64,000 nt of DNA from Dethiobacter alkaliphilus (GTDB lineage: Bacteria > Bacillota > Dethiobacteria > DTU022 > UBA8154). This document shows, one piece after another, positions 1-64,000 of this stretch. Location of the stretch: assembly GCA_016841605.1 (NCBI GenBank), contig JAENYV010000017.1:1-64000 (forward strand), given 5' to 3'. Below the pieces are notes generated by a model. That model was not told where the DNA came from and did no database searches. It saw only the letters and a list, made by a program, of their open reading frames with translations. How positions within the stretch are numbered: the first letter of the stretch is position 1; each line of letters begins with the position of its first letter. A program made the translations under genes and the position numbers.

Positions 1-71
1 AATTTGATAGAGAAATTGTTTGATTAGACATCTGCTTGAGTTTCTAAAAGGATTTCTCCGGAAATAGGGGG

Positions 72-953
72 TCAAGCCGCTACGTCCCGCACGGTTTTAA
101 TGTACTCCGATGTATACGAGACTGACCGGAGCTTCTTTCTAATTCTTGCCACCAAGCACCATCCGGCATAATTTTCAGACCTGCTATCCATTTCTTCAGC
201 CCAAACGTGCCTGTAAATCTGTTCATGGGTATATACCCGGCCAATATTTGAAAACAACAAATGAAGCAGGTCAAATTCCTTTCGTGTCAATTCAATCTCG
301 CAGCTCTTTAGAAACAGCTTTGTATACTCGACACATATAAATATTTCGTGAAATGTAATAATGGTCAAAGGCTGTTCCGCTTGATAATTGCACTTTACTG
401 TCGTGCCTCTGCCGGCAAGCTCCTTGACCATTTTCCAAACCTCAATGCGCGCCTCGGGGTCAAGCCCGGTGGTCGGCTCATCAAGGAAAATAAGCTGCGG
501 TTTTCCGATCAGGCTCATGGCGATGTCAAGCCTGCGGCGCATAGCGCCTGAATAAGTGGATACCCTGCGGTTGGCGGCCTCGGTCAGGCCGAAGCGTTTT
601 AGCAAATCGTCCGCGACCAGACGCGAATTTTGAAGGTGCCGCAGCTTGACGATCATGATTAAATTTTCCCGCCCGGTCAAGATCTCGTCCACGGCGGTGA
701 ATTGCCCGGTCAGGCTGATCGACTGCCGTACATGGTCGGGCTTTGACGCGACGTCAAAGCCGTTTACGACGGCAGTGCCTCCGTCCTGCTTAAGCAGCGT
801 GGTGAGAATTTTGACAATCGTCGTCTTACCAGCGCCGTTGGAGCCGAGCAGGGCGAAAATCTCGCCTCGCTTCACTTCAAAGTCAACGCCCTTGAGGACT
901 GCCGTGTCCTTGAAAGACTTGCGCAGACCTTTCACTTCAATTGTTTTTTCCAT
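72..953 (-). CDS. ABC transporter ATPase fused to a response-regulator C-terminus (chimera)
   Basis: Residues 1-186 are a drug/antibiotic exporter-type ABC ATPase: Walker A GSNGAGKT at 37-44, a signature loop YSGAM at 134-138 (usually LSGGM), and Walker B LIFLDEP at 154-160. The H-loop region is missing. From about residue 187 (near nt 395) the frame continues into an OmpR-type winged-helix segment (ELTRKEFDLL ... VYTHEQIYRHVW, about 213-290) with no receiver domain. This is most simply a deletion that joined two neighbouring genes in frame. The ATPase half lacks the switch histidine and the C-terminal domain, so transport function is doubtful. It is last in an operon with padR and two DUF1048 genes. 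No permease gene is visible before the window ends. Confidence 0.8.
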   Translation of the reverse strand: MEKTIEVKGLRKSFKDTAVLKGVDFEVKRGEIFALLGSNGAGKTTIVKILTTLLKQDGGTAVVNGFDVASKPDHVRQSISLTGQFTAVDEILTGRENLIMIVKLRHLQNSRLVADDLLKRFGLTEAANRRVSTYSGAMRRRLDIAMSLIGKPQLIFLDEPTTGLDPEARIEVWKMVKELAGRGTTVKCNYQAEQPLTIITFHEIFICVEYTKLFLKSCEIELTRKEFDLLHLLFSNIGRVYTHEQIYRHVWAEEMDSRSENYAGWCLVARIRKKLRSVSYTSEYIKTVRDVAA

Positions 954-967
954 CCCGCTATCCCCTT

Positions 968-1318
968 TTACTTTGTTTTATCCGTAACCTTTTTCACGGC
1001 CTTGTTAACTTCTTGGCCAACAGATTCTTGGTAGATGTCAGCATAAGTTTTTGAATCTTTGATTAGATCGTCGCAGAAAGCCGCCACGTCACGGCCCGTC
1101 ACTTCGAGCACGCCTTTCCCCAAGGCAGCGCCTTCTTCCAAAAGATCGACAATCCCCGAGAGCAAACCCGTCCCTTCGGTTAGCTGGACAGGGCCGACCT
1201 TGAAGAGATATTTTTGCATCTCTTTATAAACAATCTGATAATCCTGCGGGAGCGCTTTGACCCGCGCCATGTGCGCCCGCCACTCTTTTTTGCCTTCGAT
1301 GATATCTTGTATTCTCAT
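968..1318 (-). CDS. DUF1048 family protein
   Basis: A 116-aa protein with the DUF1048 pattern: a short helix, then LPQDYQIVYKEMQKYLF, a glycine-rich turn, LLEEGAALGKGVLEVTGRDVAAFCDDL, and a basic end. DUF1048 proteins usually sit beside PadR regulators and ABC exporters, as here; their biochemical role is not established. It lies 9 bases downstream of a second DUF1048 gene, with a TTTCCTCC (GGAGGAAA) ribosome site in the gap. Likely co-transcribed with padR. Confidence 0.8.
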   Translation of the reverse strand: MRIQDIIEGKKEWRAHMARVKALPQDYQIVYKEMQKYLFKVGPVQLTEGTGLLSGIVDLLEEGAALGKGVLEVTGRDVAAFCDDLIKDSKTYADIYQESVGQEVNKAVKKVTDKTK

Positions 1319-1327
1319 TTTTTCCTC

Positions 1328-1675
1328 CTATTTGCCTAATTTTTTCGCGATAGTGTTGTTGAGTTGCTCGCGCCACTTGTCGCGAAAAGACGTTGCCCCT
1401 TCTTCACCGGCCAGCGCCGCACAGAAACCTTTAATATTGTCGCCCAAAACCTCCCGGGCACTCTGACCGTCCGCCGCGGCTTCTTCAAGCAGGCCAAGCA
1501 CCCCGTCGAGAATTGGCATGAGGTTGCGACCGGTGAAATCTGAGTACGGCCAAAGATAAGCATTAATTTTTTCCCACGCCGCTTGATAATCAGGCGGCAG
1601 CTTTTGGGCTCGCGCTGCAAAAGCTTTCATTTCTTTCGTCATATCGCTGCCTGTGATTCTATCCCAAAAATTCAT
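1328..1675 (-). CDS. DUF1048 family protein (paralogue)
   Basis: A 115-aa paralogue of the downstream DUF1048 protein. Both share LPPDYQ/LPQDYQ near residue 28, an LLEEAAADG/LLEEGAALG helix and a GxFCxxL segment, so the pair looks like a tandem duplication. It starts two bases after padR ends, within a typical translationally coupled padR-DUF1048-ABC operon. Function unknown; predicted soluble and helical. Confidence 0.8.
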   Translation of the reverse strand: MNFWDRITGSDMTKEMKAFAARAQKLPPDYQAAWEKINAYLWPYSDFTGRNLMPILDGVLGLLEEAAADGQSAREVLGDNIKGFCAALAGEEGATSFRDKWREQLNNTIAKKLGK

Positions 1676-1677
1676 TA

Positions 1678-2007
1678 TTATTTCTCCTTCAACTCGTTAA
1701 TTTTCGATGATACGAACTCCCATTTTTCCCAGAACTTCCGCAGTTCCTCGCGCCCCGCGTCGTTAAGCGTGAAAAACTTGCGCGGTGGCCCCATGTCGGA
1801 GGGCTTTTTGATGATCTCTACCAGCTTGCTTCTTTCCAGCCGGACCAGGATGGTGTACACCGTTCCGTCCACAACATCTGTGAAGCCGAGGGCGTTCAGC
1901 CGCCGTGTAATTTCGTAGCCGTAGGTTTCTCCGCGGTTTATATTTTCCAGGACGCAGCCTTCCAGCACGCCTTTGAGCATTTCTGTTAGGTTTTCCAGTA
2001 CAATCAC
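1678..2007 (-). CDS. PadR family transcriptional regulator
   Basis: A 109-aa winged-helix repressor. The PadR core is clear: ENINRGETYGYEITRRLNALG (recognition region), then DGTVYTILVRLERSKLVE and the wing PPRKFFTLNDAGREEL. PadR proteins repress efflux or stress genes and often their own operon. Here it is first in the padR-DUF1048-DUF1048-ABC operon, downstream of a TTGACA/TACTAT promoter flanked by a 10-bp inverted repeat. Autoregulation is inferred from that arrangement. Confidence 0.9.
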   Translation of the reverse strand: MIVLENLTEMLKGVLEGCVLENINRGETYGYEITRRLNALGFTDVVDGTVYTILVRLERSKLVEIIKKPSDMGPPRKFFTLNDAGREELRKFWEKWEFVSSKINELKEK

Positions 2008-2014
2008 CCCTTAC

Positions 2015-2085
2015 TATTCTGTATCACTTGTATTCAGTATAACTTACTACCGGTATATAGTAATACAGAATAGAAAATTTGTCAA
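2015..2085 (-). promoter_or_regulatory. padR operon promoter with PadR-like operator
   Basis: On the minus strand, TTGACA (2085-2080) and TACTAT (2062-2057) are 17 bases apart. A perfect 10-bp inverted repeat, TATTCTGTAT at 2015-2024 and ATACAGAATA at 2063-2072, brackets the -10 box and start region. The arrangement fits autorepression by PadR. Confidence 0.7.
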
Positions 2086-2370
2086 TCCCGAGTATCGGAG
2101 GAAAGAACCAGAACAGAAAGGCCCAAGACACAAGTTTGCATTATTTTTTTCTTCATCATTTTTACCTCCAGCTTACGTTAATTCCGTCGATTGATCCTTC
2201 TGTTCTTAATGACGATGTTTACAGCATGTTTATGACGTAATCACCGAAATGACAAAAAATCGATTCACTTGAAATAAAAAAAGCTTAACCATACGATATT
2301 ATTTAGGTTAAAAAAGTCGAGTATTGTTAAAATAGCTTTAGTATTATGTAGATACTAAGGAGGTGAGGTA

Positions 2371-3234
2371 ATGTTACACGAATTAAATCAGGTGATTGAC
2401 TATATTGAAGATCATTTAACCGATGATCTGGCTCCTGATATAATTTCTGAATATGCCGGGGTTTCCGACTACCACTTTAGAAAGATATTTTTTTATCTTT
2501 CAGGAATGACGCTTAGTGAATATATCAAAAACAGAAGATTGGCAGAAGCAAATAAGGATTTATTACAGGGAGAAAAAGTAACGGAAGTTGCCTTTAAATA
2601 TGGCTATCAGTCCATGGACGACTTTACGCGAGCCTTTAAAAAATGGAGCGGGTTTTTACCCTCGGATGCCATCAAAAAAGGCCAAAGTAAATCGTTTCCC
2701 AAGCTTTCATTTATAATAACCGTCAAGGGAGGAATTTCTATGGAATTTAGAATTGAAGACAAACCGGCGTTTAATTTAGCCGGTGTAAGCAAAAGTGTTC
2801 CTATGCAGTTTGAAGGAGTCAATAACGGGATTGTAAAGCTTGCTTTAAGCATAACGGAGGAACAAAAAAAAGAAATGCATGCTCTGCAAAATATTGAGCC
2901 TTATGAAGTTGTCAATGCTTCTTATGATGCCGACGCTGATTTCTTAAAAGAAGAAGGAGATTTAACTCACCTGATAGGTGTTTTAACTACCAAAAATCAA
3001 GTAAGCGATCTCTTGGACAAAGTGCCGGTTAAAGCCTGTACCTGGGCGATATTTCCCAATGAAGGACCGTTTCCTGCTACCTTACAGCAAACAATGGCCG
3101 GCGTATATTCAGAATGGCTTCCCTCTTCCAATTACGAGGTAATCAATGCCCCTTCTTTTTCTTTTACGAAAATGGACCAGCATAAAAAAGATTACGCGTA
3201 TAGTGAAGTTTGGATCCCTGTTCGGGGGAAGTAA
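2371..3234 (+). CDS. AraC family regulator with GyrI-like effector domain
   Basis: A 287-aa, two-domain regulator. Residues 1-110 form an AraC/XylS double helix-turn-helix (YAGVSDYHFRKIFFYLSG and VAFKYGYQSMDDFTRAFKKW). Residues about 125-287 are a GyrI-like small-molecule-binding domain (FAVAG-type FNLAGVSK near 137, EVWIPV at the end). Such fusions (Rob/BmrR-like logic) respond to drugs or metabolites and activate efflux or detoxification genes. AAGGAGGTGAGGTA precedes the ATG. It ends before a strong terminator and stands alone; its target is not evident. Confidence 0.88.
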   Translation: MLHELNQVIDYIEDHLTDDLAPDIISEYAGVSDYHFRKIFFYLSGMTLSEYIKNRRLAEANKDLLQGEKVTEVAFKYGYQSMDDFTRAFKKWSGFLPSDAIKKGQSKSFPKLSFIITVKGGISMEFRIEDKPAFNLAGVSKSVPMQFEGVNNGIVKLALSITEEQKKEMHALQNIEPYEVVNASYDADADFLKEEGDLTHLIGVLTTKNQVSDLLDKVPVKACTWAIFPNEGPFPATLQQTMAGVYSEWLPSSNYEVINAPSFSFTKMDQHKKDYAYSEVWIPVRGK

Positions 3235-3280
3235 AAACTAAAACATGAAGACCAGCATGGCTAGCTGCGTAAAAGAGACA

Positions 3281-3327
3281 AGCCGATAATCTCTAAGAGT
3301 CTATCTTGTGGTTATCGGCTCTTTTTT
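3281..3327 (+). terminator. Intrinsic terminator of the AraC gene (possibly bidirectional)
   Basis: The arms AGCCGATAA (3281-3289) and TTATCGGCT (3312-3320) form a stem followed on the plus strand by CTTTTTT. On the minus strand the same stem is followed by a weaker T-rich stretch (TTGTCTCTTTT), so it could also end the riboswitch transcript coming from the other side. Confidence 0.75.
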
Positions 3328-3351
3328 ACGGCGTTGTAACGCTTCCAGACT

Positions 3352-3443
3352 TACTCTAGAGCAACCGGTAGTACTGCAAGCACTTTAGACCCTATGGCTT
3401 TGTGTCCCTGCCTTTCGGCAGGTTTGCCCTTAGCGGCAATAAC
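3352..3443 (-). promoter_or_regulatory. Cyclic-di-GMP-I (GEMM-I) riboswitch, orphan
   Basis: Read on the minus strand, the sequence gives GGGCAAACC, a UGCC-GAAA-GGCA hairpin with a GNRA tetraloop, then GGGACACAAAGCC, AUAGGGUCUAAAG and ACUACCGGUUGCUC. That is the conserved order of the class I cyclic-di-GMP aptamer, whose consensus has GGGACGCAAAGCC; one base differs. No minus-strand gene lies downstream. The next element is a hairpin/terminator and then the convergent AraC gene. The regulated gene was probably lost in a deletion, or readthrough makes RNA antisense to the AraC gene (inference). Confidence 0.82.
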
Positions 3444-3451
3444 TCATTTTT

Positions 3452-4036
3452 CTAATATAGAGTATGCTTCAGCCAATGCTGCGTCGTTTGATCCCAATAA
3501 ATCCTAACCAGGTAAGTGCAGCCGCAATAACTATCAGCACTGGTGTCAAAGTATGATTCTATATCTCCCTCCACAAACCATTTCACCGCCGTGAAGTTAT
3601 GTTGAATTTGCAATAGCGCGGTGTGACAGCTCCTTTTTGGTCTGAACCCATGAGAGAAGTTGGAGAATGTCGGCTCATAGATGCTTTCCAGCATCATTCT
3701 GACGACTTCTTGCACCAGTTTGTCATCGGCTGACGGAATACCCAGCGGACGCAGTTTCCCATTTCTCTTTGGGATATAGCTCCGGCGGGCGGGTGACGGC
3801 TGGTAGGTATGATTTTTCAGGGATTCAATAATCCTGTTCACACGCTCTATACCATAACCATCCAATGTCAGACCGTCTATTCCCGGTGTCATCGCTCCTT
3901 TGTCGGCATAGATATTCTGATAAGCCAACAGGTAGAAATCGGGATTGTAGAAATTCCGGTACAGCCTTTCGAAGCGATAATCTTCATTAAGGCTGTGCTT
4001 TTGTAGATTTTCCAAAACAATTTGGGGACTTCTCAT
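3452..4036 (-). pseudogene. ltrA: Group II intron reverse transcriptase, N-terminal fragment
   Basis: Residues 1 to about 167 match LtrA-type group II intron RTs: MRSPQIVLENL start, YRFERLYRNFYNPDFYLLAYQNIY, GIDGLTLDGYG, YIPKRNGKLRPLGIPS, HGFRPKRSCHTALLQI and VEGDIESYFD (RT motif 3). The homology stops just after ESYFD, before the YxDD catalytic motif, maturase and endonuclease domains. The last 27 residues come from unrelated DNA. A full protein would exceed 550 aa, so this is an inactive remnant. Confidence 0.85.
3469..3545 (-). pseudogene. Remnant of a membrane-anchored surface protein C-terminus
   Basis: In a different frame from the reverse-transcriptase fragment, this stretch reads PVLIVIAAALTWLGFIGI followed by KRRSIG and a stop. 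That is a hydrophobic segment plus a short basic tail, as in C-terminal membrane anchors of surface proteins. It lies exactly where the RT homology stops and just upstream of the cyclic-di-GMP riboswitch, which often accompanies adhesin genes. Only about 25 codons remain, so the call is tentative. Confidence 0.35.
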
Positions 4037-4190
4037 AGTGCATCACGCACCTTTCCTTTGTTGTAGTGGAAAGTAAACTGCCCTCCTTCGCCATGTGGAC
4101 GGCTTTCCCGTCCCCGGACTACTACGAGGGCTCCGTGACCATGCCGAATATTCAGGAGCTGCAACACAAGACAGTAGCCTTGTGTTGTAA
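4037..4190 (-). mobile_element. Group II intron domain IV remnant upstream of the RT fragment
   Basis: The minus strand upstream of the RT start carries CGGAGCCCTCGTAGTAGTCC, GGGAAAGCCGTCCACATGGC and GAAGGAGGGCAGTT. This segment commonly precedes LtrA-like genes in bacterial group II introns. Catalytic ribozyme domains I-III and V-VI are not seen, so the intron is truncated on both sides. The left limit is approximate. Confidence 0.5.
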
Positions 4191-4242
4191 GTGGGCAACA
4201 GTTATTTTCAAATATTACTGGCCGAAAAAAGAGCAGGATGGG

Positions 4243-4460
4243 CTATCGTTCATATTCGCGATGTTTTTGTCTCCTGCTTTGTGCTTCAATTTCTTTATCC
4301 CGTACGGCAAACTTCACACCGGCAAAGTGTTCCCCATCGAGAATGTATTCTTCATTGTTGTAGGCTTCCTGCACTTTGCTTCTGCTTGCTGAGCGTTTTC
4401 TGCTTCAATCTCGACAGTCATACAAAGCGTTTCTTTGATTTCCACCTGATAAATTTTCAT
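4243..4460 (-). pseudogene. DpnD/PcfM-like small protein, frameshifted
   Basis: The first 25 codons read MKIYQVEIKETLCMTVEIE, a typical DpnD/PcfM start, and continue to AENAQQAEAK. A one-base loss near nt 4384 then moves the family-like continuation (VQEAYNNEEYILDGEHFAGV, then KFAVRDKEIEAQ) into another frame, ending at 4243. In the original frame a stop follows soon after. DpnD/PcfM proteins are small accessory proteins of conjugative and integrative elements, so this is probably debris of a former ICE. AGGAAGGAGTC lies upstream of the ATG. Confidence 0.7.
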
Positions 4461-4497
4461 TAGAGTAAGACTCCTTCCTGATTTTGGGCAAAAGAAA

Positions 4498-4524
4498 AAG
4501 GCGCTGTTCCCTCAGTGCCCAAGT
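4498..4524 (-). terminator. Intrinsic terminator downstream of the duplicated gene
   Basis: On the minus strand GGGCACTG-AGGGAA-CAGCGCC forms a stem with one mismatch, followed by TTTTTCTTTT. It separates the 121-aa repeat gene from the frameshifted dpnD-like gene. Confidence 0.55.
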
Positions 4525-4565
4525 TAATTCTCAATATGCTCATAATCTTACCGACGAACTAGAAT

Positions 4566-4931
4566 TTAACCTCTTTTACTAATTTCATCTGTTATCAACG
4601 ATTTTGAAACATACATTGCTTTTATCATGTTCTTGAAGCGGGTATGATGAGAGGTCCCCTCCGGAAATTTCAACTGTGCTTTTTCACATTTGCTGATAAT
4701 TGAAGATACGGGGCGTAGTGCTTCTATCAATTCTTCTTTTGTATATTTGTCCATAATATTTTCATCTGTTATCAATGATTTTGAAATATACAATGCTTTT
4801 ATTCTGTTCTTAAGGAGTGTGTGCTGAGAGGTCCCTTCCACAAATTTCGGTTGTGTTTTTTCACATCTACTGATAACTAAAGAAACAATTTTTAGAGATT
4901 CTTTTAATTCTTCGCTTGCATATTTATCCAT
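4566..4931 (-). CDS. Small protein made of two tandem repeats, unknown function
   Basis: The 121 residues are two copies of a 58-60 aa unit: MDKYASEELKESLKIVSLVI at residue 1 and MDKYTKEELIEALRPVSSII near residue 61. Each continues with SRCEKTQPKF/SKCEKAQLKF, EGTSxHT, IKAxYxSKSLITDE. The second copy begins with its own methionine, so it probably arose from a tandem duplication of a single ~58-aa gene followed by fusion. Predicted helical and soluble. I do not recognise the family. Confidence 0.6.
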   Translation of the reverse strand: MDKYASEELKESLKIVSLVISRCEKTQPKFVEGTSQHTLLKNRIKALYISKSLITDENIMDKYTKEELIEALRPVSSIISKCEKAQLKFPEGTSHHTRFKNMIKAMYVSKSLITDEISKRG

Positions 4932-4947
4932 AATATTTTACCTCAAA

Positions 4948-5610
4948 TTAGAATTTGTAAACTCCCGTTAAGTTCATACCCTTTTTTTCGTTTAGCAATT
5001 TTTCCTTATTGGGCCGATTGTCATCCATTAAAAAACGCGCCCATTCGATATCAAACTTATCAGTGTTTTCTTGCCAATAGATAAGACGATAACAGTAATA
5101 CTCAATCTTCTCACAAACCGGCCTCTGATAATCACCTTTTCCGAACTTGAGGATAAGCGCTGTCAACTCATAAAAAGGAAGCCCTAAAGCGTGAGTTTCA
5201 ACATGCACGGTCGCGCCCGCATGACCAATAGCATGGCACAATGCGCCGTATACTCTGTCATCAATTTCTTTCGCGACTGCGTGGGCATCCAAAATTGCAC
5301 GTTTTGCGGCAGGCATCTTTACTGTACCTCTTGACCAGGCTTCGCAAAGCTCAAGTGCCACTCTTGGTCTTGACTCGTTCGGATATTTTTCTTCAAATTG
5401 AGCAAGTGGAGCCTTAGCGCAATCCAGAGCCCACATAACGAGCACGCGGTGCTTTTGCTGTTCTATCAGCCCTTTAAGCTTTATTTCTGTTGCTTTAGCG
5501 GTGATGCTGTTGTCAATGATATCAGCAAGCGCGATTTCTAGCGTATAGCCTACTGAGCGCAGAGACAATACAAGTGGTGCAGCATCAGGAATTGCAAGTT
5601 TTGGATTCAT
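4948..5610 (-). CDS. Chimera: GHKL-ATPase N-terminus joined to an immunity-protein-like domain
   Basis: The likely start is the ATG at 5610, after a GAGGT-like site; the frame is open back to 5655. The first ~43 residues (IPDAAPLVLSLRSVGYTLEI, then ALADIIDNSITAKATEI) are the start of a GHKL/HATPase_c domain, with the N-box D/N pair but nothing of the G-boxes. The next ~150 residues (VMWALDCAKAPLAQFEEKYP, RPRVALELCEAWSRGTVK, AHAVAKEID, ALCHAIGHAGATVHVETHAL) look like the putative Imm-5-type immunity family. The ATP-binding site cannot be complete. A deletion joining two genes is the simplest reading. Confidence 0.6.
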   Translation of the reverse strand: MNPKLAIPDAAPLVLSLRSVGYTLEIALADIIDNSITAKATEIKLKGLIEQQKHRVLVMWALDCAKAPLAQFEEKYPNESRPRVALELCEAWSRGTVKMPAAKRAILDAHAVAKEIDDRVYGALCHAIGHAGATVHVETHALGLPFYELTALILKFGKGDYQRPVCEKIEYYCYRLIYWQENTDKFDIEWARFLMDDNRPNKEKLLNEKKGMNLTGVYKF

Positions 5611-5655
5611 ATTATACCTCATGAGTCCTATCTCATTTTCATTTAAGAATTCCAC

Positions 5656-6130
5656 GTGTTTCTTGTATTTCCTCCAAATTATCTACATTAATATCAAGAG
5701 CCTATATATAAAAAGGAGAACACCGGAATAAAAACCGACATTCTCTTATCATTGCCCCAATCTCAAAATTGCCCCACACTGTGTAATATAGACATGCCTA
5801 AACACTCTAATTAAAGCACTGCGTAAACATGTCTACACGCTCCATGTCCAACACTGCTGAAACATCATTTTTATTTTTAAAACTTTATTTCTGAAATCAT
5901 CGCCGTCCGTGGTGAAAGTCATATATCGCGCAAAGTGCTGAAAACTAAGGATTTCTACGTATCTTTCCTTTGCATTCCTATTACGCACTCGATATGGTTC
6001 GTAAAGTGAAAGGTTTTTATTTGAAAGAACTTCGCTTTATTTAGAATTACTTGTAATACGAAAAAACAATGATTTTGAAAGAAACTATTTTACTTAACCT
6101 TACTTGTTGTTACCTACTATGTAATATAAA
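5656..6130. other. Intergenic stretch without a recognisable gene
   Basis: AT-rich, with only short open frames. An 8-bp inverted repeat TAGACATG / CATGTCTA lies near 5785-5840, with arms about 35 bases apart. I see no RNA gene or riboswitch motif. Confidence 0.5.
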
Positions 6131-6131
6131 A

Positions 6132-6179
6132 ATATCCTCATCGTTGGCAACCAGTAGGCAATGCCAACCATGAGGATAT
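6132..6179 (-). terminator. Long-stem intrinsic terminator
   Basis: ATATCCTCAT and GTTGGCA pair with TGCCAAC and ATGAGGATAT, giving about 17 pairs with a single bulge. On the minus strand a TTTTTATATT tail follows. It ends the acidic-protein gene at 6196. Confidence 0.8.
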
Positions 6180-6195
6180 GCAAGTTTTCACTGCC

Positions 6196-6840
6196 TTACT
6201 TGAACCGCTTTTTCAGTTTTCTCCTATTCCCCCGTGATCTTGCTTTATTCAGTGTATGTATCTGAGGGTCTATAACAGGCTCCCGGTCGTCATAGAATAC
6301 TTCTTGGCTTTGATCGGGATAGGCATCATCGGGATAGACGTCCGGATAGAATCCATCCTGGTAGCTGTCATCCGGGTAGCTTTCTTTTTTTCTGTCTATT
6401 TCTCTTTTTTCTGCTCTTAGGGAATCTTCTCCCCTGCCCCCTTCTTCCCGGTAACCTTCTTCCTTGGCCCCTTCCTCTCGACTATCTTCTTCCCGGCCAT
6501 CTCTATCCGAATACTCCCCATCCCAGTACTCAGAATCCCCATCATCAAAATCAACATTCTCTTCCGGATCGTATTTTTCCAAATTAACGATTTCTTTTAT
6601 ATCTATGGTTTTTATGAAACCGTCATCTCTTTTTACCCTGATATTCCCTACCCCAAATCCAACCACAACCCCGGAGAATTCGCTGACTTTTTTATTTGAA
6701 GGGAGTTTTATGCGTAATTTAAGGTTTTTGTGACGGGAGAACTGTATAAGCCGCTCCCATGCTTCTATCTGTTGGTCGTTGGGGCGATGGTCGTCCGGGG
6801 GCTGGTGGTCGTTGTGTTTCGGGTTATCGTGTTTTGGCAT
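6196..6840 (-). CDS. Acidic low-complexity protein with YolD-like core, unknown function
   Basis: The ATG at 6840 has AGGGAGG nine bases upstream, so it is preferred over the ATG at 6876. The 214-aa protein has a His/Pro/Asp-rich head and a compact β-rich core (ERLIQFSRHKNLKLRIKLPS ... GVVVGFGVGNIRVK ... IDIKEIVNLE) resembling the YolD/SH3-like layout. An Asp/Glu-rich tail follows, with SYPDDSYQDGFYPDVYPD-type repeats and a very basic end (GNRRKLKKRFK). The tail may be a disordered binding region. Function unknown; a terminator follows directly. Confidence 0.55.
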   Translation of the reverse strand: MPKHDNPKHNDHQPPDDHRPNDQQIEAWERLIQFSRHKNLKLRIKLPSNKKVSEFSGVVVGFGVGNIRVKRDDGFIKTIDIKEIVNLEKYDPEENVDFDDGDSEYWDGEYSDRDGREEDSREEGAKEEGYREEGGRGEDSLRAEKREIDRKKESYPDDSYQDGFYPDVYPDDAYPDQSQEVFYDDREPVIDPQIHTLNKARSRGNRRKLKKRFK

Positions 6841-6928
6841 GTTAGCGTGCCTCCCTCTCCTTATTTTATTAAACATAAAATCTTGGCGGTCTCCGGTTCT
6901 TTCATATCTACATATTCGGTATTTCTTT

Positions 6929-7132
6929 TCAGCCCGGTTTTCGTCTTGAACTCGTAACTGGCAGTCCGAGCTTTTTCATATACCGATGGGCTGTCCTAGG
7001 ACTGACGTCTAGCATTTCGGCCAACCGAGCTGTGGTGATGATTTTACAGAGTTCGCAAATATTGCATTTCAGAATGCTGTTCAATTCTTTAAATAAACAA
7101 TAAATTCCTGCATTGCAGAACGATTTCTTCAT
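6929..7132 (-). CDS. Small putative helix-turn-helix protein
   Basis: The C-terminal half (TTARLAEMLDVSPRTAHRYM) fits a helix-turn-helix. The N-terminal half has four cysteines, including CNICELC, but no clear fold. No good ribosome site precedes the ATG at 7132, so this may be the tail of a damaged regulator. Confidence 0.4.
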   Translation of the reverse strand: MKKSFCNAGIYCLFKELNSILKCNICELCKIITTARLAEMLDVSPRTAHRYMKKLGLPVTSSRRKPG

Positions 7133-7230
7133 GACAAGAAAAGGAATTTACCAAATAAGTCAAGAAATAATCAATAAAAAATCATAAAGGAAAATATCTT
7201 TAGTGCGGAAAGATTATACCAGAGGAGTTA

Positions 7231-7308
7231 ATGGACATAAAGAGAAATTGGGTAATTGTCAGGAACGCTAAGATTATTTGGAAGAATGGTAAGGAGGAAA
7301 TTTTTTGA
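7231..7308 (+). CDS. 25-aa leader peptide coupled to the downstream gene
   Basis: ATG at 7231 follows AGAGGAG and encodes 25 residues (MDIKRNWVIVRNAKIIWKNG then KEEIF). Its stop codon (7306-7308) overlaps the TTG start of the next gene (7305-7307), and its final codons carry AAGGAGG, the next gene's ribosome site. Translational coupling is therefore likely. Whether the peptide has its own role is unknown. Confidence 0.5.
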   Translation: MDIKRNWVIVRNAKIIWKNGKEEIF

Positions 7309-8144
7309 AAAATAAAGGTAAAATATCGAATAGATTGTTAAAACTATCCGAAGATAACCAAAAGTGGTTTAAGAATTATTTAAATTGGTTACCACAAAAT
7401 GGGGTTACTACTAAAAATAGTATAGAAGAATACCGTTCTACGGCAATCAATATAATGGAGTTATTACCTGAGTCAGATGTAAATAACTTAACCTTGGAAC
7501 AAATTATTTTTTTCCTTTCAGATAACGAGAAACCAAATACCTACAATAAAAAAGTAAACTTTACTAAAAAGTTTTTTATTTTTTTAAAAGAATCAGAGCA
7601 ATTGGAATTGCAATTTCCAATTGAAGGAATAGATAAGCTTCTTAAAAAATATAACGCCAAAGAGATTAAATCCCAAACAGATACAGCGAAACCGTTACAA
7701 TTTAAAGAAATTTCAAAAATTAGAGAGGCTCTAAAGGTTTATCCTGCGGGGCTATTCTTTTTTGAAATGACTCTACGTTACGGTGTAACTTTTAAGCAAT
7801 GGCCGGATTTGAATGAAGACAACTACGATATTGAAACAAAAACCTTTAAATCCTTAAATATTGTGGTGGAACAGGATATACATGAATTAATTATAGCTAA
7901 TCCAAAGATATTAAAAAGGAAAAGTTTCCAAGGTATACTTACCTATTATAGTAAAAAATTAGAAATAAATTTTTCATACTATGACATCATTGCTACTAGA
8001 AAGGAATATTTTTTAAAATGCTTTTTTTGTAATAAAATTTTTGAAAACACATCTAAAAATTGGGTGTTGGTACAGTTTCCAAACGACGATAAGAAATGGA
8101 TTGTTTGTCGAAATTGTGGGACTAGGGGGTTAGTTAATGGATAA
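7305..8144 (+). CDS. Integrase-like protein with C-terminal zinc ribbon, no catalytic triad
   Basis: A TTG start follows AAGGAGG. Residues ~15-105 resemble the SAM-like core-binding domain of tyrosine recombinases (WFKNYLNWLPQNGVTTKNSI ... NTYNKKVNFTKKFFIFLKES). Residues ~130-175 contain the start of a recombinase-like fold (MTLRYGVTFKQWPDL, the box I Arg region). No His-x-x-Arg box or nucleophilic Tyr is evident. The C-terminus instead has CFFCNKIF ... CRNCG, a four-cysteine zinc ribbon. It overlaps the next gene by 8 bases. It probably binds DNA without recombining it and may guide the partner nuclease (inference). Confidence 0.6.
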   Translation: MKNKGKISNRLLKLSEDNQKWFKNYLNWLPQNGVTTKNSIEEYRSTAINIMELLPESDVNNLTLEQIIFFLSDNEKPNTYNKKVNFTKKFFIFLKESEQLELQFPIEGIDKLLKKYNAKEIKSQTDTAKPLQFKEISKIREALKVYPAGLFFFEMTLRYGVTFKQWPDLNEDNYDIETKTFKSLNIVVEQDIHELIIANPKILKRKSFQGILTYYSKKLEINFSYYDIIATRKEYFLKCFFCNKIFENTSKNWVLVQFPNDDKKWIVCRNCGTRGLVNG

Positions 8145-8736
8145 GATAAAAGTTTTCGAATTAGAATTGATGCCGCTTTATAATAATATGGGAGTACTTT
8201 TACAGGAATCAAAAGAAATAATAATTAGTTCTTACAGTCCTATAATTATTAAAGATATTTTAGATAAAGAAGAAGATGATTATAGTCCATGGGATAAAGA
8301 AGAGCAAGGTAGATCAGGAGAGCTTATTGCAAAAAAATACCTTGAGAACAAATATAAAGAAGTAGTTGATGTATCAAAAACTACTAAGCTTGGTTATGAT
8401 ATTAAAGTAAATGATAAGCTTGCCTTTGAAGTTAAAACCTCGAAGTCAAAAAATTTTTTTCATATTTCTTACAATGAATTAAAAGTTGCTACCTATATGC
8501 AAGATAAATACAATCTATTTTTTATTAAAGTTGATGTAAAGGACGAAAAAATAACAAAGGCTACCGGCTTTATTATAAATAACCCTATTAAAATATTACA
8601 AATAAATCTTAGGATTATAGCGCCAACTTTCGAACTTGATAATATTAACCTTAAACCAAGTCAGTTTAAAATATATTTTAATAAAGATTTTATTAGTTTA
8701 CAGGAATGGATTATTTTAACAGATTATATTTCATAA
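8137..8736 (+). CDS. DUF3883-like PD-(D/E)xK nuclease-fold protein
   Basis: A 199-aa protein. Residues 50-145 fit DUF3883, a restriction-endonuclease-like fold found in many defence genes: GRSGELIAKKYL helix, VSKTTKLGYDIKV (the D of the PD motif), then FEVKTSK (the E-x-K) and FHISYNELKVA. Catalytic residues therefore appear present. It is translationally coupled (8-bp overlap) to the integrase-like zinc-ribbon gene. Both genes are AT-rich compared with the prophage next door, which suggests transfer. A defence or mobile-element role is inferred. Confidence 0.65.
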   Translation: MDKIKVFELELMPLYNNMGVLLQESKEIIISSYSPIIIKDILDKEEDDYSPWDKEEQGRSGELIAKKYLENKYKEVVDVSKTTKLGYDIKVNDKLAFEVKTSKSKNFFHISYNELKVATYMQDKYNLFFIKVDVKDEKITKATGFIINNPIKILQINLRIIAPTFELDNINLKPSQFKIYFNKDFISLQEWIILTDYIS

Positions 8737-8849
8737 TAGCCCCGATCCCACGCAAAACGGGGCACCATCAGATGGATGAAAATACAAGAATGTTATTTTT
8801 AGGGTAGTTAGGAATTTAGTTTCGTTAGGAATTGGAGAGCCTAAAAAAC

Positions 8850-8875
8850 AAAAAAAAGCGGGGATTTCTCCCCGC
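8850..8875 (-). terminator. Strong terminator at the end of the prophage late operon
   Basis: On the minus strand GCGGGG-AGAAAT-CCCCGC is followed by eight T residues. It lies 35 bases beyond the holin gene, the last gene of the late operon. Confidence 0.9.
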
Positions 8876-8909
8876 TTAGTATCGTATAGTAAGATTTCGC
8901 CCGTCTACC

Positions 8910-9278
8910 CTACCCAGCCTCTTCCTTCTTCGCCTCAGCCCACTCTTCCCCGAATTCATCTTTAAATGTCCTTAAAGCCGCTTCAATAAGCCCCTTTATT
9001 TCCCTGGTCGTTATGTTTAACCCTATTTCTCCGGCCCGCTCCGATAGCCACTTCGCCGCCTGAGTATACTTCTCTTCTCCTTTCAAATCTTTAAAAGCTT
9101 GCTCCACGAAACGAACTGCTAAGAAAGCCAGCTCCTGCTTGAGCGCCAGCTCCGTTTCAATTTTCTTCATACCCTCGACGCCCAGGCGTTTTTTCAGCCA
9201 GGCAACCATGAAACCGGCCAGCACCGTTACTAAAAGCAATAAGGCATCCTGCAGTAAAGGGGCAACCACTTCATTCAT
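8910..9278 (-). CDS. Phage holin, LLH-type
   Basis: A 122-aa protein: one N-terminal membrane segment (LLQDALLLLVTVLAGFMVAW, residues 7-26), then a basic and helical cytoplasmic part (VRFVEQAFKDLKGEEKYTQA ... FKDEFGEEWAEAKK). This fits the LLH holin family of contractile-tail Firmicutes phages. Its start overlaps the stop of the endolysin gene (TAATG), so both are translated together. It is the last gene before the late terminator. Role: permeabilises the membrane so the amidase reaches the wall. Confidence 0.8.
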   Translation of the reverse strand: MNEVVAPLLQDALLLLVTVLAGFMVAWLKKRLGVEGMKKIETELALKQELAFLAVRFVEQAFKDLKGEEKYTQAAKWLSERAGEIGLNITTREIKGLIEAALRTFKDEFGEEWAEAKKEEAG

Positions 9279-9398
9279 TACTTACTCACCTCCACCCGTT
9301 GTTTTTCTTTGTTCCAATTCACCTTAAACCCGAGCGTCTCAGCAAGCGCACGAATTTCAGCATACGTCTTACCATCCTCAATGTAACCTTCCAGCTCC
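9278..9398 (-). pseudogene. Endolysin 3' part, separated from its gene by an IS
   Basis: Read from the IS boundary, this encodes KELEGYIEDGKTYAEIRALA and ETLGFKVNWNKEKQRVEVSK, then stop. It is the C-terminal half of a copper-amine-oxidase-N-like stalk domain. Joined to the 5' part after removing the IS and one TTGCCA copy, the frame reads KILYNGKELEGYIEDG without interruption. Confidence 0.9.
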
Positions 9399-9404
9399 TT
9401 GCCA

Positions 9405-9431
9405 CCTGCCCTCCCGCTGACACATAACGAG
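9405..9431 (+). repeat. Left inverted repeat of the IS
   Basis: Starts CCTGCCCTCCCGCTGACACA and ends TAACGAG. It matches the right end apart from six positions. The TTGCCA target copy directly precedes it. Confidence 0.85.
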
Positions 9432-9541
9432 TCAGCGAAGAAAAGGGCTGATAACCCTTGAAATTACTTGTTTTATGGCACATTTGTAGTTGCTTTAATC
9501 CTCGTTATGTGATATATTTTACATAACGAGGATGTGTTCTG

Positions 9542-11152
9542 ATGGCAGCCATTATTCACCAGAAAGATAAGCGATCCGGAATTACATACGCATACCAATC
9601 CGTGTCCTACTGGGACAAGGAGAAGCAGCAGTCCCGTTCTAAAAGAACCCTCATTGGGCGGGTGGATGACAAGACCGGTGAAATCCTTCCTACAGACGGC
9701 CGGGGGCGGAAAAAGAAAGATGAATCCATTCCTACCCAAAGAGGCCCAGTCCCTGTGGAGAGAACTGCCCGCTCTTTCTATGGTGCCACCTATCTGCTGG
9801 ATGCCATTGGTGAAAAGCTGGGCATCACCCAGGACATAAAAATCTGTTTCCCGGAGACCTATCGGCAAATCCTGTCTACGGCCTATTACCTGGTGCTGGA
9901 AGATCATAACCCGCTGTACCGCTTTGAAAAATGGGGAAGCCTCCATAAACATCCCTACGGCAAGAACATCACATCCCAGCGGAGCAGTGAATTATTCGGA
10001 TCCATTACAGAAGAAGACAAACAGCATTTCTTTAAGCTTCAGGGGAAACGCAGGAGTGAAAAAGAATACTGGGCCTATGACATTACCTCTATCTCCAGCT
10101 ATTCGGAATCCCTGCGACAAGTGCAGTATGGTAAAAACAAGGAGGATGACAGGCTTCCACAGCTAAACCTGGCCCTAGTCTTTGGTGAAACATCCAACCT
10201 GCCCTTTTACTATCGGAAGCTGGCAGGCAACATCCCCGATTCCAAAACCCTGAAGCACTTATTGGCGGATTTAGACACCTTGGGGTTTGCCAAAGTGAAG
10301 CTGGTCATGGACCGGGGTTTTTACAGTGAAGAAAACCTGAATGCCCTTTTCAAAGACCATATAAAGTTTCTCATCGCCGGCAAAATGTCACTGAACTTCA
10401 TGAAGTCCAATCTGGAAGGCATATACGATAAATTTCGCAGCTTTGAACACTACAACGAGAGCTATGAACTCTATTGCCGCACCGTTGAAACCCAGTGGCA
10501 GTATACTCAGTACCGGCCATACAAGAAAGAAACCCTGAAAGAACCCCGCCGGATCTATGTTCATTATTACTACAACATTGAAAAAGCCGCGGAAGAGGAA
10601 AAAGCCTTTGACAGAAACCTGATGATCCTGCGCCGCGAACTGGAATCCGGCAAGCGGATCCCGGAACATGAAAACCAGTATAAAAAGTATTTTGATGTGA
10701 AAACCAGGCCCAAAAGGGGCACAAGGGCCACGGTAAAGGAAGAAACGGTTTTACTGGCCAAGAAATATTTCGGGTTCTTTGCGCTACTCACTAATGAAAC
10801 CATGGACGCGGTAACCGCCCTCGAAACATACCGGAACAAGGATTTGGTGGAAAAGGCCTTTGGCAACCTGAAAGAACGGTTAAACCTGCGTCGCACCCTG
10901 GTATCCTCTGAGCAAAGCCTGGATGGCAAACTCTTCATTGAGTTTGTGGCGCTAATTTACCTGTCTTACATCAAAAAGCAGATGCAGGTGTCTGATTTGT
11001 TCAAAAAGTACACCATCCAGGGAGCCCTGGATAAGCTTGATGTCATTGAATGTTTTGAAACCCCCGGTCAACAGCTGCGTGTAGGTGAACTGATGGAGAA
11101 GCAAAAGGAGATCTATCACGCGCTGGGGGTTGAGCCGCCTCCCTCGTTATGA
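9542..11152 (+). CDS. IS1634 family transposase
   Basis: A 536-aa DDE transposase. N-terminal IIHQKDKRSGITYAYQSVSY is typical of IS1634-type proteins. The catalytic aspartate lies in KLVMDRGFYSEENL (about residue 255), and the IS4-group Y-x2-K-D/E signature is in ETYRNKDLVEKAFGNLKERL (about 430-450). Full length with no stop codons, so probably active. It lies antisense to the phage late operon and has no partner gene. The ATG follows AACGAGGATGTGTTCTG, a weak ribosome site. Confidence 0.92.
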   Translation: MAAIIHQKDKRSGITYAYQSVSYWDKEKQQSRSKRTLIGRVDDKTGEILPTDGRGRKKKDESIPTQRGPVPVERTARSFYGATYLLDAIGEKLGITQDIKICFPETYRQILSTAYYLVLEDHNPLYRFEKWGSLHKHPYGKNITSQRSSELFGSITEEDKQHFFKLQGKRRSEKEYWAYDITSISSYSESLRQVQYGKNKEDDRLPQLNLALVFGETSNLPFYYRKLAGNIPDSKTLKHLLADLDTLGFAKVKLVMDRGFYSEENLNALFKDHIKFLIAGKMSLNFMKSNLEGIYDKFRSFEHYNESYELYCRTVETQWQYTQYRPYKKETLKEPRRIYVHYYYNIEKAAEEEKAFDRNLMILRRELESGKRIPEHENQYKKYFDVKTRPKRGTRATVKEETVLLAKKYFGFFALLTNETMDAVTALETYRNKDLVEKAFGNLKERLNLRRTLVSSEQSLDGKLFIEFVALIYLSYIKKQMQVSDLFKKYTIQGALDKLDVIECFETPGQQLRVGELMEKQKEIYHALGVEPPPSL

Positions 11153-11795
11153 GTTGGCGGGAATCCAGGTTGCCATTATATAAGATTTTAGTTTTTGTCA
11201 TTGGCTGGACCCCCTTATTGGGCTCTATATACTTCACTCCGAGCAGCTCACAGAGAACTTTTGCCTGTGCTTCAGCTATAAGGCATAAATTTTCATCATT
11301 TTTTAGGAATGCCTCGTCTGCAGCATTATCGTGGAATCCGTTTTCAATTAAAAATACATGGGGTACCCCGACAGCTACAGTAGAACGAATGACGCCGTAG
11401 TAGTCGTAACCTTTAGTAGTCTCAGACTCTCTTTTCTTTGCCCCCCGGTCATTGTTACCCATGGCCTTGGCCACGGCTGCGGACAGCTTTCCGGCCCATA
11501 CTTTGTCCCCTGGACTACGGACCGAATAAAAGCATTCTGTACCCCGAGTCTGGCCACTTGCGGCATTGGAGTGCTCGCTGATAAATACGTCGCTGTCCCA
11601 TCCCCTTGCACCACGATCTGCAAGTGCGAGGTCTTCGTTTTGTGTACGTGTTAGAGCTGCGTTAATGCCGCACCGCCAAAGCGCGTTTTTGAGAAAGTTC
11701 GAGAGTTTCCACATTCCAGCATGTTCGTAATAACCGGTAGGGCCGCTATTCGCATTCCCCGGCGCATGACCGGGATCAATTGTAACTTTCTTCAT
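11043..11795 (-). pseudogene. N-acetylmuramoyl-L-alanine amidase (endolysin), IS-interrupted 5' part
   Basis: Residues 1-175 are a complete Amidase_3 zinc amidase: DPGHAPG (His ligand, ~8), SEHSNAASG (His, ~74) and FLIENGFHDN (catalytic Glu, ~152). From about 195 (MTKTKILYNGN) a stalk/wall-binding domain begins and is cut by the IS at nt 11169. The frame then runs 42 codons into the IS. The intact protein would be 248 aa. The catalytic domain may still fold, but wall binding and coupling to the holin are lost or weakened. Confidence 0.92.
11143..11169 (-). repeat. Right inverted repeat of the IS
   Basis: On the minus strand it reads CCTGGATTCCCGCCAACTCA then TAACGAG. The repeat overlaps the transposase stop codon. 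TTGCCA at 11170-11175 is the second target copy. Confidence 0.85.
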
Positions 11796-12025
11796 TCTTC
11801 GCCATCTCCTCCTTTTTGTGCCCAGCTTTCCACCGCATTCACTCCGGCGATGGCTGTAATAAGCGTAATAATAACGCTGACCAGGTTTGGCGGCAGGTCT
11901 TGCGGCTCTCCGGTAACTGCAAGATAGGCCCCCAGAGCGCAGAAAAATAAAAACGCTACGATGAGCGTTGAAATTTTCTTCTCCTGGATGCTGAAAAACT
12001 CTTTAACTTCACCATTGAGCTTCAT
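11792..12025 (-). CDS. Small two-helix membrane protein, holin-like
   Basis: A 77-aa protein with two hydrophobic segments (TLIVAFLFFCALGAYLAV and LVSVIITLITAIAGVNAV) separated by a short polar loop, and charged ends. It overlaps the endolysin start by 4 bases and follows the xhlA-like gene, the usual place for a second holin. Function inferred from topology and position. Confidence 0.6.
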   Translation of the reverse strand: MKLNGEVKEFFSIQEKKISTLIVAFLFFCALGAYLAVTGEPQDLPPNLVSVIITLITAIAGVNAVESWAQKGGDGEE

Positions 12026-12027
12026 GG

Positions 12028-12255
12028 TTAGTTGCCCCCTGCCGCAAATAAAACGATATTTACGACCAACCCCACTCCTGTGGCCGCAGCGAAAGTCATG
12101 AACCAGAATATGAGTTTGTCGATTTTCCCCTCGACGCGGACTATAGATCCGTTCTGGGTCCGCTGCCAGCCTTCAAGATTAGCAACGCTTGTCTGTAAGC
12201 TTGCTATAGCCCCTTCTTGTCTGCAGTGTTCCGTGCAATTTTCCAAGCTGTTCAC
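12028..12255 (-). CDS. xhlA: XhlA-like hemolysin/holin accessory protein
   Basis: A 75-aa protein with an N-terminal coiled-coil half (SLQTSVANLEGWQRTQNGSI) and a C-terminal membrane helix (FWFMTFAAATGVGLVVNIVL). This is the XhlA arrangement of the B. subtilis PBSX lysis cassette, where XhlA works with a holin to release the endolysin. It lies just downstream of a terminator, so transcription here depends on readthrough or a separate promoter. Confidence 0.8.
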   Translation of the reverse strand: MNSLENCTEHCRQEGAIASLQTSVANLEGWQRTQNGSIVRVEGKIDKLIFWFMTFAAATGVGLVVNIVLFAAGGN

Positions 12256-12267
12256 CCCCTGGAGAAA

Positions 12268-12290
12268 TAAAAAAGAGCCCTTTGGCTCCC
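12268..12290 (-). terminator. Intrinsic terminator between tail and lysis genes
   Basis: On the minus strand GAGCC-AAAG-GGCTC is followed by TTTTTTATTT. It may attenuate lysis gene expression. Confidence 0.7.
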
Positions 12291-12339
12291 TATCCTCAGT
12301 TACTTCGTTATTCCTGCCGCTAATTTTCCTACTGCGCTA

Positions 12340-12465
12340 CTACGAAATAAGACTCTCCACCACTGTTTTCAGGTTACTTAAATCCGGGACTTCCTGAATT
12401 GTTCTCTTGCCTTTCTTGATTAATCTTACCCAAATCTTTACAAGTCCGCTATTTTCATCAAACAC
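12340..12465 (-). CDS. CD1375-like small phage protein
   Basis: A 41-aa product starting with GTG at 12465, one base overlapping the stop of the upstream gene, with TGGAGGTGGA upstream. It contains KIWVRLIKKGKRTIQEVPD, the motif of the CD1375 family found next to tail and lysis genes of Clostridia phages. Function unknown. Confidence 0.65.
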   Translation of the reverse strand: MFDENSGLVKIWVRLIKKGKRTIQEVPDLSNLKTVVESLIS

Positions 12466-12728
12466 TACTGTCCACCTCCAGAAGCTAAGATAATTGACAG
12501 ATCTGCAATAGCTTGCTCCACGGCTTCCATTCTATCAAGCTCTATTTGTTTATAATCCGGTACATATTTTTCCTCTGACCACTTGCCATTCTCATATTTC
12601 TTCCAGATGTAACCATCGCTGTATTCCGGTATCCGGACCATGTTGTCCGCTTGAACTTCTCCTTTCAGTGAAGAGATGCCGATGCAAACTTTATTTTCGT
12701 TTAACTGTGCGTAATAAAAAGTTTCCAT
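12465..12728 (-). CDS. XkdW-like tail-fibre-associated protein
   Basis: An 87-aa protein. FYYAQLNENKVCIGISSLKG and YIWKKYENGKWSEEKY match the XkdW/PBSX-type small protein found after the tail fibre gene. A short helix with many Ala/Glu residues ends the protein. Presumed fibre assembly or chaperone role, by position. Confidence 0.65.
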   Translation of the reverse strand: METFYYAQLNENKVCIGISSLKGEVQADNMVRIPEYSDGYIWKKYENGKWSEEKYVPDYKQIELDRMEAVEQAIADLSIILASGGGQ

Positions 12729-12744
12729 TTTAACCTCCTATATT

Positions 12745-14157
12745 TTATGGAAATTCAACAACATAATAATGTGTTTCAGGGTAAGTACCTACACCTGCCA
12801 CTTCTCTCCGTAATCTTAATGTAGTTGAGTTTATAAGTAATCCAGTGACAGCATAATTTTTCATATCTTCTAAAAGAGTAGGAAGTGAGTCTACTTTGTT
12901 TTGAACTATAACAAATGTTTTAGCAAGGTTTACAGAACTAATTGTTCTATCCCATTGGTAATCACTACTTGACCAAGCATTCCACCCATATTGCACAGAA
13001 ACAACATCTTCAAATTCGATCACTTGCCACACTATAATAGGGGCAGGATTATGGGTACCCCTCCAAGATAAAACAATTTCCGTATTAGGGTGAACAGCAG
13101 AAAATGCTGAAACAACTAATAAAGCTGAATTTAAAACATCCCCTCTAACATCCACTAGTATTATTGACTTAGACGAATCAACTGAATTAATAGGTACTAC
13201 GATAGCATCACTTGTTGTAATGGTTGCTTCACCACGTTGAATACTTTTAATCGGTGAGAAACTTCCCATTTTACCAAATATCATTACTCCAGGTTTAATA
13301 TTTTCAGCAACCCAACTAGCGTCAGATATTTGCACACTATTCTCAGCATCACCAGGATAATATCCAGGTTGTGGAATAAACCTTAATGTAGTGTCAATAT
13401 AACTACTGCCCTGCGCCGTCACATGCCCTGTTCTGTTCGGCATAGAACCTGCTGCAGCCCTACCGGCAATGTCACTACTAAAAGATTTACCAGAAAGGAC
13501 ATTAGCTGCAGCAGCATCGCCACCAAGCGAAGCTACTTGCCCACTACCGTTGTGATACCCAACTGGAATTGTAGTGGACGAAACGCCCGGCGTTATATTA
13601 TGCGCTCCCCGGTTCGTCATAGTGCCTGTCTGTTCGCCTTCATCATTAGAAAATGTCTTGCCGGCTAATACATTACCAGGTGTAGCATCTCCGGCAGCGT
13701 CACTACCCTGTAAGATAAAATTTACGCCGTTATACCTCAGCGTGTAAATACTCCCTGCTTTCAAGTTTCCGGCCGAAACATCGTTACCATTCGGCTTCTT
13801 GATGGTTTTTGCACCGAGTGCATTGATATTTATAACGGATGCTCCGGTATTATCTACATGAATCTTTATTGCCAGAGCCATGCCTTCCACATAAGATTCA
13901 GGCGCTGGAGTAAGTGTCACAGCATAAGTATTCACAGCCCCTGCGGTCAATTCATAAGGAATCTGTAACGTATAATCTGACAAATGCGCTGTTATGACGC
14001 TCCTGATTTCCTGGAATGCCGCAAATGTCCGGTTCAGCAACCAGTTCCACCAGCCGGCCGGTGGCTTTTCTTCGGGCTGCCAGCCGTCATTCTTTTTCTG
14101 TGTTGGGGGTTCAGTGCCCTCAGCGTTCCATTCAGGCAACTGTTCTTCGAAGGACAT
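12745..14157 (-). CDS. Tail fibre protein with internal repeats
   Basis: 470 aa. The N-terminus (WNAEGTEPPTQKKNDGWQPE, then PPAGWWNWLLNRTFAAFQEI) is the usual baseplate-attachment start of Firmicutes tail fibres. The middle carries three ~35-aa repeats: GNVLAGKTFSNDEGEQTGTM, ANVLSGKSFSSDIAGRAAAG and related MTNRGAHNITPG / MPNRTGHVTAQG, followed by a receptor-facing C-terminal domain. Such repeats trimerise and vary by recombination. It precedes xkdW-like and lysis genes, as expected. Confidence 0.75.
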   Translation of the reverse strand: MSFEEQLPEWNAEGTEPPTQKKNDGWQPEEKPPAGWWNWLLNRTFAAFQEIRSVITAHLSDYTLQIPYELTAGAVNTYAVTLTPAPESYVEGMALAIKIHVDNTGASVININALGAKTIKKPNGNDVSAGNLKAGSIYTLRYNGVNFILQGSDAAGDATPGNVLAGKTFSNDEGEQTGTMTNRGAHNITPGVSSTTIPVGYHNGSGQVASLGGDAAAANVLSGKSFSSDIAGRAAAGSMPNRTGHVTAQGSSYIDTTLRFIPQPGYYPGDAENSVQISDASWVAENIKPGVMIFGKMGSFSPIKSIQRGEATITTSDAIVVPINSVDSSKSIILVDVRGDVLNSALLVVSAFSAVHPNTEIVLSWRGTHNPAPIIVWQVIEFEDVVSVQYGWNAWSSSDYQWDRTISSVNLAKTFVIVQNKVDSLPTLLEDMKNYAVTGLLINSTTLRLRREVAGVGTYPETHYYVVEFP

Positions 14158-14195
14158 AATTTTCTACCTCCCATGCTCTTTTCCTTTTATCTCCA

Positions 14196-14954
14196 TTATT
14201 CCGGGTAAGTTATCTGTATCGTATAAGTTACCTTAATTTGCGACTCATGCGGGACGGAAACAGGGACGGCGAGAACGTCACGGGCCATAAGAATCATACT
14301 ACTACCGGCCTGCGCGGTTATACTTGCCACTAACCCTGCTTCTTTTACAATGATTGCTTCTCCACTGTTGTTTATGATGATTCGCTCACAGGCATAGGTC
14401 ATTGTAAAATCAGGACTGCCCGCCCAGACAGGAGTGGGGGTGCTCATTCCTTGGTACTGCATTTGCCCCGCATCGGTCCCCTCGGTGATTAGTTCACCCA
14501 ATGTATAGCTTTCAAAACTCTCTGCCGCATCACTTGTACCAATCAAAATACCATAAGATGTTGATGATGCTGCAGCACGATATCCATTATAGTTGACGCC
14601 ATGAGTAGCAAGTGAATGATAAGCTGGATATGCAGCGGAACGAATTACCCCAGCTGATTTTTCTTTTAGGGTGAGTGTGCCTGCTCCGAATGAATCCCCT
14701 AAAATATTTAAGTTGCAAGTCATTTGTTGGGTAACCATCCAATTATAGAAGTTCCTCACCCAGCTTTTACTTCTGTCTTCATACTTCGCTACAACATCAC
14801 CGCTTTTGTCCATCACATCAATTCCAAGATAACAAACAGGCGTCGGGATAAGGTGTAAATTCCTCTGCCTCTTTTGCATCTCCCGGATTTCTTTTTCCTC
14901 TTGCTGATTAATACTTCTCAATATTTGCATTTTATATCTCCTCCAATTCGGCAT
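14196..14954 (-). CDS. Phage structural protein, unknown (tail appendage)
   Basis: 252 aa. A short basic helical start (QQEEKEIREMQKRQRNLHL) leads into a β-rich domain with the segments GTLTLKEKSAGVIRSA, NNSGEAIIVKEAGLVASI and QIKVTYTIQITYPE. This resembles phage tail proteins that copy a host-surface-binding module. It overlaps the next gene upstream by 23 bases. I cannot name a family. Confidence 0.5.
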   Translation of the reverse strand: MPNWRRYKMQILRSINQQEEKEIREMQKRQRNLHLIPTPVCYLGIDVMDKSGDVVAKYEDRSKSWVRNFYNWMVTQQMTCNLNILGDSFGAGTLTLKEKSAGVIRSAAYPAYHSLATHGVNYNGYRAAASSTSYGILIGTSDAAESFESYTLGELITEGTDAGQMQYQGMSTPTPVWAGSPDFTMTYACERIIINNSGEAIIVKEAGLVASITAQAGSSMILMARDVLAVPVSVPHESQIKVTYTIQITYPE

Positions 14955-15213
14955 TTATGCTTATTGTTGCTATTATGCCATTGAGATTTTTATCCACAGC
15001 CTCAGTAGACAAATTTGCTACTGTTGTATCCATCTCCGTCGTAGCAATTACCCCCTTATATTCCTCGCCTGTCGTTACAGTAGACAATGCCGCAACTTTT
15101 GTGTCCATCTCTATTGTAGCTACCACACCCTGCAACCAGATATAAGGGTCTCCCTGTGGTTTCTTTTTTCTTATTCTTCTGTAACCAAATGCCTGCCTAT
15201 ATCCAAAAAACAT
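14932..15213 (-). CDS. Small tail protein with three internal repeats
   Basis: 93 aa. A basic head (FGYRRIRKKKPQGD) is followed by three ~20-aa units: GVVATIEMDTKVAALST, GVIATTEMDTTVANLST and GIIATISINAELEEI. The repeats are also visible in the DNA. Probably a β-structured virion appendage; no known family recognised. Confidence 0.5.
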   Translation of the reverse strand: MFFGYRQAFGYRRIRKKKPQGDPYIWLQGVVATIEMDTKVAALSTVTTGEEYKGVIATTEMDTTVANLSTEAVDKNLNGIIATISINAELEEI

Positions 15214-15216
15214 AAT

Positions 15217-16092
15217 CTACACCAACCTTGAAACTATGCAGTCCACATCGGCAGGTATGCTTACCTCTGCGCCGGGAGTGCCGCCGACAAGTGAGCGCCA
15301 TCCACCGGGAGCAATAACAAGTGTAAGACCATTTACCTCGAACTCCTGTGGGGTATCTTCGTCATGCCATATCTCGATACTTAATATGTTAGCGGAAAAT
15401 ATGAGGACGTTGGAAACAGCATCGGCCTGAGTTAATATTTCTTCTACTGTGCTGCCAGCTACCCGGGCGTCAACTTTAATACGTTTTGCAACCTCGTCTA
15501 TGAATTCATTCAAATTGATGCCAAGCAGCTGATTTCCCTGAAAGCTGTTGCCGTTTACGTTGTTTGAGTTAATCTCGTTGCTGTTTACGTTGTTATTGTT
15601 AACGCTATTACTATTAACACTATTATCAGTAATATCGTTTTGAAAGATCGTGTTATCAATAACGGAATTGTCTTGTTCCGTATTGCCTCCCTTGTAATTA
15701 TTTTCAGCGTTGTTATTTTCACTGTTGTTGCCCACCTGTCGATGAGCGGTATCTGGGAACTGTACGGGAGTAACCCCGTTCCCGCCACCCTGGAGCTGCA
15801 AAAGCAGACCTTTAAACAGTGCTATTATACTTGCTGATGCTGTCGGGTCAGTTACTGCCGCTGCAGATAGGGTACCAATAGAAGAACTTATCGTATCCTG
15901 CTTCGCTTCGGTCGCCGGTTCAGCAATAATTTTTGCTAAAATCGTCGCTAAAGCGGTCTGTATTGCGTCTCTAAGCTGTGACAGGGTGATATCCAGTTGA
16001 GTTACAGCACCCTCAGTGCTATCATTTATTCCCTGTAATAAATCTCTAATTTGACCTGCCGGTACAATGACGGGATCATCCGACATTATCAA
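15217..16092 (-). CDS. Tail appendage protein with Asn-rich pentad β-helix
   Basis: 291 aa. The N-terminal ~110 residues are Ala/Gln-rich and helical. Residues ~130-195 repeat every five residues with V, I or F at the same place (VIDNT, IFQND, ITDNS, VNSNS, VNNNN, VNSNE, INSNN, VNGNS, FQGNQ), the pattern of pentapeptide-type right-angled β-helices. A β-rich cap (FEVNGLTLVIAPGGWRSLVG) follows. Likely a trimeric or solenoid baseplate fibre. Confidence 0.55.
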   Translation of the reverse strand: MIMSDDPVIVPAGQIRDLLQGINDSTEGAVTQLDITLSQLRDAIQTALATILAKIIAEPATEAKQDTISSSIGTLSAAAVTDPTASASIIALFKGLLLQLQGGGNGVTPVQFPDTAHRQVGNNSENNNAENNYKGGNTEQDNSVIDNTIFQNDITDNSVNSNSVNNNNVNSNEINSNNVNGNSFQGNQLLGINLNEFIDEVAKRIKVDARVAGSTVEEILTQADAVSNVLIFSANILSIEIWHDEDTPQEFEVNGLTLVIAPGGWRSLVGGTPGAEVSIPADVDCIVSRLV

Positions 16093-16149
16093 ACACCGCC
16101 CTTTCTCGCCTTATCAACTGATTTTAGTTGTCAAGCTTAACCGTTAATT

Positions 16150-16491
16150 TTAGATATCAATTTTAGCTGTCAAACTCTCTTTTACGTTAAACCCTTCTTT
16201 TAATCCCGTATATCGGTTGCCATCAAGGTCTATAATCAGCAGCTCGCACTTGTAATACCGTAGCGGAATATCAGTATCCTGATTGAGTATCTTTACTTCG
16301 ATTTCTCCTTGCCCCGCGTCGATTACCGTAATTCCGTTCCCTATGCTTTTTTGTATTACCGGCTCCTCGCCGTCGCCGTTTCTGACAACAAAAAATAAAG
16401 AACATCCTGCGATATTCAGGACGTTGCCTTCTTCATCTTTTATTGTGATCGGAATCAGCAGATCATTCCTTTGATATACCTCAAAGCTCAC
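16150..16491 (-). CDS. BppU-N-like baseplate upper protein
   Basis: 113 aa of β-strand pattern (NDLLIPITIKDEEGNVLNIA, GCSLFFVVRNGDGEE, GEIEVKILNQDTDIP, YYKCELLIIDLDGNRYT), close to the Ig-like N-terminal domain of BppU-type baseplate proteins of siphoviral/myoviral Firmicutes phages. It overlaps the next gene by four bases (ATGA-type). Confidence 0.6.
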   Translation of the reverse strand: MSFEVYQRNDLLIPITIKDEEGNVLNIAGCSLFFVVRNGDGEEPVIQKSIGNGITVIDAGQGEIEVKILNQDTDIPLRYYKCELLIIDLDGNRYTGLKEGFNVKESLTAKIDI

Positions 16492-16691
16492 CTGGTAACC
16501 CTCCTCCTTGCTATGGCTACTACAGGCCCGCTGCTATTCAGTAGCGTTGAAAGCGGTTGGCCAAGCCAACATTGGAAAATACTGGTAATGCTTTCATCTT
16601 CCGATACCCCGAAGTCTTCGGCCGGGCCTTCGTCTTCGGGTAATCCCTGTGAAGCCAACCAGGACTCCTTTCCCCTCTGCACAACCGGCAT
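16488..16691 (-). CDS. Small hypothetical protein upstream of bppU-like gene
   Basis: 67 aa. The ATG follows GTAGGCGGTGATGTTGA, and the frame overlaps the BppU-like start by 4 bases. Composition is unremarkable with an acidic middle and basic end (VVAIARRRVTR). No family recognised. Confidence 0.4.
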   Translation of the reverse strand: MPVVQRGKESWLASQGLPEDEGPAEDFGVSEDESITSIFQCWLGQPLSTLLNSSGPVVAIARRRVTR

Positions 16692-16802
16692 TCAACATCA
16701 CCGCCTACTATAATGTTTTAAAATAATTGGTAGAGCTTCTTGCAATAAATAAAGCCTATTATAAAAAATTATCTTATATAATAAAGTCTCTCATAAAGCA
16801 TC

Positions 16803-17429
16803 TTATAATGGCAAATCCGTCTCATCTCCAGGATCGTAAATAGCCCCGAAATAACCGCCGGTAGTCTGCGCTAAATCCGCATAACCTGCATCCGGGTCGT
16901 TCTCCGATTCATCGACGATAGAAGAAAAGGCAAACGTCCCTTCCAGCAGCACATAAGCCTTCACGCCAGCCGCTACGATGCGGTTCACTAAGCGGCCGAA
17001 CTGACTTAACGAGAAACCGGAAGCGTTTAAAACTTCTGTCGGTACGCTGATATGAATTGTTGCCGGTTCTGTTTCCCAAAGTTCTTCGATGACAATTTCT
17101 TCCGGCTCGGCCTGGAGAGCAATGGACAACACCCGGATAATAGTATTTATCGCACCGTCACTCATATTTCGTGCTATTTTGGTTTTGAGCAGTATCCGGT
17201 AGACCGGGTCCGTGGCCTGTCCCCGGAGTTGCTGCACGTTTTTTCCAATGCGGTCCAGGGTGGAACCTTCAGCCTCGTCAATGTCCCGCCAGAGGTCGAT
17301 CCGCTCTATGGTGTCCCTTAGTTCCTCCAGTTCCCCGGCCACAATGCCAAGCAGTTTTCCGATATTGCTTTCCGGGTCTTTAGCATAGTTGTCAGTGAGC
17401 CTTTGCAACATGTCAGTTAATATGCTCAT
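16803..17429 (-). CDS. DUF2313-type baseplate protein (YmfQ/XkdU-like)
   Basis: 208 aa. LRDTIERIDLWRDIDEAEGS, TLDRIGKNVQQLRGQATDPV and YRILLKTKIARNMSDGAIN are the wedge-protein signature found directly after baseplate J in Mu-like and PBSX-like phages. It overlaps the baseplate J gene by 4 bases. Role: completes the baseplate wedge and joins the fibres. Confidence 0.8.
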   Translation of the reverse strand: MSILTDMLQRLTDNYAKDPESNIGKLLGIVAGELEELRDTIERIDLWRDIDEAEGSTLDRIGKNVQQLRGQATDPVYRILLKTKIARNMSDGAINTIIRVLSIALQAEPEEIVIEELWETEPATIHISVPTEVLNASGFSLSQFGRLVNRIVAAGVKAYVLLEGTFAFSSIVDESENDPDAGYADLAQTTGGYFGAIYDPGDETDLPL

Positions 17430-18616
17430 GCGCTGCTCACCGTCACTTTTTCCCAGTCCGTCTCAGCAACCTCGGTTAATTCTATTTCAATATCTGCTGT
17501 ACCGGGCGAATCGCCAACCTTGTTAATAGTTATGCTTACATTATCCACTCCCGGTATTTGCATGGACGTTTGAATTGTTTTGTTATAAATAACGTCCTGC
17601 CCCATGGTTAAACCGGCGTAAACCGAGCCATCTTCATCTTCGCCGCCGATATACTGAATAATAGCGGTCCTTATTAATTCATCGCCATCGGTTGGGTATT
17701 CGTCGCTTTTTTCGACTTCCACGTCAACTTCGATTTCGATTTCATCCGCATAAGTAAAGCTAATATCGTGGTCCTGCCCTGCATCGTCCTGCACCGTCTC
17801 TGTATCTTCACCGTATGCCTGGATACCGGCCGCTTTAGTTTGGAGGATAGCTGCGGCAATATCTGCCACCTCCCCGCCAAGGACGTAAGCTTCGATACTT
17901 TTAGGCGGTCTGCCGTCTAGGTCTGTGGTGTCTGACTTGTTTTCTATTACGAGAGCTGCACGCACTCCGGAAACTTCCAGGAGTGATGCCCGAATACTGT
18001 CTATCGTAGAGGCCCCGCCCTTGGCAACGGAGAGAGCATATCGGGCACGCAGCTCTGCGTCGGTTTCGCTGTTTCTGCCGCCGGTCGTGGGCTCAGTATT
18101 GGTAGCAGTGTCAACCCCCGCCGTGGGATTAACGATATCCGTTATTGTTGCTGCAGGAACGTTGCCGCTTGTTCCGGAATCAACTGCTTGAATTGAGGCT
18201 GTGGCCGTCCCGGCGGCAATTGTTACTTCTTCCGTGGTCTCAAATATAATGTCGTCCGGGGCTGGGGTGCTTACCAAGAACCCTGCAGGTATAACAGTGT
18301 CATTATCCCCATTAAAAGTTACCTCACCTGTTGACGGTTCTGCTGCTCGGCGGGTTATTCCGATCCCGAGTGACACTTTATCCAGAGAATGCCCATCAGC
18401 AGTATCCATGTAAGCGGAGTTATAAACAGATTCCGCAAGCTGCCAGATCGTCGCTTCTTCCCAGGCATTGAGCCGGATAAACAGACCGAGCGGAGAGGAT
18501 TCCGATAAATTCACGTTTTCACCGAAAAACGCCCGAGCGCGGGCCTCTTTTTCAGTGATGATATCCGCATAGCGTTTGCGTTGAAAGCCGGTTGAAAGCA
18601 GACCGAAATCAGACAT
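17426..18616 (-). CDS. xkdT: Baseplate J/gp47 family protein (XkdT-like)
   Basis: 396 aa. The N-terminal segment DIITEKEARARAFFGENVNL and the middle RYALSVAKGGASTIDSIRAS, LLEVSGVRAALVIENKSD, then SIEAYVLGG are diagnostic for Baseplate_J. Structural role: baseplate wedge component of the contractile tail. Start overlaps the upstream gp25-like gene by one base. Confidence 0.9.
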   Translation of the reverse strand: MSDFGLLSTGFQRKRYADIITEKEARARAFFGENVNLSESSPLGLFIRLNAWEEATIWQLAESVYNSAYMDTADGHSLDKVSLGIGITRRAAEPSTGEVTFNGDNDTVIPAGFLVSTPAPDDIIFETTEEVTIAAGTATASIQAVDSGTSGNVPAATITDIVNPTAGVDTATNTEPTTGGRNSETDAELRARYALSVAKGGASTIDSIRASLLEVSGVRAALVIENKSDTTDLDGRPPKSIEAYVLGGEVADIAAAILQTKAAGIQAYGEDTETVQDDAGQDHDISFTYADEIEIEVDVEVEKSDEYPTDGDELIRTAIIQYIGGEDEDGSVYAGLTMGQDVIYNKTIQTSMQIPGVDNVSITINKVGDSPGTADIEIELTEVAETDWEKVTVSSA

Positions 18617-18972
18617 CAGAGCACCTCCTCTCCCTCAACAATATCTTCTTCGTCCATGCGCACCTTGAAATTTACCGTCAGATGACGGGCGCTGCGGTCA
18701 AAAGATATTTCTAAGCTGATCACTTCCTGGATGCGTGACTCTTGCTGAAAAGCCTCCAGGAAAGCGGCACGGATAGCCGTCTCGTTTGGATTTTTCACTT
18801 GCAGCTGGTCGTATGCCAGGCCGTGAAGCAAGTTCAGGAACCATTCTCCGGTATTGGTCTGCAGGAGCAGGCGGACGGACTGCTGTTTTTCGTCCGGGCC
18901 CTCCACCATGCGGAGAGAGTTCTGACCGTCAAACTCCAGATCGCCCTGGGCGTTTAGAAATAAGGTTTTCAT
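18616..18972 (-). CDS. gp25/DUF2634-like baseplate protein (XkdS-like)
   Basis: 118 aa. DLEFDGQNSLRMVEGPDEKQ, QSVRLLLQTNTGEWFLNLLH, GLAYDQLQ and SLEISFDRSARHLTVNFKV are the gp25/lysozyme-like wedge pattern. The ribosome site GGGGTGAT is supplied by the last, partial copy of the 20-bp repeat just upstream. Confidence 0.8.
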   Translation of the reverse strand: MKTLFLNAQGDLEFDGQNSLRMVEGPDEKQQSVRLLLQTNTGEWFLNLLHGLAYDQLQVKNPNETAIRAAFLEAFQQESRIQEVISLEISFDRSARHLTVNFKVRMDEEDIVEGEEVL

Positions 18973-18980
18973 GCTATCAC

Positions 18981-19040
18981 CCCAACACTCCGATTATCAC
19001 TCCAGGATTCCAATTATTACGCCAGAATTCCAATTATCAC
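18981..19040. repeat. Three 20-bp tandem repeats across a gene junction
   Basis: On the minus strand three 20-bp units start GTGATAATTGGAATTCTGGC, GTAATAATTGGAATCCTGGA and GTGATAATCGGAGTGTTGGG. A partial fourth starts GTGATAG and precedes an ATG. Unit 1 ends the upstream protein (VIIGIL), unit 2 supplies its stop codon, and the later units carry ribosome-site-like GGAG/GGGG. Confidence 0.75.
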
Positions 19041-19361
19041 GCCGTCGCTCAAATCATGTTTACGATCGCCTATCCCGTCCCTGGCACGTTCTAAAAACAC
19101 AACCAGGACCGTATCTCCAACTTCATAGTGCGGCCCTGTGCAAATGTATTCTCCGGCCGAACTACCACCTGGGATAGTAACCTTGTATGTTTGTTTGACC
19201 AGAGGCAGGTTGACCAAAAGAGGCAACCCGCCCTGCAGCGGTTGGACGTGGGCTCTGTTTTCTTCGACTTCGATGCTTGTTATTTTTCCAAGGAGCGCGG
19301 TATGGAGGTTGGAAAGACGCTCCTCAAGCAAACCATCTAAAAATTCAATTGTTCCACTCAC
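19017..19361 (-). CDS. Baseplate spike-type protein (gp138 N-like/DUF2577)
   Basis: 114 aa. GKITSIEVEENRAHVQPLQG (OB-fold strand), YKVTIPGGSSAGEYICTGPH and YEVGDTVLVVFLERARDGIG match the N-terminal OB domain of phage spike or DUF2577 baseplate proteins. It overlaps the hub gene by 4 bases. The C-terminal spike tip is not included, so another protein may supply it. Confidence 0.65.
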   Translation of the reverse strand: MSGTIEFLDGLLEERLSNLHTALLGKITSIEVEENRAHVQPLQGGLPLLVNLPLVKQTYKVTIPGGSSAGEYICTGPHYEVGDTVLVVFLERARDGIGDRKHDLSDGVIIGILA

Positions 19362-20170
19362 AGCCCGACAACCTCCATCTTGGTCATAAAGTCCATTTCA
19401 TTTTTTAAATGCTGACCTTTTATCGCGCGATACAACCCGTTTGCTGTACGGCTCTGAATCTGAAGAATGCTATCTGTCCTAATACGATGATTAAGCAAGC
19501 TAAATACGTTGTATCCTTCTATGGTTTCACCATCTTCTTCTCTCTCAAAGCGTTGCGGACTATCAATAAGCCCCGTATCAGCATTAAGCACAAAAGCAAT
19601 CCGGTCTCCCTCACCAGGAGGTCTTATGATTATAGCACCGTTTCTAATGTGCAGTTTGCTTTTACAGTCTTTAATAACGATTTGCCTCAACGCAGACTGA
19701 ATACTGCCGCTTATTATTCTACCGTTTGCGTAAACGATATCTTCAGATAAACTAAAAACTCCGATCTCCAAACCGAATATACCCAACATATCTCTTATAA
19801 TCTGCGACGCCTTAATCCCTGGCTTGTACGTCTTGTTAACCGATGTAGATATCCAGCGGTCTGCACTGTCAGCCACGTTGAGCCGGAGCACTCTATCAAC
19901 GTCTTCCCAGTAACCATTAACTTCTTCTACTCTACCGGCGAAAATCGTCCCGGTATCATTTCCATAACCAGCGTTAAGAATAATATTTTGCCCCTTTTTA
20001 ATGCCCTTGGTCGTTTGGTCTGAAAGGTTATATAAAAAAACTTCGCCCATATTTGGCTCCGGATCGTCGTCAAACTCAATCCGAAAGTCTATTTCAAAAC
20101 CAGGATAAACAAACTTATTACCGGCCACTAGGACTTCCGTTTTGCGGTCAAACAGTCTCGACATCTGCAA
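19358..20170 (-). CDS. Baseplate hub protein (XkdQ/gpD-like)
   Basis: 270 aa. NKFVYPGFEIDFRIEFDDDP, NMGEVFLYNLSDQTTKGIKK, GQNIILNAGYGNDTGTIFAG and ASQIIRDMLGIFGLEIGVFS are characteristic of the baseplate hub (gpD/XkdQ-like) fold. It overlaps the plug gene by 23 bases. It forms the hub ring at the end of the tail tube. Confidence 0.75.
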   Translation of the reverse strand: MQMSRLFDRKTEVLVAGNKFVYPGFEIDFRIEFDDDPEPNMGEVFLYNLSDQTTKGIKKGQNIILNAGYGNDTGTIFAGRVEEVNGYWEDVDRVLRLNVADSADRWISTSVNKTYKPGIKASQIIRDMLGIFGLEIGVFSLSEDIVYANGRIISGSIQSALRQIVIKDCKSKLHIRNGAIIIRPPGEGDRIAFVLNADTGLIDSPQRFEREEDGETIEGYNVFSLLNHRIRTDSILQIQSRTANGLYRAIKGQHLKNEMDFMTKMEVVGL

Positions 20171-20525
20171 ACTCCTCCGGCGTTAAAATGTACAAAAACA
20201 CCGATATCATCAGGTTCTCCCAATTTACGGTGCTTGCAATACTTTCTTGCCCAGCAATGTCATATGCTATAATAGCAACCTTGGGAAACCGGTCGTCGGC
20301 ATAGGCAGAAAATAACGGCCTTCCGTATACAATTTTTTCACCGAGAGCCAACGTTTCATCGCCTTTTGCCAAATCAACGGTAAAAAAATCATGTTCCAGG
20401 TTATAATTAATAGTAAATATAAATGTTTCCTCGGCAAGTTTGATGTTAAATTCGTATGGCAGCGCCTCTTTGTTAATGGGTAAATAGCTTAACGGCATAT
20501 TGCTCACCTGCACCTTTATTTCCAA
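20148..20525 (-). CDS. Baseplate plug family protein
   Basis: 125 aa. PLSYLPINKEALPYEFNIKL, FTINYNLEHDFFTVDLAKGD, LALGEKIVYGRPLFSAYADD and the end LYILTPEEFADVETV fit the phage baseplate plug family described next to hub genes in Firmicutes myophages. β-rich and small. Follows the inserted ParB/ImmA cassette. Confidence 0.7.
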   Translation of the reverse strand: MEIKVQVSNMPLSYLPINKEALPYEFNIKLAEETFIFTINYNLEHDFFTVDLAKGDETLALGEKIVYGRPLFSAYADDRFPKVAIIAYDIAGQESIASTVNWENLMISVFLYILTPEEFADVETV

Positions 20526-20591
20526 TAAAAACCCCGCTTTATTAAGGAGACTGAAAGAGGGATTGCATACTTAAGCGATCCCTCTACTTTT

Positions 20592-21161
20592 TTAGAACCC
20601 CATAACCTCCTTGACCTCTCCGGCTTCCAGCGCATCAATTACCCGTCTGGCAAATTCCGCTGCCAGTTTATCTAGGTTCTCCTGGCCGATCCTTTCTTTC
20701 TCTTCTTTGCTAAACAGCTTAAAGATAATATTTTCTAGTTTATGTTTAAGAACAAAATTTTCTGTTGCCTTTCTTGCTCCATCGGTCAGCATTTCACCGT
20801 TAGCAGCTTTACGTAGCAAAATATATCTTTCCATTAGCTCGTATAAAACCTGCTTAGTAACTTCAGTGTGTAGGGTGAAATATTCCTTTGTCTTCGCTCT
20901 TTTCTTCATGCTGTCTATTTCTGTGATAACTTCGGGCAGAAGAATATCCGTAATGTCCTCCAGGTAAGGAGTTTCATCCTTCTCTTTTATGACATTTAGG
21001 GAAATACGACACAACTGATTCTTAATGCCGGTAGGAACACTGCTTTCTTTAATAAGGTCCCTAAAAGTGTCGATATGGAGCCTCATGGCTACCCTGCGCT
21101 CGTGATTCGATTCTTCAAGATGGAATTTCCTGATTTCATCTTTACTGGCCACCTGGGCCAC
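20592..21161 (-). CDS. Unknown helical protein in the ParB/ImmA cassette
   Basis: 189 aa, strongly helical and charged (MKKRAKTKEYFTLHTEVTKQ, LENIIFKLFSKEEKERIGQE, KLAAEFARRVIDALEAGEVK). It begins 3 bases after the ParB-like gene, so the two are probably co-translated. I do not recognise a family. It and ParB, ImmA and HTH have no counterpart in the usual tail gene order, so it is likely part of the inserted cassette rather than a virion protein. Confidence 0.55.
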   Translation of the reverse strand: MAQVASKDEIRKFHLEESNHERRVAMRLHIDTFRDLIKESSVPTGIKNQLCRISLNVIKEKDETPYLEDITDILLPEVITEIDSMKKRAKTKEYFTLHTEVTKQVLYELMERYILLRKAANGEMLTDGARKATENFVLKHKLENIIFKLFSKEEKERIGQENLDKLAAEFARRVIDALEAGEVKEVMGF

Positions 21162-21164
21162 CTC

Positions 21165-22316
21165 CTAATTTTTTTTGAAGATAGCTATGTTACTATTGCC
21201 CTTCTCCGCCTTTTCAATTTCTTCCCGGAATGTTGAGGTAACAATATTTAGCTTGGTTATGCCGGTGCAGAGATGCAGGCATCTTTCTTTTGGTAATGAT
21301 TTTAGGTCGATAAGCTCAATAAAGCCGACAAGCTCTTTCCTTGTACTTATTAGAAGTTCCTCAATTTGATCGGCAATATTACATTGTTCTTTTGAAACAC
21401 CAACCGTTTCGTAGGTTTGTTTGACCCTTTGCAATTCGAGTTCCGCTTCCCTGGCCCGGCGCTCCGCATCGTCTTTTTCCTGGATTGCCCTTCGTTTTTC
21501 TTCCCAGGCTTTTTTAAGAGATTTTTCTTTTGAGCCTAATTGCGTTTTAAGTTGATCGATTTGTTCTTGAGCAAACCTGATTGCCGCCTGTGCTTCTTCG
21601 CTGTTACCGTTTTGTTCCACCTGTTTCCTTGCCCGCTCTAATTGCGTTTCAAGTTCATTCACCCGCTTGCGATATTGCTGGGCTTCTTCTTTTAATTCCT
21701 TTATCTCCGGTACTTTCAGGTTTGTTACGGCTTCACCCAAGGTTTTCCACAGAGTTTTTTGTTCCTCATGAGTCATTCCGGCAATAAGATTTGCCGCCGT
21801 AGTGCCCAGCTTCTTTTGAGAGACAAGGGCCTGGAATTCGGGGATAAGATCGGTTAGTTTAAGGAGACGTTGAGTTGTGCGCTCATCTTCATCGATGGCC
21901 TTTGCAACATCGGCAGCAGTTTTCAAAGCGACATTTTGTCGTTTTGATTTTTGGTCTCCGCCACGCTTTACCCCCCAATACTCCTTTAAAAACTTTGCCC
22001 TCCTTGCCTTTTTCATCGGATCATCGTCACCCTGCCGCCGCTCCTCATTGTCGGCAATAAGCAAATACTCCGCCTCTTCCAGAGAAAGGTTCAAAATAAC
22101 TACAGGGACCTTTTCCATTTCCAACTCTTTCGCTGCTCTAAGCCGCTGGTGTCCGGCAACCACTGTATAATCCGGCAATACTTTTAGGGGGTCCCTAATA
22201 CCGTTAACTACAATGCTCCGCCTTACTTCTTCGTACTTTTCGCCAGTAAGATCGTCGTAATACTCCTGGTTCTTTGGGTGTGGTTTTAGTAGGTTAATAG
22301 GCACTTCATTTATCAA
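21165..22316 (-). CDS. ParB/Srx-fold N-terminal protein with long coiled coil
   Basis: 383 aa. Residues 1-95 are a ParB/Srx nuclease-fold domain: INLLKPHPKNQEYYDDL, GIRDPLKV, VVAGHQRLRAAKEL and VVILNLSLEEAEYLLIADNE. A helix-turn-helix (TAADVAKAIDEDERTTQRLLKL) follows. Residues ~210-310 are a continuous coiled coil (QQYRKRVNELETQLERARKQ ... LKKAWEEKRRAIQEKDDAER). DNA binding and dimerisation are expected. It is not beside a ParA gene. Partition, transcription control or defence are all possible roles (inference). Confidence 0.75.
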   Translation of the reverse strand: MINEVPINLLKPHPKNQEYYDDLTGEKYEEVRRSIVVNGIRDPLKVLPDYTVVAGHQRLRAAKELEMEKVPVVILNLSLEEAEYLLIADNEERRQGDDDPMKKARRAKFLKEYWGVKRGGDQKSKRQNVALKTAADVAKAIDEDERTTQRLLKLTDLIPEFQALVSQKKLGTTAANLIAGMTHEEQKTLWKTLGEAVTNLKVPEIKELKEEAQQYRKRVNELETQLERARKQVEQNGNSEEAQAAIRFAQEQIDQLKTQLGSKEKSLKKAWEEKRRAIQEKDDAERRAREAELELQRVKQTYETVGVSKEQCNIADQIEELLISTRKELVGFIELIDLKSLPKERCLHLCTGITKLNIVTSTFREEIEKAEKGNSNIAIFKKN

Positions 22317-22342
22317 TACTTATCTCCTCCCGGTATAAATAT

Positions 22343-22852
22343 TTAGGCCGCCATCTCGCTAACGGCTGCAGTAACGATATACTCCCGAACAACCCCTGCG
22401 CCGGTAGGGGGATCGGGTTCCGGCTCAGGTTTGGGTTGAAATTTGGACCGCCCTGTCCTCTCCTGTTTCCTTTTCCTCTCCAACAAGTTAAGTAGCCTCT
22501 TTGCGAACTGGTCCGCTTCATATTCAATACGTCCCCGGTAGGCTTTGTCTCGAAAATAGAGCATTTTATTGGCATTAGAATGTAACACTGCATGGCCGAG
22601 CTCATGTGCCATAACAAACCGGCGATCAGCGCCTTCGAGGCTGGCGTCGATCAGGATTATCGACATTCCCTTTCTGGTAAACCAAATCCCTTCTACACCC
22701 TCCGCAATTTTGTTGACTATGTATGCTTTGATGCCACGGCTCTGGGCCAGACGGACTAACTTGATGTAAACGGGATCGCTCTCCTGCGGCAGCAGGTCTA
22801 CGGCCTTGTGAAAGATGTATTCGTCGTTGTCGGTATCGGTATTTCTGAGCAT
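22343..22852 (-). CDS. ImmA/IrrE-type metalloprotease (second copy in prophage)
   Basis: 169 aa. MAHELGHAVLH (zinc motif HExxH, residues ~80-90) and the downstream EYEADQFAKRLL (the third ligand Glu) are the M78/ImmA pattern. In ICEBs1, ImmA cleaves the repressor to induce excision. This copy has no repressor beside it in the usual form and lies within the tail operon. The GGAGGA ribosome site can pair with UCCUCC 22 bases upstream, hinting at translational control. A proline-rich tail (PKPEPEPDPP) ends it. Confidence 0.85.
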   Translation of the reverse strand: MLRNTDTDNDEYIFHKAVDLLPQESDPVYIKLVRLAQSRGIKAYIVNKIAEGVEGIWFTRKGMSIILIDASLEGADRRFVMAHELGHAVLHSNANKMLYFRDKAYRGRIEYEADQFAKRLLNLLERKRKQERTGRSKFQPKPEPEPDPPTGAGVVREYIVTAAVSEMAA

Positions 22853-22858
22853 AAAAAA

Positions 22859-22891
22859 TCCTCCTTTGGTTTACACCCTTCCGAAGGAGGA
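22859..22891 (-). promoter_or_regulatory. Ribosome-site-sequestering hairpin of the ImmA-like gene
   Basis: In the minus-strand mRNA, UCCUCC (22891-22886) is complementary to the ribosome site GGAGGA (22864-22859), six bases before the ATG. The loop contains CCUUCGGAAGG. Pairing would block initiation. Predicted from sequence only. Confidence 0.5.
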
Positions 22892-22904
22892 TAGCTGTTA
22901 AGAC

Positions 22905-22961
22905 GTATCGTATAACGTCACAAAGGACGTCTTGTAACGTATGCTATACGTATGTTATAAT
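22905..22961. promoter_or_regulatory. Divergent promoters with ACGTAT palindromes
   Basis: Plus strand: TTGTAA at 22932-22937 and TATAAT at 22956-22961, 18 apart. Minus strand: TTACAA and TATACG, 17 apart. Palindromes ACGTAT-GCT-ATACGT and GACGT-ATCGTATA-ACGTC overlap both. The layout is that of a divergent regulatory switch, with the HTH gene on the minus side likely encoding the binding protein (inference). Confidence 0.5.
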
Positions 22962-22967
22962 GATAGC

Positions 22968-23049
22968 TAAGACATACCTCTTCGGAGGGTGTTTGCGGGG
23001 AAGTCCGTTCAAACTTTAGCGGGAATGACGGGCTTCCTTTTATTTTTTG
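22968..23049 (+). ncRNA. Short terminated plus-strand RNA (candidate)
   Basis: About 80 nt downstream of TATAAT at 22956-22961. It contains a hairpin with a cUUCGg loop (near 22972-22992, ACAUACCUC and GAGGGUGU) and ends in an intrinsic terminator: GGAAGTCCGT (22999-23008) pairs with ACGGGCTTCC (23028-23037), then TTTTATTTTTT. No credible protein frame. The UUCGG-GGGUGU segment resembles the leader of the opposite transcript. Confidence 0.5.
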
Positions 23050-23210
23050 TTATTCTTTTTGTTGATCCAAGCTTCGATTTTGCCCTTATCGTAGCGAACC
23101 AATCTGCCCATCTTTATAAAAGGCATTCCTGCTTTTCGCCACCGATAAGCCGTAATGGGGCTGATTTTGAGCCACTTACACAATTCTTCTTCGGTTAAGT
23201 ATTCTCCCAT
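23040..23210 (-). CDS. Excisionase-type helix-turn-helix protein
   Basis: The ATG at 23210 (after AGGGGGTGGATT) gives 56 aa: EYLTEEELCKWLKISPITAY, then RWRKAGMPFIKMGRLVRYDK and GKIEAWINKKNN. This is the MerR/excisionase-like winged HTH that binds palindromic DNA. Directly downstream on the minus strand are the divergent promoters and the ImmA gene, so it is probably the cassette's regulator. An upstream in-frame ATG at 23228 has a weaker ribosome site. Confidence 0.75.
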   Translation of the reverse strand: MGEYLTEEELCKWLKISPITAYRWRKAGMPFIKMGRLVRYDKGKIEAWINKKNNKK

Positions 23211-23312
23211 AATCCACCCCCTTTTCATTTCTTTATCTATCTTAACCCATCATAAGGCATCATGTCAAGGGGGATTCCAAAAACTTTCCAAAACTTTTTT
23301 GCATGATTTAAC

Positions 23313-23915
23313 TTAATTCGCTCTGGGAGCCGCACCGGTTACAGCATCTATATCCGCACCAGAAGTTTTCTTAAAATAACTACCGGCAGAATCAAACAAA
23401 TTATAAAGCATTGAATTCCTGCGGCCATCATCAACAACTTGTTCCTGCGGCTGCTGTGTGCCACGGTCTTCGACCGGCTTTACTTGACTGGCCGTTCCGG
23501 CCTTGCCCGAAACAGAGGTGGAGACAGAAGCTGGGGCAACTATATCAATTACCTGGAGAGTTGCTATCCTAATTTGTTTTAGTGTAATGCTGAACCCGAA
23601 ACCCTGCAGGTTGGTTTTCACATGCTTGGTAGAAAATGACTCTATCATCATGTTGTTAAGAACATTTCTTCCTATATACTTAAGTAACTGTCGATCATTG
23701 CGGTAATTACGAAGCTGTTCGAGCTTTTGGGCGGCGTCAGGACCGGTAACTACTCCGGAGAAAGTAAATGAAATAGGCAGATTCCGGGCATGATCAGCGA
23801 CATCCTGGCCGCGCTCGACCGGCTTTTCGGTTATGAGGTTATTAAATTCAGGAGATTCCTCTTCTACAACATCAATTTCAATATCTTCCAGCAAAACTCT
23901 TGGCATTTTTACCAA
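23313..23915 (-). CDS. Dit-like distal tail/baseplate protein
   Basis: 200 aa. The middle (VERGQDVADHARNLPISFTF, then SGVVTGPDAAQKLEQLRNYR and LKYIGRNVLNNMMIESFSTK) fits the Dit-like N-terminal family that follows the tape measure gene. The C-terminal 60 residues are Gln/Ser-rich (QQPQEQVVDDGRRNS) and probably disordered. A plus-strand promoter overlaps its 5' end. Confidence 0.6.
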   Translation of the reverse strand: MVKMPRVLLEDIEIDVVEEESPEFNNLITEKPVERGQDVADHARNLPISFTFSGVVTGPDAAQKLEQLRNYRNDRQLLKYIGRNVLNNMMIESFSTKHVKTNLQGFGFSITLKQIRIATLQVIDIVAPASVSTSVSGKAGTASQVKPVEDRGTQQPQEQVVDDGRRNSMLYNLFDSAGSYFKKTSGADIDAVTGAAPRAN

Positions 23916-23928
23916 CTCCTGTTAAAAT
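23900..23928 (+). promoter_or_regulatory. Promoter of the membrane-protein moron
   Basis: TTGGCA at 23900-23905 and TAAAAT at 23923-23928, 17 apart, on the plus strand. The next gene follows after GGAGGTGATTAAGTT. Confidence 0.6.
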
Positions 23929-23953
23929 TAGGGTAAATGGAGGTGATTAAGTT

Positions 23954-25168
23954 ATGTTGGAAAAATTTATATCCTATTGGCATAAACAAAGCATGGCTAA
24001 AAAGATAATTATTTTAGTTGTAGGTTTTTTTCTAATATGGCTTTACTTCTCAATAACCGCTGTTTTTGCAGCTTTATTTATGGTCCTAACGATATTTTTT
24101 GCCCTTGCTTTTATAGCAGGAAAGGTAAAGTTTTTAAAGATAGAAAATAGGAAAACAAGCCTTATTGCGCTTGCTTTGTCATTTCTTATGTTTATTTTTT
24201 CGATAGCGTTGATTCCAAAAACTGAAAAATCAGGTGAACAAAGTATTGCAAAAGGAGACCGGGATTCAATACTATATTCGATCTTAAATGGTAAAGACGA
24301 AGAAAATAGGAAAATCTGTGAAGTATACATAAATATGAGTTACAAAATTGACGGCAATACTTTAAAAGCTATTGGTGATACTAATTTACTTGATGGGGCG
24401 ATAGGATATATAAATATAAATGTATATAATCCGAACGGTACATACAACGATCAGATTATTAAGATAGAAGATTTTGAAAAAGAATTTATTGTTAAAGATA
24501 ATAACTTTACCTGTACTTATGGATTACTAACTATTTCAACACCTTTTATAATTGATTTTGAAATAAACTTACATCCCTATTCTGATACTCAGTCTTTAAA
24601 AGTAAAAAATATTTATGGGCAGAACTTTATGAACCTTACCGGAGAAGATGTCTTGGAAATTGTGCCTTTAGATTCACAAAAACATAAAGAAATTAACCTT
24701 AAATATGAAGTATTGGTAAGTAATAATGATCTACAATTCAATAAATTAATTACTAAATCAAGATCTACTACTAATATAAATTATGAAGAAATAGTCAAAT
24801 TTTTTGAATACCAAGGTTACAATTTTAACGAAATACATATTCAAAATAAAATCATTGGCCAAAATAGTACCGGTGGCATTATAGAATTAATTATGGAAAA
24901 AGGTAAAATAAAAGAAGTTAGCCTCGCTTTGCCGATGCCTAGCGAAACAGATCAAGAATTAGCAAATAAATTGGATTTACTTTTAACGTTTGTTAGCCTA
25001 ACAAATCCAAATTGGGAAGAAGGTGAAAGTTGGATTTCAAAAAAATTAACTGATATATTTAACAATAAGTCGTATAGACCTGTAACCATAGAACATAACA
25101 ATAAACAAGTATCTGTTACTTTTTTTGACTATTCTGACGCTGTTTTAATATCTGTTATGGGAATATAA
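23954..25168 (+). CDS. Membrane protein with large extracytoplasmic part, moron
   Basis: 404 aa. Residues ~16-75 contain two to three hydrophobic helices (KKIIILVVGFFLIWLYFSIT, AVFAALFMVLTIFFALAFIA, TSLIALALSFLMFIFSIALI). The remaining ~310 residues are a polar β/α domain rich in Asn and Ile. It is AT-rich and opposite to the surrounding late operon, with its own promoter, so it can be expressed in the lysogen. I recognise no family. Phage morons of this shape often affect the host envelope or exclude other phages (inference). Confidence 0.6.
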   Translation: MLEKFISYWHKQSMAKKIIILVVGFFLIWLYFSITAVFAALFMVLTIFFALAFIAGKVKFLKIENRKTSLIALALSFLMFIFSIALIPKTEKSGEQSIAKGDRDSILYSILNGKDEENRKICEVYINMSYKIDGNTLKAIGDTNLLDGAIGYININVYNPNGTYNDQIIKIEDFEKEFIVKDNNFTCTYGLLTISTPFIIDFEINLHPYSDTQSLKVKNIYGQNFMNLTGEDVLEIVPLDSQKHKEINLKYEVLVSNNDLQFNKLITKSRSTTNINYEEIVKFFEYQGYNFNEIHIQNKIIGQNSTGGIIELIMEKGKIKEVSLALPMPSETDQELANKLDLLLTFVSLTNPNWEEGESWISKKLTDIFNNKSYRPVTIEHNNKQVSVTFFDYSDAVLISVMGI

Positions 25169-25171
25169 ATA

Positions 25172-27259
25172 TTATCTTTCAACCAACGCCGGTCTGGCCT
25201 TCCCTTTTTGTCTGAAAAAATCATCGATCCATTCGGGGCCATAAATTTGAAGCATCTTTTTAAACATGACGGCTAATTCCCGGCCTTCACTGGTACTTAC
25301 AGCACTATGCCCCAAATGGATTTCGTTAATGATAGTTATGCTTTCCGCTCCTCCCGTAGCAGTAGTCGTTATGGCTGACCTACCGTTTCCAGGACTTACG
25401 TCTACTTCAGGCATCATCTGTTTTAATTTCCTACCGAGGCTCAAGCCCCCTGCCTGGTCAATACCATCCTGAATAGTGTTGACAATATTTCCGCCCGCCT
25501 CCATGATGTCAGTCAGCGGTCCCATTTTAGGAGGACTGAAAGGCAGCATATCTCTTACGCTCTGCAGCCCTTCGGCAAATATAGTTTTCAACCTATCGCC
25601 GATATCTCCAATGCCCTCCATAATCCGATCGGGGAGAGCAAAAAAACCTTCGACTAGATCGTCAATCTTTTGCAGTCCCCACTCTTTCCATTCTTCAAAC
25701 TTACCGATAGCCCAGTCAAGAGGCTGGGAAATCATTAACTTTATACCATCCCATATCTGGCCTGTAGAATCAACTAAGCCCTGGAAACCTTCCTCAAGCA
25801 TTGTCCAATCACCGGTAAAAATGCCCCAGATGAGACCAAAGCCCGCTTTAAAAAGGTTTGCCAAGTAAGACAGCCAGCCTCCGAACATTATTCCCATTCC
25901 ATTTACTAAATTAGCCAACCATCCTTCACCTTCACCCCATGCACCCTTAATCCAGTTCCAGATACCGACAAAGAAATCGCCTATTAATTGAAGACCTGAT
26001 ATTATATCTTCCCTGAATTCCTGGAAAGAATAATCGAAGCCTAAAAAATCCATAGTTGCGTCAAAAAGACTTTCTGTTATACTGTCGCCCAGCCCCCCGA
26101 AGGCCACGATCAGGTCATCAATGATTAAAACAGCGGCCGCTCCGATCGCAGCAAATTTCAAAACCGGTAAAAATAGAGGTTTTAGTAAACCTAAAACTTT
26201 GACGAGGCCGAGTCCCCCGGTGACAACGCTACCAATGGCGACAGCCCAGCCCAGGAACTCTAATACCCGCTGGCCGAGGGGGTCTTTTTGCATTTCTTTA
26301 AATAGGTCTGAAAATAAACCTAACATTGCATTGGCTGGTTCAAGTAAAGGCCCCCCCATAACCTCTTCGATGTTGCCGAGCTCACTACGGAAAATGCCCA
26401 TCTGAGCGCCTGAAGTTTCGAGATAGTCGCCATAGTTTTCTACGCTTTTGTTCATAAAATCCTGTAAACCGGTGGCAATTAACAATTCCTTATCATACCG
26501 ATCCCAATCCATAATACTTCGAGTCATTTCAAAACCTAATTTGTTAAATGTCTCTTCTGTAATAACATCCATATCCATAAGCTGCCGAATTGCACCATAT
26601 TCCATTGCCCGGCCTAGTTCACGCATTACCTGACCAATGCTATAACCCGTTTTTGCGGAAACAACCGCAGCTGCTTCCATATTATCTGTAATAAACTTTA
26701 CACCAGCGCCTACAACAAAAGCTTGATTAGCGGCAGCATAGAGTTCCCCTTCAGCGTGCAAGCCGTGAGAAAGTTCTTTTGTGCGTTGCACAACATCGTT
26801 AAGCCCTTCGAAACCGCCTTCGGCTTCATCGGCAAACCATTTAGCCCTAAACTGAGCAGTCTCAAGTGCTGATGCGGCGTCATAAAAAACACGGGTAAAC
26901 TCAAAAGAAGCGATAGCCGCCATACCGGCACTTATAGCACTCATAGCCTGGCTGCCAAGCTCGCCCATGCGCTCCAGAGCTCCACCGGCAGCATCAAAGC
27001 TTTGCCTCGCCTCATCCCCGCTTCGGAGCGACTCATCGCCGAGCCCACGGACACTTCCACTTGTGTTGTCTGCGGCTCCGCCCATGTCCTCAAATGCTGC
27101 AGCCCCGTTCTCTCCGACATCCATAACCTGGGCATCCAGATCATCCATGCGGTCAACAAGCTCATCGGTCGCTTCGTTAGCTTCGAAAAGCGGATCGTTT
27201 TCGATATCAAAATCTATTTCTATAAGCAAATTTCTTTCAGCATCAGCCAACCTTGCCAC
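25172..27259 (-). CDS. Tail tape measure protein
   Basis: 695 aa. Helical N-terminal part, then a central hydrophobic cluster (WAVAIGSVVTGGLGLVKVLG, FLPVLKFAAIGAAAVLIIDD), repeated Trp-rich helices (GIWNWIKGAWGEGEGWLANL) and a C-terminal LPFSPPKMGPLTDI motif typical of tape measure ends. It follows the frameshifted chaperone, with which its start overlaps by 17 bases. Length sets tail length: about 1.5 Å per residue gives roughly 100 nm. Confidence 0.9.
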   Translation of the reverse strand: MARLADAERNLLIEIDFDIENDPLFEANEATDELVDRMDDLDAQVMDVGENGAAAFEDMGGAADNTSGSVRGLGDESLRSGDEARQSFDAAGGALERMGELGSQAMSAISAGMAAIASFEFTRVFYDAASALETAQFRAKWFADEAEGGFEGLNDVVQRTKELSHGLHAEGELYAAANQAFVVGAGVKFITDNMEAAAVVSAKTGYSIGQVMRELGRAMEYGAIRQLMDMDVITEETFNKLGFEMTRSIMDWDRYDKELLIATGLQDFMNKSVENYGDYLETSGAQMGIFRSELGNIEEVMGGPLLEPANAMLGLFSDLFKEMQKDPLGQRVLEFLGWAVAIGSVVTGGLGLVKVLGLLKPLFLPVLKFAAIGAAAVLIIDDLIVAFGGLGDSITESLFDATMDFLGFDYSFQEFREDIISGLQLIGDFFVGIWNWIKGAWGEGEGWLANLVNGMGIMFGGWLSYLANLFKAGFGLIWGIFTGDWTMLEEGFQGLVDSTGQIWDGIKLMISQPLDWAIGKFEEWKEWGLQKIDDLVEGFFALPDRIMEGIGDIGDRLKTIFAEGLQSVRDMLPFSPPKMGPLTDIMEAGGNIVNTIQDGIDQAGGLSLGRKLKQMMPEVDVSPGNGRSAITTTATGGAESITIINEIHLGHSAVSTSEGRELAVMFKKMLQIYGPEWIDDFFRQKGKARPALVER

Positions 27260-27455
27260 CTCCTTTAGGCTTTTTGAGCGGTTTGGAAGTAAGTAAATCT
27301 ATTGCCGCATTAGCTTCCGTTAACTCATCGTAGTCTTTTTCTATTTCCCTCGCTGCTTCATAGCCTAAATACAGCGCAACCTTCCAAAATAGCAGGTTAC
27401 GCCGGGCTCTTCTCTTGTAAAATTCTCTACCTTTGTTTTCGCGAGGGGTTAAGAA
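27243..27455 (-). CDS. Tail assembly chaperone, frameshift extension (T part)
   Basis: This frame runs from the slippery site at 27454-27459 to the stop at 27243 and contains FLTPRENKGREFYKRRARRN, LLFWKVALYLGYEAAREIEK and KPLKKPKGGGKVG. It has no start of its own: the upstream ATG at 27503 is within the coding frame of the first part. Ribosomes must shift by +1 or -2 from the first frame; the resulting fusion is about 149 aa. Confidence 0.7.
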   Translation of the reverse strand, partial: FLTPRENKGREFYKRRARRNLLFWKVALYLGYEAAREIEKDYDELTEANAAIDLLTSKPLKKPKGGGKVG

Positions 27456-27690
27456 AAAAGTCTGCTTCCCGAAGTAACTTATCGAACTCCTCCGGTTTTT
27501 CATCGAAATCTTCTATTTTAACCTTTGGTTGCACAACGATATGCTCAAACAGCGCTTCGGAATATTGCAGCTTATTTAAACTGCCGTTACTGTTGGTGCA
27601 GTCGTCAAGTATTTGCAATCTGGCCCTAATACCCGGATGTTGCAAAGTATACTCAGTATCGCCAATCTTTACTTTTTTTTGTTTGGCCAT
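27427..27690 (-). CDS. Tail assembly chaperone, first part (XkdN-like)
   Basis: 87 aa. VKIGDTEYTLQHPGIRARLQ and ALFEHIVVQPKVKIEDFDEK match XkdN-like tail chaperones of Mu/PBSX-type phages. It lies just upstream of the tape measure gene. A run of six T on its mRNA strand (27459-27454) comes 9 codons before its stop, at the start of the overlap with the second frame. Chaperone pairs with programmed frameshifts here are widespread; phage Mu uses -2. Confidence 0.75.
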   Translation of the reverse strand: MAKQKKVKIGDTEYTLQHPGIRARLQILDDCTNSNGSLNKLQYSEALFEHIVVQPKVKIEDFDEKPEEFDKLLREADFFLNPSRKQR

Positions 27691-27797
27691 GAGAATTAAA
27701 TCCTCCTTGTCAAGGCGGCTTTACCTTGAATTATAATTAAAATATTTTAATGTCCTGTTCTAATGTTTCTCAAAATGCTTTTATACTTTTTACGCTT

Positions 27798-28199
27798 TTA
27801 CCCTTCCGTCTGGTCATAATCGGCTACCTTAATAACCCATTCTCGCTCGCTTATTTCGTCAGAACCTTCCCAGCTGGCCGGTTTTTCGATCCAGCATTCA
27901 TTGCCCCCGGCCTTAAAATTGCCATTCCCGTCGATGACTTGCACCGGAAACATATCCTTGGATCGAGCCTTCCCGCTCAGATATCCATTGCTCGGACTTG
28001 TACTTTTGGTCGTTAACGTAATTGTCCCTATCGGATTTGCATTACGCGCCCGGCTGACCTCACCCTGAGCTCCTACATAAGTCGAATAGTTTTCCTCGTC
28101 TTTTTCGCATTCGACAAAGGATCCTTCAGCAAAACCGGTAATAAAAATACCGTCAATGATAACGGTGACTAACCGGGGATCATAATTTTCTACAGACAT
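27798..28199 (-). CDS. Tail tube protein (DUF3277-like)
   Basis: 133 aa. VTVIIDGIFITGFAEGSFVE, CEKDEENYSTYVGAQGEVSR, PIGTITLTTKSTSPSNGYLS and DMFPVQVIDGNGNFKAGGNE match DUF3277-type tube proteins that follow DUF3383 sheaths in Mu-like tails. It forms the inner tail tube. A 30-bp repeat tract separates it from the sheath gene. Confidence 0.75.
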   Translation of the reverse strand: MSVENYDPRLVTVIIDGIFITGFAEGSFVECEKDEENYSTYVGAQGEVSRARNANPIGTITLTTKSTSPSNGYLSGKARSKDMFPVQVIDGNGNFKAGGNECWIEKPASWEGSDEISEREWVIKVADYDQTEG

Positions 28200-28260
28200 T
28201 AATATCTCCCTCCTAATGTCTCCCTAATGTCCAGTGTCCTAACTCGAACTGCTAAGCCAA

Positions 28261-28347
28261 ACCCGGACCACTAAATCTGATCTACTTCAAACCCGGATCA
28301 CTAAATCCGATCTACTTCAAACCCGGATCACTAAACCTGGATCACTC
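28261..28347. repeat. 30-bp tandem repeats between sheath and tube genes
   Basis: Units begin ACCCGGACCACTAAATCTGA (28261), ACCCGGATCACTAAATCCGA (28291) and ACCCGGATCACTAAACCTGG (28321, partial); the full units end TCTACTTCAA. The sheath stop codon lies within the third unit. Confidence 0.75.
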
Positions 28348-29665
28348 CGTGAACTTCAACGCTATGCACAGCACCGCCGATTGTGAAGCTAAAATCAACA
28401 TCCGGCAAAACCCTCTGCGCCCGCTGCACAGCTGGTATATCAGCCCTGCTCGGCGCCGTAACCTCATAGATACCGTTTCCGTCGTCATCAAGCGCAATGA
28501 TTCCCTGGTCAGTGGCCAGTTTCAGAACCGATTCCACTTCAGCTACTACCATAGCAATTCCCCGGTGGTCATAAGGCAGTTTCGAAGTAGTAAACAATAA
28601 CCTGCTAATTCCTTCCGCGATCCGTGCTTCAACCCAATCCTGAGAGCGAATCACATCGATATATTCGCCGCTCGTTACCTTGCCCTCGGACGTTTGATTA
28701 ACTCCGTATTTCTGCACATAGGTATTGACATAAGCATCGTGCAGATCGTTTACTTCTGTAGTTGTCACGTCTGCGGGAACAATACCGTCCAGAGTCTTAA
28801 ATTTCCAGGTGATGCTGCCCGGGTCTTCCGGAGCGCCGCGGCCAACCCATGCGGCATCGGGATAGCTACTGGGATCGTCATGATAGATTATCGCTGTCCG
28901 GTCGCTTAGCAAAGACACCGCAAGTATAATGGTATTCGCTACTGTATCATTCGGGCACGCAAAATAAAGCTTTTTGTTTGCGGCTGCCCACGTAGACAAC
29001 TCTGTAATTTCTGCTGTATCCTGTTCAACTGTTAACAAGAAATACCAGTCGTTATTAGTTTCAATTAGCTGATCCAACGCCGCACTTAAGCCGCCGGTAC
29101 CGCCTGCAAGGACAGCAGACTTGCCCAAATCATCAGCAATAGTAATGGCTCCTGACTCCACAACAGCAGAATCAAAACCAGTTATATCTCCGATAGCTGC
29201 GGCAATGTCCGCCGCGGTGCTGTCTGCGCCGCCGAAGTCAACAGTGATTCGTTTTGCGGCAGCGTTCAGCGTAGCAGATAGACCACCGCTCTCGCTATCC
29301 GTCAGCAACACTTCCCATCCGTTTCCGGCCAGGCCGTCATAGGCTCCTTCTGCAGTAGCGGTCACGGAAAAAGCCGCCGTGCTTTCTGCCGTCAGCGTGG
29401 CGGTTGCCTGGGCCAGCGTTTTAACTAGCCCTACTACTGCAACTTTTGCCGGACTGGGACTTTGCGCAAATATTGCCGACGCCATAGCATACACGTCCGT
29501 CCCCGAAGCAAACCCGGCGTTCGCCACCTCGGTCAAAGAAGCGCACTCGGCATAATCTACCGCGCCGCCGGTATCTACAATAAGCGGCAGCCCGAACCCC
29601 GTCTGGGTAAGCGCTGCCGTCTCACGGGTGATAACGATCTCAACATCGCTCATGTTTATCTTCAC
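28331..29665 (-). CDS. Tail sheath protein, DUF3383 type, with inserted β-domain
   Basis: 444 aa. VEIVITRETAALTQTGFGLP at the start and TSKLPYDHRGIAMVVAEVES with YVNTYVQKYGVNQTSEGKVT in the C-terminal half are DUF3383 sheath features. Residues ~90-205 hold an inserted β-rich domain (AFSVTATAEGAYDGLAGNGW ... ADSTAADIAAAI) that resembles repeats in the decoration protein at 33.5-34.7 kb. The sheath contracts to drive the tube into the host. A second ATG four codons downstream (MSDVEIV) could be the true start. Confidence 0.85.
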   Translation of the reverse strand: MKINMSDVEIVITRETAALTQTGFGLPLIVDTGGAVDYAECASLTEVANAGFASGTDVYAMASAIFAQSPSPAKVAVVGLVKTLAQATATLTAESTAAFSVTATAEGAYDGLAGNGWEVLLTDSESGGLSATLNAAAKRITVDFGGADSTAADIAAAIGDITGFDSAVVESGAITIADDLGKSAVLAGGTGGLSAALDQLIETNNDWYFLLTVEQDTAEITELSTWAAANKKLYFACPNDTVANTIILAVSLLSDRTAIIYHDDPSSYPDAAWVGRGAPEDPGSITWKFKTLDGIVPADVTTTEVNDLHDAYVNTYVQKYGVNQTSEGKVTSGEYIDVIRSQDWVEARIAEGISRLLFTTSKLPYDHRGIAMVVAEVESVLKLATDQGIIALDDDGNGIYEVTAPSRADIPAVQRAQRVLPDVDFSFTIGGAVHSVEVHGVIQV

Positions 29666-30177
29666 GTCCTTTCAATGTCTATCTCTACCGATTCTATTGT
29701 CTCCACGGTTCGCTTCAATTCGCTCACTACACGCAACACTACGTCGAACCCCTGCCGCCGCTCGTAATCGTTGATTATCAAAGTATCCCGGGGCTGAACC
29801 GACATGAGCCTGGATACGATAATCCCCTTTTCAGCAAGATATTCATAGCCATAAAAAGAAAACCAACTGTGCGCCTTCAGGGCCAGCTGGTGAGATTCGT
29901 CGCTGTTTTTGCTGTAGGTAGTTATGGAAAGGGTCATCGTATCATGGCTTATTCGGGTATATTCGTAATCATGTTCCCATGCCGGATCTTTGCTTTCTAC
30001 TAAGGAACCTGTCTCAATAGGTTGCCCCCCTTGAGGATTGAACGGAACTATAAACTTATAAGCCAGAAATGGATAAGGTGGTTTCTTTTTGATGTGTTCC
30101 ATCTCACAGATAATCAGCTCCATAAACCCGTGCAGGCCGTTAATAACATCATCCCTTATCTGAGCAAAGTCGATCAT
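29662..30177 (-). CDS. Phage neck terminator protein (LIC_12616-like)
   Basis: 171 aa. FMELIICEMEHIKKKPPYPF, LAYKFIVPFNPQGGQPIETG, SITTYSKNSDESHQLALKAH and VIEIDIERT-like end fit the neck terminator family between tail completion and sheath genes. It overlaps both neighbours by 4 bases. It caps the tail at the neck. Confidence 0.75.
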   Translation of the reverse strand: MIDFAQIRDDVINGLHGFMELIICEMEHIKKKPPYPFLAYKFIVPFNPQGGQPIETGSLVESKDPAWEHDYEYTRISHDTMTLSITTYSKNSDESHQLALKAHSWFSFYGYEYLAEKGIIVSRLMSVQPRDTLIINDYERRQGFDVVLRVVSELKRTVETIESVEIDIERT

Positions 30178-30548
30178 CCAGCTTCACCTCCAGCACCACC
30201 TACCCTGACTATGAAATATATTCGCAGTCCACTAGCCACCAGGGAATAATCCTTTTCCTGCTGCACGGTGTAATGCTTGCTGTCCCGCTCGTCAATAATC
30301 TTCTGACCATGCTCCAGCTCCCGGTGAATGTAAATTTTCCGGTCGTGGCGGGTATAGGTGCCGCCTTCGCCATACTGGATGTCATCGTTAGTGAGAGGTA
30401 AAATCACAGCACGGGCGGAGACGCTTTGAGGATCGCTCTGATAAACGTATTCGTTGCTTTCCGTGCTCCATTCCCCGGGATGCTCTATGATGGTTATGTT
30501 ATGCTCCAGCTCTTCAAGCACATCCTGGAAGTCCAAACCGTTAAGCAT
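30174..30548 (-). CDS. Head-tail connector-type protein, unknown family
   Basis: 124 aa with alternating β-strands (TRHDRKIYIHRELEHGQKII, HYTVQQEKDYSLVASGLRIY, FIVRVGGAGGEAG). Position between the tail-completion gene and the neck terminator suggests a connector. The 4-base overlap with the terminator gene supports co-translation. Confidence 0.6.
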   Translation of the reverse strand: MLNGLDFQDVLEELEHNITIIEHPGEWSTESNEYVYQSDPQSVSARAVILPLTNDDIQYGEGGTYTRHDRKIYIHRELEHGQKIIDERDSKHYTVQQEKDYSLVASGLRIYFIVRVGGAGGEAG

Positions 30549-30597
30549 CCGGCCTCACATCCTTCAGGCATTTATTTATTGCTAAGGCTAAACATCA

Positions 30598-30747
30598 TCA
30601 ACCGTCATCTTCTGCCTGTTCGTCAGATATTACTTGGGTTATTTCTATTGTTTCTCTAGATAGACTTTTAAAATGTCTCTCCATGCTTTTTAACCTACCA
30701 TCAATTGATTTTAGAATTTTTGCTATCTCTTTAAGTGCTTTCTCCAT
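30598..30747 (-). CDS. Small helical phage protein, unknown
   Basis: 49 aa, ATG after GGGAGGATAGAACT. The product (KALKEIAKILKSIDGRLKSM, ERHFKSLSRETIEITQVISD) is one long amphipathic helix with an acidic end. It lies between connector genes. Function unknown. Confidence 0.55.
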   Translation of the reverse strand: MEKALKEIAKILKSIDGRLKSMERHFKSLSRETIEITQVISDEQAEDDG

Positions 30748-30776
30748 AGTTCTATCCTCCCGGTTTATAAGAAATT

Positions 30777-31289
30777 TTATCGTCCTACCACCCGATAGGT
30801 AATTGAGGAAATAAGTCTCCCCGTATCGATTAAAGGCGAAGATGACCCTTTCCGTTCTATGGTCATTGAGCTCAAGGGCGGATCGCTGAGACTCCTCAGC
30901 TTGTTCTGTATCCGGGAAACCAACCAGGTCCCGATACGTTCATAAAAATCATTCGGGCTTAGCTTCAAATTGATTACATGCTGCAGAAGCCTCTCAATGG
31001 CACTGATTAGATCCCTCTCATTCTCATCGAAGCCTGAGCGCATAAACGACCGTTCCGGAATATTAATTTCTTTGGTATCAGGGCTTAAGGGGTACCCCTG
31101 CCAGCGAAACCAACCGCGCATTTTCTCTGTGACTTCAATTCTGCAACCAAATTCATGCACCCGAGCGATCATAAGAATATGAGAATCATCATCTCCAAAA
31201 ATTCCTATTTCAACAGACAATCCCGTCAATTTCCCCAGGATTTTTGTAATATCCGGTATTTTGTTTTTGTCTCGAATTTTTACCGCCAT
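30777..31289 (-). CDS. Virion morphogenesis/tail completion protein (Mu gpG-like)
   Basis: 170 aa. VSVEIGIFGDDDS-type strand near 25, PERSFMRSGFDENERDLISA, and NPPLS-like DPPLSSMTIERKGSSSPLID with TGRLISSITYRVVGR at the end are typical of HK97-gp10/Mu gpG-type tail completion proteins. It acts at the head-tail joint. It starts at the last base of the DUF4054 gene. Confidence 0.75.
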   Translation of the reverse strand: MAVKIRDKNKIPDITKILGKLTGLSVEIGIFGDDDSHILMIARVHEFGCRIEVTEKMRGWFRWQGYPLSPDTKEINIPERSFMRSGFDENERDLISAIERLLQHVINLKLSPNDFYERIGTWLVSRIQNKLRSLSDPPLSSMTIERKGSSSPLIDTGRLISSITYRVVGR

Positions 31290-31618
31290 TACATCACCTG
31301 CAGCAGCTGGCCGCCCCTGGCCTTGCGCAGAAGCCGCCTGTATTCTTGACCGTATTCGGTACCGTCCAGGTTCTTCCCTTGAACCCTGTTATAACTGGCC
31401 GACAAGTCACTGACTTTTTTATTTGTTGGACGCGCAATATCGAGCGTGGCCAGGTGAACAGCAAGGTAACGCTGCAGCCGTTCCTGGTATTTCGCCGGAA
31501 TTGCATAATCAGAAAGCTCCGCTTTGGCGTCATCAATATACATCTGGACTATTTCCGGATCAAGTTTGCTCAGATGCTTAGCGATTCCCTTAACCTTTGC
31601 TACCGTAGTATCCGCCAC
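31289..31618 (-). CDS. DUF4054-type head-tail adaptor
   Basis: The GTG at 31618 follows GGGGGAGGTGG and gives 109 aa: LDPEIVQMYIDDAKAELSDY, KYQERLQRYLAVHLATLDIA, NRVQGKNLDGTEYGQEYRRL. This is the DUF4054 head-tail connector layout. The frame is open upstream to 31810, but that part lies over the preceding gene in another frame and is not translated from a good start. Confidence 0.7.
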   Translation of the reverse strand: MADTTVAKVKGIAKHLSKLDPEIVQMYIDDAKAELSDYAIPAKYQERLQRYLAVHLATLDIARPTNKKVSDLSASYNRVQGKNLDGTEYGQEYRRLLRKARGGQLLQVM

Positions 31619-31646
31619 CTTAAAGCCACCTCCCCCCTTACTCCAC

Positions 31647-32486
31647 TTAGTCCGCAATTCCCAGCAATTCCTCTTCCAAAGGCTCGGCAACGCAACGGCA
31701 GGCGTAATCAGTACCGGGCCAGATCCGTTCTCCGCGTTCATTCCGGGCTCCGTCCTTCCAGGTGAAAATTTGACCATCCAAGTCCTCGTGCGAATCCCGA
31801 ACTCTTTCATCCTGGCTAGTCCGCCATCTGAACCGATTTAGCCCCAATTTCGTCTGTCTCGCTTTGACCAGGTCACCATGAATACTGCCTAGCTGGTCCC
31901 GAGCTATGAATCTCCCCCGGCGGATACTTACATTCCCCGCTTCAGCAACCGCAGAAGCCATGTCATTGATAGATTTACCCCGACGCACTCCCTGAGTAAC
32001 GATGCTTTTAATTTTATCATGATATTCAGTTCCAATAGACTTGATCCAGCTCACATTTTCCTGTACCGCTGTCTCCAGGAATGAGGAAAGCCATGGTTCG
32101 CTAATCGTCGGATCGAAACCGACAACGCGCATTACTTGCTGATGAAAATTTAGCCTTGTTCGGATATTTATCGTATTTACAAAACTTCTGGCAATAAACT
32201 GTAAAGAGGCTTCGTTAAAATTAGATGTCATAGCCATATCGCGCAAACGATTAAGTATACGGTTGATATCGTCCATGTCATCATTTGCCCTGAATCCACC
32301 GGTTTCGGTTCCGGCTGCATTTATAGCGGGACCTCTCATTATCCTCCGATGCCCGTGAATCCTCGGCCGTATTTCATCCTGCCAGGCTTTCCAGACGCGC
32401 TGTCGGTCTTCTTCAATTAGGCGGCGTATGTTCCGGAAATATTCCTGTGCAGCGCGCCGGGGAAGCCTGGTCCTTGGTATAGCCAT
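31647..32486 (-). CDS. Minor head protein, Mu gpF/SPP1 gp7-like
   Basis: 279 aa. FHQQVMRVVGFDPTISEPWL, SFLETAVQENVSWIKSIGTE, SIRRGRFIARDQLGSIHGDL and the C-terminal FRWRTSQDERVRDSHEDLDG with PGTDYACRCVAEPL are the head morphogenesis (gpF/gp7) signature. It lies between the capsid and connector genes and helps assemble the procapsid. Confidence 0.85.
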   Translation of the reverse strand: MAIPRTRLPRRAAQEYFRNIRRLIEEDRQRVWKAWQDEIRPRIHGHRRIMRGPAINAAGTETGGFRANDDMDDINRILNRLRDMAMTSNFNEASLQFIARSFVNTINIRTRLNFHQQVMRVVGFDPTISEPWLSSFLETAVQENVSWIKSIGTEYHDKIKSIVTQGVRRGKSINDMASAVAEAGNVSIRRGRFIARDQLGSIHGDLVKARQTKLGLNRFRWRTSQDERVRDSHEDLDGQIFTWKDGARNERGERIWPGTDYACRCVAEPLEEELLGIAD

Positions 32487-32515
32487 GAGAGATCACCGTC
32501 CCCTTTTACTCTTCA

Positions 32516-33523
32516 TTACTCTTCAGGTTCTTCAGGTTCGCTATACGAATAATGCACGATACCACAGCGGCCATCATGGTCGCTCTTAATCCGCGGCGCC
32601 AAAGCGTTCATAACCTTAAAGTGCACCATCATGCCGCCGAGGCTGTCCCATTGGACCGTAGTGATATCCTGCGCCACAGCCAGGTCAACGACGTCCTTGG
32701 TCATCTGCACCAAAACCGCATTATCGTCTACCAAAGCGTCGGAAACCTTGATATCCTCGATACCGGGGATGTTCTTTGCCCGGGCCAGAGCAGTCTGACC
32801 GCTGCCGTCGTCATGAACCAGCATCAAAGCCGGCCACCGGTTGGAAGACACATAAAGAATATACGGTCCGTAATAATGTGCGGCGTGGGCTTTCGCTACC
32901 ATGCCCAGGATATCGTCATAAATGTTGCCGATGTTGGCAAAGTTCCAAACCTGCAGGTCGCCCAGGTTACGGTTCGGATGGGTAGTGTATCCATAGATTT
33001 TGTTACCGTCCACAGTAACCCCCACGCCCTTAAAGAGCATATTTTCGTTACCGTCAACTACCCGGCGGGTCGCTACGGCAGCCTGGGTGGTGTCGATGCT
33101 ATCGCCGAGTCGCCGGGACGCTTCTAGCCTGCGGATATTAATCCGAAAATCCTTGTGGATAATCGGGATGGGGACAGAACGAAGATCGAACGTTACATTG
33201 TCTTCTTCCCCGGGAGTTACTCCGGACATATCAACTTGCGCCGGAGTCATATCGCTCTGGGCCTCGTACTGGCTGACCAGGGTGCCCAGTCCGCCGAGCG
33301 GCAAAGTCAAGCCGCGTGACTGCAGGTCGGCAATACCGACCAGGCGCTGCCGGGCGATCTCAACAACCGTGGTGTCAAGCTCTACCCACTCCTCTTTCCG
33401 CAGCAGTGCGTTGCTGCGCAGGCTGTTAACATTCAAGCCGTTAGCCAAAAGCTGCGCAACAAAAGTTTTAGCGGAAACAATACTTGCTGGACCTTGACTT
33501 GTTTGACCTTGTGTTTTCGACAT
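32516..33523 (-). CDS. Major capsid protein, encapsulin-like HK97 fold
   Basis: 335 aa. VEIARQRLVGIADLQSRGLT, PLGGLGTLVSQYEAQSDMTP, AQVDMSGVTPGEEDNVTFDL, VPIPIIHKDFRINIRRLEAS and DTTQAAVATRRVVDGNENML are the pattern of the encapsulin (Linocin-M18)/DUF6260-like branch of HK97 folds. Here the surrounding protease-scaffold, decoration and minor head genes make it the phage capsid rather than a cargo shell. Family assignment from recall of consensus. Confidence 0.75.
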   Translation of the reverse strand: MSKTQGQTSQGPASIVSAKTFVAQLLANGLNVNSLRSNALLRKEEWVELDTTVVEIARQRLVGIADLQSRGLTLPLGGLGTLVSQYEAQSDMTPAQVDMSGVTPGEEDNVTFDLRSVPIPIIHKDFRINIRRLEASRRLGDSIDTTQAAVATRRVVDGNENMLFKGVGVTVDGNKIYGYTTHPNRNLGDLQVWNFANIGNIYDDILGMVAKAHAAHYYGPYILYVSSNRWPALMLVHDDGSGQTALARAKNIPGIEDIKVSDALVDDNAVLVQMTKDVVDLAVAQDITTVQWDSLGGMMVHFKVMNALAPRIKSDHDGRCGIVHYSYSEPEEPEE

Positions 33524-33526
33524 GGC

Positions 33527-34708
33527 TTATATCACCTCAACTTTTATTCTTACAGGATTAACGGTGCTGTTATCTACGTCCTCAAGCGCCCGGGCTACAA
33601 TTGCTCTCTGATAGATAGTGCCGCCGGTAGACGTAATTTCTCCCTCGTCTATTCCGCCGGAAAGGTTTACTGTGGCAACTGCTTCCACGGCCCCCGCTCC
33701 GGTAGAGTCACCCTCGTTATCTACCGTAACAAGCGCATTTGCTGCGGAGCTGGCCTGGATGGCCGCAATAACCTGCGCAGCAGTGCTCGTAATAACAGCA
33801 TCCGCCCCGCCGGACAGCTGAACGGTTTCATCCGTTACAGCCACGGCACCGGTGGAAGCACCGGTATCGTCAACGGTTACAAGCGCCGCTGCGTCTGCGT
33901 TGTAAGCCGGATCGGTGTCTTCGGTAATGGCAGCAATAAGCTGGGCTCCCGTTGTCGTGATCGCCCCGCCACCGTCCGTTGCAAGACTGATTATGATAGT
34001 ATTCTGAGCTACGGTGATAGCCAGGTCTTGATCGTTTGCACCCGGGTCTTGAAGCACGATGACGATGTTGTCCCCTTCTGTCCCGATTTCCTGCGCTGTC
34101 CAGGTAAGGCCGTTATTATCGCCCTCAACGCCGGTTGCACCTGCGGCTGCTGCAGCAGTCTCAGCCAGGGTCACGGTGATATTGTTATCAATCACATCCA
34201 CGGATAGCGCCGCTCCCACTGCAGTGTTCAGCATGGTTATAGAGATACCGTTGCCCGCACTGCCCGTATCGCGTGCGGTCCAGAGGATAGCGTTATTATC
34301 GCCCTCAACGCCCGTAACCAGGGCAGCGGCTATTGCCTGCTCTGCTACTGAAGCTGCAGACGGACTGTGTTCGCGAAGCGAACCATTCCCCGCCGATTCG
34401 AGGAACGCCCCTTTCAAAACGCTCTGCAGGGCTGCCAAAAAAGCGTAAATCTCGTCACCGGGTCTTGCAACCACATACTGCACACGATCCTCAGAAGCAT
34501 AGTTATCGTTGATGGTCTTGCCGAGAAAATCCTGCTCAACGGCAAAGGCCGGAGCAGCGTTGCCGCCGGCAGTAGCGTGAGCCACCAGGTCTCCTGAAGC
34601 ATCATAGTTTAGCAGGTGCCCGGGGGTAATAACGCCGCCGGCCTCGTCTTCCTTGCGGATGGGATCACCTTTTAAAATAATCTTTTTCGGATAAGTGCTG
34701 CTGGGCAT
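33527..34708 (-). CDS. Capsid decoration protein with inserted β-repeats
   Basis: 393 aa. N-terminal ~105 (KKIILKGDPIRKEDEAGGVI, PGHLLNYDASGDLVAHATAG) and C-terminal ~30 residues (GTIYQRAIVARALEDVDNST) are a decoration protein as in Mu-like heads. Between them are about two and a half β-repeats: GVEGDNNAILWTARDTGSAG, GVEGDNNGLTWTAQEIGTEG, plus Ala/Thr-rich VTVDDTGASTGAVAV and VTVDNEGDSTGAGAV. The inserts likely project from the capsid. The sheath carries a similar insert. Confidence 0.7.
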   Translation of the reverse strand: MPSSTYPKKIILKGDPIRKEDEAGGVITPGHLLNYDASGDLVAHATAGGNAAPAFAVEQDFLGKTINDNYASEDRVQYVVARPGDEIYAFLAALQSVLKGAFLESAGNGSLREHSPSAASVAEQAIAAALVTGVEGDNNAILWTARDTGSAGNGISITMLNTAVGAALSVDVIDNNITVTLAETAAAAAGATGVEGDNNGLTWTAQEIGTEGDNIVIVLQDPGANDQDLAITVAQNTIIISLATDGGGAITTTGAQLIAAITEDTDPAYNADAAALVTVDDTGASTGAVAVTDETVQLSGGADAVITSTAAQVIAAIQASSAANALVTVDNEGDSTGAGAVEAVATVNLSGGIDEGEITSTGGTIYQRAIVARALEDVDNSTVNPVRIKVEVI

Positions 34709-34710
34709 CC

Positions 34711-36294
34711 TTATTTCGCCTCCTTGTTATTTTTAGCCAGAATCACCGGCGGGGGCGGGGGGACCTCGTTGTCGTTAGCTTGTATGTTGGTCCTGGGGCC
34801 GCCAACACCGGAATAATCTTCGATCTGCATAGACTGGGCCAGTTTTTCCAATTGTGTCGTCTTCATTGTGGACAGTTCGTCTTTATCGAACGCACAGCGA
34901 TCGTTTGCTGCCAGATCGGTGATCAGCTTCTCCCGGTGTGCCTTCTCCTTCGCCTGGCTGTTAATAATAAATTCCCGGACACCTTCGTCGGGAATTTCTT
35001 TGAGCCAGTCTTCCATGGTTTTAGGTTTAGGGCCCTCCTGCTGGTTCACATTGGTTCTAGGTGGGTCCTGCGGTGAAGCCTGCGGCGGATCTGTTTTTTG
35101 TTCACCAGTAGCCTGGGAACCTTGATCCTGTGCGGGCGGTTCTTGCTGGTTCTGCGCCGGTTGCTCTACAGGCTCCATTTTCTTCAATTGCTCTTCCGTG
35201 AGACCTTCCAGGAAGGAACGGTCCGCATCGGTAAATTGCGTGGCTTCGTTTGCGATCAAGCCATTGATAAACTCATTTTTATCCATGTTGTTTCCACTTC
35301 CTTTCTGTCCGCTGTCATTGTTGACAGGCGGGACGTTCGTATTGTTTTTGTTGCCGTTATTCCCAACGGCATTACCCGCCGGGGCATTGACCGGTTCATA
35401 TGTTACGACTTTCCTTACTTCTTCCTGATTGCCCAGTGTAACATTACGGTCATCGTCAATACTGTACTCACGCTTAAATATGCGGCCAGTAAACCCGCCT
35501 CCCGGTGCCGCCTCCTGCCAAATAAAATAATCGTCAAAGCGCTCCCTAATCATAAACCGCATTGCATCGCCAGTCTCCCGGGTCATTGCCGATTCCAGTA
35601 ACTCTCGAATTTCATCATGGCTGACATCGCTTTCCTGGTTGACCCAGGGCAATTTTGACAGCATTGCTTTTAAATAACCCAACATACCAATTCCGTCACC
35701 TCCTTTTTTGTTTACCCGCGGCGCACCGGCCCCATCGGCCCAGGAGCAAGCTCCAATACCGTGAGGTAAAAGAGCCAAATGATCCGGCCGCAGGTTACGC
35801 TGGATACCATTATACTGCCGACCATTAAAATTACCGCTGACAGGTTCAACGTCGCGAAAATAAGCAGTCGAGACCTCCAGCGGTTGACCATTCTCTAACC
35901 TTTGCAATACTGTTAACGCATCCCCCCCAAGGCTGTGTGCTTTCTGTATATCTATCCATAATTCGCCTCGTAACCTAGTACCATCAAAAATCGCATTCCA
36001 AAAACGTCCTATACTTCGGGATTCAACAAGATCAGGCCGATTCGCAGAAATGTTCACACCCCGATCTTGGGGATGGTCTATAGGTAGAGGTATACCGTTC
36101 CAGGTATCGACATATCGGCCTATCTCATCAGCGGGGCAAAGTTCGCCGTTAAGAACGCCTTCCAGCACGGCAATAACCGGCGCTACTAGGTGCTCACGGC
36201 CTTCAAACATCTCCCGGCGGTTAAAGGTAGCCGTGGCCTGGTGGGTTACAAGGCAATTGGTTTTTATGTTTTCTGGCTTTACAGCTTCAGGCAT
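34711..36294 (-). CDS. DUF2213 prohead protease with fused scaffold
   Basis: 527 aa. Residues 1-195 are DUF2213: NCLVTHQATATFNRREMFEG, GIPLPIDHPQDRGVNISANR, IGRFWNAIFDGTRLRGELWI and DHLALLPHGIGACSWADGAG (HxD/S-like protease core). The remaining ~300 residues are hydrophilic, Gln/Pro-rich (QPAQNQQEPPAQDQGSQATG) and helical near the end, as in a scaffold. The gene overlaps the portal gene by one base. Capsid maturation protease plus scaffold in one chain. Confidence 0.8.
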   Translation of the reverse strand: MPEAVKPENIKTNCLVTHQATATFNRREMFEGREHLVAPVIAVLEGVLNGELCPADEIGRYVDTWNGIPLPIDHPQDRGVNISANRPDLVESRSIGRFWNAIFDGTRLRGELWIDIQKAHSLGGDALTVLQRLENGQPLEVSTAYFRDVEPVSGNFNGRQYNGIQRNLRPDHLALLPHGIGACSWADGAGAPRVNKKGGDGIGMLGYLKAMLSKLPWVNQESDVSHDEIRELLESAMTRETGDAMRFMIRERFDDYFIWQEAAPGGGFTGRIFKREYSIDDDRNVTLGNQEEVRKVVTYEPVNAPAGNAVGNNGNKNNTNVPPVNNDSGQKGSGNNMDKNEFINGLIANEATQFTDADRSFLEGLTEEQLKKMEPVEQPAQNQQEPPAQDQGSQATGEQKTDPPQASPQDPPRTNVNQQEGPKPKTMEDWLKEIPDEGVREFIINSQAKEKAHREKLITDLAANDRCAFDKDELSTMKTTQLEKLAQSMQIEDYSGVGGPRTNIQANDNEVPPPPPVILAKNNKEAK

Positions 36295-37757
36295 TATCTG
36301 CCATCCCCTTTTCTTTCTCTGTTTCCCCTGACACGCTGCCGGAATTCATCGTCTACGGCATCATCACCGTCTAAGTCGTCAGCCAGCCTTTTTTGCAAAT
36401 ATGCTATATCTTCTTCCGACGGCTCCCGGTCAAGACCAAGAATCTTCTCTCGAAACTCGGGGATCGGTACAACTTCCTCGGCAGTAATGGTCGAAGCGTA
36501 TTTCTGGATAGTCGCTGCCTTTTTGTCCGCTATTTCGGCCTTATCTTTGTCATCCAACTCAAACAGATTCGGCCACTCCACCTTATACGGCTCCTTAGGT
36601 TCCGGTAAAGCCCCAAATTCTATTAGCTTATCGATAAAGGGCCGCAAAACCATCGGTTCTGCAAAATGTATTTGCCGCTCATGGATATAGGAGTTAAAGT
36701 TCGTTTCGTCCTGGGAGCTGGACAGCTCACCTCGTTCGGAGCCGATAAGAATTCTCTTAGGTATCCCCGTGGCTCCGGAAATAAGCGATATTAAAACTTC
36801 GAACACACCCCGGGGATCAGGGGTTTCGCCACCGAGGGTTTTTAAATCTATCCCTTGGGTGCGAATATAGCGTCGCAAGCCATGGATGTACTCATCTATC
36901 TCAGTAGTCATATTTTTCTCATCGTCAGGACCAAGTTCATGTTCATCCCTTAAATCAGCATGAAGCCCCCGGAATGCTCCCTGCCAGAACATTTCCGCCG
37001 AACCACCGGCAACTTTGGCCATGTCGTAAAATAAATTTATAACCCTTCTGAGCCTGGGCCGGCCGAATACTTCATCTTCCAGCAGCCCGTCAGCAACATG
37101 GATCACTCTGGTATGGTGGACTATCTGTTGACCGGCAGTGAATCTGACGGAGCCTTTAAGATCACCGGCAAAATCAATTTTGTATGTCAACGGTCGTCCG
37201 AACCGAGGACTGCCCGGGTCTGTTTCCCATGTAGCAATTTCAGCACTTCTCTCGGAAAAAGGAGATAAATATATAATATCTTCAGGTTTTTTAAGGCTGC
37301 TCTTTTCCAGTGGATCGCTTAGGGTGCCGCTGCCTCGAACGCCAATAACCAGCACAGCATAGCGCCCGATACCGGCCAGGCGATCCGCTCTCTCCATGTA
37401 GTGCCAAACCTTAAGCCTTTTTGATAGCCCCTTCCAGGCTTCTTCGAAGGCGGTATCTTTTTCTTCATCGTCATCTTCTTTTATTTTCGGGACGTTACGC
37501 CAGGTAGCCGATGCAGGCATATCTACTACGCGACCGGCGATATCCTGGCGGTCGTAGCAGTTATAATAATCGTCGTATGTGAGATCTTTTTTGTAGCCTA
37601 GTGCATTGTATATGTCACGCTTTCCCCCGAATTGCTGACCGAGCCGAGATGCGAGGTTGGCGCGCTGGATGAGCGCGGACAAGGCGACCAGCTGCTGGTT
37701 GGTATTGAGTTCTTTTGTCTCCTCTGTTACAGCTTTGACTTTTTCTTTTTCTGTCAT
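36294..37757 (-). CDS. Portal protein, DUF1073 type
   Basis: 487 aa. ALGYKKDLTYDDYYNCYDRQ, DIAGRVVDMPASATWRNVPK, ARADRLAGIGRYAVLVIGVR-like segment, GATGIPKRILIGSERGELSS and the end EEDIAYLQKRLADDLDGDDA are the DUF1073 portal signature. Some databases call this family 'anti-CBASS Acb1'; gene order here (after terminase, before protease) indicates the portal. Forms the DNA entry ring. Confidence 0.9.
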   Translation of the reverse strand: MTEKEKVKAVTEETKELNTNQQLVALSALIQRANLASRLGQQFGGKRDIYNALGYKKDLTYDDYYNCYDRQDIAGRVVDMPASATWRNVPKIKEDDDEEKDTAFEEAWKGLSKRLKVWHYMERADRLAGIGRYAVLVIGVRGSGTLSDPLEKSSLKKPEDIIYLSPFSERSAEIATWETDPGSPRFGRPLTYKIDFAGDLKGSVRFTAGQQIVHHTRVIHVADGLLEDEVFGRPRLRRVINLFYDMAKVAGGSAEMFWQGAFRGLHADLRDEHELGPDDEKNMTTEIDEYIHGLRRYIRTQGIDLKTLGGETPDPRGVFEVLISLISGATGIPKRILIGSERGELSSSQDETNFNSYIHERQIHFAEPMVLRPFIDKLIEFGALPEPKEPYKVEWPNLFELDDKDKAEIADKKAATIQKYASTITAEEVVPIPEFREKILGLDREPSEEDIAYLQKRLADDLDGDDAVDDEFRQRVRGNRERKGDGR

Positions 37758-37766
37758 TTTTTCACC

Positions 37767-39353
37767 TTACCTTCCCCATGCACCGGCTTTTTTGCTTACT
37801 TTAGCTTTCCGCATCTGTACTGCTATGGCTCTGGCCACCACTAAGTCATCATAGCAGCCTTCCTCAGCTTCCATGCTCCCGTCTCTCTTGCGAATGAATG
37901 TCATCGCTTCTCCAATGAAATCTTTCGAGTTAACCGGCACCCCGGCCCGGAGAACTGCATCCATGTCGTCTATCATAATAGGTTTTGTTACCTGGTCCGT
38001 TGGCCAGCCCAGGCGCTTCCTCTTCTGCCTGGTCCGGGGATCATAATCCTCATGGCGATAGATGTTCTCGTATTTTTCTGCATTAACCAGGCTGTTTAGA
38101 ACGCTATGGCCGTGGTTATTGCGCTCCACGCCGATGACCGGAGGCAGCTGCCCTTTCGGATAATGTTTAGCGTAATAATGCCCCATTTCGGCCAGTTTCT
38201 TAGCAAACACTTCAGTCGGCCAGTGACCTTTCAGTTGAGCCACATCCTCGGCCGTCTCTTCGTCAATTACATATGCAGTAGAATAGTCCCCATGCTCTAA
38301 GCCTTCGGCTACGTCAGCACCGATAGCATATCTTTTATCCTTCTCCGGCTCTAACCAAACCTTAAGGCAGCCGTTCTCCTCTGTTCGAATAGGATTAATG
38401 CAGCCCTGAAGATAATCGGCCAGGAGCTCCGTATCGAAAACGCAGTTGCCGCTCCCCAGGAAGCATGAAATATCATCTTCCGGGTATTCCTGCGGAAACT
38501 TCTTCTTTAGCTTTTTCTTTTTCAGCCGGCGCCACTTTATTTGGCCAAGAGTCAACCCTTCCCTTTCGATGAGCTTCCGCTCTTCTTCGGTCAGACTGCC
38601 CTGGATCTGCTTGTCTTCCCCTTGGTCCAGCTCCTCGGTATAATCTTTCTGTACCCACCAGGGGAAGAAATGAAACCGGTAAACTGCTTCTCCAATTTTG
38701 GCGTCCTGGCACTCGTTATAAAAATAATTAAACCCGTTCGGAGTGCTCTCCAGTCTGACGCGACCGCTCCTGGATGGGACCGCTTCCAGGAGCCCGGCCA
38801 TGAGGTCCTCCGGCTTCGGCCAGAAAGCCACTTCGGAGCAGTGGAGGTTGTTAATGGTCTGGCCACGGCCGAATTCAATATTTCCTGCAGTTCCTACTAC
38901 GAACCAGGAATTTATTTTATCGAAATAAAGTTCCCGCCGGTTCTTATACTGAGGCTTTTCCGGGTTAGCGCAGAGCCTGGCCTTTTCCTCCAGGGGCAGC
39001 CGGTCAAAATACATCTTAACGATGTTGAACAGCTTCTCCGTGCTGTCCCGGTCGTGGGCAACGACAACGCTGGTCGTGTTCTCGTTCCTGGCCGTGTCCT
39101 CGAAGAATTCTGCCAGGATAAGCGTTGATACCCCACCCTGGCGGTACTTCAATATGATGTCCCAGTCTGTTTTGTTCGTCCAATATTCTTCCTGGATATC
39201 ATTAAACCGCAGAGGAATAACCCTGCGGTCTTTTGTCTTAATCCAGAGATTATCTTCGATCCATTGCCTTGAGCTTTTCTCAGTGCTGGACTCCGTTAGC
39301 TTCGTTTCTAACTCGTCTAATAGCGTCAACGACTTCTTGCTTAGCATTATCAC
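37767..39353 (-). CDS. Terminase large subunit
   Basis: 528 aa. KYRQGGVSTLILAEFFEDTA is the Walker A-like region, SEVAFWPKPEDL the Walker B-like region, and the nuclease domain contains IGADVAEGLEHGDYSTAYVI with VIGVERNNHGHSVLNSL and the C-terminal EEGCYDDLVVARAIAVQMRK. It packages DNA into the head. Start overlaps the small subunit by 74 bases in another frame. Confidence 0.93.
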   Translation of the reverse strand: MIMLSKKSLTLLDELETKLTESSTEKSSRQWIEDNLWIKTKDRRVIPLRFNDIQEEYWTNKTDWDIILKYRQGGVSTLILAEFFEDTARNENTTSVVVAHDRDSTEKLFNIVKMYFDRLPLEEKARLCANPEKPQYKNRRELYFDKINSWFVVGTAGNIEFGRGQTINNLHCSEVAFWPKPEDLMAGLLEAVPSRSGRVRLESTPNGFNYFYNECQDAKIGEAVYRFHFFPWWVQKDYTEELDQGEDKQIQGSLTEEERKLIEREGLTLGQIKWRRLKKKKLKKKFPQEYPEDDISCFLGSGNCVFDTELLADYLQGCINPIRTEENGCLKVWLEPEKDKRYAIGADVAEGLEHGDYSTAYVIDEETAEDVAQLKGHWPTEVFAKKLAEMGHYYAKHYPKGQLPPVIGVERNNHGHSVLNSLVNAEKYENIYRHEDYDPRTRQKRKRLGWPTDQVTKPIMIDDMDAVLRAGVPVNSKDFIGEAMTFIRKRDGSMEAEEGCYDDLVVARAIAVQMRKAKVSKKAGAWGR

Positions 39354-39903
39354 TCAGCCCCTCCAGGGCTTTTGCTACAACCTGGTAGTCACCTTCTCCC
39401 CGTATTTCAAACACAAACTTGGCATCCTCTTCGCCGCTGGCCTTGGACTGCTTGTCATAGATGGTTCCGGCAAAGGTAGATATCTCAGTCAGACCAATGT
39501 CCATCACCCGTGAAACGGACTTGATAATGTCGCGAACTTGCTCAGCGGTTACGCCATCATTTTCCTTGAGTAGAGAGATTAACTCATTCAGGAGTGGTTC
39601 AAAGCGCTCCGTGCTCACCGTGGCCAGGCGGATCTTTTGGCTGGATAAAGTTAAAGCCTGGTCTATGACATCCCAGGCTTTGTTGATGAACTGCAGTTTT
39701 CGGTTTTCCCTGGCTTCTAGGTGCTTTTGGTTAATCTCACTGCTGCCGTTGCCGTTGAGCCAGCCGGAAAGGGTACTCTTCGCCACGCCGAGGTCCCGGG
39801 CTATTTTCGATAGAGATTCACCCAGTTCGTAGCGCGCCCGGGCGGTTTCTTTTATTTCGTCGGAGTATATTTTCTTCGGTTTACCACGGGGCATAGGAAT
39901 CAC
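39280..39903 (-). CDS. Terminase small subunit (HTH-containing)
   Basis: 207 aa. A helix-turn-helix at residues ~12-45 (ETARARYELGESLSKIARDL, GVAKSTLSGWLNG) followed by helices (KLQFINKAWDVIDQALTLSS, DIIKSVSRVMDIGLTEISTF). Its position before the large subunit and its HTH fit DNA recognition for packaging. First gene of the late structural operon. Confidence 0.75.
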   Translation of the reverse strand: MIPMPRGKPKKIYSDEIKETARARYELGESLSKIARDLGVAKSTLSGWLNGNGSSEINQKHLEARENRKLQFINKAWDVIDQALTLSSQKIRLATVSTERFEPLLNELISLLKENDGVTAEQVRDIIKSVSRVMDIGLTEISTFAGTIYDKQSKASGEEDAKFVFEIRGEGDYQVVAKALEGLSDNAKQEVVDAIRRVRNEANGVQH

Positions 39904-39927
39904 CTTCTCCTGGAAAAAATTACAACG

Positions 39928-39955
39928 TTTAAAAATTGCACTTCCGCTATATAAT
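39928..39955 (+). promoter_or_regulatory. Plus-strand promoter of the small hydrophobic peptide
   Basis: TTTAAA at 39928-39933 and TATAAT at 39950-39955, 16 apart, ahead of a short gene with a strong ribosome site. Confidence 0.45.
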
Positions 39956-39986
39956 ATTTTAGAAATGAAAAAAGAAGGAGGGGATT

Positions 39987-40052
39987 ATGGTGAACGAGAA
40001 ATATTTATATCTCATCACCATAATTATCGTATTAGTAATGTTTTTACGCTAA
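39987..40052 (+). CDS. 21-aa hydrophobic peptide, candidate type I toxin
   Basis: ATG follows AAGAAGGAGGGGATT. After MVNEKY comes a single membrane helix (LYLITIIIVLVMFL) and one basic residue before the stop. The end of the frame lies in a perfect 10-bp inverted repeat (ATCGTATTAG / CTAATACGAT), and a second hairpin (CCAGTG / CACTGG) follows. A GGAACCTCC stretch downstream could pair with the ribosome site. These features resemble type I toxin mRNAs, but no antisense RNA has been shown. Confidence 0.45.
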   Translation: MVNEKYLYLITIIIVLVMFLR

Positions 40053-40156
40053 TACGATAAAGTTATTCGAAATATTCCAGTGGGGAAACTCACTGGAACC
40101 TCCAAACAAAATAATAAAATAATAAATTAATAAAATAAATATTGACATGAAAACAG

Positions 40157-40179
40157 TCGCTAAGAGAAGCGATTTTTTT
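40157..40179 (+). terminator. Terminator of the small peptide transcript
   Basis: TCGCT (40157-40161) and AGCGA (40168-40172) flank AAGAGA, followed by seven T residues. Confidence 0.6.
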
Positions 40180-40204
40180 AGTTTATACCCGAAGTTTTCC
40201 GGAA

Positions 40205-40228
40205 ATAAAAAAGAGCCCGGAGGCTCTT
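40205..40228 (-). terminator. Terminator after the SDH-protease operon
   Basis: AAGAGCC-TCCG-GGCTCTT is a 7-bp stem followed on the minus strand by TTTTATTTCC. It starts at the last base of the small basic gene's stop codon. It may also stop plus-strand transcription. Confidence 0.75.
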
Positions 40229-40398
40229 TATAGATTTTTTATAGGGCTGGATAAATTGATTCTCTGATTTTTATTTGAAAGTATGGTTCTTACTAAATGA
40301 CGTGACTTCTTAATTTGTCTTTTATGATCAAATTTCTGACTGTGCAAAAGTTGGTTGATGTTTTTACTTTTCTCTAAATCTTTACAAGTTCCCGCCAT
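40228..40398 (-). CDS. Small basic protein coupled to the SDH-type protease
   Basis: The ATG at 40398 lies within the last codons of the protease gene, after AAGGAGGAAGAGGAAG. The 56-aa product (AGTCKDLEKSKNINQLLHSQ, KFDHKRQIKKSRHLVRTILS) is very basic. Its stop touches the terminator, which supports a real gene. Function unknown. Confidence 0.45.
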   Translation of the reverse strand: MAGTCKDLEKSKNINQLLHSQKFDHKRQIKKSRHLVRTILSNKNQRINLSSPIKNL

Positions 40399-41443
40399 CT
40401 TCCTCTTCCTCCTTATTCGCATCTTTGATTTCATCATCATCTAAATATGTAGCAGCGACCTGAGCTTGTGCAATAGCGCTTTCAGTATTATCAGCCGTTA
40501 TACAATCTTTAGGAGTAGCATCCTCTTCAGGAGCAGTATCCTCTTCAGAAGTAGTATATTCTTCTTGTTCTAAAAAACTTCCAATCAAATTGAAATCCGG
40601 CAATTTAAACAAAATAGCAATTAACATGTCAAAATAATAGTGTTCAATCAACTCTACATTGATGTGAAGTGACTTAAGCTCATCAAAGTCTATCGTAAAT
40701 GAATGAGAAGGGTAGTCATAAACTATTCTATTAGCTACTTGGCAGCATAAGTCTTCTTCCAATTTACAATACTTACGCAATACACTAATTGCGTACTGGT
40801 AACCAATATCTAACTCCCTAGCCCTTTTCCCAAGTTTTACAGGATCAATTTGGCTATACAAAGGACTGACTAAACTTGAAACAAAATCGGCCGCTGGTTT
40901 TAATATATCACGTATAGCCATACCACCGCTTCCGTGCAAAATTAATTGCACAGCGTGATCAAATGCACTAAAGGCTTCCCGCCTTACATGCATTATAGCT
41001 TGATAGTCATCTAACGCACCTTTAAAATACACTTCACCTGGCTCTCTTACCTGTACGTCTAGAGGACCTAATTCGGCAATGGGAGTCATTAATGTTTTAT
41101 CTGCGGATAAACACAACAAAGTTGCAGCGCTTTTTGCCCACAAAGGAACAACTATTTCAAATTTCTTACAATGAGATCTTAAAAGTTGACATAATAAATA
41201 AGCGGAATCAATATCTCCGCCAGGTGAATTAAGCACTAATATAATCTTATCCTTTATGTTGTCCCCTATTATATTTTTCCTTTGTAAGTAAAAAGTAATT
41301 ACTCTTTCACGATCAATTTCGCTCAACCAAAAAATTACACTTTCTTTTTCTTCATTGCTTAATAAAATTTCATTAATTGGTTTACATATTGAATCAACTA
41401 TATCAGAATCGGAGAAATCGTTGATAAGCCAAGTCATGGACAT
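40382..41443 (-). CDS. SDH-type Clp-fold serine protease
   Basis: 353 aa. IILVLNSPGGDIDSAYLLCQ (oxyanion/SPGG turn), VPLWAKSAATLLCLSADKTL (nucleophile Ser in KSAAT), MTPIAELGPLDVQVR (substrate-binding/aspartate region) are the SppA/SDH-proteinase ClpP-like fold. There is no signal peptide, so it acts inside the cell. The C-terminal 40 residues are acidic (EEDTAPEEDATPKDC). It is AT-rich and has its own TTGACA/TATAGT promoter. Such proteins occur in mobile elements; here probably a moron with a regulatory or defence role (inference). Confidence 0.78.
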   Translation of the reverse strand: MSMTWLINDFSDSDIVDSICKPINEILLSNEEKESVIFWLSEIDRERVITFYLQRKNIIGDNIKDKIILVLNSPGGDIDSAYLLCQLLRSHCKKFEIVVPLWAKSAATLLCLSADKTLMTPIAELGPLDVQVREPGEVYFKGALDDYQAIMHVRREAFSAFDHAVQLILHGSGGMAIRDILKPAADFVSSLVSPLYSQIDPVKLGKRARELDIGYQYAISVLRKYCKLEEDLCCQVANRIVYDYPSHSFTIDFDELKSLHINVELIEHYYFDMLIAILFKLPDFNLIGSFLEQEEYTTSEEDTAPEEDATPKDCITADNTESAIAQAQVAATYLDDDEIKDANKEEEEDGGNL

Positions 41444-41592
41444 CTTCCTTGTCTACGTTTGTTCTAAATATCATACCCATCATAATTAAAGACGGATAGA
41501 TAATGTAACTTTACTATTTATTACTAATTTTGTCAACACTTTTTTTCTTGATTTCCAGACTGACACCTTAACCAACTATATACACAGTATAC

Positions 41593-41620
41593 ACTATACA
41601 GTAGGTTTAATTACTGTCAA
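41593..41620 (-). promoter_or_regulatory. Promoter and CI-like operator of the SDH-protease gene
   Basis: Minus strand TTGACA (41620-41615) and TATAGT (41598-41593), 16 apart. The -10 box is inside ACTGTATA-GTG-TATACTGT, an imperfect palindrome with CTATACA/TGTATAG half-sites like those at the CI/Cro switch near 61.5 kb. Confidence 0.6.
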
Positions 41621-41686
41621 TTTTATGTTTAAAAGGGCTTCCCTTCGGTGAAACTTGTAACCTTTTGTAAGGTTCTGTCGAAACTG

Positions 41687-41714
41687 TTGTTAATTCAGAA
41701 TAGAGTGATAAGAT
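41687..41714 (+). promoter_or_regulatory. Promoter of the KTSC gene
   Basis: TTGTTA at 41687-41692 and TAAGAT at 41709-41714, 16 apart, 29 bases before the start codon with AAAGGAGG in between. Confidence 0.5.
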
Positions 41715-41743
41715 TATATCAAATCAGGAAAGGAGGGCTATCT

Positions 41744-41953
41744 ATGCAAATGAGACCCGTTTCTTCAAGCAATTTAGTTTCTGTCGGTTATGAGCCATCA
41801 ACTCAAACATTGCGGATTGAATTTAACAGTGGATTATATGATTATTTCGGTGTTCCTCCGTCAATACATCAGGGTTTAATGTCGGCTCCTTCTAAAGGTC
41901 AGTATCACCATCAATACATCAAGAACAACTACCCTTATAGTAGGATATATTAA
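41744..41953 (+). CDS. KTSC domain protein
   Basis: 69 aa, ATG after GAAAGGAGGGCTATCT (the frame is open back to 41648, with poorer starts). RPVSSSNLVSVGYEPSTQTL and FNSGLYDYFGVPPSIHQGLM with a C-terminal KNNYPYSRIY are the KTSC pattern. KTSC proteins are small DNA/RNA-associated or toxin-related proteins. Here it is convergent with a BC1881-like gene, overlapping by a few bases. Confidence 0.8.
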   Translation: MQMRPVSSSNLVSVGYEPSTQTLRIEFNSGLYDYFGVPPSIHQGLMSAPSKGQYHHQYIKNNYPYSRIY

Positions 41954-42123
41954 TCGTAAACGATAATTATTTTAACTGGACCAGTATCTGCTTTTTCGTT
42001 ATCTCCAATGCTCACTTTAAACTCTTCATGAGGATTGACAACTAATTGTTCTACGCCTTTCCTTCCGAATAATGTCTCAACAATTTCTTTTGTTGAAACA
42101 TGTTCCATTGCATCTTTAGTCAT
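41950..42123 (-). CDS. BC1881-like small protein
   Basis: 57 aa: AMEHVSTKEIVETLFGRKGV, EQLVVNPHEEFKVSIGDNEK, DTGPVKIIIVYD. The VExLxxRxGVExLxVxPxE...GPxKIxxV pattern is BC1881, a small phage protein of unknown function. It is fully antisense to the KTSC transcript's 3' region. Confidence 0.7.
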   Translation of the reverse strand: MTKDAMEHVSTKEIVETLFGRKGVEQLVVNPHEEFKVSIGDNEKADTGPVKIIIVYD

Positions 42124-42140
42124 TTATCTTCCACCTTTTG

Positions 42141-42162
42141 CCCGGCACTTGTCGGGTTTTTT
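42141..42162 (+). terminator. Terminator downstream of the KTSC gene
   Basis: CCCGGCA-CT-TGTCGGG then TTTTTTATT on the plus strand. Because the BC1881-like gene lies between, the KTSC mRNA would run antisense through it. Confidence 0.65.
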
Positions 42163-42207
42163 ATTAATAGTCTTTTTGATATTTGCCTTATTATACATTC
42201 TAACACA

Positions 42208-42232
42208 GAAAAACCGCCCTCGCGGACGGCTT
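42208..42232 (-). terminator. Terminator downstream of the ArpU/RinA-like gene
   Basis: On the minus strand CCGTCC-GCGA-GGGCGG then TTTTTCTG. It ends the early operon. Confidence 0.65.
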
Positions 42233-42282
42233 TCGCTTATCATATTACCACACTTTACCCCCTCAAAACTCTCATGTTTATT

Positions 42283-42711
42283 TCAACTTACCTTCACTGC
42301 ATTGACTAGCCCCATCTCAATGGCCACGGCCGTAACTACTTCATTCCGCCAGCGGTAATAAGTTGCATCGCTCACATGTAGAGCTTCGGCCACCCCGTGG
42401 TTAGACAAGCGGCACTCCCAGTATTTTAGCTTTACCAGATCCATTTTCTCTTTCGGCAGCCTGGTTAGAACTTTGTCAATAGTGATAACTGTCTCCTCCA
42501 TGCGGCGAAGCCTGCGATTAGTAAGCAGCTGGCCGACTTTACTGGAAGTAGGATCGCTGATTTTGTAGTTAGGTTTCCTGGACATACCATCGGCCGAATC
42601 AAAGAGTGGAACGGCCTCGATGATATTGTCTCGAAGGGATTCTATGTCTTCTTTCGTATATGGGTAATCGTAGAGTTCTGCTTCGATGTAACGGAATATT
42701 GCCTTTTTCAA
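42283..42711 (-). CDS. ArpU/RinA-type late gene regulator
   Basis: 142 aa. The C-terminal half has LPKEKMDLVKLKYWECRLSN and GVAEALHVSDATYYRWRNEV, a sigma-region-4-like HTH of ArpU/RinA late activators. It is the last gene of the early operon and lies upstream of terminase, where such activators switch on the late genes. The N-terminal half is helical (AIFRYIEAELYDYPYTKEDI). Confidence 0.8.
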   Translation of the reverse strand: MKKAIFRYIEAELYDYPYTKEDIESLRDNIIEAVPLFDSADGMSRKPNYKISDPTSSKVGQLLTNRRLRRMEETVITIDKVLTRLPKEKMDLVKLKYWECRLSNHGVAEALHVSDATYYRWRNEVVTAVAIEMGLVNAVKVS

Positions 42712-42793
42712 GGAATCACCCCCGTAAAATGAAAAGGCCGACCGCCCGGATTTCCGGGTAGGGTCGGCATCGCTTTTTTGCGTAGCCAGTTTA

Positions 42794-43204
42794 TTAATTT
42801 TCGTCTAAAAAGCTATCTATAAACTCATCAACTTGCAATACCTGCCTATTAATTATGTTGTATAACCGGAACAAATCTGGCTGTAATTCATCTTTCGAAT
42901 TTAATTCCATTACTTCTGATCTTTCGTCTTTTTGAACAGCAAGAATATAATAATCTAATTCCCCTTTATTAAAAGGTAATGCTTTTTTATCTGAATAATT
43001 TATTAAAATAATGGTTCCGTCTTTATATTCGGCTGTATATGCTCTTTTTTCAAGAAAAAGGGATGATTTCTCATTATCCCAAATCATTTCTTCTTTTTTC
43101 TTCTTCCAAAGTAGTTTTCTTGACTGAGTGGTGCTTATAATTTTCTCAATAAACTTATTTATTTTTTGATCCATATTATAACAACTCCATTCTTTCTTTT
43201 TCAC
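42794..43204 (-). CDS. Hypothetical protein
   Basis: 136 aa, AT-rich. KINKFIEKIISTTQSRKLLW then a β-rich portion (EKRAYTAEYKDGTIILINYS) and an acidic helix ending VDEFIDSFLDEN. It overlaps the next gene by 29 bases. Family not recognised. Confidence 0.5.
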   Translation of the reverse strand: MKKKEWSCYNMDQKINKFIEKIISTTQSRKLLWKKKKEEMIWDNEKSSLFLEKRAYTAEYKDGTIILINYSDKKALPFNKGELDYYILAVQKDERSEVMELNSKDELQPDLFRLYNIINRQVLQVDEFIDSFLDEN

Positions 43205-43601
43205 ACCTACTAATAAAATACGCTAATTTAAGACAAAGCTTTTGCCTATTAATTTTTTCTTTAGGCATATTTAAAAGCCTATTAATTAAAAATATTTCAA
43301 TTTTGTCTCTTGTATTGAGTACGGCTTTATGATTATCATATTCATTAATTACTTTTGCTATATCAGAAATAAGCTTATTATCAAGCAGATTATTTTTTAT
43401 AATCAGATCTCGGTAGGCCGTTAAATCTCTTGAAAAGTTGAGCCTGTTTTTATTAAAATTTTTAATATCGTTATAATATATTAGCTTCTTTTTAAGATTT
43501 CTAGTAATGAATAATATTGCTACGGATAAAATGAACCCTAAAATACTGGCTAACATACTTATAGCCATACATATTTCATTTGTAGCCAATGTTTTAAACA
43601 A
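43176..43601 (-). CDS. Hypothetical protein with N-terminal membrane helix
   Basis: 141 aa. One hydrophobic segment (ICMAISMLASILGFILSVAI, residues 10-29), then a charged cytoplasmic region (NKNRLNFSRDLTAYRDLIIK). AT-rich like its neighbour. Possibly a membrane-anchored partner of the next gene; function unknown. Confidence 0.5.
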   Translation of the reverse strand: MFKTLATNEICMAISMLASILGFILSVAILFITRNLKKKLIYYNDIKNFNKNRLNFSRDLTAYRDLIIKNNLLDNKLISDIAKVINEYDNHKAVLNTRDKIEIFLINRLLNMPKEKINRQKLCLKLAYFISRCEKERMELL

Positions 43602-43604
43602 ATT

Positions 43605-43775
43605 TCACCCCACCCTCTCCCTCTCGTACCGATCTACGAAAACAACCTTGCCTCCCTGGACCTTGATCACCACTTCGCCATATTCCAGGCCTTCTAGGGC
43701 CTTGGCAACTTTATTGAGGACCTCGTTCATGTCCTGTCGTATATTTCCATTATTACCTGTATTTCTATCTACCAA
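43605..43775 (-). CDS. DUF2292-like small protein
   Basis: The core KALEGLEYGEVVIKVQGGKV followed by VFVDRYERER is the DUF2292 motif. A TTG at 43775 after GGGAGGAAAAGGGCC gives 56 aa; the ATG at 43730 is an alternative. DUF2292 proteins are of unknown function and are common in Firmicutes. Confidence 0.6.
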   Translation of the reverse strand: MVDRNTGNNGNIRQDMNEVLNKVAKALEGLEYGEVVIKVQGGKVVFVDRYERERVG

Positions 43776-43795
43776 GGCCCTTTTCCTCCCTTGTT

Positions 43796-43930
43796 TTACA
43801 AATATTTTAGTTTTCCTTCTTCCCGGCACCGCTCCCGCTCTGCGTCCCAGCGGCCGCACTCGCCGCAGTTATTCTTCACTGCCCCGGATTTGGGGACAAA
43901 CAGCGGGCAGTGGCTTATTGACCCACACAT
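43796..43930 (-). CDS. Small four-cysteine protein
   Basis: 44 aa starting ATG directly after the previous stop (TAAATG). Cys residues at 2 and 8, then CGECGRW and CREEGKL make a possible zinc site. Conserved gene-end coupling suggests it is translated. No family known to me. Confidence 0.5.
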   Translation of the reverse strand: MCGSISHCPLFVPKSGAVKNNCGECGRWDAERERCREEGKLKYL

Positions 43931-44074
43931 TTATAATTTACCATCTATAAATAAATCGTAATATTTCCAAAGGTCTCCATAAAATACGTTCAAGCATGAA
44001 TTAACAGCATCTTCACTCGAAAAATATATAGTATTGAGCCCTGTTATACATGCCACATCATTTTTGCTCCACAT
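43931..44074 (-). CDS. Small hypothetical protein
   Basis: 47 aa starting ATG at 44074; the stop abuts the start of the four-cysteine gene. Sequence WSKNDVACITGLNTIYFSSE, then FYGDLWKYYDLFIDGKL, looks natural. The best ribosome site (AGGAGGTGA) lies 27 bases upstream and instead serves a 16-codon frame (MKILDATCGAKMMWHV), so a frameshift or coupling through that short frame is possible. Confidence 0.4.
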   Translation of the reverse strand: MWSKNDVACITGLNTIYFSSEDAVNSCLNVFYGDLWKYYDLFIDGKL

Positions 44075-44101
44075 GTAGCGTCTAAAATTTTCATAACGGG
44101 G

Positions 44102-44434
44102 TCACCTCCTGCCCCTTTTCTTCTCTGTCTCCGCAATCCGCATCTGCTTACTTCCGTTACCCAAATGCTCCACGTCATCCACACTCTTCGCAAGCACATA
44201 CTCAAACCCCGCAGCCTCGACCGCCTCCTGGAATTTCTTCTGATACTCGCTCTGCCGGCCGCCCGGCCGCTTCACCTCGACGAAGACGGAGCGGCCGTCC
44301 TTGAGCGCCTGCAGGTCTGACATGCCCTTGTAGCAGCCCAGGCCTTGGAGGTGGTAGAGGACGGTCCACCCGGACCAGCGGAGGAAGTCCTGGATTTGTT
44401 TGCGGATATCAGATTCCTTAACCGGTGCTGTCAT
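44102..44434 (-). CDS. VRR-NUC domain nuclease
   Basis: 110 aa. GMSDLQAL (D) and SVFVEVKRPGGRQSEYQKKF (E-x-K) are the catalytic motifs of the VRR-NUC PD-(D/E)xK fold. Size matches stand-alone phage VRR-NUC proteins, which often act in DNA packaging or repair of branched DNA. It overlaps the next gene by 4 bases. Confidence 0.85.
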   Translation of the reverse strand: MTAPVKESDIRKQIQDFLRWSGWTVLYHLQGLGCYKGMSDLQALKDGRSVFVEVKRPGGRQSEYQKKFQEAVEAAGFEYVLAKSVDDVEHLGNGSKQMRIAETEKKRGRR

Positions 44435-45342
44435 ATCGCAATAACCTCCCGCTCTAATATCTCCCAGACATTGATTCTTTTAAGCCTATTCCCGACGGCT
44501 TCTGCAGAGCGGCCCATTATCGCCCCTATCTCGCCGTATGTTTTCCCACGCTTAAAGAGCATTGCCAATCTCATATCCTCCTCCGGTGTCCATTTCCGGA
44601 AACGCCGCTCTGCAAGTTTTCTATCTTGAGCAAGTTTCTTTTCAAACCAGTTATCACGCTCTAAAGATTTCTGCGAAACAGCTATCGAAACAGCTACTTC
44701 AGCGATAAATTTGTTAAAATTTTCTTTTAACTCTTCCGGTATTTTGCGTTCCTCAAGACTGATTTCACGCTCTTCGAAAACAGCCTTGTCCTGCTTCTCC
44801 TCAATGTCATATACCAGGTTCGGACAGCGTCTAGCGTCCCACCGGTCAGGGTTTTCTTTCAGAAACCTCAGCAGCTCCCGGGTTGTAACCTGGTATATTT
44901 TGCGCCCTTCGAGCGGTGCCAACCTTGCCTTGAGTAAACCTTTTTCTATCCAGCGCAAAACTACGTGCCTGTCTATATCGAGCAGGCTGCCGATTTCCTG
45001 ACCTGTCCATTTCCTGGGGTCTACCTGCGGCCCCAAGTTCAGCCTGCCAGGACCGGCTTTTACTTCCACCGCATCCCAGGTTCTGCCCAGTTTCTTCGCT
45101 ATTTTAGTGATAGTCATGCTACGCCAGTTTTTGCGAAGGAATTCTTCTTCCTCTGGTGTCCAGCGTGCTGGCTTCGATACGCGCAGCCCCAGAATCACCG
45201 CCCGGTTGGAAATGGACGGGATACTTCGTCCCAGCTTTTCAGCTATCTCTGCTCTTTTCATTCTCTTGTAGTTATCCCGCATGAAGTCGTCATCATGCTG
45301 GGTCCATGGTTTATGGTTAGGGTTTCTCGGCTTCATAGACAA
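44431..45342 (-). CDS. Multi-SANT/Myb-like DNA-binding protein
   Basis: 303 aa. Three Myb/SANT-like repeats: PWTQHDDDFMRDNYKRMKRA, RWTPEEEEFLRKNWRSMTIT and KWTPEEDMRLAMLFKRGKTY, plus a MerR-like HTH in the middle (WTGQEIGSLLDIDRHVVLRW). The TTG at 45342 and the ATG at 45336 are both possible starts. It lies directly next to the damaged 3D gene. Likely a DNA-binding regulator or replication accessory. Confidence 0.7.
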   Translation of the reverse strand: MSMKPRNPNHKPWTQHDDDFMRDNYKRMKRAEIAEKLGRSIPSISNRAVILGLRVSKPARWTPEEEEFLRKNWRSMTITKIAKKLGRTWDAVEVKAGPGRLNLGPQVDPRKWTGQEIGSLLDIDRHVVLRWIEKGLLKARLAPLEGRKIYQVTTRELLRFLKENPDRWDARRCPNLVYDIEEKQDKAVFEEREISLEERKIPEELKENFNKFIAEVAVSIAVSQKSLERDNWFEKKLAQDRKLAERRFRKWTPEEDMRLAMLFKRGKTYGEIGAIMGRSAEAVGNRLKRINVWEILEREVIAI

Positions 45343-45825
45343 TCACCGCCTTTTGTCTACCCCATTCCAGGGCTTCTTCCCTGGTCCCGACGGCCAGGTC
45401 AATGCTTCCCTGAGTAGACGATATAAACCTTCGTCCCAAACTTTACATCCGGACCGGCTGCCACCGTTACTCCGGGAACCACTTTTTTTTTCGGAAGCCG
45501 TCACTCCAGGATTTCCCTCGTAGCACATGCCCTCAATGGCCCCGGGATCCAGAGGAGCATATGCGGTAACCTCGGCCATGCTCACGTTCCACGCTTCCAG
45601 CCACTCTTGCATCTGCTGGTATAGCTGCTCTTGCGCTTCCTCGTTGTCCTGGAGCTCCTGGGCATACTGCCGAAGCTGCTCATTCTCCTGCTCCAGCTGG
45701 ATGATTTTACTCTGGAGTTGAGCCACCTCATCCTTCAGCTGCTCTTCCTGGACCGAAAGGCCATAAAGTGCCAGCATTAAGCACAAGCACAGTAAAAACA
45801 TGAACAATCCGCTTTTAGAGTTCAT
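45317..45825 (-). pseudogene. 3D-domain lytic-type protein, damaged
   Basis: Start ATG at 45825 after AGAAGGTGTAATCAA. Signal-anchor helix (GLFMFLLCLCLMLALYGLSV), coiled coil (QEEQLKDEVAQLQSKIIQLE) and the start of a 3D domain (EVTAYAPLDPGAIEGMCYEG). An A9 run (45482-45490) then shifts the frame; VVPGVTVAAGPDVKFGTKVY continues in the second frame, and IDLAVGTREEALEWGRQKAV in a third. The middle of the domain with its DxGG motif is missing, so it is probably dead. The open frame in the original reading ends at 45343. Confidence 0.6.
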
Positions 45826-45829
45826 TTGA

Positions 45830-46354
45830 TTACACCTTCTCATCTTGATCACCGGAGTCCATATCATCCAGAGACATCTGCTGCCCCTGCTTTTTAGCTG
45901 CTGCCATAAATTGTTTCAGGTCGTTTTTCCACAGCCCATGACGCAGAACCACGCCGGAAAATTCCTCTACATCATGGTTGGCTATGCTCCATTTGGGATT
46001 ACCTTTCGCATCTACTTCTTTTATGATGTGACTTAGCTCGTGGTCCATAAGCGCCTCGCGAAACTTATCCGGAGCAATATCCCATATTTTCTTATTGACG
46101 ATGACAACGAAATCGAAATCAGTCAAATACTGCCATTGCTCCGGCGCTTTACTTGTTTTAGCTAGAACGACTTTCCCTTTGCTTTCCCACTCTTTCACGT
46201 CTTTAAATAAATAAGCAATTCTACACTCTGCTAGGCCGGAATGCTGTTTATCTATAAGCTTGGCAGCGACCTTGTGAGCCTCTTCGGATATCGCATATTT
46301 TCCATCTTTTCCCTCGGCAATAAAGACGACTCTTGCAACACCTTGATTTTTCAC
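45830..46354 (-). CDS. Putative phage metallopeptidase
   Basis: 174 aa. MDHELSHIIKEVDAKGNPKW is the zinc-binding HExxH motif, followed by HDVEEFSGVVLRHG with a third ligand candidate. AECRIAYLFKDVKEWESKGK and FDFVVIVNKKIWDIAP also match the phage metallopeptidase family (PF18894-like). Role unknown; perhaps processes a host or phage protein. Confidence 0.75.
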   Translation of the reverse strand: MKNQGVARVVFIAEGKDGKYAISEEAHKVAAKLIDKQHSGLAECRIAYLFKDVKEWESKGKVVLAKTSKAPEQWQYLTDFDFVVIVNKKIWDIAPDKFREALMDHELSHIIKEVDAKGNPKWSIANHDVEEFSGVVLRHGLWKNDLKQFMAAAKKQGQQMSLDDMDSGDQDEKV

Positions 46355-46369
46355 TTGTAAATCACCACC

Positions 46370-46585
46370 TTAACAATTTTTCAGCCCTATTACCCCTTTT
46401 GCTTTCAGCCGCTCCACTATCTCCGGATACATCCTCTCAGCCATCGCCGCCAGGCTGGTCCCCGGGAATCTTGTCAAACAGTCGGCCACCTCGCATTCCC
46501 GGTTGCAAAATACCATCTTCGGCCCCACTTTCTGTTCTTTGGTCGGCTTCTCAATGAATGTATTACAGTAGCGGCAGTATGGCAT
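46370..46585 (-). CDS. Small cysteine-containing protein
   Basis: 71 aa. CRYCNTFI ... FCNRECEVADC suggests a small zinc finger followed by a helix (TSLAAMAERMYPEIVERLKA). No family recognised. Confidence 0.45.
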   Translation of the reverse strand: MPYCRYCNTFIEKPTKEQKVGPKMVFCNRECEVADCLTRFPGTSLAAMAERMYPEIVERLKAKGVIGLKNC

Positions 46586-46646
46586 AGCTCAACTCGCTCC
46601 TTCTGCGCTTTTTTTCTGTTTTTTTAAAGCGTTCGGATCTGTGCGT

Positions 46647-46991
46647 TCACCTCGGAGGCATTTGAATAACCTTCGAGTTGCCCTGACTATTTACCCGGCG
46701 ATATATAGCAAATATTTCCTCTTTCCGCACTAAGACCCCGGGGCACTTGTAGATCGCGAAGCACGGATAGCCATACGAAGCAGTTGATTCCGGCTGCAAT
46801 GCGTAATAATAGCGTCCATCCTTGTGACCGACGGTCGTTCTGCAACTGCTGCCGTTACACTTCTGACAGCTTTCCATGTCACGGCGACAATTCTCCAAAG
46901 GCCCCAAGCTTAATGTCAGCTGCTCTTCTGTGAAGGAATTTCCAAATCCGTCCAGCTGATACCGGTATCTATGTCTTAGCAATTCGGTCAT
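46647..46991 (-). CDS. Cysteine-rich early protein
   Basis: 114 aa. Six cysteines (CRRDMESCQKCNGSSCRTTV, YPCFAIYKCPGVL) form probable metal sites. It overlaps the replication protein by 4 bases, so it may be a helicase-loader-like partner; this is positional inference. Confidence 0.5.
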   Translation of the reverse strand: MTELLRHRYRYQLDGFGNSFTEEQLTLSLGPLENCRRDMESCQKCNGSSCRTTVGHKDGRYYYALQPESTASYGYPCFAIYKCPGVLVRKEEIFAIYRRVNSQGNSKVIQMPPR

Positions 46992-47974
46992 GGCGGTATC
47001 TCCTTCGCAATTTTTTCGATCTCGATATCAAGCTCCCTAAGCCTCTTCTTCTCCTCGGCGGTCAGAGGCCGGTCATCGGAATGCTTCACTGCGCCCGGCG
47101 GCGTCCTGGCCTGACCAGTCGTCCTGCGTTGTTGCTGAAATTCCCGTTCCGCTATCTCTGCAGCCCTACGGGTTTTTATCCCCGCATTTCGCCAGTTCTT
47201 GAGTATCCCTTCGGCATAGCTGAAGTTTCTCTTCCCGGCCAGGACCGCCTTTTCAAGCGCTATTAGAACCAGATCCTCTTCCGTTTCTTCTTCCCAAGCA
47301 ACGAGCTTTTCGAAGATGAGCGGAGAAAGCAGTCCTATGTTTTGCTCGTAAAAATTAATAATACGGCTACTACTACGACCTTCTTCCTGGCCTGTGATTG
47401 GGTACGTACTCGGTTTAAAGGATTCAGTAGTAGTAGGGTTAAAGGATTCAGGAATCAGGTTAAAGGATTCAGGAATCAGGTTAAAGGAATCAGACGGGCT
47501 TGCATGGTTGTTGCCCGGTGCTTGCCCGGTGCTCATCCTGTGCAGGTCTTGAAGCCCGATACTATCGCTATTTTCAGTTTCATAACTTTTGTGTTCGCTT
47601 TTGCTTATATTGCTGCTTTCCGGTTGTTGCCCGGTGCTTGCCCGGTGCTTGCCCGGTGCAGGTATCTCGCTTGCCTTTTCCTTTACGTGTGGCTGTTGGT
47701 GTTTTTTAAACTTAGGTATGGCAATATATTTTTTCCCGTTCACTTCATAACGGATGATAAAATCCTTATCTGCGAGCTGCTGTAAAAGGTCGTCAACGTC
47801 GCAATTGTCACCAGGAAAAAGCTCAATCTTAATCCTTTTGGGTCTGTCCTCAAGGCGTCCTTCGCGGTCGGCCAATGTCCACAGGCCTATAAAGAGAAGC
47901 CTTGTTTCAAAGGGCAGCTCGATAAGGTCTTCATTTTTAAAAAAACCTGGCTTGATATTCCTTGAACGGGCCAT
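46988..47974 (-). CDS. Phage replication protein, DnaD-like
   Basis: 328 aa. The N-terminal ~80 residues (FFKNEDLIELPFETRLLFIG, DRPKRIKIELFPGDNCDVDD) form a winged-helix replication-initiator-like domain. After a variable linker with the repeats DSFNLIPESFNLIPESFNPT, the C-terminal part (FEKLVAWEEETEEDLVLIAL, FSYAEGILKNWRNAGIKT) is DnaB_2/DnaD-like. It loads helicase at the phage origin (family knowledge). Confidence 0.75.
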   Translation of the reverse strand: MARSRNIKPGFFKNEDLIELPFETRLLFIGLWTLADREGRLEDRPKRIKIELFPGDNCDVDDLLQQLADKDFIIRYEVNGKKYIAIPKFKKHQQPHVKEKASEIPAPGKHRASTGQQPESSNISKSEHKSYETENSDSIGLQDLHRMSTGQAPGNNHASPSDSFNLIPESFNLIPESFNPTTTESFKPSTYPITGQEEGRSSSRIINFYEQNIGLLSPLIFEKLVAWEEETEEDLVLIALEKAVLAGKRNFSYAEGILKNWRNAGIKTRRAAEIAEREFQQQRRTTGQARTPPGAVKHSDDRPLTAEEKKRLRELDIEIEKIAKEIPP

Positions 47975-48754
47975 CTAATCACGCTCCAAGAATTCCGAAA
48001 TTTCCTCCATAAACTTAGTCCAGTTTTTTACGCTAAGAGCTAAATCCTTAAGGCTTTCAATAGAAGCGCCTTGCAAGTATGCTCTTTCTAATGAAATCAA
48101 TGCTTTCCCGAGATCGCAGTAATTAAGCCTGTTTCGTAAAATACCGCGGATATAAAACAAATCTTTTAAATAAGGTTTTTCCTTGTCGATGTTTTCAAAT
48201 TTACAAATTCTAAAAATGTACTTATATATTTTTGCAACCGATTCTTCGGAAATAAGGCCTCTCTTGTCCGTTTCGCTGTATTGATTAACAGATTTTTCTA
48301 TAGAATCAAGCAAAGTATTTAGGCCGTAACGTTTAAGGCATTTTCTAAAATCATTTGAGCCTTTGTCTGTCACCTGATACCCAGTAAGCTTTGCAAAATA
48401 ATCTTCAGCAATTTCCAATTCACGTTCTGATAAGTTAACCAATTCTTCCCGCCACATCATCATCATTTCCAGTTGATTCCGGCGCTCGTTTAATTCTTCC
48501 AGTTGCTCTTTCTGTTTTTGCAAAACGTACTGGTCGTCAAGTAGCCTTGCACCCTTCCCCTGGTTACATTCTCTGCATGATGTAATCAGATTGGTATTAT
48601 GGTTGTTGCCGCCTTCTTTTCGAGGCTTTATATGATCTACTTCTAAAACCACATCAGGAGCGCTTCTACCGCAATACTGGCACCTGAAAGAATCCCTTTT
48701 AAATACTTCAAATCGTGTTTTTTGGGAAAGGCTTTGCCGTTTGCCTTTACTCAT
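47975..48754 (-). CDS. HNH endonuclease domain protein
   Basis: 259 aa. CQYCGRS, VDHIKPRKEGGNNHNTNLIT and CRECNQGKG give the HNH site with its two-Cys pair structure (residues 23-69). The C-terminal 170 residues are helical and carry no recognised domain (LNTLLDSIEKSVNQYSETDK). It directly precedes the replication gene. HNH proteins here may nick DNA during replication or packaging. Confidence 0.8.
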   Translation of the reverse strand: MSKGKRQSLSQKTRFEVFKRDSFRCQYCGRSAPDVVLEVDHIKPRKEGGNNHNTNLITSCRECNQGKGARLLDDQYVLQKQKEQLEELNERRNQLEMMMMWREELVNLSERELEIAEDYFAKLTGYQVTDKGSNDFRKCLKRYGLNTLLDSIEKSVNQYSETDKRGLISEESVAKIYKYIFRICKFENIDKEKPYLKDLFYIRGILRNRLNYCDLGKALISLERAYLQGASIESLKDLALSVKNWTKFMEEISEFLERD

Positions 48755-48755
48755 A

Positions 48756-49019
48756 TCAAATCACATCCTCTCTCCTATCCCCCGGCCCTACGCTCCTCCC
48801 GTCCCGATGGCTCGTCCACGGGAACCGCACCATGCTGCCGCTTAGCATCCCGTCCCGCCACACTTCTGCCCTGCGGTCGAGAGTTATCTCGCCGTTCCTT
48901 TTGACTGTCAGAAATGGCTTGAAAACCTTGGGACCTCTAACCCTACCGTTTCCTTCTTCTTTGCCATCTCTTTTTACTATTGGAGTTTCTCTTCTTCTCA
49001 GAGTTATCTGTCCGCTCAT
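48756..49019 (-). CDS. Small hypothetical protein
   Basis: 87 aa, ATG at 49019 after AAAGGAGCTGCAAACG. Basic and β-like (ITLRRRETPIVKRDGKEEGN, GEITLDRRAEVWRDGMLSGS). It overlaps the upstream gene by 77 bases. The upstream part of the frame (to 49082) lacks a ribosome site. Confidence 0.45.
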   Translation of the reverse strand: MSGQITLRRRETPIVKRDGKEEGNGRVRGPKVFKPFLTVKRNGEITLDRRAEVWRDGMLSGSMVRFPWTSHRDGRSVGPGDRREDVI

Positions 49020-49164
49020 CGTTTGCAGCTCCTTTGGGCTTGATATTCCGCCACCATTCCGGCTCATACACCAGCTCCCCATTAACCCGCCGGTAATCCC
49101 GAGGATCTATATCCCCGATCCCGAGGGTCTCCGGTAATGGGTAGGGAAAGAAATTTTCTCTCAT
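48943..49164 (-). CDS. Small hypothetical protein coupled to Gp37/Gp68 gene
   Basis: 73 aa. Its ATG overlaps the stop of the upstream gene (ATGA). N-terminal FFPYPLPETLGIGDIDPRDY and a very basic end (NSNSKKRWQRRRKR). No family recognised. Confidence 0.45.
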   Translation of the reverse strand: MRENFFPYPLPETLGIGDIDPRDYRRVNGELVYEPEWWRNIKPKGAANDERTDNSEKKRNSNSKKRWQRRRKR

Positions 49165-50198
49165 GGCTTCACCCCCGGGAATTCGTTCCACTCGTGGCCA
49201 TCGAGTAAGCGACCAGCGGCTTTTTTGCCAACGCTAACCATAACTTGACTATCAGGAAATCGATAATCATGCTTAACCCAACGCTCTCCGAAAGTTCTTC
49301 CGTAACGGTTACTTTTCTCTTCGCTTTTGAAACCGGCGTCATAAGATGTTATCCACATTCCCCACTGTTTAAAGAAAAAAGGTGTCCCTGCCGCTATGCA
49401 CTGGTCGCGCAAACTCCGTGCCCAATCTGGGTGAATCGGCCTTGCTCCTGGTCCGCTTTCTCCGCCGCAAACAACCCAGTCCAGCGGTTGACAGAAACAG
49501 TTCGGCAATGACTGTCCCATTGCTCCGAGTCGACTTGTTATACCGCATCCTTCCAATACGTTCATTCGTGTCCATCTGTCAACCTGAACATCTGTCAAAT
49601 CCACCGGCCCCAGCATCGGTTCCACAGAAACACCACGATACGCAAATGGCGTCTTTAAAAGCAATGATATTCTGTAGCCAGCCATCTCCTGGTTTTCGGC
49701 TGTAACCATGCCAATTACATTAGGTAGAGGCCATGGCGAAGGCTCAGCGGTGCATCCCCTGGTTGTCATAAGCCAAACGTCATTAGCAACTGTTGGGCTT
49801 GTTAATATTTCATACATCCGTTCAGGCCTTTTAGTAAGAACGATAAAGGTATGCTGTGGAGACTCAGCCATCACGGCAAAAGCCTGTAAAATAAACATTT
49901 CCGACACTAACTTATGAAATAAGTCGTTCCATACTGCCCATACCATAGGCTTCTTCACCCGTAGCGGCAGTTTAAGATTGCTTCTCATGTGTCGGATAGC
50001 ACCGTTCCATTTTCCGTCCGGTGTGGTCAGGCCGGTATATCTTGCCCGAATCTTTTCATTTTGCTGGTTCTGCCGCATATGCGTTTCCCTAGCTGACCAA
50101 CAATGATCGCATCCCTCTGAGACCGGAGTGCAGCCGCCGATGAGGGACCAGGCCCGGTCCCAGTATAAGCCCTTAGCTATTCTCTTCAGCTCTGTCAT
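49161..50198 (-). CDS. Gp37/Gp68-type (DUF5131) radical-SAM-like protein
   Basis: The ATG at 50198 follows GGTGAGCAAT. Start region LKRIAKGLYWDRAWSLIGGC, then GGCTPVSEGCDHCW holds three cysteines typical of a radical-SAM-like Gp37/Gp68 cluster. Further WAVWNDLFHKLV, QHTFIVLTKRPERM, VSVEPMLGPVDL and DWVVCGGESGPGARPIHPDW match. This phage family is linked to nucleic-acid modification. The frame extends to 50240, but that start has no ribosome site. Confidence 0.8.
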   Translation of the reverse strand: MTELKRIAKGLYWDRAWSLIGGCTPVSEGCDHCWSARETHMRQNQQNEKIRARYTGLTTPDGKWNGAIRHMRSNLKLPLRVKKPMVWAVWNDLFHKLVSEMFILQAFAVMAESPQHTFIVLTKRPERMYEILTSPTVANDVWLMTTRGCTAEPSPWPLPNVIGMVTAENQEMAGYRISLLLKTPFAYRGVSVEPMLGPVDLTDVQVDRWTRMNVLEGCGITSRLGAMGQSLPNCFCQPLDWVVCGGESGPGARPIHPDWARSLRDQCIAAGTPFFFKQWGMWITSYDAGFKSEEKSNRYGRTFGERWVKHDYRFPDSQVMVSVGKKAAGRLLDGHEWNEFPGVKP

Positions 50199-50418
50199 AT
50201 TGCTCACCGCATCCTTCCCAGGATTGATATTTCGCAACATTTCGAAGCAGCCTTTCGCACCTTATGCCAATATGGGTGAAGCAAAATTTTTTGTCATTTG
50301 GGGATAAAGATGAATTTTGAATAATCTTAGAAACAGCCAAAATCTCGACGGGGTTGCAGTTTCTTATCCCAGACTTAAATTTTTTCTTGTCTTCATCGGA
50401 TAAAATCTTAGCTTTCAT
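50173..50418 (-). CDS. Small hypothetical protein
   Basis: 81 aa, basic. KILSDEDKKKFKSGIRNCNP, VEILAVSKIIQNSSLSPNDK, then KFCFTHIGIRCERLLRNVAK. Overlaps the Gp37/Gp68 gene by 26 bases and directly follows the next cysteine protein. Function unknown. Confidence 0.45.
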   Translation of the reverse strand: MKAKILSDEDKKKFKSGIRNCNPVEILAVSKIIQNSSLSPNDKKFCFTHIGIRCERLLRNVAKYQSWEGCGEQYDRAEENS

Positions 50419-50625
50419 CTATTCCCCGCTCCCTTCCAGGGCTTTCTCTCTTTTCTCCCAATAGTTGCAGTCTTCGCATGTACCTTTACCAACTGCAAAA
50501 AATCCGGAACGAGGGAGCAATAAAGCATTTGGGCATTCAGGTTGTACAAACACCAGCATCATCCCAACTTTGTATGCCTGCCTGCATGTTCGACATTTCT
50601 GATATTTGCCGCGGTACTTAGCCAT
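50419..50625 (-). CDS. Small zinc-ribbon-like protein
   Basis: 68 aa. KCRTCRQ near the start and CEDCNYW near the end frame a possible four-cysteine zinc site; there is also an isolated Cys in VFVQPECPN. Common small phage protein type; no name known to me. Confidence 0.5.
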   Translation of the reverse strand: MAKYRGKYQKCRTCRQAYKVGMMLVFVQPECPNALLLPRSGFFAVGKGTCEDCNYWEKREKALEGSGE

Positions 50626-50995
50626 CAGCCCCGCTCCTCTCTAAGGAATCACACCACTCTATAAATGCGGCAATAATCGGAGCTGGATTTTTACCACCAG
50701 CCCACCCGCAAAAACCTATAAATCCATCCTTGTTAAAGCTTATACACTCCCGCTGGGTGAAATAGTGGCTATTAATGAACAGGTAGCACTCAACAAGACC
50801 GCCCCTTGACGTGAATTTGCTCTTTATTTTTTGGCTCATCCTCATCGAATTTACAGACATATCGCCGTTTTTGCAGGCCCGCTTAATGTGCTTATTCAAC
50901 AGCATTGTCAGAGTGCATATATCGCCTTCTGTTATGTCGGAATAGGATAGCCCTTTGCTTTTGAAATATTCTCTTGCTTCGTCGGTTCCCATCAT
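50618..50995 (-). CDS. Hypothetical protein
   Basis: 125 aa. EYFKSKGLSYSDITEGDICT, LTMLLNKHIKRACKNGDMSV and VECYLFINSHYFTQRECISF; β-rich with several Cys. It overlaps both neighbours by 4-8 bases. No family recognised. Confidence 0.5.
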   Translation of the reverse strand: MMGTDEAREYFKSKGLSYSDITEGDICTLTMLLNKHIKRACKNGDMSVNSMRMSQKIKSKFTSRGGLVECYLFINSHYFTQRECISFNKDGFIGFCGWAGGKNPAPIIAAFIEWCDSLERSGADG

Positions 50996-51273
50996 TCCCC
51001 GCTCCCTTCATTTCTCAAGAAATATCTCTCCCAGCAACGTGCCCCGTTGTTTTCGCACTTTCCCCCTACCTCTATCCGGCAAGTCTCAATATCTATTGCA
51101 TCCATAGGGCAGTAATCGCTATTTGTAGCAAGACGGGTGCAGGCTTTTTGCAGAGCTATCCGCAGCCGTTCATTCTCTTTCTTCTCTGCCTCAAGTTTCC
51201 AGCGAAGCCTCGTATTTATATCCCGAAGATGGGTTATTCTTTGCGATATCGGAACTTTTTCCCATTCTCCCAT
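50992..51273 (-). CDS. Hypothetical protein with coiled coil
   Basis: 93 aa. A coiled coil (HLRDINTRLRWKLEAEKKEN, ERLRIALQKACTRLATNSDY) precedes a Cys-containing tail (CPMDAIDIETCRIEVGGKCE). Typical of an early phage accessory; function unknown. Confidence 0.5.
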   Translation of the reverse strand: MGEWEKVPISQRITHLRDINTRLRWKLEAEKKENERLRIALQKACTRLATNSDYCPMDAIDIETCRIEVGGKCENNGARCWERYFLRNEGSGE

Positions 51274-51326
51274 GGTAGGGCTTACCTCACTTTCATGAAT
51301 ATGGAAAAATTCCAGGGTAAAAAAAT

Positions 51327-51605
51327 TTACCTTTTATTGCTCCAACTTTCTGATTGCTTCATGTGAAAGAACATAGTTTCAATGCATTGTTTGCACACAT
51401 TCTTATCAGAATAAGTCATCAAATTTTTACTTTCCCCGCAGAATATACATCCAGGTTCGTATTTCCGGAGAATAACCTCTTGCTTGTTACCACAGAACAT
51501 TTCTATCGGTGAATTATCTTCCCAGCCTATACTTTTCCGAAGCTCTTTCGGTATAACTAACCTTCCCAGGTCGTCTATTTTTCTTATAATGCCAAGAGGT
51601 TTCAC
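51327..51605 (-). CDS. AbrB-type transcriptional regulator with zinc finger
   Basis: 92 aa. GIIRKIDDLGRLVIPKELRK is the AbrB/SpoVT swapped-hairpin DNA-binding domain. A four-cysteine motif CIFCGES ... CKQCIET follows at residues 54-78. It forms a dimer and binds AT-rich regions (family knowledge); targets in the phage are unknown. Confidence 0.85.
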   Translation of the reverse strand: MKPLGIIRKIDDLGRLVIPKELRKSIGWEDNSPIEMFCGNKQEVILRKYEPGCIFCGESKNLMTYSDKNVCKQCIETMFFHMKQSESWSNKR

Positions 51606-51680
51606 TGTTCCTCATCCTTTCTAAGGGAAAATTGAACAATTGCAAACGGACTCAACTATAGTAATTCTCCCCGCTTTTGT

Positions 51681-53309
51681 TTACTGTTCTGCGTAATGCT
51701 TCAAATTACTTACCCAAACCTTCTCTGATACCTGATACGTCAAGAACATTCCCTTGGCCGCCGGCAGAAGCGCTCGCAGAATCGTCTCCCCGATAGCCTT
51801 CGCTGCGCCCACCGGAACTGCATTCCCTATCCTTTCCCGCCATCTTGCATGACTTCCCCCGGCAAGTTTGAGCGGGCTCCCGTTCGGCATGTAAAGCGGA
51901 AAGCCCTGCAGTGCGGCCAGCTCCAGCGTTGTAAGCGGCCGGTGCCAGGTGCCGTCCAACGAGATAATAACCGGCGGCGTATCAGGCCTGTCCGTTTCAG
52001 CAGGTATCCGGGGATCTGCCACGGCAGCTGTTCCCGAGTGTAAATTCCGGGCACCGGTGACCGTATTAGCTGGCTCATTCCAATCCTGGACACCATACAT
52101 GCCTGCCCGTGGAGAGCATCTCAGACGGGGATCTGCAACAGTCAGCGCTCCGGAAGAAGGTTTTCCCGCTCCGGTTACCACTCCGGCCGTCTCATTCCAT
52201 GGTGTGACACGGTAAATATGATTAAATTGCGGCGGCTTCCTGGGATCTGATACCGCCGGCGCTCCACTCCCCAACCTGCTCCCCGTCACTGTAAAGCAAG
52301 GCTCATCCCACTTAACGACCTTATATTTATTGCCATAACCCTGAACATTATCAATACGCGGATCTGCTATAGCTGCCATTCCGTTACTTCCACCAGTCCG
52401 GGCAGAAGCTATTACAGCAGTCCCCGGCTCTTCCCACGGGACTATCTTAAAAGCTCCTCCCCGGGGTGAATAATTCAAATCTTCCAGGTCCCGCCAGTCG
52501 CCTCCGGCAGGAATAAGGGCTATCCTTACCCAGGTCTTCCACTGCAGACGGGGTAACCGGTGCATGGGTCCGGCACTTTCGTCGTCTGGAAGTGGCATCG
52601 GCCCGATGATATCTCCAATAGTTTTAAGCTTCTTTTTTGGTGGCTGATAGACGAAAGCAGGAACTTTCTCCGGGTTCCTGGCGATAAGCAGGTATCGTCT
52701 ACGTTTTTGGCCAAGGCCCCCGATTTCTCCGCAGCAATGAAAACCGTCGTTCACTGCGTAACCGTAGGACTGAAGAAGTCCTTTAATCGTGTGCAAAAGA
52801 GTCTTCCCCCGGGAAGTAATCCGGGGAACGTTCTCCAGCATGATAATTCCGGGCAGGTCATTCCTGAAGGCCTCCAGCACCAGCCACAGGCCTCGAACTG
52901 TTAAATTATTAAGTGCTTGGTATTTTGCGCTTTGTGCTGCCGCTTTTGGAAGAAGCCCGGAAAAACCCTTGCAAGGCGGCGAACTGAATATTACATCCGG
53001 AACGATACCCCCGCAGGCTTTCCTGATGTCTTCCGGCCCGGACTCTCTCCAGTCATCCGGAGGCTCCTGGCCGTGGTAAGCAATATAGTCCTCCCGGGAA
53101 AATAAGTCCAGCCGCACAGCCGGAGCCCCGGTTAGAGCTTCGAAATCAGCGCAGGCCTCCGGGTCACAATCTATGCCGGCAAGTGTATAAAAGCTGCCTT
53201 CCAGGTCCCAAAAACGCTCTGCAGCCTGCTGGAACCCGAGAGCTGCTCCACCCAGTCCTGAAAAGAGATGAAGAATTGAAAAAGTAATTTTTTTCACCTT
53301 TCTTCCCAC
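51681..53309 (-). CDS. C5-DNA methyltransferase with tandem target-repeat units
   Basis: 542 aa. Motif I HLFSGLGGAALGFQ, motif IV SSPPCKGFSG (catalytic Cys), motif VI MLENVPR, motif VIII QKRRRYLLIAR, and motifs IX-X in ELAALQGFP and RERIGNAVPVGAAKA are all present, so it is catalytically complete. The variable region (~280-430) carries four similar ~38-aa units with W(E/D/N)EP, (V/T)G, G(A/S)xAVADPR. Each may recognise a target, as in multispecific phage methylases. It probably protects phage DNA from restriction. No cognate nuclease gene is seen. Confidence 0.87.
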   Translation of the reverse strand: MGRKVKKITFSILHLFSGLGGAALGFQQAAERFWDLEGSFYTLAGIDCDPEACADFEALTGAPAVRLDLFSREDYIAYHGQEPPDDWRESGPEDIRKACGGIVPDVIFSSPPCKGFSGLLPKAAAQSAKYQALNNLTVRGLWLVLEAFRNDLPGIIMLENVPRITSRGKTLLHTIKGLLQSYGYAVNDGFHCCGEIGGLGQKRRRYLLIARNPEKVPAFVYQPPKKKLKTIGDIIGPMPLPDDESAGPMHRLPRLQWKTWVRIALIPAGGDWRDLEDLNYSPRGGAFKIVPWEEPGTAVIASARTGGSNGMAAIADPRIDNVQGYGNKYKVVKWDEPCFTVTGSRLGSGAPAVSDPRKPPQFNHIYRVTPWNETAGVVTGAGKPSSGALTVADPRLRCSPRAGMYGVQDWNEPANTVTGARNLHSGTAAVADPRIPAETDRPDTPPVIISLDGTWHRPLTTLELAALQGFPLYMPNGSPLKLAGGSHARWRERIGNAVPVGAAKAIGETILRALLPAAKGMFLTYQVSEKVWVSNLKHYAEQ

Positions 53310-54130
53310 CCATCCGGAGGCTGCCAGTTCCAGAGTCCCTGCGCCCCTTTAGCCGGTATCGGTTGAGGTAGTATGGTCATGTTGGTAAACTCCCACGCAT
53401 ATCGTCCCGGCGTCCAGTCGCCAAAAAGCATTTCAAGTTCAGTCGGTACGAAGTAGTCCGCAAAATCTGGAGCGTGCTTGTCGGTTGTCATGCTTTCCGC
53501 TCCGATCGGGATGTGCCTTGCAATATCCACGTTGGTTCCTGGGTGGTATACGATGCGCCAGCAGTTAACAAGCTCCGCTGTGGCTATGATGCAGCCGGTT
53601 GGCAAGCTATCAAAGCTGTATATATCAGGCAAGTCCAATGCGCTTGCAAACGGATGAAGTTCTCTGTCAAGATAGGGATTCGTATCAAACGATTTTTTCG
53701 CCGCATGAATTGCTACAAGGCCACGGAATGAGGTGCTCCATGATCTGGTTTCAAATCTCTTGGCTCCTGTAGCCATTAAAGAGGCCCATGGCTGCCATAA
53801 AGTTATTGCTTTCATCAACCCGTCGCCTCCTCTTCCACATCCAGCGGTCCCCGGGGCACCGGACTCTTCGCCCGGCACCCCCCACATCTCCGGCCTGATT
53901 CTGTCTCGCTCCCCGAGGTAGAGGATTCGGCCGGCAATATTCGCTTCGTCACGCTTAACTTCTGCAGCCATCGCGTCTATAGTCCATCCGTGCTCATACA
54001 TTTCGATAAGATGACGGTCCCCATCCGGTGTCCATGGCCGGTCTGGGGAGAGGTCGGTAAGATCGATGCCGAGGCTGCGGTATAGGTTTTTCATCTCTCT
54101 ACAAACCTTCAGGTCGTTGATTACGTTCAC
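53294..54130 (-). CDS. ASCH domain protein, with Myb-like N-terminus
   Basis: 278 aa. N-terminal 105 residues: Myb-like PWTPDGDRHLIEMYEHGWTI, DAMAAEVKRDEANIAGRILY. From MKAITLWQPWASLMATGAKR (with FETRSWSTSFRG and LVAIHAAKKS) to the end it is an ASCH fold, an RNA/nucleotide-binding module near helicases and translation genes. A ribosome-like GAGGAGGCGACGGGTTG precedes the internal ATG, and a neighbouring frame ends VEEEATG-stop there, so this could be two genes joined by a frameshift. It overlaps the methylase by 16 bases. Confidence 0.65.
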   Translation of the reverse strand: MNVINDLKVCREMKNLYRSLGIDLTDLSPDRPWTPDGDRHLIEMYEHGWTIDAMAAEVKRDEANIAGRILYLGERDRIRPEMWGVPGEESGAPGTAGCGRGGDGLMKAITLWQPWASLMATGAKRFETRSWSTSFRGLVAIHAAKKSFDTNPYLDRELHPFASALDLPDIYSFDSLPTGCIIATAELVNCWRIVYHPGTNVDIARHIPIGAESMTTDKHAPDFADYFVPTELEMLFGDWTPGRYAWEFTNMTILPQPIPAKGAQGLWNWQPPDGWEER

Positions 54131-54243
54131 GCGACCACCTCCAAATAGTGAACAGTTCCGTACGGGCTAAGTAGCCATAATAACGACAATTAGAATAAGT
54201 TATAAGCTCAAATTTTCTTTATGTGTTCGTTTGTTCGGAACAC

Positions 54244-54954
54244 TTACCGTTCTCCGGCGATATATACTTCTTTACCGGTAAGCTCCTGTATCTCCCTTTT
54301 AAACAAATTCTCATCCGAATTCTCATTACTCAAATGGACTAACCAAATTTCTTGCACACGGGAAAGGTCGTTCACTTTCAAAAATTCTTTTACATTTTCC
54401 AGGCTAAAATGACTTTGAATAAGTCTATTTTTCATCGCTTCAGGTAAAACACCGCTCTCAACATTGCGATTAAGGATCCCATAGCTGTGGTTTGCTTCGA
54501 TCATAATGTGAGTAAGGCCGTTAAATTTATAGCGTATATAATAGGTATCAGTGGCATAAAGCAGTTTTTCGCCCGCCTGGTTGACCAGCAGGAAGCCGAG
54601 CGGTTCTGCCGCGTCGTGCTCCGTCGGGAAGGGGAGAACAGTCCAGGTGTCAATGTGAAATTGCTTCAGTGGTATTACATGGCGGAATCTGTGCCCTTCA
54701 AGGCTGAGCGCATTAAAAGTGCCACCTGAGGCGTAAACGTCAATTCCAGCCCTTGCGATTATTTTTGCCGCTCTGCTGTGGTCAAAATGCTCGTGAGTAA
54801 CCAGGCACCCGGCAATACTGGACATATTAAACCCTGTTTTCCGCTGAATATCAGAGAAATGTATCCCGCACTCCAGAAGGATCGGAGTAACACCATCGGT
54901 AACGTGATAGCAATTACCCCTGCTCCCGGATGCAAGAGGAGTAATTAGAATCAA
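54244..54954 (-). CDS. MBL-fold metallohydrolase (exonuclease-like)
   Basis: 236 aa, TTG start after GGAGGGCCCGGGGTT. LASGSRGNCYHVTDGVTPIL is the MBL first strand and THEHFDHSRAAKII the zinc motif HxHxDH. The YycJ/RNase J-like members degrade DNA or RNA. It is the third gene of the RecT recombination cluster and probably has nuclease activity there (family knowledge plus position). Confidence 0.8.
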   Translation of the reverse strand: MILITPLASGSRGNCYHVTDGVTPILLECGIHFSDIQRKTGFNMSSIAGCLVTHEHFDHSRAAKIIARAGIDVYASGGTFNALSLEGHRFRHVIPLKQFHIDTWTVLPFPTEHDAAEPLGFLLVNQAGEKLLYATDTYYIRYKFNGLTHIMIEANHSYGILNRNVESGVLPEAMKNRLIQSHFSLENVKEFLKVNDLSRVQEIWLVHLSNENSDENLFKREIQELTGKEVYIAGER

Positions 54955-55781
54955 AACCCCGGGCCCTCCTGCCTACCCATTTCGGGTTGATCGTCCTGTT
55001 CCGGCTCCGGCTCCGGCACCGGTTCAGGTTCAGATTCAATATCAATAACTTCATTGTTTGCGTTTTCGCTAATTTCATCAGCAACGCGTGCCTCGACTGT
55101 TCTTTCGTCTGCGTCCGAAGTAAAGGCATTAACCATATCGACCGACATTACCCCATATTTGCTAAGCAGATGACGTAGCAAGGTTTTAAGCGCCATCTCT
55201 TCGAAATTTGTTTTCCATGCCGAATTAGAGCTGTTGTAGGATTTGCTATACCTTTTTGCGTGCGCTTCCACCTTTTCTTTAGTCCAGTAAATAGACTTTT
55301 TAAATCCATTTACTGTCTCTATATATGCGAAATAGCCAATCACTTCAAAGCTCGTTGCTTCTCCGCTTAGATCAAGCTCCCCGGTAATTTTGTTATGGCT
55401 CTTCAGCTCACCCTCATAGACAACATCAGCATTGATGTATCTATACTGGCCAGTCCGCATGGCCAGCTGGATATATCCCTTGTAGCCAATCTGAAATTGT
55501 GGTTCGCTTACCCCTTTGTTTTTGTAAGGGACGATATAAGCAAAACCGAGACTTTTATTGATAGGGAGCTTAAGAGTGGCCGCTTTAAGGGCTTCCATAA
55601 TCACTGCCTGGGGCTTGCAGTTTTGAAGATATGTGTCGTTTCCGTATATATCGATTAAAGAGGCAATAAAGAGGGGTGCCCCATCCTGCAGTGCGTTGCG
55701 AAACTGTTCCTGAACGCTATCTACGCTTATAATATTTTTTAACTTTTGAACCGGAGTAAGGCTAGTAGTTGTAGTTGTCAT
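54951..55781 (-). CDS. recT: RecT-type single-strand annealing protein
   Basis: The ATG at 55781 lies 12 bases after GGAGG at the end of the ATPase gene. 276 aa: LTPVQKLKNIISVDSVQEQF, IDIYGNDTYLQNCKPQAVIM, LPINKSLGFAYIVPYKNKGV and FQIGYKGYIQLAMRTGQYRY are RecT. It pairs with the SMC-like ATPase/nuclease next to it to recombine phage DNA. The last 60 residues are acidic and Pro/Glu-rich. Confidence 0.93.
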   Translation of the reverse strand: MTTTTTSLTPVQKLKNIISVDSVQEQFRNALQDGAPLFIASLIDIYGNDTYLQNCKPQAVIMEALKAATLKLPINKSLGFAYIVPYKNKGVSEPQFQIGYKGYIQLAMRTGQYRYINADVVYEGELKSHNKITGELDLSGEATSFEVIGYFAYIETVNGFKKSIYWTKEKVEAHAKRYSKSYNSSNSAWKTNFEEMALKTLLRHLLSKYGVMSVDMVNAFTSDADERTVEARVADEISENANNEVIDIESEPEPVPEPEPEQDDQPEMGRQEGPGF

Positions 55782-55785
55782 TGCT

Positions 55786-57768
55786 TTATGCAACCTCCGC
55801 TTTTTTATTTTTAAGCTCCACCCGGAGCGCTTTGTCCTGTTCACTGACTACCAATTTTATGACCTGGGCCCGCGTTTCGATTAGCCGCGTAACTGCCTCG
55901 GCATTATCAACAAAAATGGGTGCATCAAAGCCATACCGCTCGCTCAGGGTGTTAATGATGTCAAGGCCGACATTAATTCTGGCGCTGTTGTTCAATGCTG
56001 TGGTATAAGGGACGCCTAAATACATGGTTTCGCAGCATTCTGCAAGTCCACCGTTTATTTGTGTCTCGAAGAGCTTGAAACGGGCAAGCTTGAAGCAGGA
56101 GTTCATTTTTTCTTCAAGCATCTGCACCTTAGAGCGAATAAATTCCTCAGTAAGGTATAATTGCTCTTCAAGCTCTTCATATTCGGCTGCCAGTTGGCGT
56201 TCCCGGTCCTTGAGCTCCTGGATACGTTTTTGCCCCTGGGCGTAGCGGTCTGCATCTGTCAGGGACTTTTCAGCCTTTTGGACGGATTCTTCGAGACTTA
56301 ATATTTCCTGGCGTAATTTTGCAACCTCATTGCTATTACCTGTTTTCAGGGCTTGGATAGCTCCTTCTATGGCCTTTTTCGCTTGCAGCTTCCGGATAAA
56401 AAACAGATCTTCAGTATAGCTTTCAGCCTCAAGCCGAAGGGAATCAATTTCTTTTTGGGCATCGGAAACAGCATCCTCGCTCTTAGTAATTTGCATCTGG
56501 GCGTCCCGAAGCTTCTTTTCGGCTTCGGGCTTTGCAGCAACCTCTTCATCGAGCCTGGCCTTTAGCTTCATTCCCCCGGCAGTAATGCTTTCAAGCCTCT
56601 CGGCCTTTTGCCGGTTGAAAGTTTGCAGCGCTTTTTCTCTGGCTGCTGTTAGCTTTTCTGCCGGTAAAAGTTGGCCGCATGTTGGGCAAGTATCGTCTTG
56701 CTCAAACTCGAAGTTTTTTTTCTCTTCCGCATACCATTGTTCCCGAAGGTTTTCTATTTGTTTCTGCAAAGCTGTAATGTTTTCATTATGGCGATTAATA
56801 GCGCTCTCCAGGCCATATATATCGCCTTTTAGATCCATATACACCTCTTTAGAACGGCTAAGCGCTACCTGCTTTTCCTGGATAGAGGAGTTATGCTTTT
56901 CCTGCAGTTTGTTCCGAATTTCGATTAGCTCTCCCTCAATTTCCCGAAGCTGCCGGGTCTTTTCGGCAATCTCTCCCCCGCTTTCGATGCGAGATATCTG
57001 CTGTTCTTTGTTTCGGATAATGTTTTTGAGGTCTGCGATATCCTTGATAAGGGCTTCCTTGTCAACACTTGTGCCGTTGATAGCAGAATTAGGAAGACTT
57101 TGCGTTACCTCGTCGATGCGGACGGGGATCTTATTCAGTTCTTTGTTAATCTCGGAACGACTGGCAGCTATAACCTTGCGAAAGTTTTCAAGAGTGTGGT
57201 TTCCCAGGATTTCTGGTAGTTTAGTCAGGGAACGGTTACTGGCAATAACTTCAGCATCGGATACATCTCCGCAGAGCTCAAGAAGGATCTCCCTGCGTTC
57301 CTGCCAGTGCAGTTGGTTGAAGAACGCAGGACTTGTAAGGAGCTTGAAAACATTCTCATTGACAATATCGGTGATATATTTATCATACTCTCCCTTTTTG
57401 ACCGGCACTCCGTCGATAAAGTGGTCTACCGTATGACCGGTGAAGGCAGACGTTGCGCTTCCTCTCTTCTTGGTCCATTTCTCAGCATAGATCTTGCGGA
57501 AGGTGCGCTTCCTACCTTCGATATCAAATACCCCTTCTACCCCGTGTTCAATACCGTGGAGAGGCTCCCCGTTTTCGTCAAGGGTTTTTATATCGAAGTC
57601 TTTGCGACCGGCACTGTCCTTGTCGAAGAGTAGCCACTGATAAGCGTCCTCGAGACTAGTTTTACCCGAACCGTTGTCACCGAAAACGCTGATGTTTTGC
57701 CCTTTGGCATCCAGGGTGAAGGACTTTATACCTTTGAAGTTCTTAAGCTTCAACTGTAGCAGCTTCAC
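55786..57768 (-). CDS. SMC/SbcC-like ATPase of the recombination cluster
   Basis: 660 aa, GTG start, with ribosome site inside the upstream gene's end. Walker A FGDNGSGKTSLEDAYQW (residues 29-45); two long coiled coils flank a zinc hook (DTCPTCGQ, near 370); Walker B-like PIFVDNAEAVT near the end. It is an SbcC/Rad50-like ATPase. It acts with RecT, the MBL protein and the small gene next to it in phage recombination (family and position). Confidence 0.85.
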   Translation of the reverse strand: MKLLQLKLKNFKGIKSFTLDAKGQNISVFGDNGSGKTSLEDAYQWLLFDKDSAGRKDFDIKTLDENGEPLHGIEHGVEGVFDIEGRKRTFRKIYAEKWTKKRGSATSAFTGHTVDHFIDGVPVKKGEYDKYITDIVNENVFKLLTSPAFFNQLHWQERREILLELCGDVSDAEVIASNRSLTKLPEILGNHTLENFRKVIAASRSEINKELNKIPVRIDEVTQSLPNSAINGTSVDKEALIKDIADLKNIIRNKEQQISRIESGGEIAEKTRQLREIEGELIEIRNKLQEKHNSSIQEKQVALSRSKEVYMDLKGDIYGLESAINRHNENITALQKQIENLREQWYAEEKKNFEFEQDDTCPTCGQLLPAEKLTAAREKALQTFNRQKAERLESITAGGMKLKARLDEEVAAKPEAEKKLRDAQMQITKSEDAVSDAQKEIDSLRLEAESYTEDLFFIRKLQAKKAIEGAIQALKTGNSNEVAKLRQEILSLEESVQKAEKSLTDADRYAQGQKRIQELKDRERQLAAEYEELEEQLYLTEEFIRSKVQMLEEKMNSCFKLARFKLFETQINGGLAECCETMYLGVPYTTALNNSARINVGLDIINTLSERYGFDAPIFVDNAEAVTRLIETRAQVIKLVVSEQDKALRVELKNKKAEVA

Positions 57769-58101
57769 TTATGCCACCTCCCGCCCAAGCATCTGAGCAA
57801 TGGACTGCAGTGCCTCGAAAGTGTTTCGCAGCTTGTTTAAAAAGGCCTTTACTCCGGCCAGAGCGTTTTCAGCATCGACAACGAACTGTCTTTCCGCCGA
57901 AGTCAACTCTCTCAATTGAGCAGACCGGATTTCCGCATTCTTGCCATCGATTTTCCCGCTAAGGAGCAAGAAGCTCTCTCTTTCGGCCAGGGCGTCCTTA
58001 GCTTCCATAAGATTTTGAGACATTTTTATTACTGCGGTTTCGGCGGCCTCTATTTCTCCGGGCAACCCTATCAAACGCTGGATTATCGTTTTTTTATCCA
58101 T
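57769..58101 (-). CDS. Small helical protein of the recombination cluster
   Basis: 110 aa, ATG at 58101 after CGGAGGATAAAAAA. IQRLIGLPGEIEAAETAVIK, FLLLSGKIDGKNAEIRSAQL, TSAERQFVVDAENALAGVKA; long helices, similar to phage Gp157-like or SbcC partner proteins. The frame continues upstream to 58317 but lies over structured RNA and has no ribosome site. Confidence 0.6.
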   Translation of the reverse strand: MDKKTIIQRLIGLPGEIEAAETAVIKMSQNLMEAKDALAERESFLLLSGKIDGKNAEIRSAQLRELTSAERQFVVDAENALAGVKAFLNKLRNTFEALQSIAQMLGREVA

Positions 58102-58317
58102 TTTTTTATCCTCCGATTTTTGTATTGTAGCCAGGCCTGCCGGGCGACCTGGCTGATCATTGCACCCCCGGCGGTGCCGGCTCAGGGTTGCCGAGCATCC
58201 TGAGCATGTATCCAGCGCTCTCGGCAGCGCCCCGGTTCTTCGCTCTCCCTTATCACAGCCTCTTCGGCTGGACAGTGTGGGGCTTCTCCGGGTCTTATCT
58301 ATGGGGTTCTGATTCAA
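58102..58317 (-). promoter_or_regulatory. Structured leader ahead of the recombination genes
   Basis: The minus strand can form several hairpins: AGCC-GAAG-AGGCT near 58260, GCGCT and AGCGC near 58220, and AGCCAGG with CCTGGCT (58156-58132), just before the ribosome site. I see no credible protein frame. It may be a 5' leader or part of a larger RNA with the tRNA-like element upstream. Confidence 0.4.
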
Positions 58318-58517
58318 TGGCGGGGGCAGGGATTTGCACCCTGCATGGAACTATCAGCAGTCAGCCGGCACCGCCAAAGCGGGACAAAGGCTTTTAACTT
58401 ATTGCTGTTTATCGGCTGTGTGAGTTTACAGCTGTTTACCCGGCTTGTTTTGTGCTCACCTCGTCGCCCAGCCGTTCCTTAACCTTCTTTAGCGTCTACC
58501 TATTCCGTCACCCCGCC
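58318..58517 (-). ncRNA. tRNA-like element with a long insertion
   Basis: On the minus strand, GGCGGGG (58517-58511) followed by TGACGGAATAGGTAGACGC matches a tRNA-Leu acceptor and D-arm (canonical TGGCGGAATTGGTAGACGC). About 140 bases later, CAGGG-TGCAAAT-CCCTG forms a T-arm and CCCCGCC (58325-58319) closes the acceptor perfectly. A 3' A follows, without CCA. No normal anticodon arm is seen in between. A second possible acceptor GGCGGTG lies near 58375. It is not a standard tRNA, and the closed structure is a prediction. Confidence 0.4.
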
Positions 58518-58524
58518 AAAGCTT

Positions 58525-58737
58525 TTAACCCACTTTCTCCAAGTAACACGTTGCAAACCCGCCCGATTTCCCTTCCAACAGCACTACCTCACTCCCGCAC
58601 AGGTCCCATGGCTCTGACCGGACCGTCCAGACCTTATCTTTGTTTTTCTCCAGCTTCGCTTCGTAGCAGTTGACCATTTTAACACTATCGCCGGGTTTTA
58701 AAGACATCCATCCGTTTCTCCCTTCCAGGGTTTTCAT
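58525..58737 (-). CDS. Small hypothetical protein
   Basis: 70 aa. GWMSLKPGDSVKMVNCYEAK, LEKNKDKVWTVRSEPWDLCG, then SEVVLLEGKSGGFATCYLEK is a small β-barrel (KOW/SH3-like) pattern. The 3' end of the gene carries GTTAAAAGC-TTTGGCGG, repeated about 130 bases further on. Function unknown. Confidence 0.5.
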   Translation of the reverse strand: MKTLEGRNGWMSLKPGDSVKMVNCYEAKLEKNKDKVWTVRSEPWDLCGSEVVLLEGKSGGFATCYLEKVG

Positions 58738-58755
58738 GTTGCTTCACACTAAAAA

Positions 58756-58896
58756 TCATGCTATACTAGGGTTAGTAGATATTTTGTAGGCCGCTCTTTT
58801 CGAGTCGGCTTTTCTTTTTATGCGCCACTCCGCCAGACTGACGACTTTCCCGCTCTCCACTCCCGCCGCCAACTCCTTCACCAAGCTCCTCGTCAT
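58756..58896 (-). CDS. Small basic hypothetical protein
   Basis: 46 aa from ATG at 58896 (AAAGGACCAGG upstream); the open frame extends to 58980, over the end of the next gene. RSLVKELAAGVESGKVVSLA, EWRIKRKADSKRAAYKIS. No family recognised. Confidence 0.4.
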   Translation of the reverse strand: MTRSLVKELAAGVESGKVVSLAEWRIKRKADSKRAAYKISTNPSIA

Positions 58897-58930
58897 CCTG
58901 GTCCTTTGGTTCCGGAGCCAGGTCCTGAAG

Positions 58931-59359
58931 TCACGGTTCGAGCCCTTGAAGCTTGCTATTCCTACTGCTGCTCGCATCATCCTCGTCCCTCCTTTCTTCC
59001 AGAAAAGCTTTTACTGCAACCTCGAACTCATCTGAGCTGAAATAGCTTCCACCTCTCCAACACATATTCGTCCAGTCTAGTCCTCTGGCGATTACATACC
59101 CGCCCCTATCCATGTCCCGCAATAACGCTTCCTGATCGTCACCTGCCACCACAAAATACCGTTTTCCATTATCGTTCTCGAAAATATGCCCTTTTTCGGC
59201 GTTCAGAGCTTTTTCAAGCCATGTGACCGCCATTTCAAATGCAGCGGCATTTCCAAAGTTATATCCGCAAATATGGCTGTCTGGATCTTCCTGTTCGGCC
59301 TTTTGGCGATGATGTTTCGCCAGCCCCCTGCACAGCTCGGCAATTTTGCGCATTTCCAT
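58931..59359 (-). CDS. Hypothetical protein
   Basis: 142 aa. KIAELCRGLAKHHRQKAEQE, FEMAVTWLEKALNAEKGHIF, then YFVVAGDDQEALLRDMDRGG and a Glu/Asp/Ser-rich end. Probably an early accessory; family unknown. Confidence 0.5.
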   Translation of the reverse strand: MEMRKIAELCRGLAKHHRQKAEQEDPDSHICGYNFGNAAAFEMAVTWLEKALNAEKGHIFENDNGKRYFVVAGDDQEALLRDMDRGGYVIARGLDWTNMCWRGGSYFSSDEFEVAVKAFLEERRDEDDASSSRNSKLQGLEP

Positions 59360-59412
59360 TCTTGCGCCAGCTCCTTCCCTTTTCCTTGCAAATTTCCCTA
59401 TGACAAATTCAC

Positions 59413-59688
59413 CTACAGTCCCACCTCGTGGCCGTCCGCATCCACGATTATCACGTTCACCCCGTCCCGCGTCTTCAGCTCAACCCCCACCGTTTCCAGA
59501 ATCTCCCTAAGTCCGTCTCTCAGTTGATACAGCCTCCCGTATGCCGGACACTCCTGGCCTTCATGCAGCGGCATTCCGCAGTCATTGCACCAAGTTTCGG
59601 CTTCGAGGGCGTTTACGGAAGCGGTTGCAGCGGTGGCGTTGGTTGCAGATGTTGCAGTGGCGCCGGTTACAGTGGTTACAGTTTTCAT
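59413..59688 (-). CDS. Hypothetical protein with Thr/Ala repeats
   Basis: ATG at 59688 after AAAGGAGGAAAGAGCAGGC; 91 aa. A low-complexity VTTVTGATATSATNATAATA start (GGTTGCAG-type DNA repeats) is followed by CNDCGMPLHEGQECPAYGRL, a small zinc site, and a helical end. It overlaps the next gene by 4 bases. Function unknown. Confidence 0.45.
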   Translation of the reverse strand: MKTVTTVTGATATSATNATAATASVNALEAETWCNDCGMPLHEGQECPAYGRLYQLRDGLREILETVGVELKTRDGVNVIIVDADGHEVGL

Positions 59689-59882
59689 GCCTGCTCTTTC
59701 CTCCTTTGCTCTAACCATTTGTCTCGCGCAGCCCGGCATTTTTCTAATGATGACTTAACGCAGGAGAAGAGCTCTCCGTTTATGTCGCGGTAGTCATACT
59801 GTACTGCGGGCTTTTTAGTGATCCTGCTCCTGAATTTTTCATAATGCTCTTGGCCGTTAGCTAGGTTTTTTGGGTCTAACAT
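59685..59882 (-). CDS. Small charged hypothetical protein
   Basis: 65 aa from ATG at 59882. LDPKNLANGQEHYEKFRSRI, VQYDYRDINGELFSCVKSSL, EKCRAARDKWLEQRR. The longer frame to 59951 is basic and overlaps the repressor-like gene. No family recognised. Confidence 0.45.
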   Translation of the reverse strand: MLDPKNLANGQEHYEKFRSRITKKPAVQYDYRDINGELFSCVKSSLEKCRAARDKWLEQRRKEQA

Positions 59883-59910
59883 TTTTTCATCCCCTTTTCT
59901 TTTCCTTTTT

Positions 59911-60459
59911 CTATCCCGCCAGCGGCAGGTCGGGTTTCTTCTCATCCACATATCGCTTCTCCAAACACTTTAAATTGTGGTCACGTATCAAAGCTGCAAC
60001 ATCCAGGAAATCCCACAACCTAAGCTTTAAAGTCCCTATGACATGCTCCAGGTCCAGCATCTCCAGCGCCCACCGCCAGAGATCTTTTAGCTCTTCTTCT
60101 GTGCAGTCCTGGACACCATGCTTATTGAGCATGATTTCGGCCAGCTGCTCCAAGGCCTCATGGGCTTCCCTCTCTTCCTGTCGATACTTAGCCAGAATCG
60201 CAATGGGTGACAGATCCACGTTATTAAGGATGTCGTAGCAATACCTTTGACCGACGGCACAGTGCTTCCGGCAGTAAACCATAGTCAGCGCATGGCAGTC
60301 CAGGATTTTGGCCAAGTGGACGGCTTGCTCTGGGGTCATCTCCTGCTCCCCGTATTCAAGGCGCTGGTACTGGCGCACGCTGCCTAAATGCATCTCCCGG
60401 GATACCTGCTCTTGAGTTTTATCTGCCTTCTTACGAGCTTGCTGAATTATTGCTTGCAT
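59911..60459 (-). CDS. XRE-type HTH early regulator
   Basis: 182 aa. N-terminal 55 residues: QARKKADKTQEQVSREMHLG, SVRQYQRLEYGEQEMTPEQA, an XRE helix-turn-helix. The remainder is helical with CRKHCAVGQRYCYD, a possible cysteine cluster, and no further known domain. Its promoter region (60460-60538) holds AT-rich TATATT. Likely controls early genes. Confidence 0.7.
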   Translation of the reverse strand: MQAIIQQARKKADKTQEQVSREMHLGSVRQYQRLEYGEQEMTPEQAVHLAKILDCHALTMVYCRKHCAVGQRYCYDILNNVDLSPIAILAKYRQEEREAHEALEQLAEIMLNKHGVQDCTEEELKDLWRWALEMLDLEHVIGTLKLRLWDFLDVAALIRDHNLKCLEKRYVDEKKPDLPLAG

Positions 60460-60538
60460 ATTGCACCTCCTTTCTTGACGAAATATAGCGTATTTACTAT
60501 CTGGAAAACCCTGGTATAAGTGCTATGATTTAAGCGGA

Positions 60539-60754
60539 TCAGCTTACCATGCACTGAAGCTCTCCCTCTTCCCCGATGGTAATGCTGGCCGATCTTGAAT
60601 CAACGAAGCCGATAAGGCATTCGGTATTGCAAAAAATTAGGTTCGTATTAAGTAAAATTACGGCAGTGTTTTCGATGGGCAGCAGGCAATAGCAGCAATG
60701 GTCTGGGTAGGAGTGACCTTTGAAGCCGATGCTACCTCCTATTTGCTGCGACAC
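60539..60754 (-). CDS. Small cysteine protein
   Basis: 71 aa from GTG at 60754 after GGGGGTGCAACC. HCCYCLLPIENTAVILLNTN, FCNTECLIGFVDSRSASITI give a CCYC/C-C site like a small zinc finger. It overlaps the next gene by 16 bases. Unknown function. Confidence 0.45.
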   Translation of the reverse strand: MSQQIGGSIGFKGHSYPDHCCYCLLPIENTAVILLNTNLIFCNTECLIGFVDSRSASITIGEEGELQCMVS

Positions 60755-60921
60755 GGTTGCACCCCCTTTTCTTTTCTGAGTAAATGGGCCATGGCGTTTT
60801 TCATGATACGCCGGACGACCATGTTGTTGGTGCTGAAGCATATTCGTTGGGCTGTTTCGTAAGCGAGCTGGTCCTGGAGCTTATTGTTATAAGGGTTCGT
60901 GATACGCCGGTTCAGGTTCAC
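60739..60921 (-). CDS. Small basic hypothetical protein
   Basis: 60 aa. RRITNPYNNKLQDQLAYETA, QRICFSTNNMVVRRIMKNAM, AHLLRKEKGVQPCRSK. Overlaps the HTH gene by 4 bases (ATGA-type coupling) and looks translated with its neighbours. No family known. Confidence 0.45.
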   Translation of the reverse strand: MNLNRRITNPYNNKLQDQLAYETAQRICFSTNNMVVRRIMKNAMAHLLRKEKGVQPCRSK

Positions 60922-61151
60922 GATGCGGACCTCCTTTCGGTATAACTTGGTAACTCAGCAATCTTGCTTGGGTTTGTTAAGTCTTTGCCTTCATATTTTT
61001 CGAGGAATTCAAGAAGTGCTGCCCGTCTGATTTTTAGGTGTCCTATTTTAAGTGCCGGTAAAAGTCCAACTTTTACGAGCTTATACACATAAGCCGGATT
61101 AGTTTTAATCAATTTGGCTGTTTCGGGAACTGTATAGAGCACGTCTTCCAT
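60918..61151 (-). CDS. Excisionase-type HTH protein
   Basis: 77 aa. EDVLYTVPETAKLIKTNPAY, VYKLVKVGLLPALKIGHLKI, RRAALLEFLEKYEGKDL is the MerR/Xis winged HTH. It follows the Cro-like gene in the early operon. It may control excision or early promoters. Confidence 0.75.
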   Translation of the reverse strand: MEDVLYTVPETAKLIKTNPAYVYKLVKVGLLPALKIGHLKIRRAALLEFLEKYEGKDLTNPSKIAELPSYTERRSAS

Positions 61152-61173
61152 GGATGGCAGGCCTCCTCTCGCT

Positions 61174-61413
61174 TTAGGCGGTGGATTTTGTTTTCTGTTT
61201 TTGCTGACTATACGTTTCGGACAGTTTTTGAGGAAAAAAAATATCTTCTATAGACAAATTAAATATAAGGCTAATTTTATGAGCCAGATCGAGATTAACC
61301 CTTCTCCTGCCGTTCTCTATATGAGCGTAATAAGCAGGAGTTATTCCAAGTTTATCGGCCATATCTGCCTGGGTAAAACCTTTCACTTTTCTTAAAAGCT
61401 TTAAATCTTGCAT
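61174..61413 (-). CDS. Cro-like XRE regulator
   Basis: 79 aa from ATG at 61413 after TTGGAGGTGACA; the frame extends to 61482 without a good start. LKLLRKVKGFTQADMADKLG, ITPAYYAHIENGRRRVNLDL, AHKISLIFNLSIEDIFFPQK is a full XRE HTH. It diverges from the CI-like repressor with shared operators. Likely the Cro-type repressor of the lysogenic promoter. Confidence 0.85.
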   Translation of the reverse strand: MQDLKLLRKVKGFTQADMADKLGITPAYYAHIENGRRRVNLDLAHKISLIFNLSIEDIFFPQKLSETYSQQKQKTKSTA

Positions 61414-61440
61414 AACATTGTCACCTCCAAGCAACTGTCC

Positions 61441-61558
61441 GCTGTGTATAGTTATAATACCATACATTTTGGATAGTTGCAATACTTTTTGTATAGTTTT
61501 ATGGATTTTTTTTCTTTCTTATATTAAAATCTATACATAGTGTATAGAAGATTGGGGT
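61441..61558. promoter_or_regulatory. Lysogeny switch region with CTATACA operators
   Basis: Minus strand: TTGCAA and TATTAT 17 apart (61482-61477, 61459-61454), driving the Cro-like gene. A perfect palindrome CTATACATAGTGTATAG lies just upstream of the CI-like gene, and TGTATAG/CTATACAAA half-sites recur in the region. This is a typical CI/Cro switch layout. Confidence 0.7.
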
Positions 61559-61564
61559 GTGGGG

Positions 61565-61921
61565 ATGGAATTTAAGGACAGGTTAAAGAAGTTAAGAAAA
61601 GAACAAAGCTTAACACAAAAAGAACTAGGAGAAAAAGTAAATTTAGCAGAATCGACCATTTCTCATTATGAAAACGGAATAAGGATGCCAGATTCTTCAA
61701 AACTAGAAGAGTTCGCCAATCTCTTTAATGTATCGGTCGATTTTATTCTCTGCCGCACCAACAACCGCACCGAATCCATCCCAAACGACCCCACCGACGC
61801 CGAACTCGAAGATTTCCTCCGAAAAAGCAACGTAAAATTTGACGGTGCTCCCCTGGACGAAGAAGATAAAGAGGACATATTAGGATTCCTAAAGATGGTC
61901 TGGAAGAGGAAGAAGAAATAA
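61565..61921 (+). CDS. CI-like XRE repressor
   Basis: 118 aa from ATG at 61565 (GTG at 61559 possible; site GGGGTG). FKDRLKKLRKEQSLTQKELG, EKVNLAESTISHYENGIRMP and DSSKLEEFANLFNVSVDFIL form the XRE domain. A short tail ends EDKEDILGFLKMVWKRKKK. It lacks the LexA-like autocleavage domain, so the adjacent ImmA protease probably removes it on induction, as in ICEBs1 (family analogy). Confidence 0.85.
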   Translation: MEFKDRLKKLRKEQSLTQKELGEKVNLAESTISHYENGIRMPDSSKLEEFANLFNVSVDFILCRTNNRTESIPNDPTDAELEDFLRKSNVKFDGAPLDEEDKEDILGFLKMVWKRKKK

Positions 61922-61940
61922 CTACCGCAAGGTAGTTATT
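61917..61940 (+). terminator. Hairpin overlapping the end of the CI-like gene
   Basis: AATAACTACC-GCAA-GGTAGTTATT is a perfect 10-bp stem with a GNRA loop that includes the stop codon. The tail CTACTTTAC is weakly T-rich, so it may only slow transcription into the ImmA gene. Confidence 0.5.
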
Positions 61941-61990
61941 CTACTTTACAAGGTTTTCGACAAAAAAAGACAAATATCGATGGTGATCTT

Positions 61991-62431
61991 ATGCGCCACA
62001 TTAAAAACTCTGTAAGCGGCTTAATTCAAAAGTATAAAACCAGGTGTCCGTATGAACTTGCAGACTACCTGGGAATAGAGATATTCGAATATACTTTCAG
62101 GAAAATTCGTGGACTTATTCTTTCTATTGGGGAAAGAAAAATAATTGGAGTAAAAACGGAGCTACCAGAGCAGGAAAAGCGAGCAATCATCGCTCACGAA
62201 ATCGGCCATGAAAGGCTGCATCCGGCAAATGTAGGTTACTTTTTCATCAAGGAACAAACCTACTTTGTCCCAGGCAAATATGAGCATGAAGCGGACCTTT
62301 TTGCCGCCATGCTCTTGGTGGACGAGCCTCCAGAATATGGGGAAGGCATAGAGCAATATGCAGACAGAAAATGTGTTTCTCAATATATGGTAAAAATTAT
62401 TTGGGAGATTTGGAAAAATGGAAATATTTAA
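61991..62431 (+). CDS. ImmA/IrrE-type metalloprotease (anti-repressor)
   Basis: 146 aa. IIAHEIGHERLHPANVGYFF has the HExxH zinc motif; FVPGKYEHEADLFAAMLLVD supplies the third ligand. It directly follows the CI-like repressor, as in the ImmA-ImmR module, and is therefore its probable protease. The prophage carries a second, divergent ImmA-like gene in the tail operon. Confidence 0.88.
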   Translation: MRHIKNSVSGLIQKYKTRCPYELADYLGIEIFEYTFRKIRGLILSIGERKIIGVKTELPEQEKRAIIAHEIGHERLHPANVGYFFIKEQTYFVPGKYEHEADLFAAMLLVDEPPEYGEGIEQYADRKCVSQYMVKIIWEIWKNGNI

Positions 62432-63578
62432 GGCTGTATTGCTAATTCTATCGGGAACCTTTTTTACTTTTATTTCTTTAGCGCCATTTGTTTCCAATGA
62501 TGTAATATGGGGAATTGTACTCCTTGGGATTGGTTTATTTCTCTTGTTTGCCGGAGTTGCTATTATTAAAAATAAAAGAAAAAAGGGTATTAGGTCAGAA
62601 AGCGCATCCCCTGAGGTTATAATAAGCAAAGATATAAGCCCTTATGATAATAAGTCCGATATAAATTTTCAAATATCACTTCCATCCATACTTTCTGTTT
62701 CAGGACTAACAAAAGAACAAAAAGATAGAATTGTGTACATACTTGATAATTATTTTTCCGATCCACGCACTTTGGAAAAAGAATTTATTGCTCTTTTACT
62801 GGGCGGAAAATGGGAATGGCCAGAATTCAAATTATGGCATCAAAAATTTACAGAGCTTGATTATTTCCCTTATATGTGGTCAGCAGTACAATATCTCCCC
62901 TCCGAAGTAACGCCTGAAGCGGTACAAACGCTTGAAATTTTTTCAACCTTGTCCCTTGACGCCAGGCGTCTTTTAGTCGGTAACTATGCTATAGTTAAAG
63001 GAAAGCAAACTACCAGAGCGGTTGAGGATATAGGCCGTGTGGTAGGTATGACCAAGAGCAAAACTTTGGAAGTTATCAAAGAACTTCAGAAATACGATAT
63101 AGCAAAATTCCCGCTTGATATTAACGAAAATTTAGTTATATTAAAGGTGAATGATTTAAAAGATATTTGCGAGGAGTATAAGCTACCTAAAACAGGAAAG
63201 AAATCAGAAATCATCGAAAGGATAAGCCAAAGTATACCTGAAGAGGAATTAAAAAGCTTATTACCGAGTGAAGCGCAAAGAGATGTTGCAAAAATAGGTT
63301 TTTCTCTTCCTTTAAGGGCAAGAAATAACGTTGAATGGGAAATAGAAAAGATTAGATTATTGGTTCATACTGTTCAGCTTTCATTTTATCGAATAAAGGA
63401 TATTGAACAATTTAAAAAGTCCGGCTTGCAAGAGTTTGAAATATTAGGAGTAAAAGAAGACCCTTGTCCAATATGTAGTCCTCTTAATGGAAAAATAGTA
63501 GCAATTGATGATATAAAAAGTTTGCCTCCATTCCACCCAGGATGCAGATGCACCGCAATCGCACATTTCGATTTTTAA
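62418..63578 (+). CDS. Membrane-SAP-gpF-like protein in the lysogeny operon
   Basis: 386 aa. Two N-terminal membrane helices (AVLLILSGTFFTFISLAPFV, VIWGIVLLGIGLFLLFAGVA), a winged-helix-like part (EDIGRVVGMTKSKTLEVIKE), a SAP motif (DLKDICEEYKLPKTGKKSEI) and a C-terminal DPCPICSPLNGKIVAIDDIK with LPPFHPGCRCT, the cysteine motif of Mu gpF-type minor head proteins. It overlaps immA by 14 bases. A superinfection-exclusion role is one possibility (inference). Confidence 0.65.
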   Translation: MEIFKAVLLILSGTFFTFISLAPFVSNDVIWGIVLLGIGLFLLFAGVAIIKNKRKKGIRSESASPEVIISKDISPYDNKSDINFQISLPSILSVSGLTKEQKDRIVYILDNYFSDPRTLEKEFIALLLGGKWEWPEFKLWHQKFTELDYFPYMWSAVQYLPSEVTPEAVQTLEIFSTLSLDARRLLVGNYAIVKGKQTTRAVEDIGRVVGMTKSKTLEVIKELQKYDIAKFPLDINENLVILKVNDLKDICEEYKLPKTGKKSEIIERISQSIPEEELKSLLPSEAQRDVAKIGFSLPLRARNNVEWEIEKIRLLVHTVQLSFYRIKDIEQFKKSGLQEFEILGVKEDPCPICSPLNGKIVAIDDIKSLPPFHPGCRCTAIAHFDF

Positions 63579-63622
63579 TAAATATATAAAGATAAAAGTC
63601 TTAAATAAAAGAGGTGATAATT

Positions 63623-64000
63623 ATGGAAGGTCACGTTAGAAAAAGAGGAAACAAATGGTATTATTCTTTTGAGGCATCCATTGTGGACGGAAAAAGAAAA
63701 AGAATCGAACGTGTCGGGGGAAGGACCAAGAAAGAAGCTGAAGCAGCATTAAGGAAAGCACTTGAAGAATACAACAACGCTGGCCTACACTTTGAGCCAA
63801 CTGAAATATCCGTCTATGATTATATGGACTACTGGTTTAAAAATTATGTTCAGCTTAACTGTAAATATAACACCCAAAACAATTATGAAACAATCATTAA
63901 AAATCACATTAAACCTGCTCTTGGTATTTATAAGCTTAAATCACTAACGCCGGTTATTCTCCAAGAATTCATTAACAAGAAATACTTAAGCGGCTTCAGC
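63623..64000 (+). CDS. Tyrosine-type phage integrase (partial, window end)
   Basis: ATG after AGAGGTGATAATT. GHVRKRGNKWYYSFEASIVD is the arm-binding AP2-like domain, followed by KRIERVGGRTKKEAEAALRK and a SAM-like core-binding domain (YDYMDYWFKNYVQLNCKYNT). The catalytic domain lies beyond the window. It integrates and excises the prophage; the right attachment site is expected just after its end. Confidence 0.92.
   Translation, partial: MEGHVRKRGNKWYYSFEASIVDGKRKRIERVGGRTKKEAEAALRKALEEYNNAGLHFEPTEISVYDYMDYWFKNYVQLNCKYNTQNNYETIIKNHIKPALGIYKLKSLTPVILQEFINKKYLSGFS

Follow-up and report, generated by a model that had tools for sequence, protein, structure and literature searches.

A Tyrosine Recombinase-Like Protein Paired with a Predicted NOV_C Nuclease at a Prophage Edge in Dethiobacter alkaliphilus, Probably a DNA-Targeting Restriction or Defense Module

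Restriction-like systems are classed by how the target is found. NOV_C (DUF3883) has been described as a new kind of REase domain (PMC3710099), and the NOV_C/DUF3883 proteins have been presumed to form a group of type II REases (PMC10609329). PD-T4-1, which is tabulated as a PD(D/E)XK system (PMC10952713), came from a phage selection in Escherichia coli (PMC9519451). In that selection 12 of the 21 systems were located in prophages, and the putative DNases were mostly outside R-M systems (PMC9519451). MrpR (YopR), the master repressor of SPbeta, has a recombinase fold that does not carry out recombination and serves as a DNA-binding repressor (PMC10516654). It is described as a transcriptional repressor, without a described nuclease partner or zinc ribbon (PMC10516654).

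The window analyzed here is a stretch of 64,000 nucleotides of Dethiobacter alkaliphilus DNA (contig JAENYV010000017.1), in which a recombinase-like gene (gene 1) is followed by a NOV_C nuclease-like gene (gene 2). The two genes probably form a previously undescribed DNA-targeting restriction or defense module. Both reading frames are intact and overlap by 8 bases, and the GC content is 0.30 to 0.31 across 7 to 9 kb versus 0.42 to 0.49 on the flanks. The preliminary description had pointed out this overlap and the low GC content, as well as a 25-aa open reading frame (ORF) overlapping a TTG start, and the reading of the ORFs and base composition bore out all three. The TGA of the 25-aa ORF overlaps the TTG start of gene 1 (7305-7307). 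Apart from the ribosome-binding site, a leader-peptide role for this ORF is unsupported. No match to a + strand promoter was found upstream of 7231, and the search for regulatory repeats around the operon yielded short AT-rich repeats that were not convincing.

Table 1. Features of the gene pair and its immediate surroundings (positions in the window)
Feature	Position	Strand	Basis or remark
Divergent 67-aa HTH protein, possible regulator	6929..7132	-	HTH_11 6.7e-6; cassette membership uncertain
25-aa ORF, possible leader peptide, MDIKRNWVIVRNAKIIWKNGKEEIF	7231..7308	+	SD-like GAGGAG just upstream
Shine-Dalgarno AAGGAGG of gene 1	7291..7297	+	Direct reading; 7 nt before TTG
Gene 1, 279-aa tyrosine-recombinase-derived protein	7305..8144	+	Lacks box-II Arg/His and the Tyr region; zinc ribbon at C-terminus
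Gene 1 core-binding (SAM-like) domain, residues 17-115	7353..7649	+	Phage_int_SAM_1 23-96; recombinase profile 17-131; Foldseek to 3nrw, 2oxo, 3lys
Gene 1 catalytic-domain remnant, residues 131-233	7695..8003	+	Alignment; second segment weak in profile comparisons
Gene 1 zinc-ribbon motif CFFC-x25-CRNC, residues 239-271	8019..8117	+	Cys239/242 and Cys268/271
Gene 2, 199-aa NOV_C (DUF3883) PD-(D/E)xK protein	8137..8736	+	Pfam and motif alignment
NOV_C domain of gene 2	8320..8553	+	E62, D88 (GYD), E98-x-K100 (EVK) intact
Strong intrinsic terminator between cassette and prophage holin	8856..8877	-	Convergent cassette set apart from holin

Gene 2 is clearly a predicted NOV_C nuclease of the PD-(D/E)xK type, as the preliminary description had proposed. 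Its match to NOV_C (PF13020; E = 6.8e-11, 42.5 bits) exceeded the curated cut-off of 22.1, and alignment with 16 other NOV_C domains showed that it keeps the Glu of the GxxxE helix, the GYD, and the ExK, the last within FEVKTSK (residues 97 to 103). These intact E, D, and ExK residues are shared with the NOV_C/DUF3883 nucleases, among which are helicase fusions and predicted type II REases. A NOV_C gene was present in 57 of the 398 genomes sampled from the phylum, where the domain mostly appears to be the tail of proteins of ~1100 to 1200 aa that we read as SNF2-type helicases and where some NOV_C genes seem to adjoin DNA methylases. Thus, the usual partners of NOV_C are large helicase-type proteins, methylases, and other domains, whereas the partner here has a recombinase fold. 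No cognate methyltransferase was found beside gene 2 among the neighboring genes at 5 to 12 kb, and a C5 methylase lies ~43 kb away, within the prophage. The locus therefore lacks the methyltransferase beside the nuclease that is characteristic of type II restriction-modification. NOV_C proteins were also encountered on mobile elements. For example, a DUF3883 protein on a resistance plasmid (L135, 3287-4423, +) is flanked by IS elements, and tblastn with the NOV_C half of a gene from genome G080, described below, matched 1159 plasmid records.

The similarity of gene 1 to tyrosine recombinases was weak in the Pfam comparison, in which the match to Phage_int_SAM_1 (E = 0.012) fell below the Pfam cut-off, and was plainer with dedicated profiles. 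A profile built from four real tyrosine recombinases (L002, L004, L005, and L119) gave gene 1 25.6 bits, compared with 10.9 for the best of 5000 shuffles. L119 alone, which was chosen independently of gene 1, gave 14.8 versus 7.7 for shuffles. A wider profile without the three recombinases that had been found with gene 1 was weaker, at 9.9 bits, with 1 of 1910 scored shuffles higher. The end-to-end alignment with recombinases spans the protein from the core-binding domain to box II, which reads YYDIIAT in gene 1 versus PYDLRHT in its relatives, so that the Arg and His are gone. After box II, the C-terminal third of the domain, where the GH motif, the His/Trp, and the Tyr nucleophile would be expected, is lacking, and the protein ends instead in the CFFC...CRNC ribbon. 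Of the features of an active tyrosine recombinase, gene 1 has the core-binding and catalytic-domain homology and lacks the HxxR, the H/W, and the Tyr.

This alignment agrees with the preliminary description of gene 1 as a recombinase-like protein that had lost its catalytic His-Arg/Tyr and gained a zinc ribbon. The box-II Arg and His and the Tyr region are indeed gone, but the list of losses requires a correction because the box-I Arg (R158), together with the beta-strand Lys, appears to be kept in the end-to-end alignment. Retention of the box-I Arg is uncertain because two alignments disagree: the HH profile alignment places a YGVT segment, which is non-Arg, at box I. Gene 1 is not a frameshifted ordinary integrase, the explanation under which the preliminary description would have been abandoned. 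The substitution at box II keeps the reading frame and has conserved sequence on both sides, and downstream there is no recombinase end in another frame.

Structure models of gene 1 are of low confidence. The AlphaFold model from the single sequence was poor (pLDDT 44) and was rejected, a fold search with it being meaningless. When two recombinase rows were added, the core-binding helices were modeled with pLDDT of 70 to 81, and the top 12 PDB matches in Foldseek were all tyrosine recombinases (E of 0.08 to 0.5). This support is weak and partly circular because the alignment rows fed in were themselves recombinases.

The exact pair of gene 1 and gene 2 was absent from 398 phylum genomes, 98 class genomes, phages, plasmids, and viral contigs. 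The searches used single sequences, with peptide patterns in the viral contigs and tblastn in the phages and plasmids. They returned no homologue of the pair, and conservation of the exact pair is thus not demonstrated by them. However, the absence is weak evidence because a single-sequence search with the Desulfoscipio geothermicus protein described below also missed the related gene in G080.

The combination of a recombinase fold with NOV_C does recur in two independent bacteria, as judged from domain matches. The 502-aa D. geothermicus protein, found with gene 2 as the query, carries a recombinase fold and a C-terminal NOV_C as one polypeptide (MrpR_N_CB, 1.5e-6; the MrpR-like body phrog_5830, 1.3e-30; NOV_C, 5.4e-13). 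When the 398 genomes were searched with phrog_5830, this protein ranked first (4e-31) and G080 second (2.5e-18). In G080 a match to MrpR_N_CB (2.3e-9) is followed, after a frame change, by an ORF that holds the remainder of the MrpR-like fold together with NOV_C (1.8e-17). Thus, the two best MrpR-like matches in the sample were both joined to NOV_C. Among 79 NOV_C loci (duplicates included), a recombinase fold was directly joined on the same strand in only 3 distinct places: the window, D. geothermicus, and G080. Integrases near NOV_C in L044, L045, and L136 were ordinary and not joined, and they were left out of this count. A scan of the genome contigs with a NOV_C motif pattern gave 18 matches, with a recombinase part in D. 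geothermicus only. Short matches at L003, an ABC transporter antisense, and at L060, a helicase with a NOV_C-like end, were rejected. In the MrpR-like/NOV_C gene at L043 (3224-4676, -), the frame changes midway through the recombinase body, which may reflect a broken gene, a sequencing error, or recoding.

The recombinase part of the fusions is not that of gene 1. Both fusions belong to a different, MrpR-like recombinase branch and have no zinc ribbon, and the similarity of gene 1 to their MrpR-like part was marginal (E = 0.038; hhalign probability ~1%). Gene 1 had no match to MrpR_N_CB or phrog_5830, and MrpR family membership was found in the fusions only. MrpR resembles gene 1 in having a tyrosine-recombinase fold that has lost recombinase activity, and MrpR-like domains are the NOV_C partner in both fusions, but gene 1 keeps different catalytic residues from MrpR and is closer to the ordinary recombinases of the four-member profile. 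Because the similarity is marginal, the pair in the window may be an independent assembly of like parts. The preliminary description had staked its reading on the pair being conserved elsewhere. The exact pair was not found; the joining of MrpR-like and NOV_C domains in two bacteria speaks for the combination. These sequence comparisons add that gene 1 matches real recombinases in an alignment that locates the missing residues, that a frameshift is excluded, and that the two kinds of domain are joined independently in two bacteria.

It is also conceivable that gene 1 is a decaying integrase that came by chance to lie beside an orphan restriction-enzyme gene, without joint function. The lost catalytic residues of gene 1, the uniqueness of the exact pair in the searches, and the frequency of recombinase genes near accessory DNA would all be expected from such an accident. 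However, the two overlapping frames are intact and well initiated, gene 1 has gained an intact four-cysteine ribbon, and domains of the same kinds are fused elsewhere, which makes chance adjacency decidedly unlikely. A joint module is supported by the overlapping intact ORFs with good Shine-Dalgarno sequences, and the frame change in the G080 fusion gene counts against it.

Defense-like genes occur around both fusions. Close to the D. geothermicus fusion are genes for a large serine recombinase, an M78 peptidase, and a protein of the HD-CE/HATPase kind. The G080 gene has ParE-type toxins and a DzbB-like protein in its vicinity, together with an AAA ATPase resembling several defense ATPases. 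The NOV_C half of the G080 gene strongly matched the PADLOC models PDC-S36 (1e-40) and PD-T4-1 (1.6e-15), in regions that exclude the recombinase part of the fusion. Gene 2 had only partial matches, to TmtA (9e-12, in the C-terminal NOV_C region only) and weakly to PDC-S36 (7.8e-4), with no match to PD-T4-1. Gene 1 matched no PADLOC model, and there was no one anti-phage system that both genes matched confidently. In a temperate Vibrio phage, a NOV_C protein (record note DUF3427) is encoded between a CI-type repressor and an integrase (L136, 3164-4513, +), which is a moron position. The neighborhoods, the PADLOC matches, and the position of this Vibrio phage gene fit defense cargo, by association only. 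The preliminary description had suggested a targeting protein plus nuclease as a defense layout; the defense-like genes near the fusions favor this suggestion, but a function in defense is an evenly balanced proposal.

Another explanation is a toxin-antitoxin-like pair, in which gene 1 would be a DNA-binding autorepressor and antitoxin and the nuclease encoded by gene 2 would, if released, harm the host; any defense would then act through abortive infection or maintenance of the element. A small operon of overlapping genes that begins with the DNA-binding protein and is carried as cargo at a prophage edge would suit this arrangement, and ParE-type toxins are close to the G080 fusion gene. However, the fusions are one polypeptide or one gene, which is unsuited to a separable antitoxin, and neither protein matches any toxin-antitoxin family. 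This explanation is unlikely.

The pair lies shortly beyond the holin at one end of a prophage, either just inside or just outside the prophage. The prophage reads on the minus strand. A holin (8910-9278) marks its end near the cassette, the tail, baseplate, and terminase genes are inside, and an integrase (63614-64858) adjoining a host rlmD-like gene closes the other side. The position at a prophage edge given in the preliminary description is therefore correct. A left attachment site was not found among exact and mismatched repeats or by examination of the rlmD neighborhood in a relative.

This position raises the possibility that the pair is a regulator and nuclease for the use of the prophage itself, in excision control, DNA processing, or competition between prophages by repressor-like binding. 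The fusion partner has a characterized relative, MrpR, that acts as a prophage repressor, and the pair is at a prophage edge. However, the pair lies on the opposite strand to the late genes with a terminator between, its foreign base composition makes it look like cargo, and it was absent from the phage records searched. A role in the prophage's own cycle is consequently quite improbable.

The reading we prefer, to which we assign about an even chance, is that the pair is a targeting-plus-nuclease module with a restriction-like or defense function, carried as cargo at the prophage edge. DNA binding, complex formation, cleavage, and defense are all steps that we infer from the sequences. Gene 1, with its recombination-incompetent fold, would bind a specific DNA site through clamp-like recombinase contacts and the zinc ribbon and would recruit gene 2, and the nuclease would then cut the bound or adjacent DNA. 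The target would most likely be invading phage or other mobile DNA. Self-protection without methylation must be explained because no methylase adjoins the pair; it might come from a site that is absent or disrupted in the host or from regulation. We also put forward, tentatively, a more specific and doubtful proposal: a hitherto undescribed class of restriction-like immunity in which an inactive recombinase would read attachment-site-like or repressor-operator-like DNA of incoming elements and direct a NOV_C nuclease to it. As a speculation, self DNA might then be spared in the absence of methylation, since the site in the integrated element itself would be split or occupied. This would suggest a methylation-free discrimination of self from invader. 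If true, a recombinase fold as target finder would give the widespread NOV_C nucleases a targeting module of a new kind, and the theme exemplified by MrpR, of a recombinase become a DNA binder, would extend from repression to attack on DNA.

Other features of the window were noted. On the minus strand, a short HATPase fragment like the start of MzaB (MZA defense) runs directly into an Imm5-like domain (4948-5655), which looks like the deletion junction of a defense gene, and a 194-aa reverse transcriptase fragment comprises the N-terminal part only (3452-4036). The insertion of a DDE transposase (IS; 9542-11152, +) separates the holin from the following prophage gene. The latter, an N-acetylmuramoyl-L-alanine amidase-like ORF (11043-11795), overlaps the end of the transposase and is perhaps truncated. 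Beside the integrase, an M78 (IrrE-like) peptidase precedes a protein that has both SAP and Mu F-like parts (61991-63578, +). Within the minus-strand prophage, a second AT-rich (28% GC) + strand gene (23954-25168) encodes 404 aa with only a weak acyltransferase match and is a probable moron.
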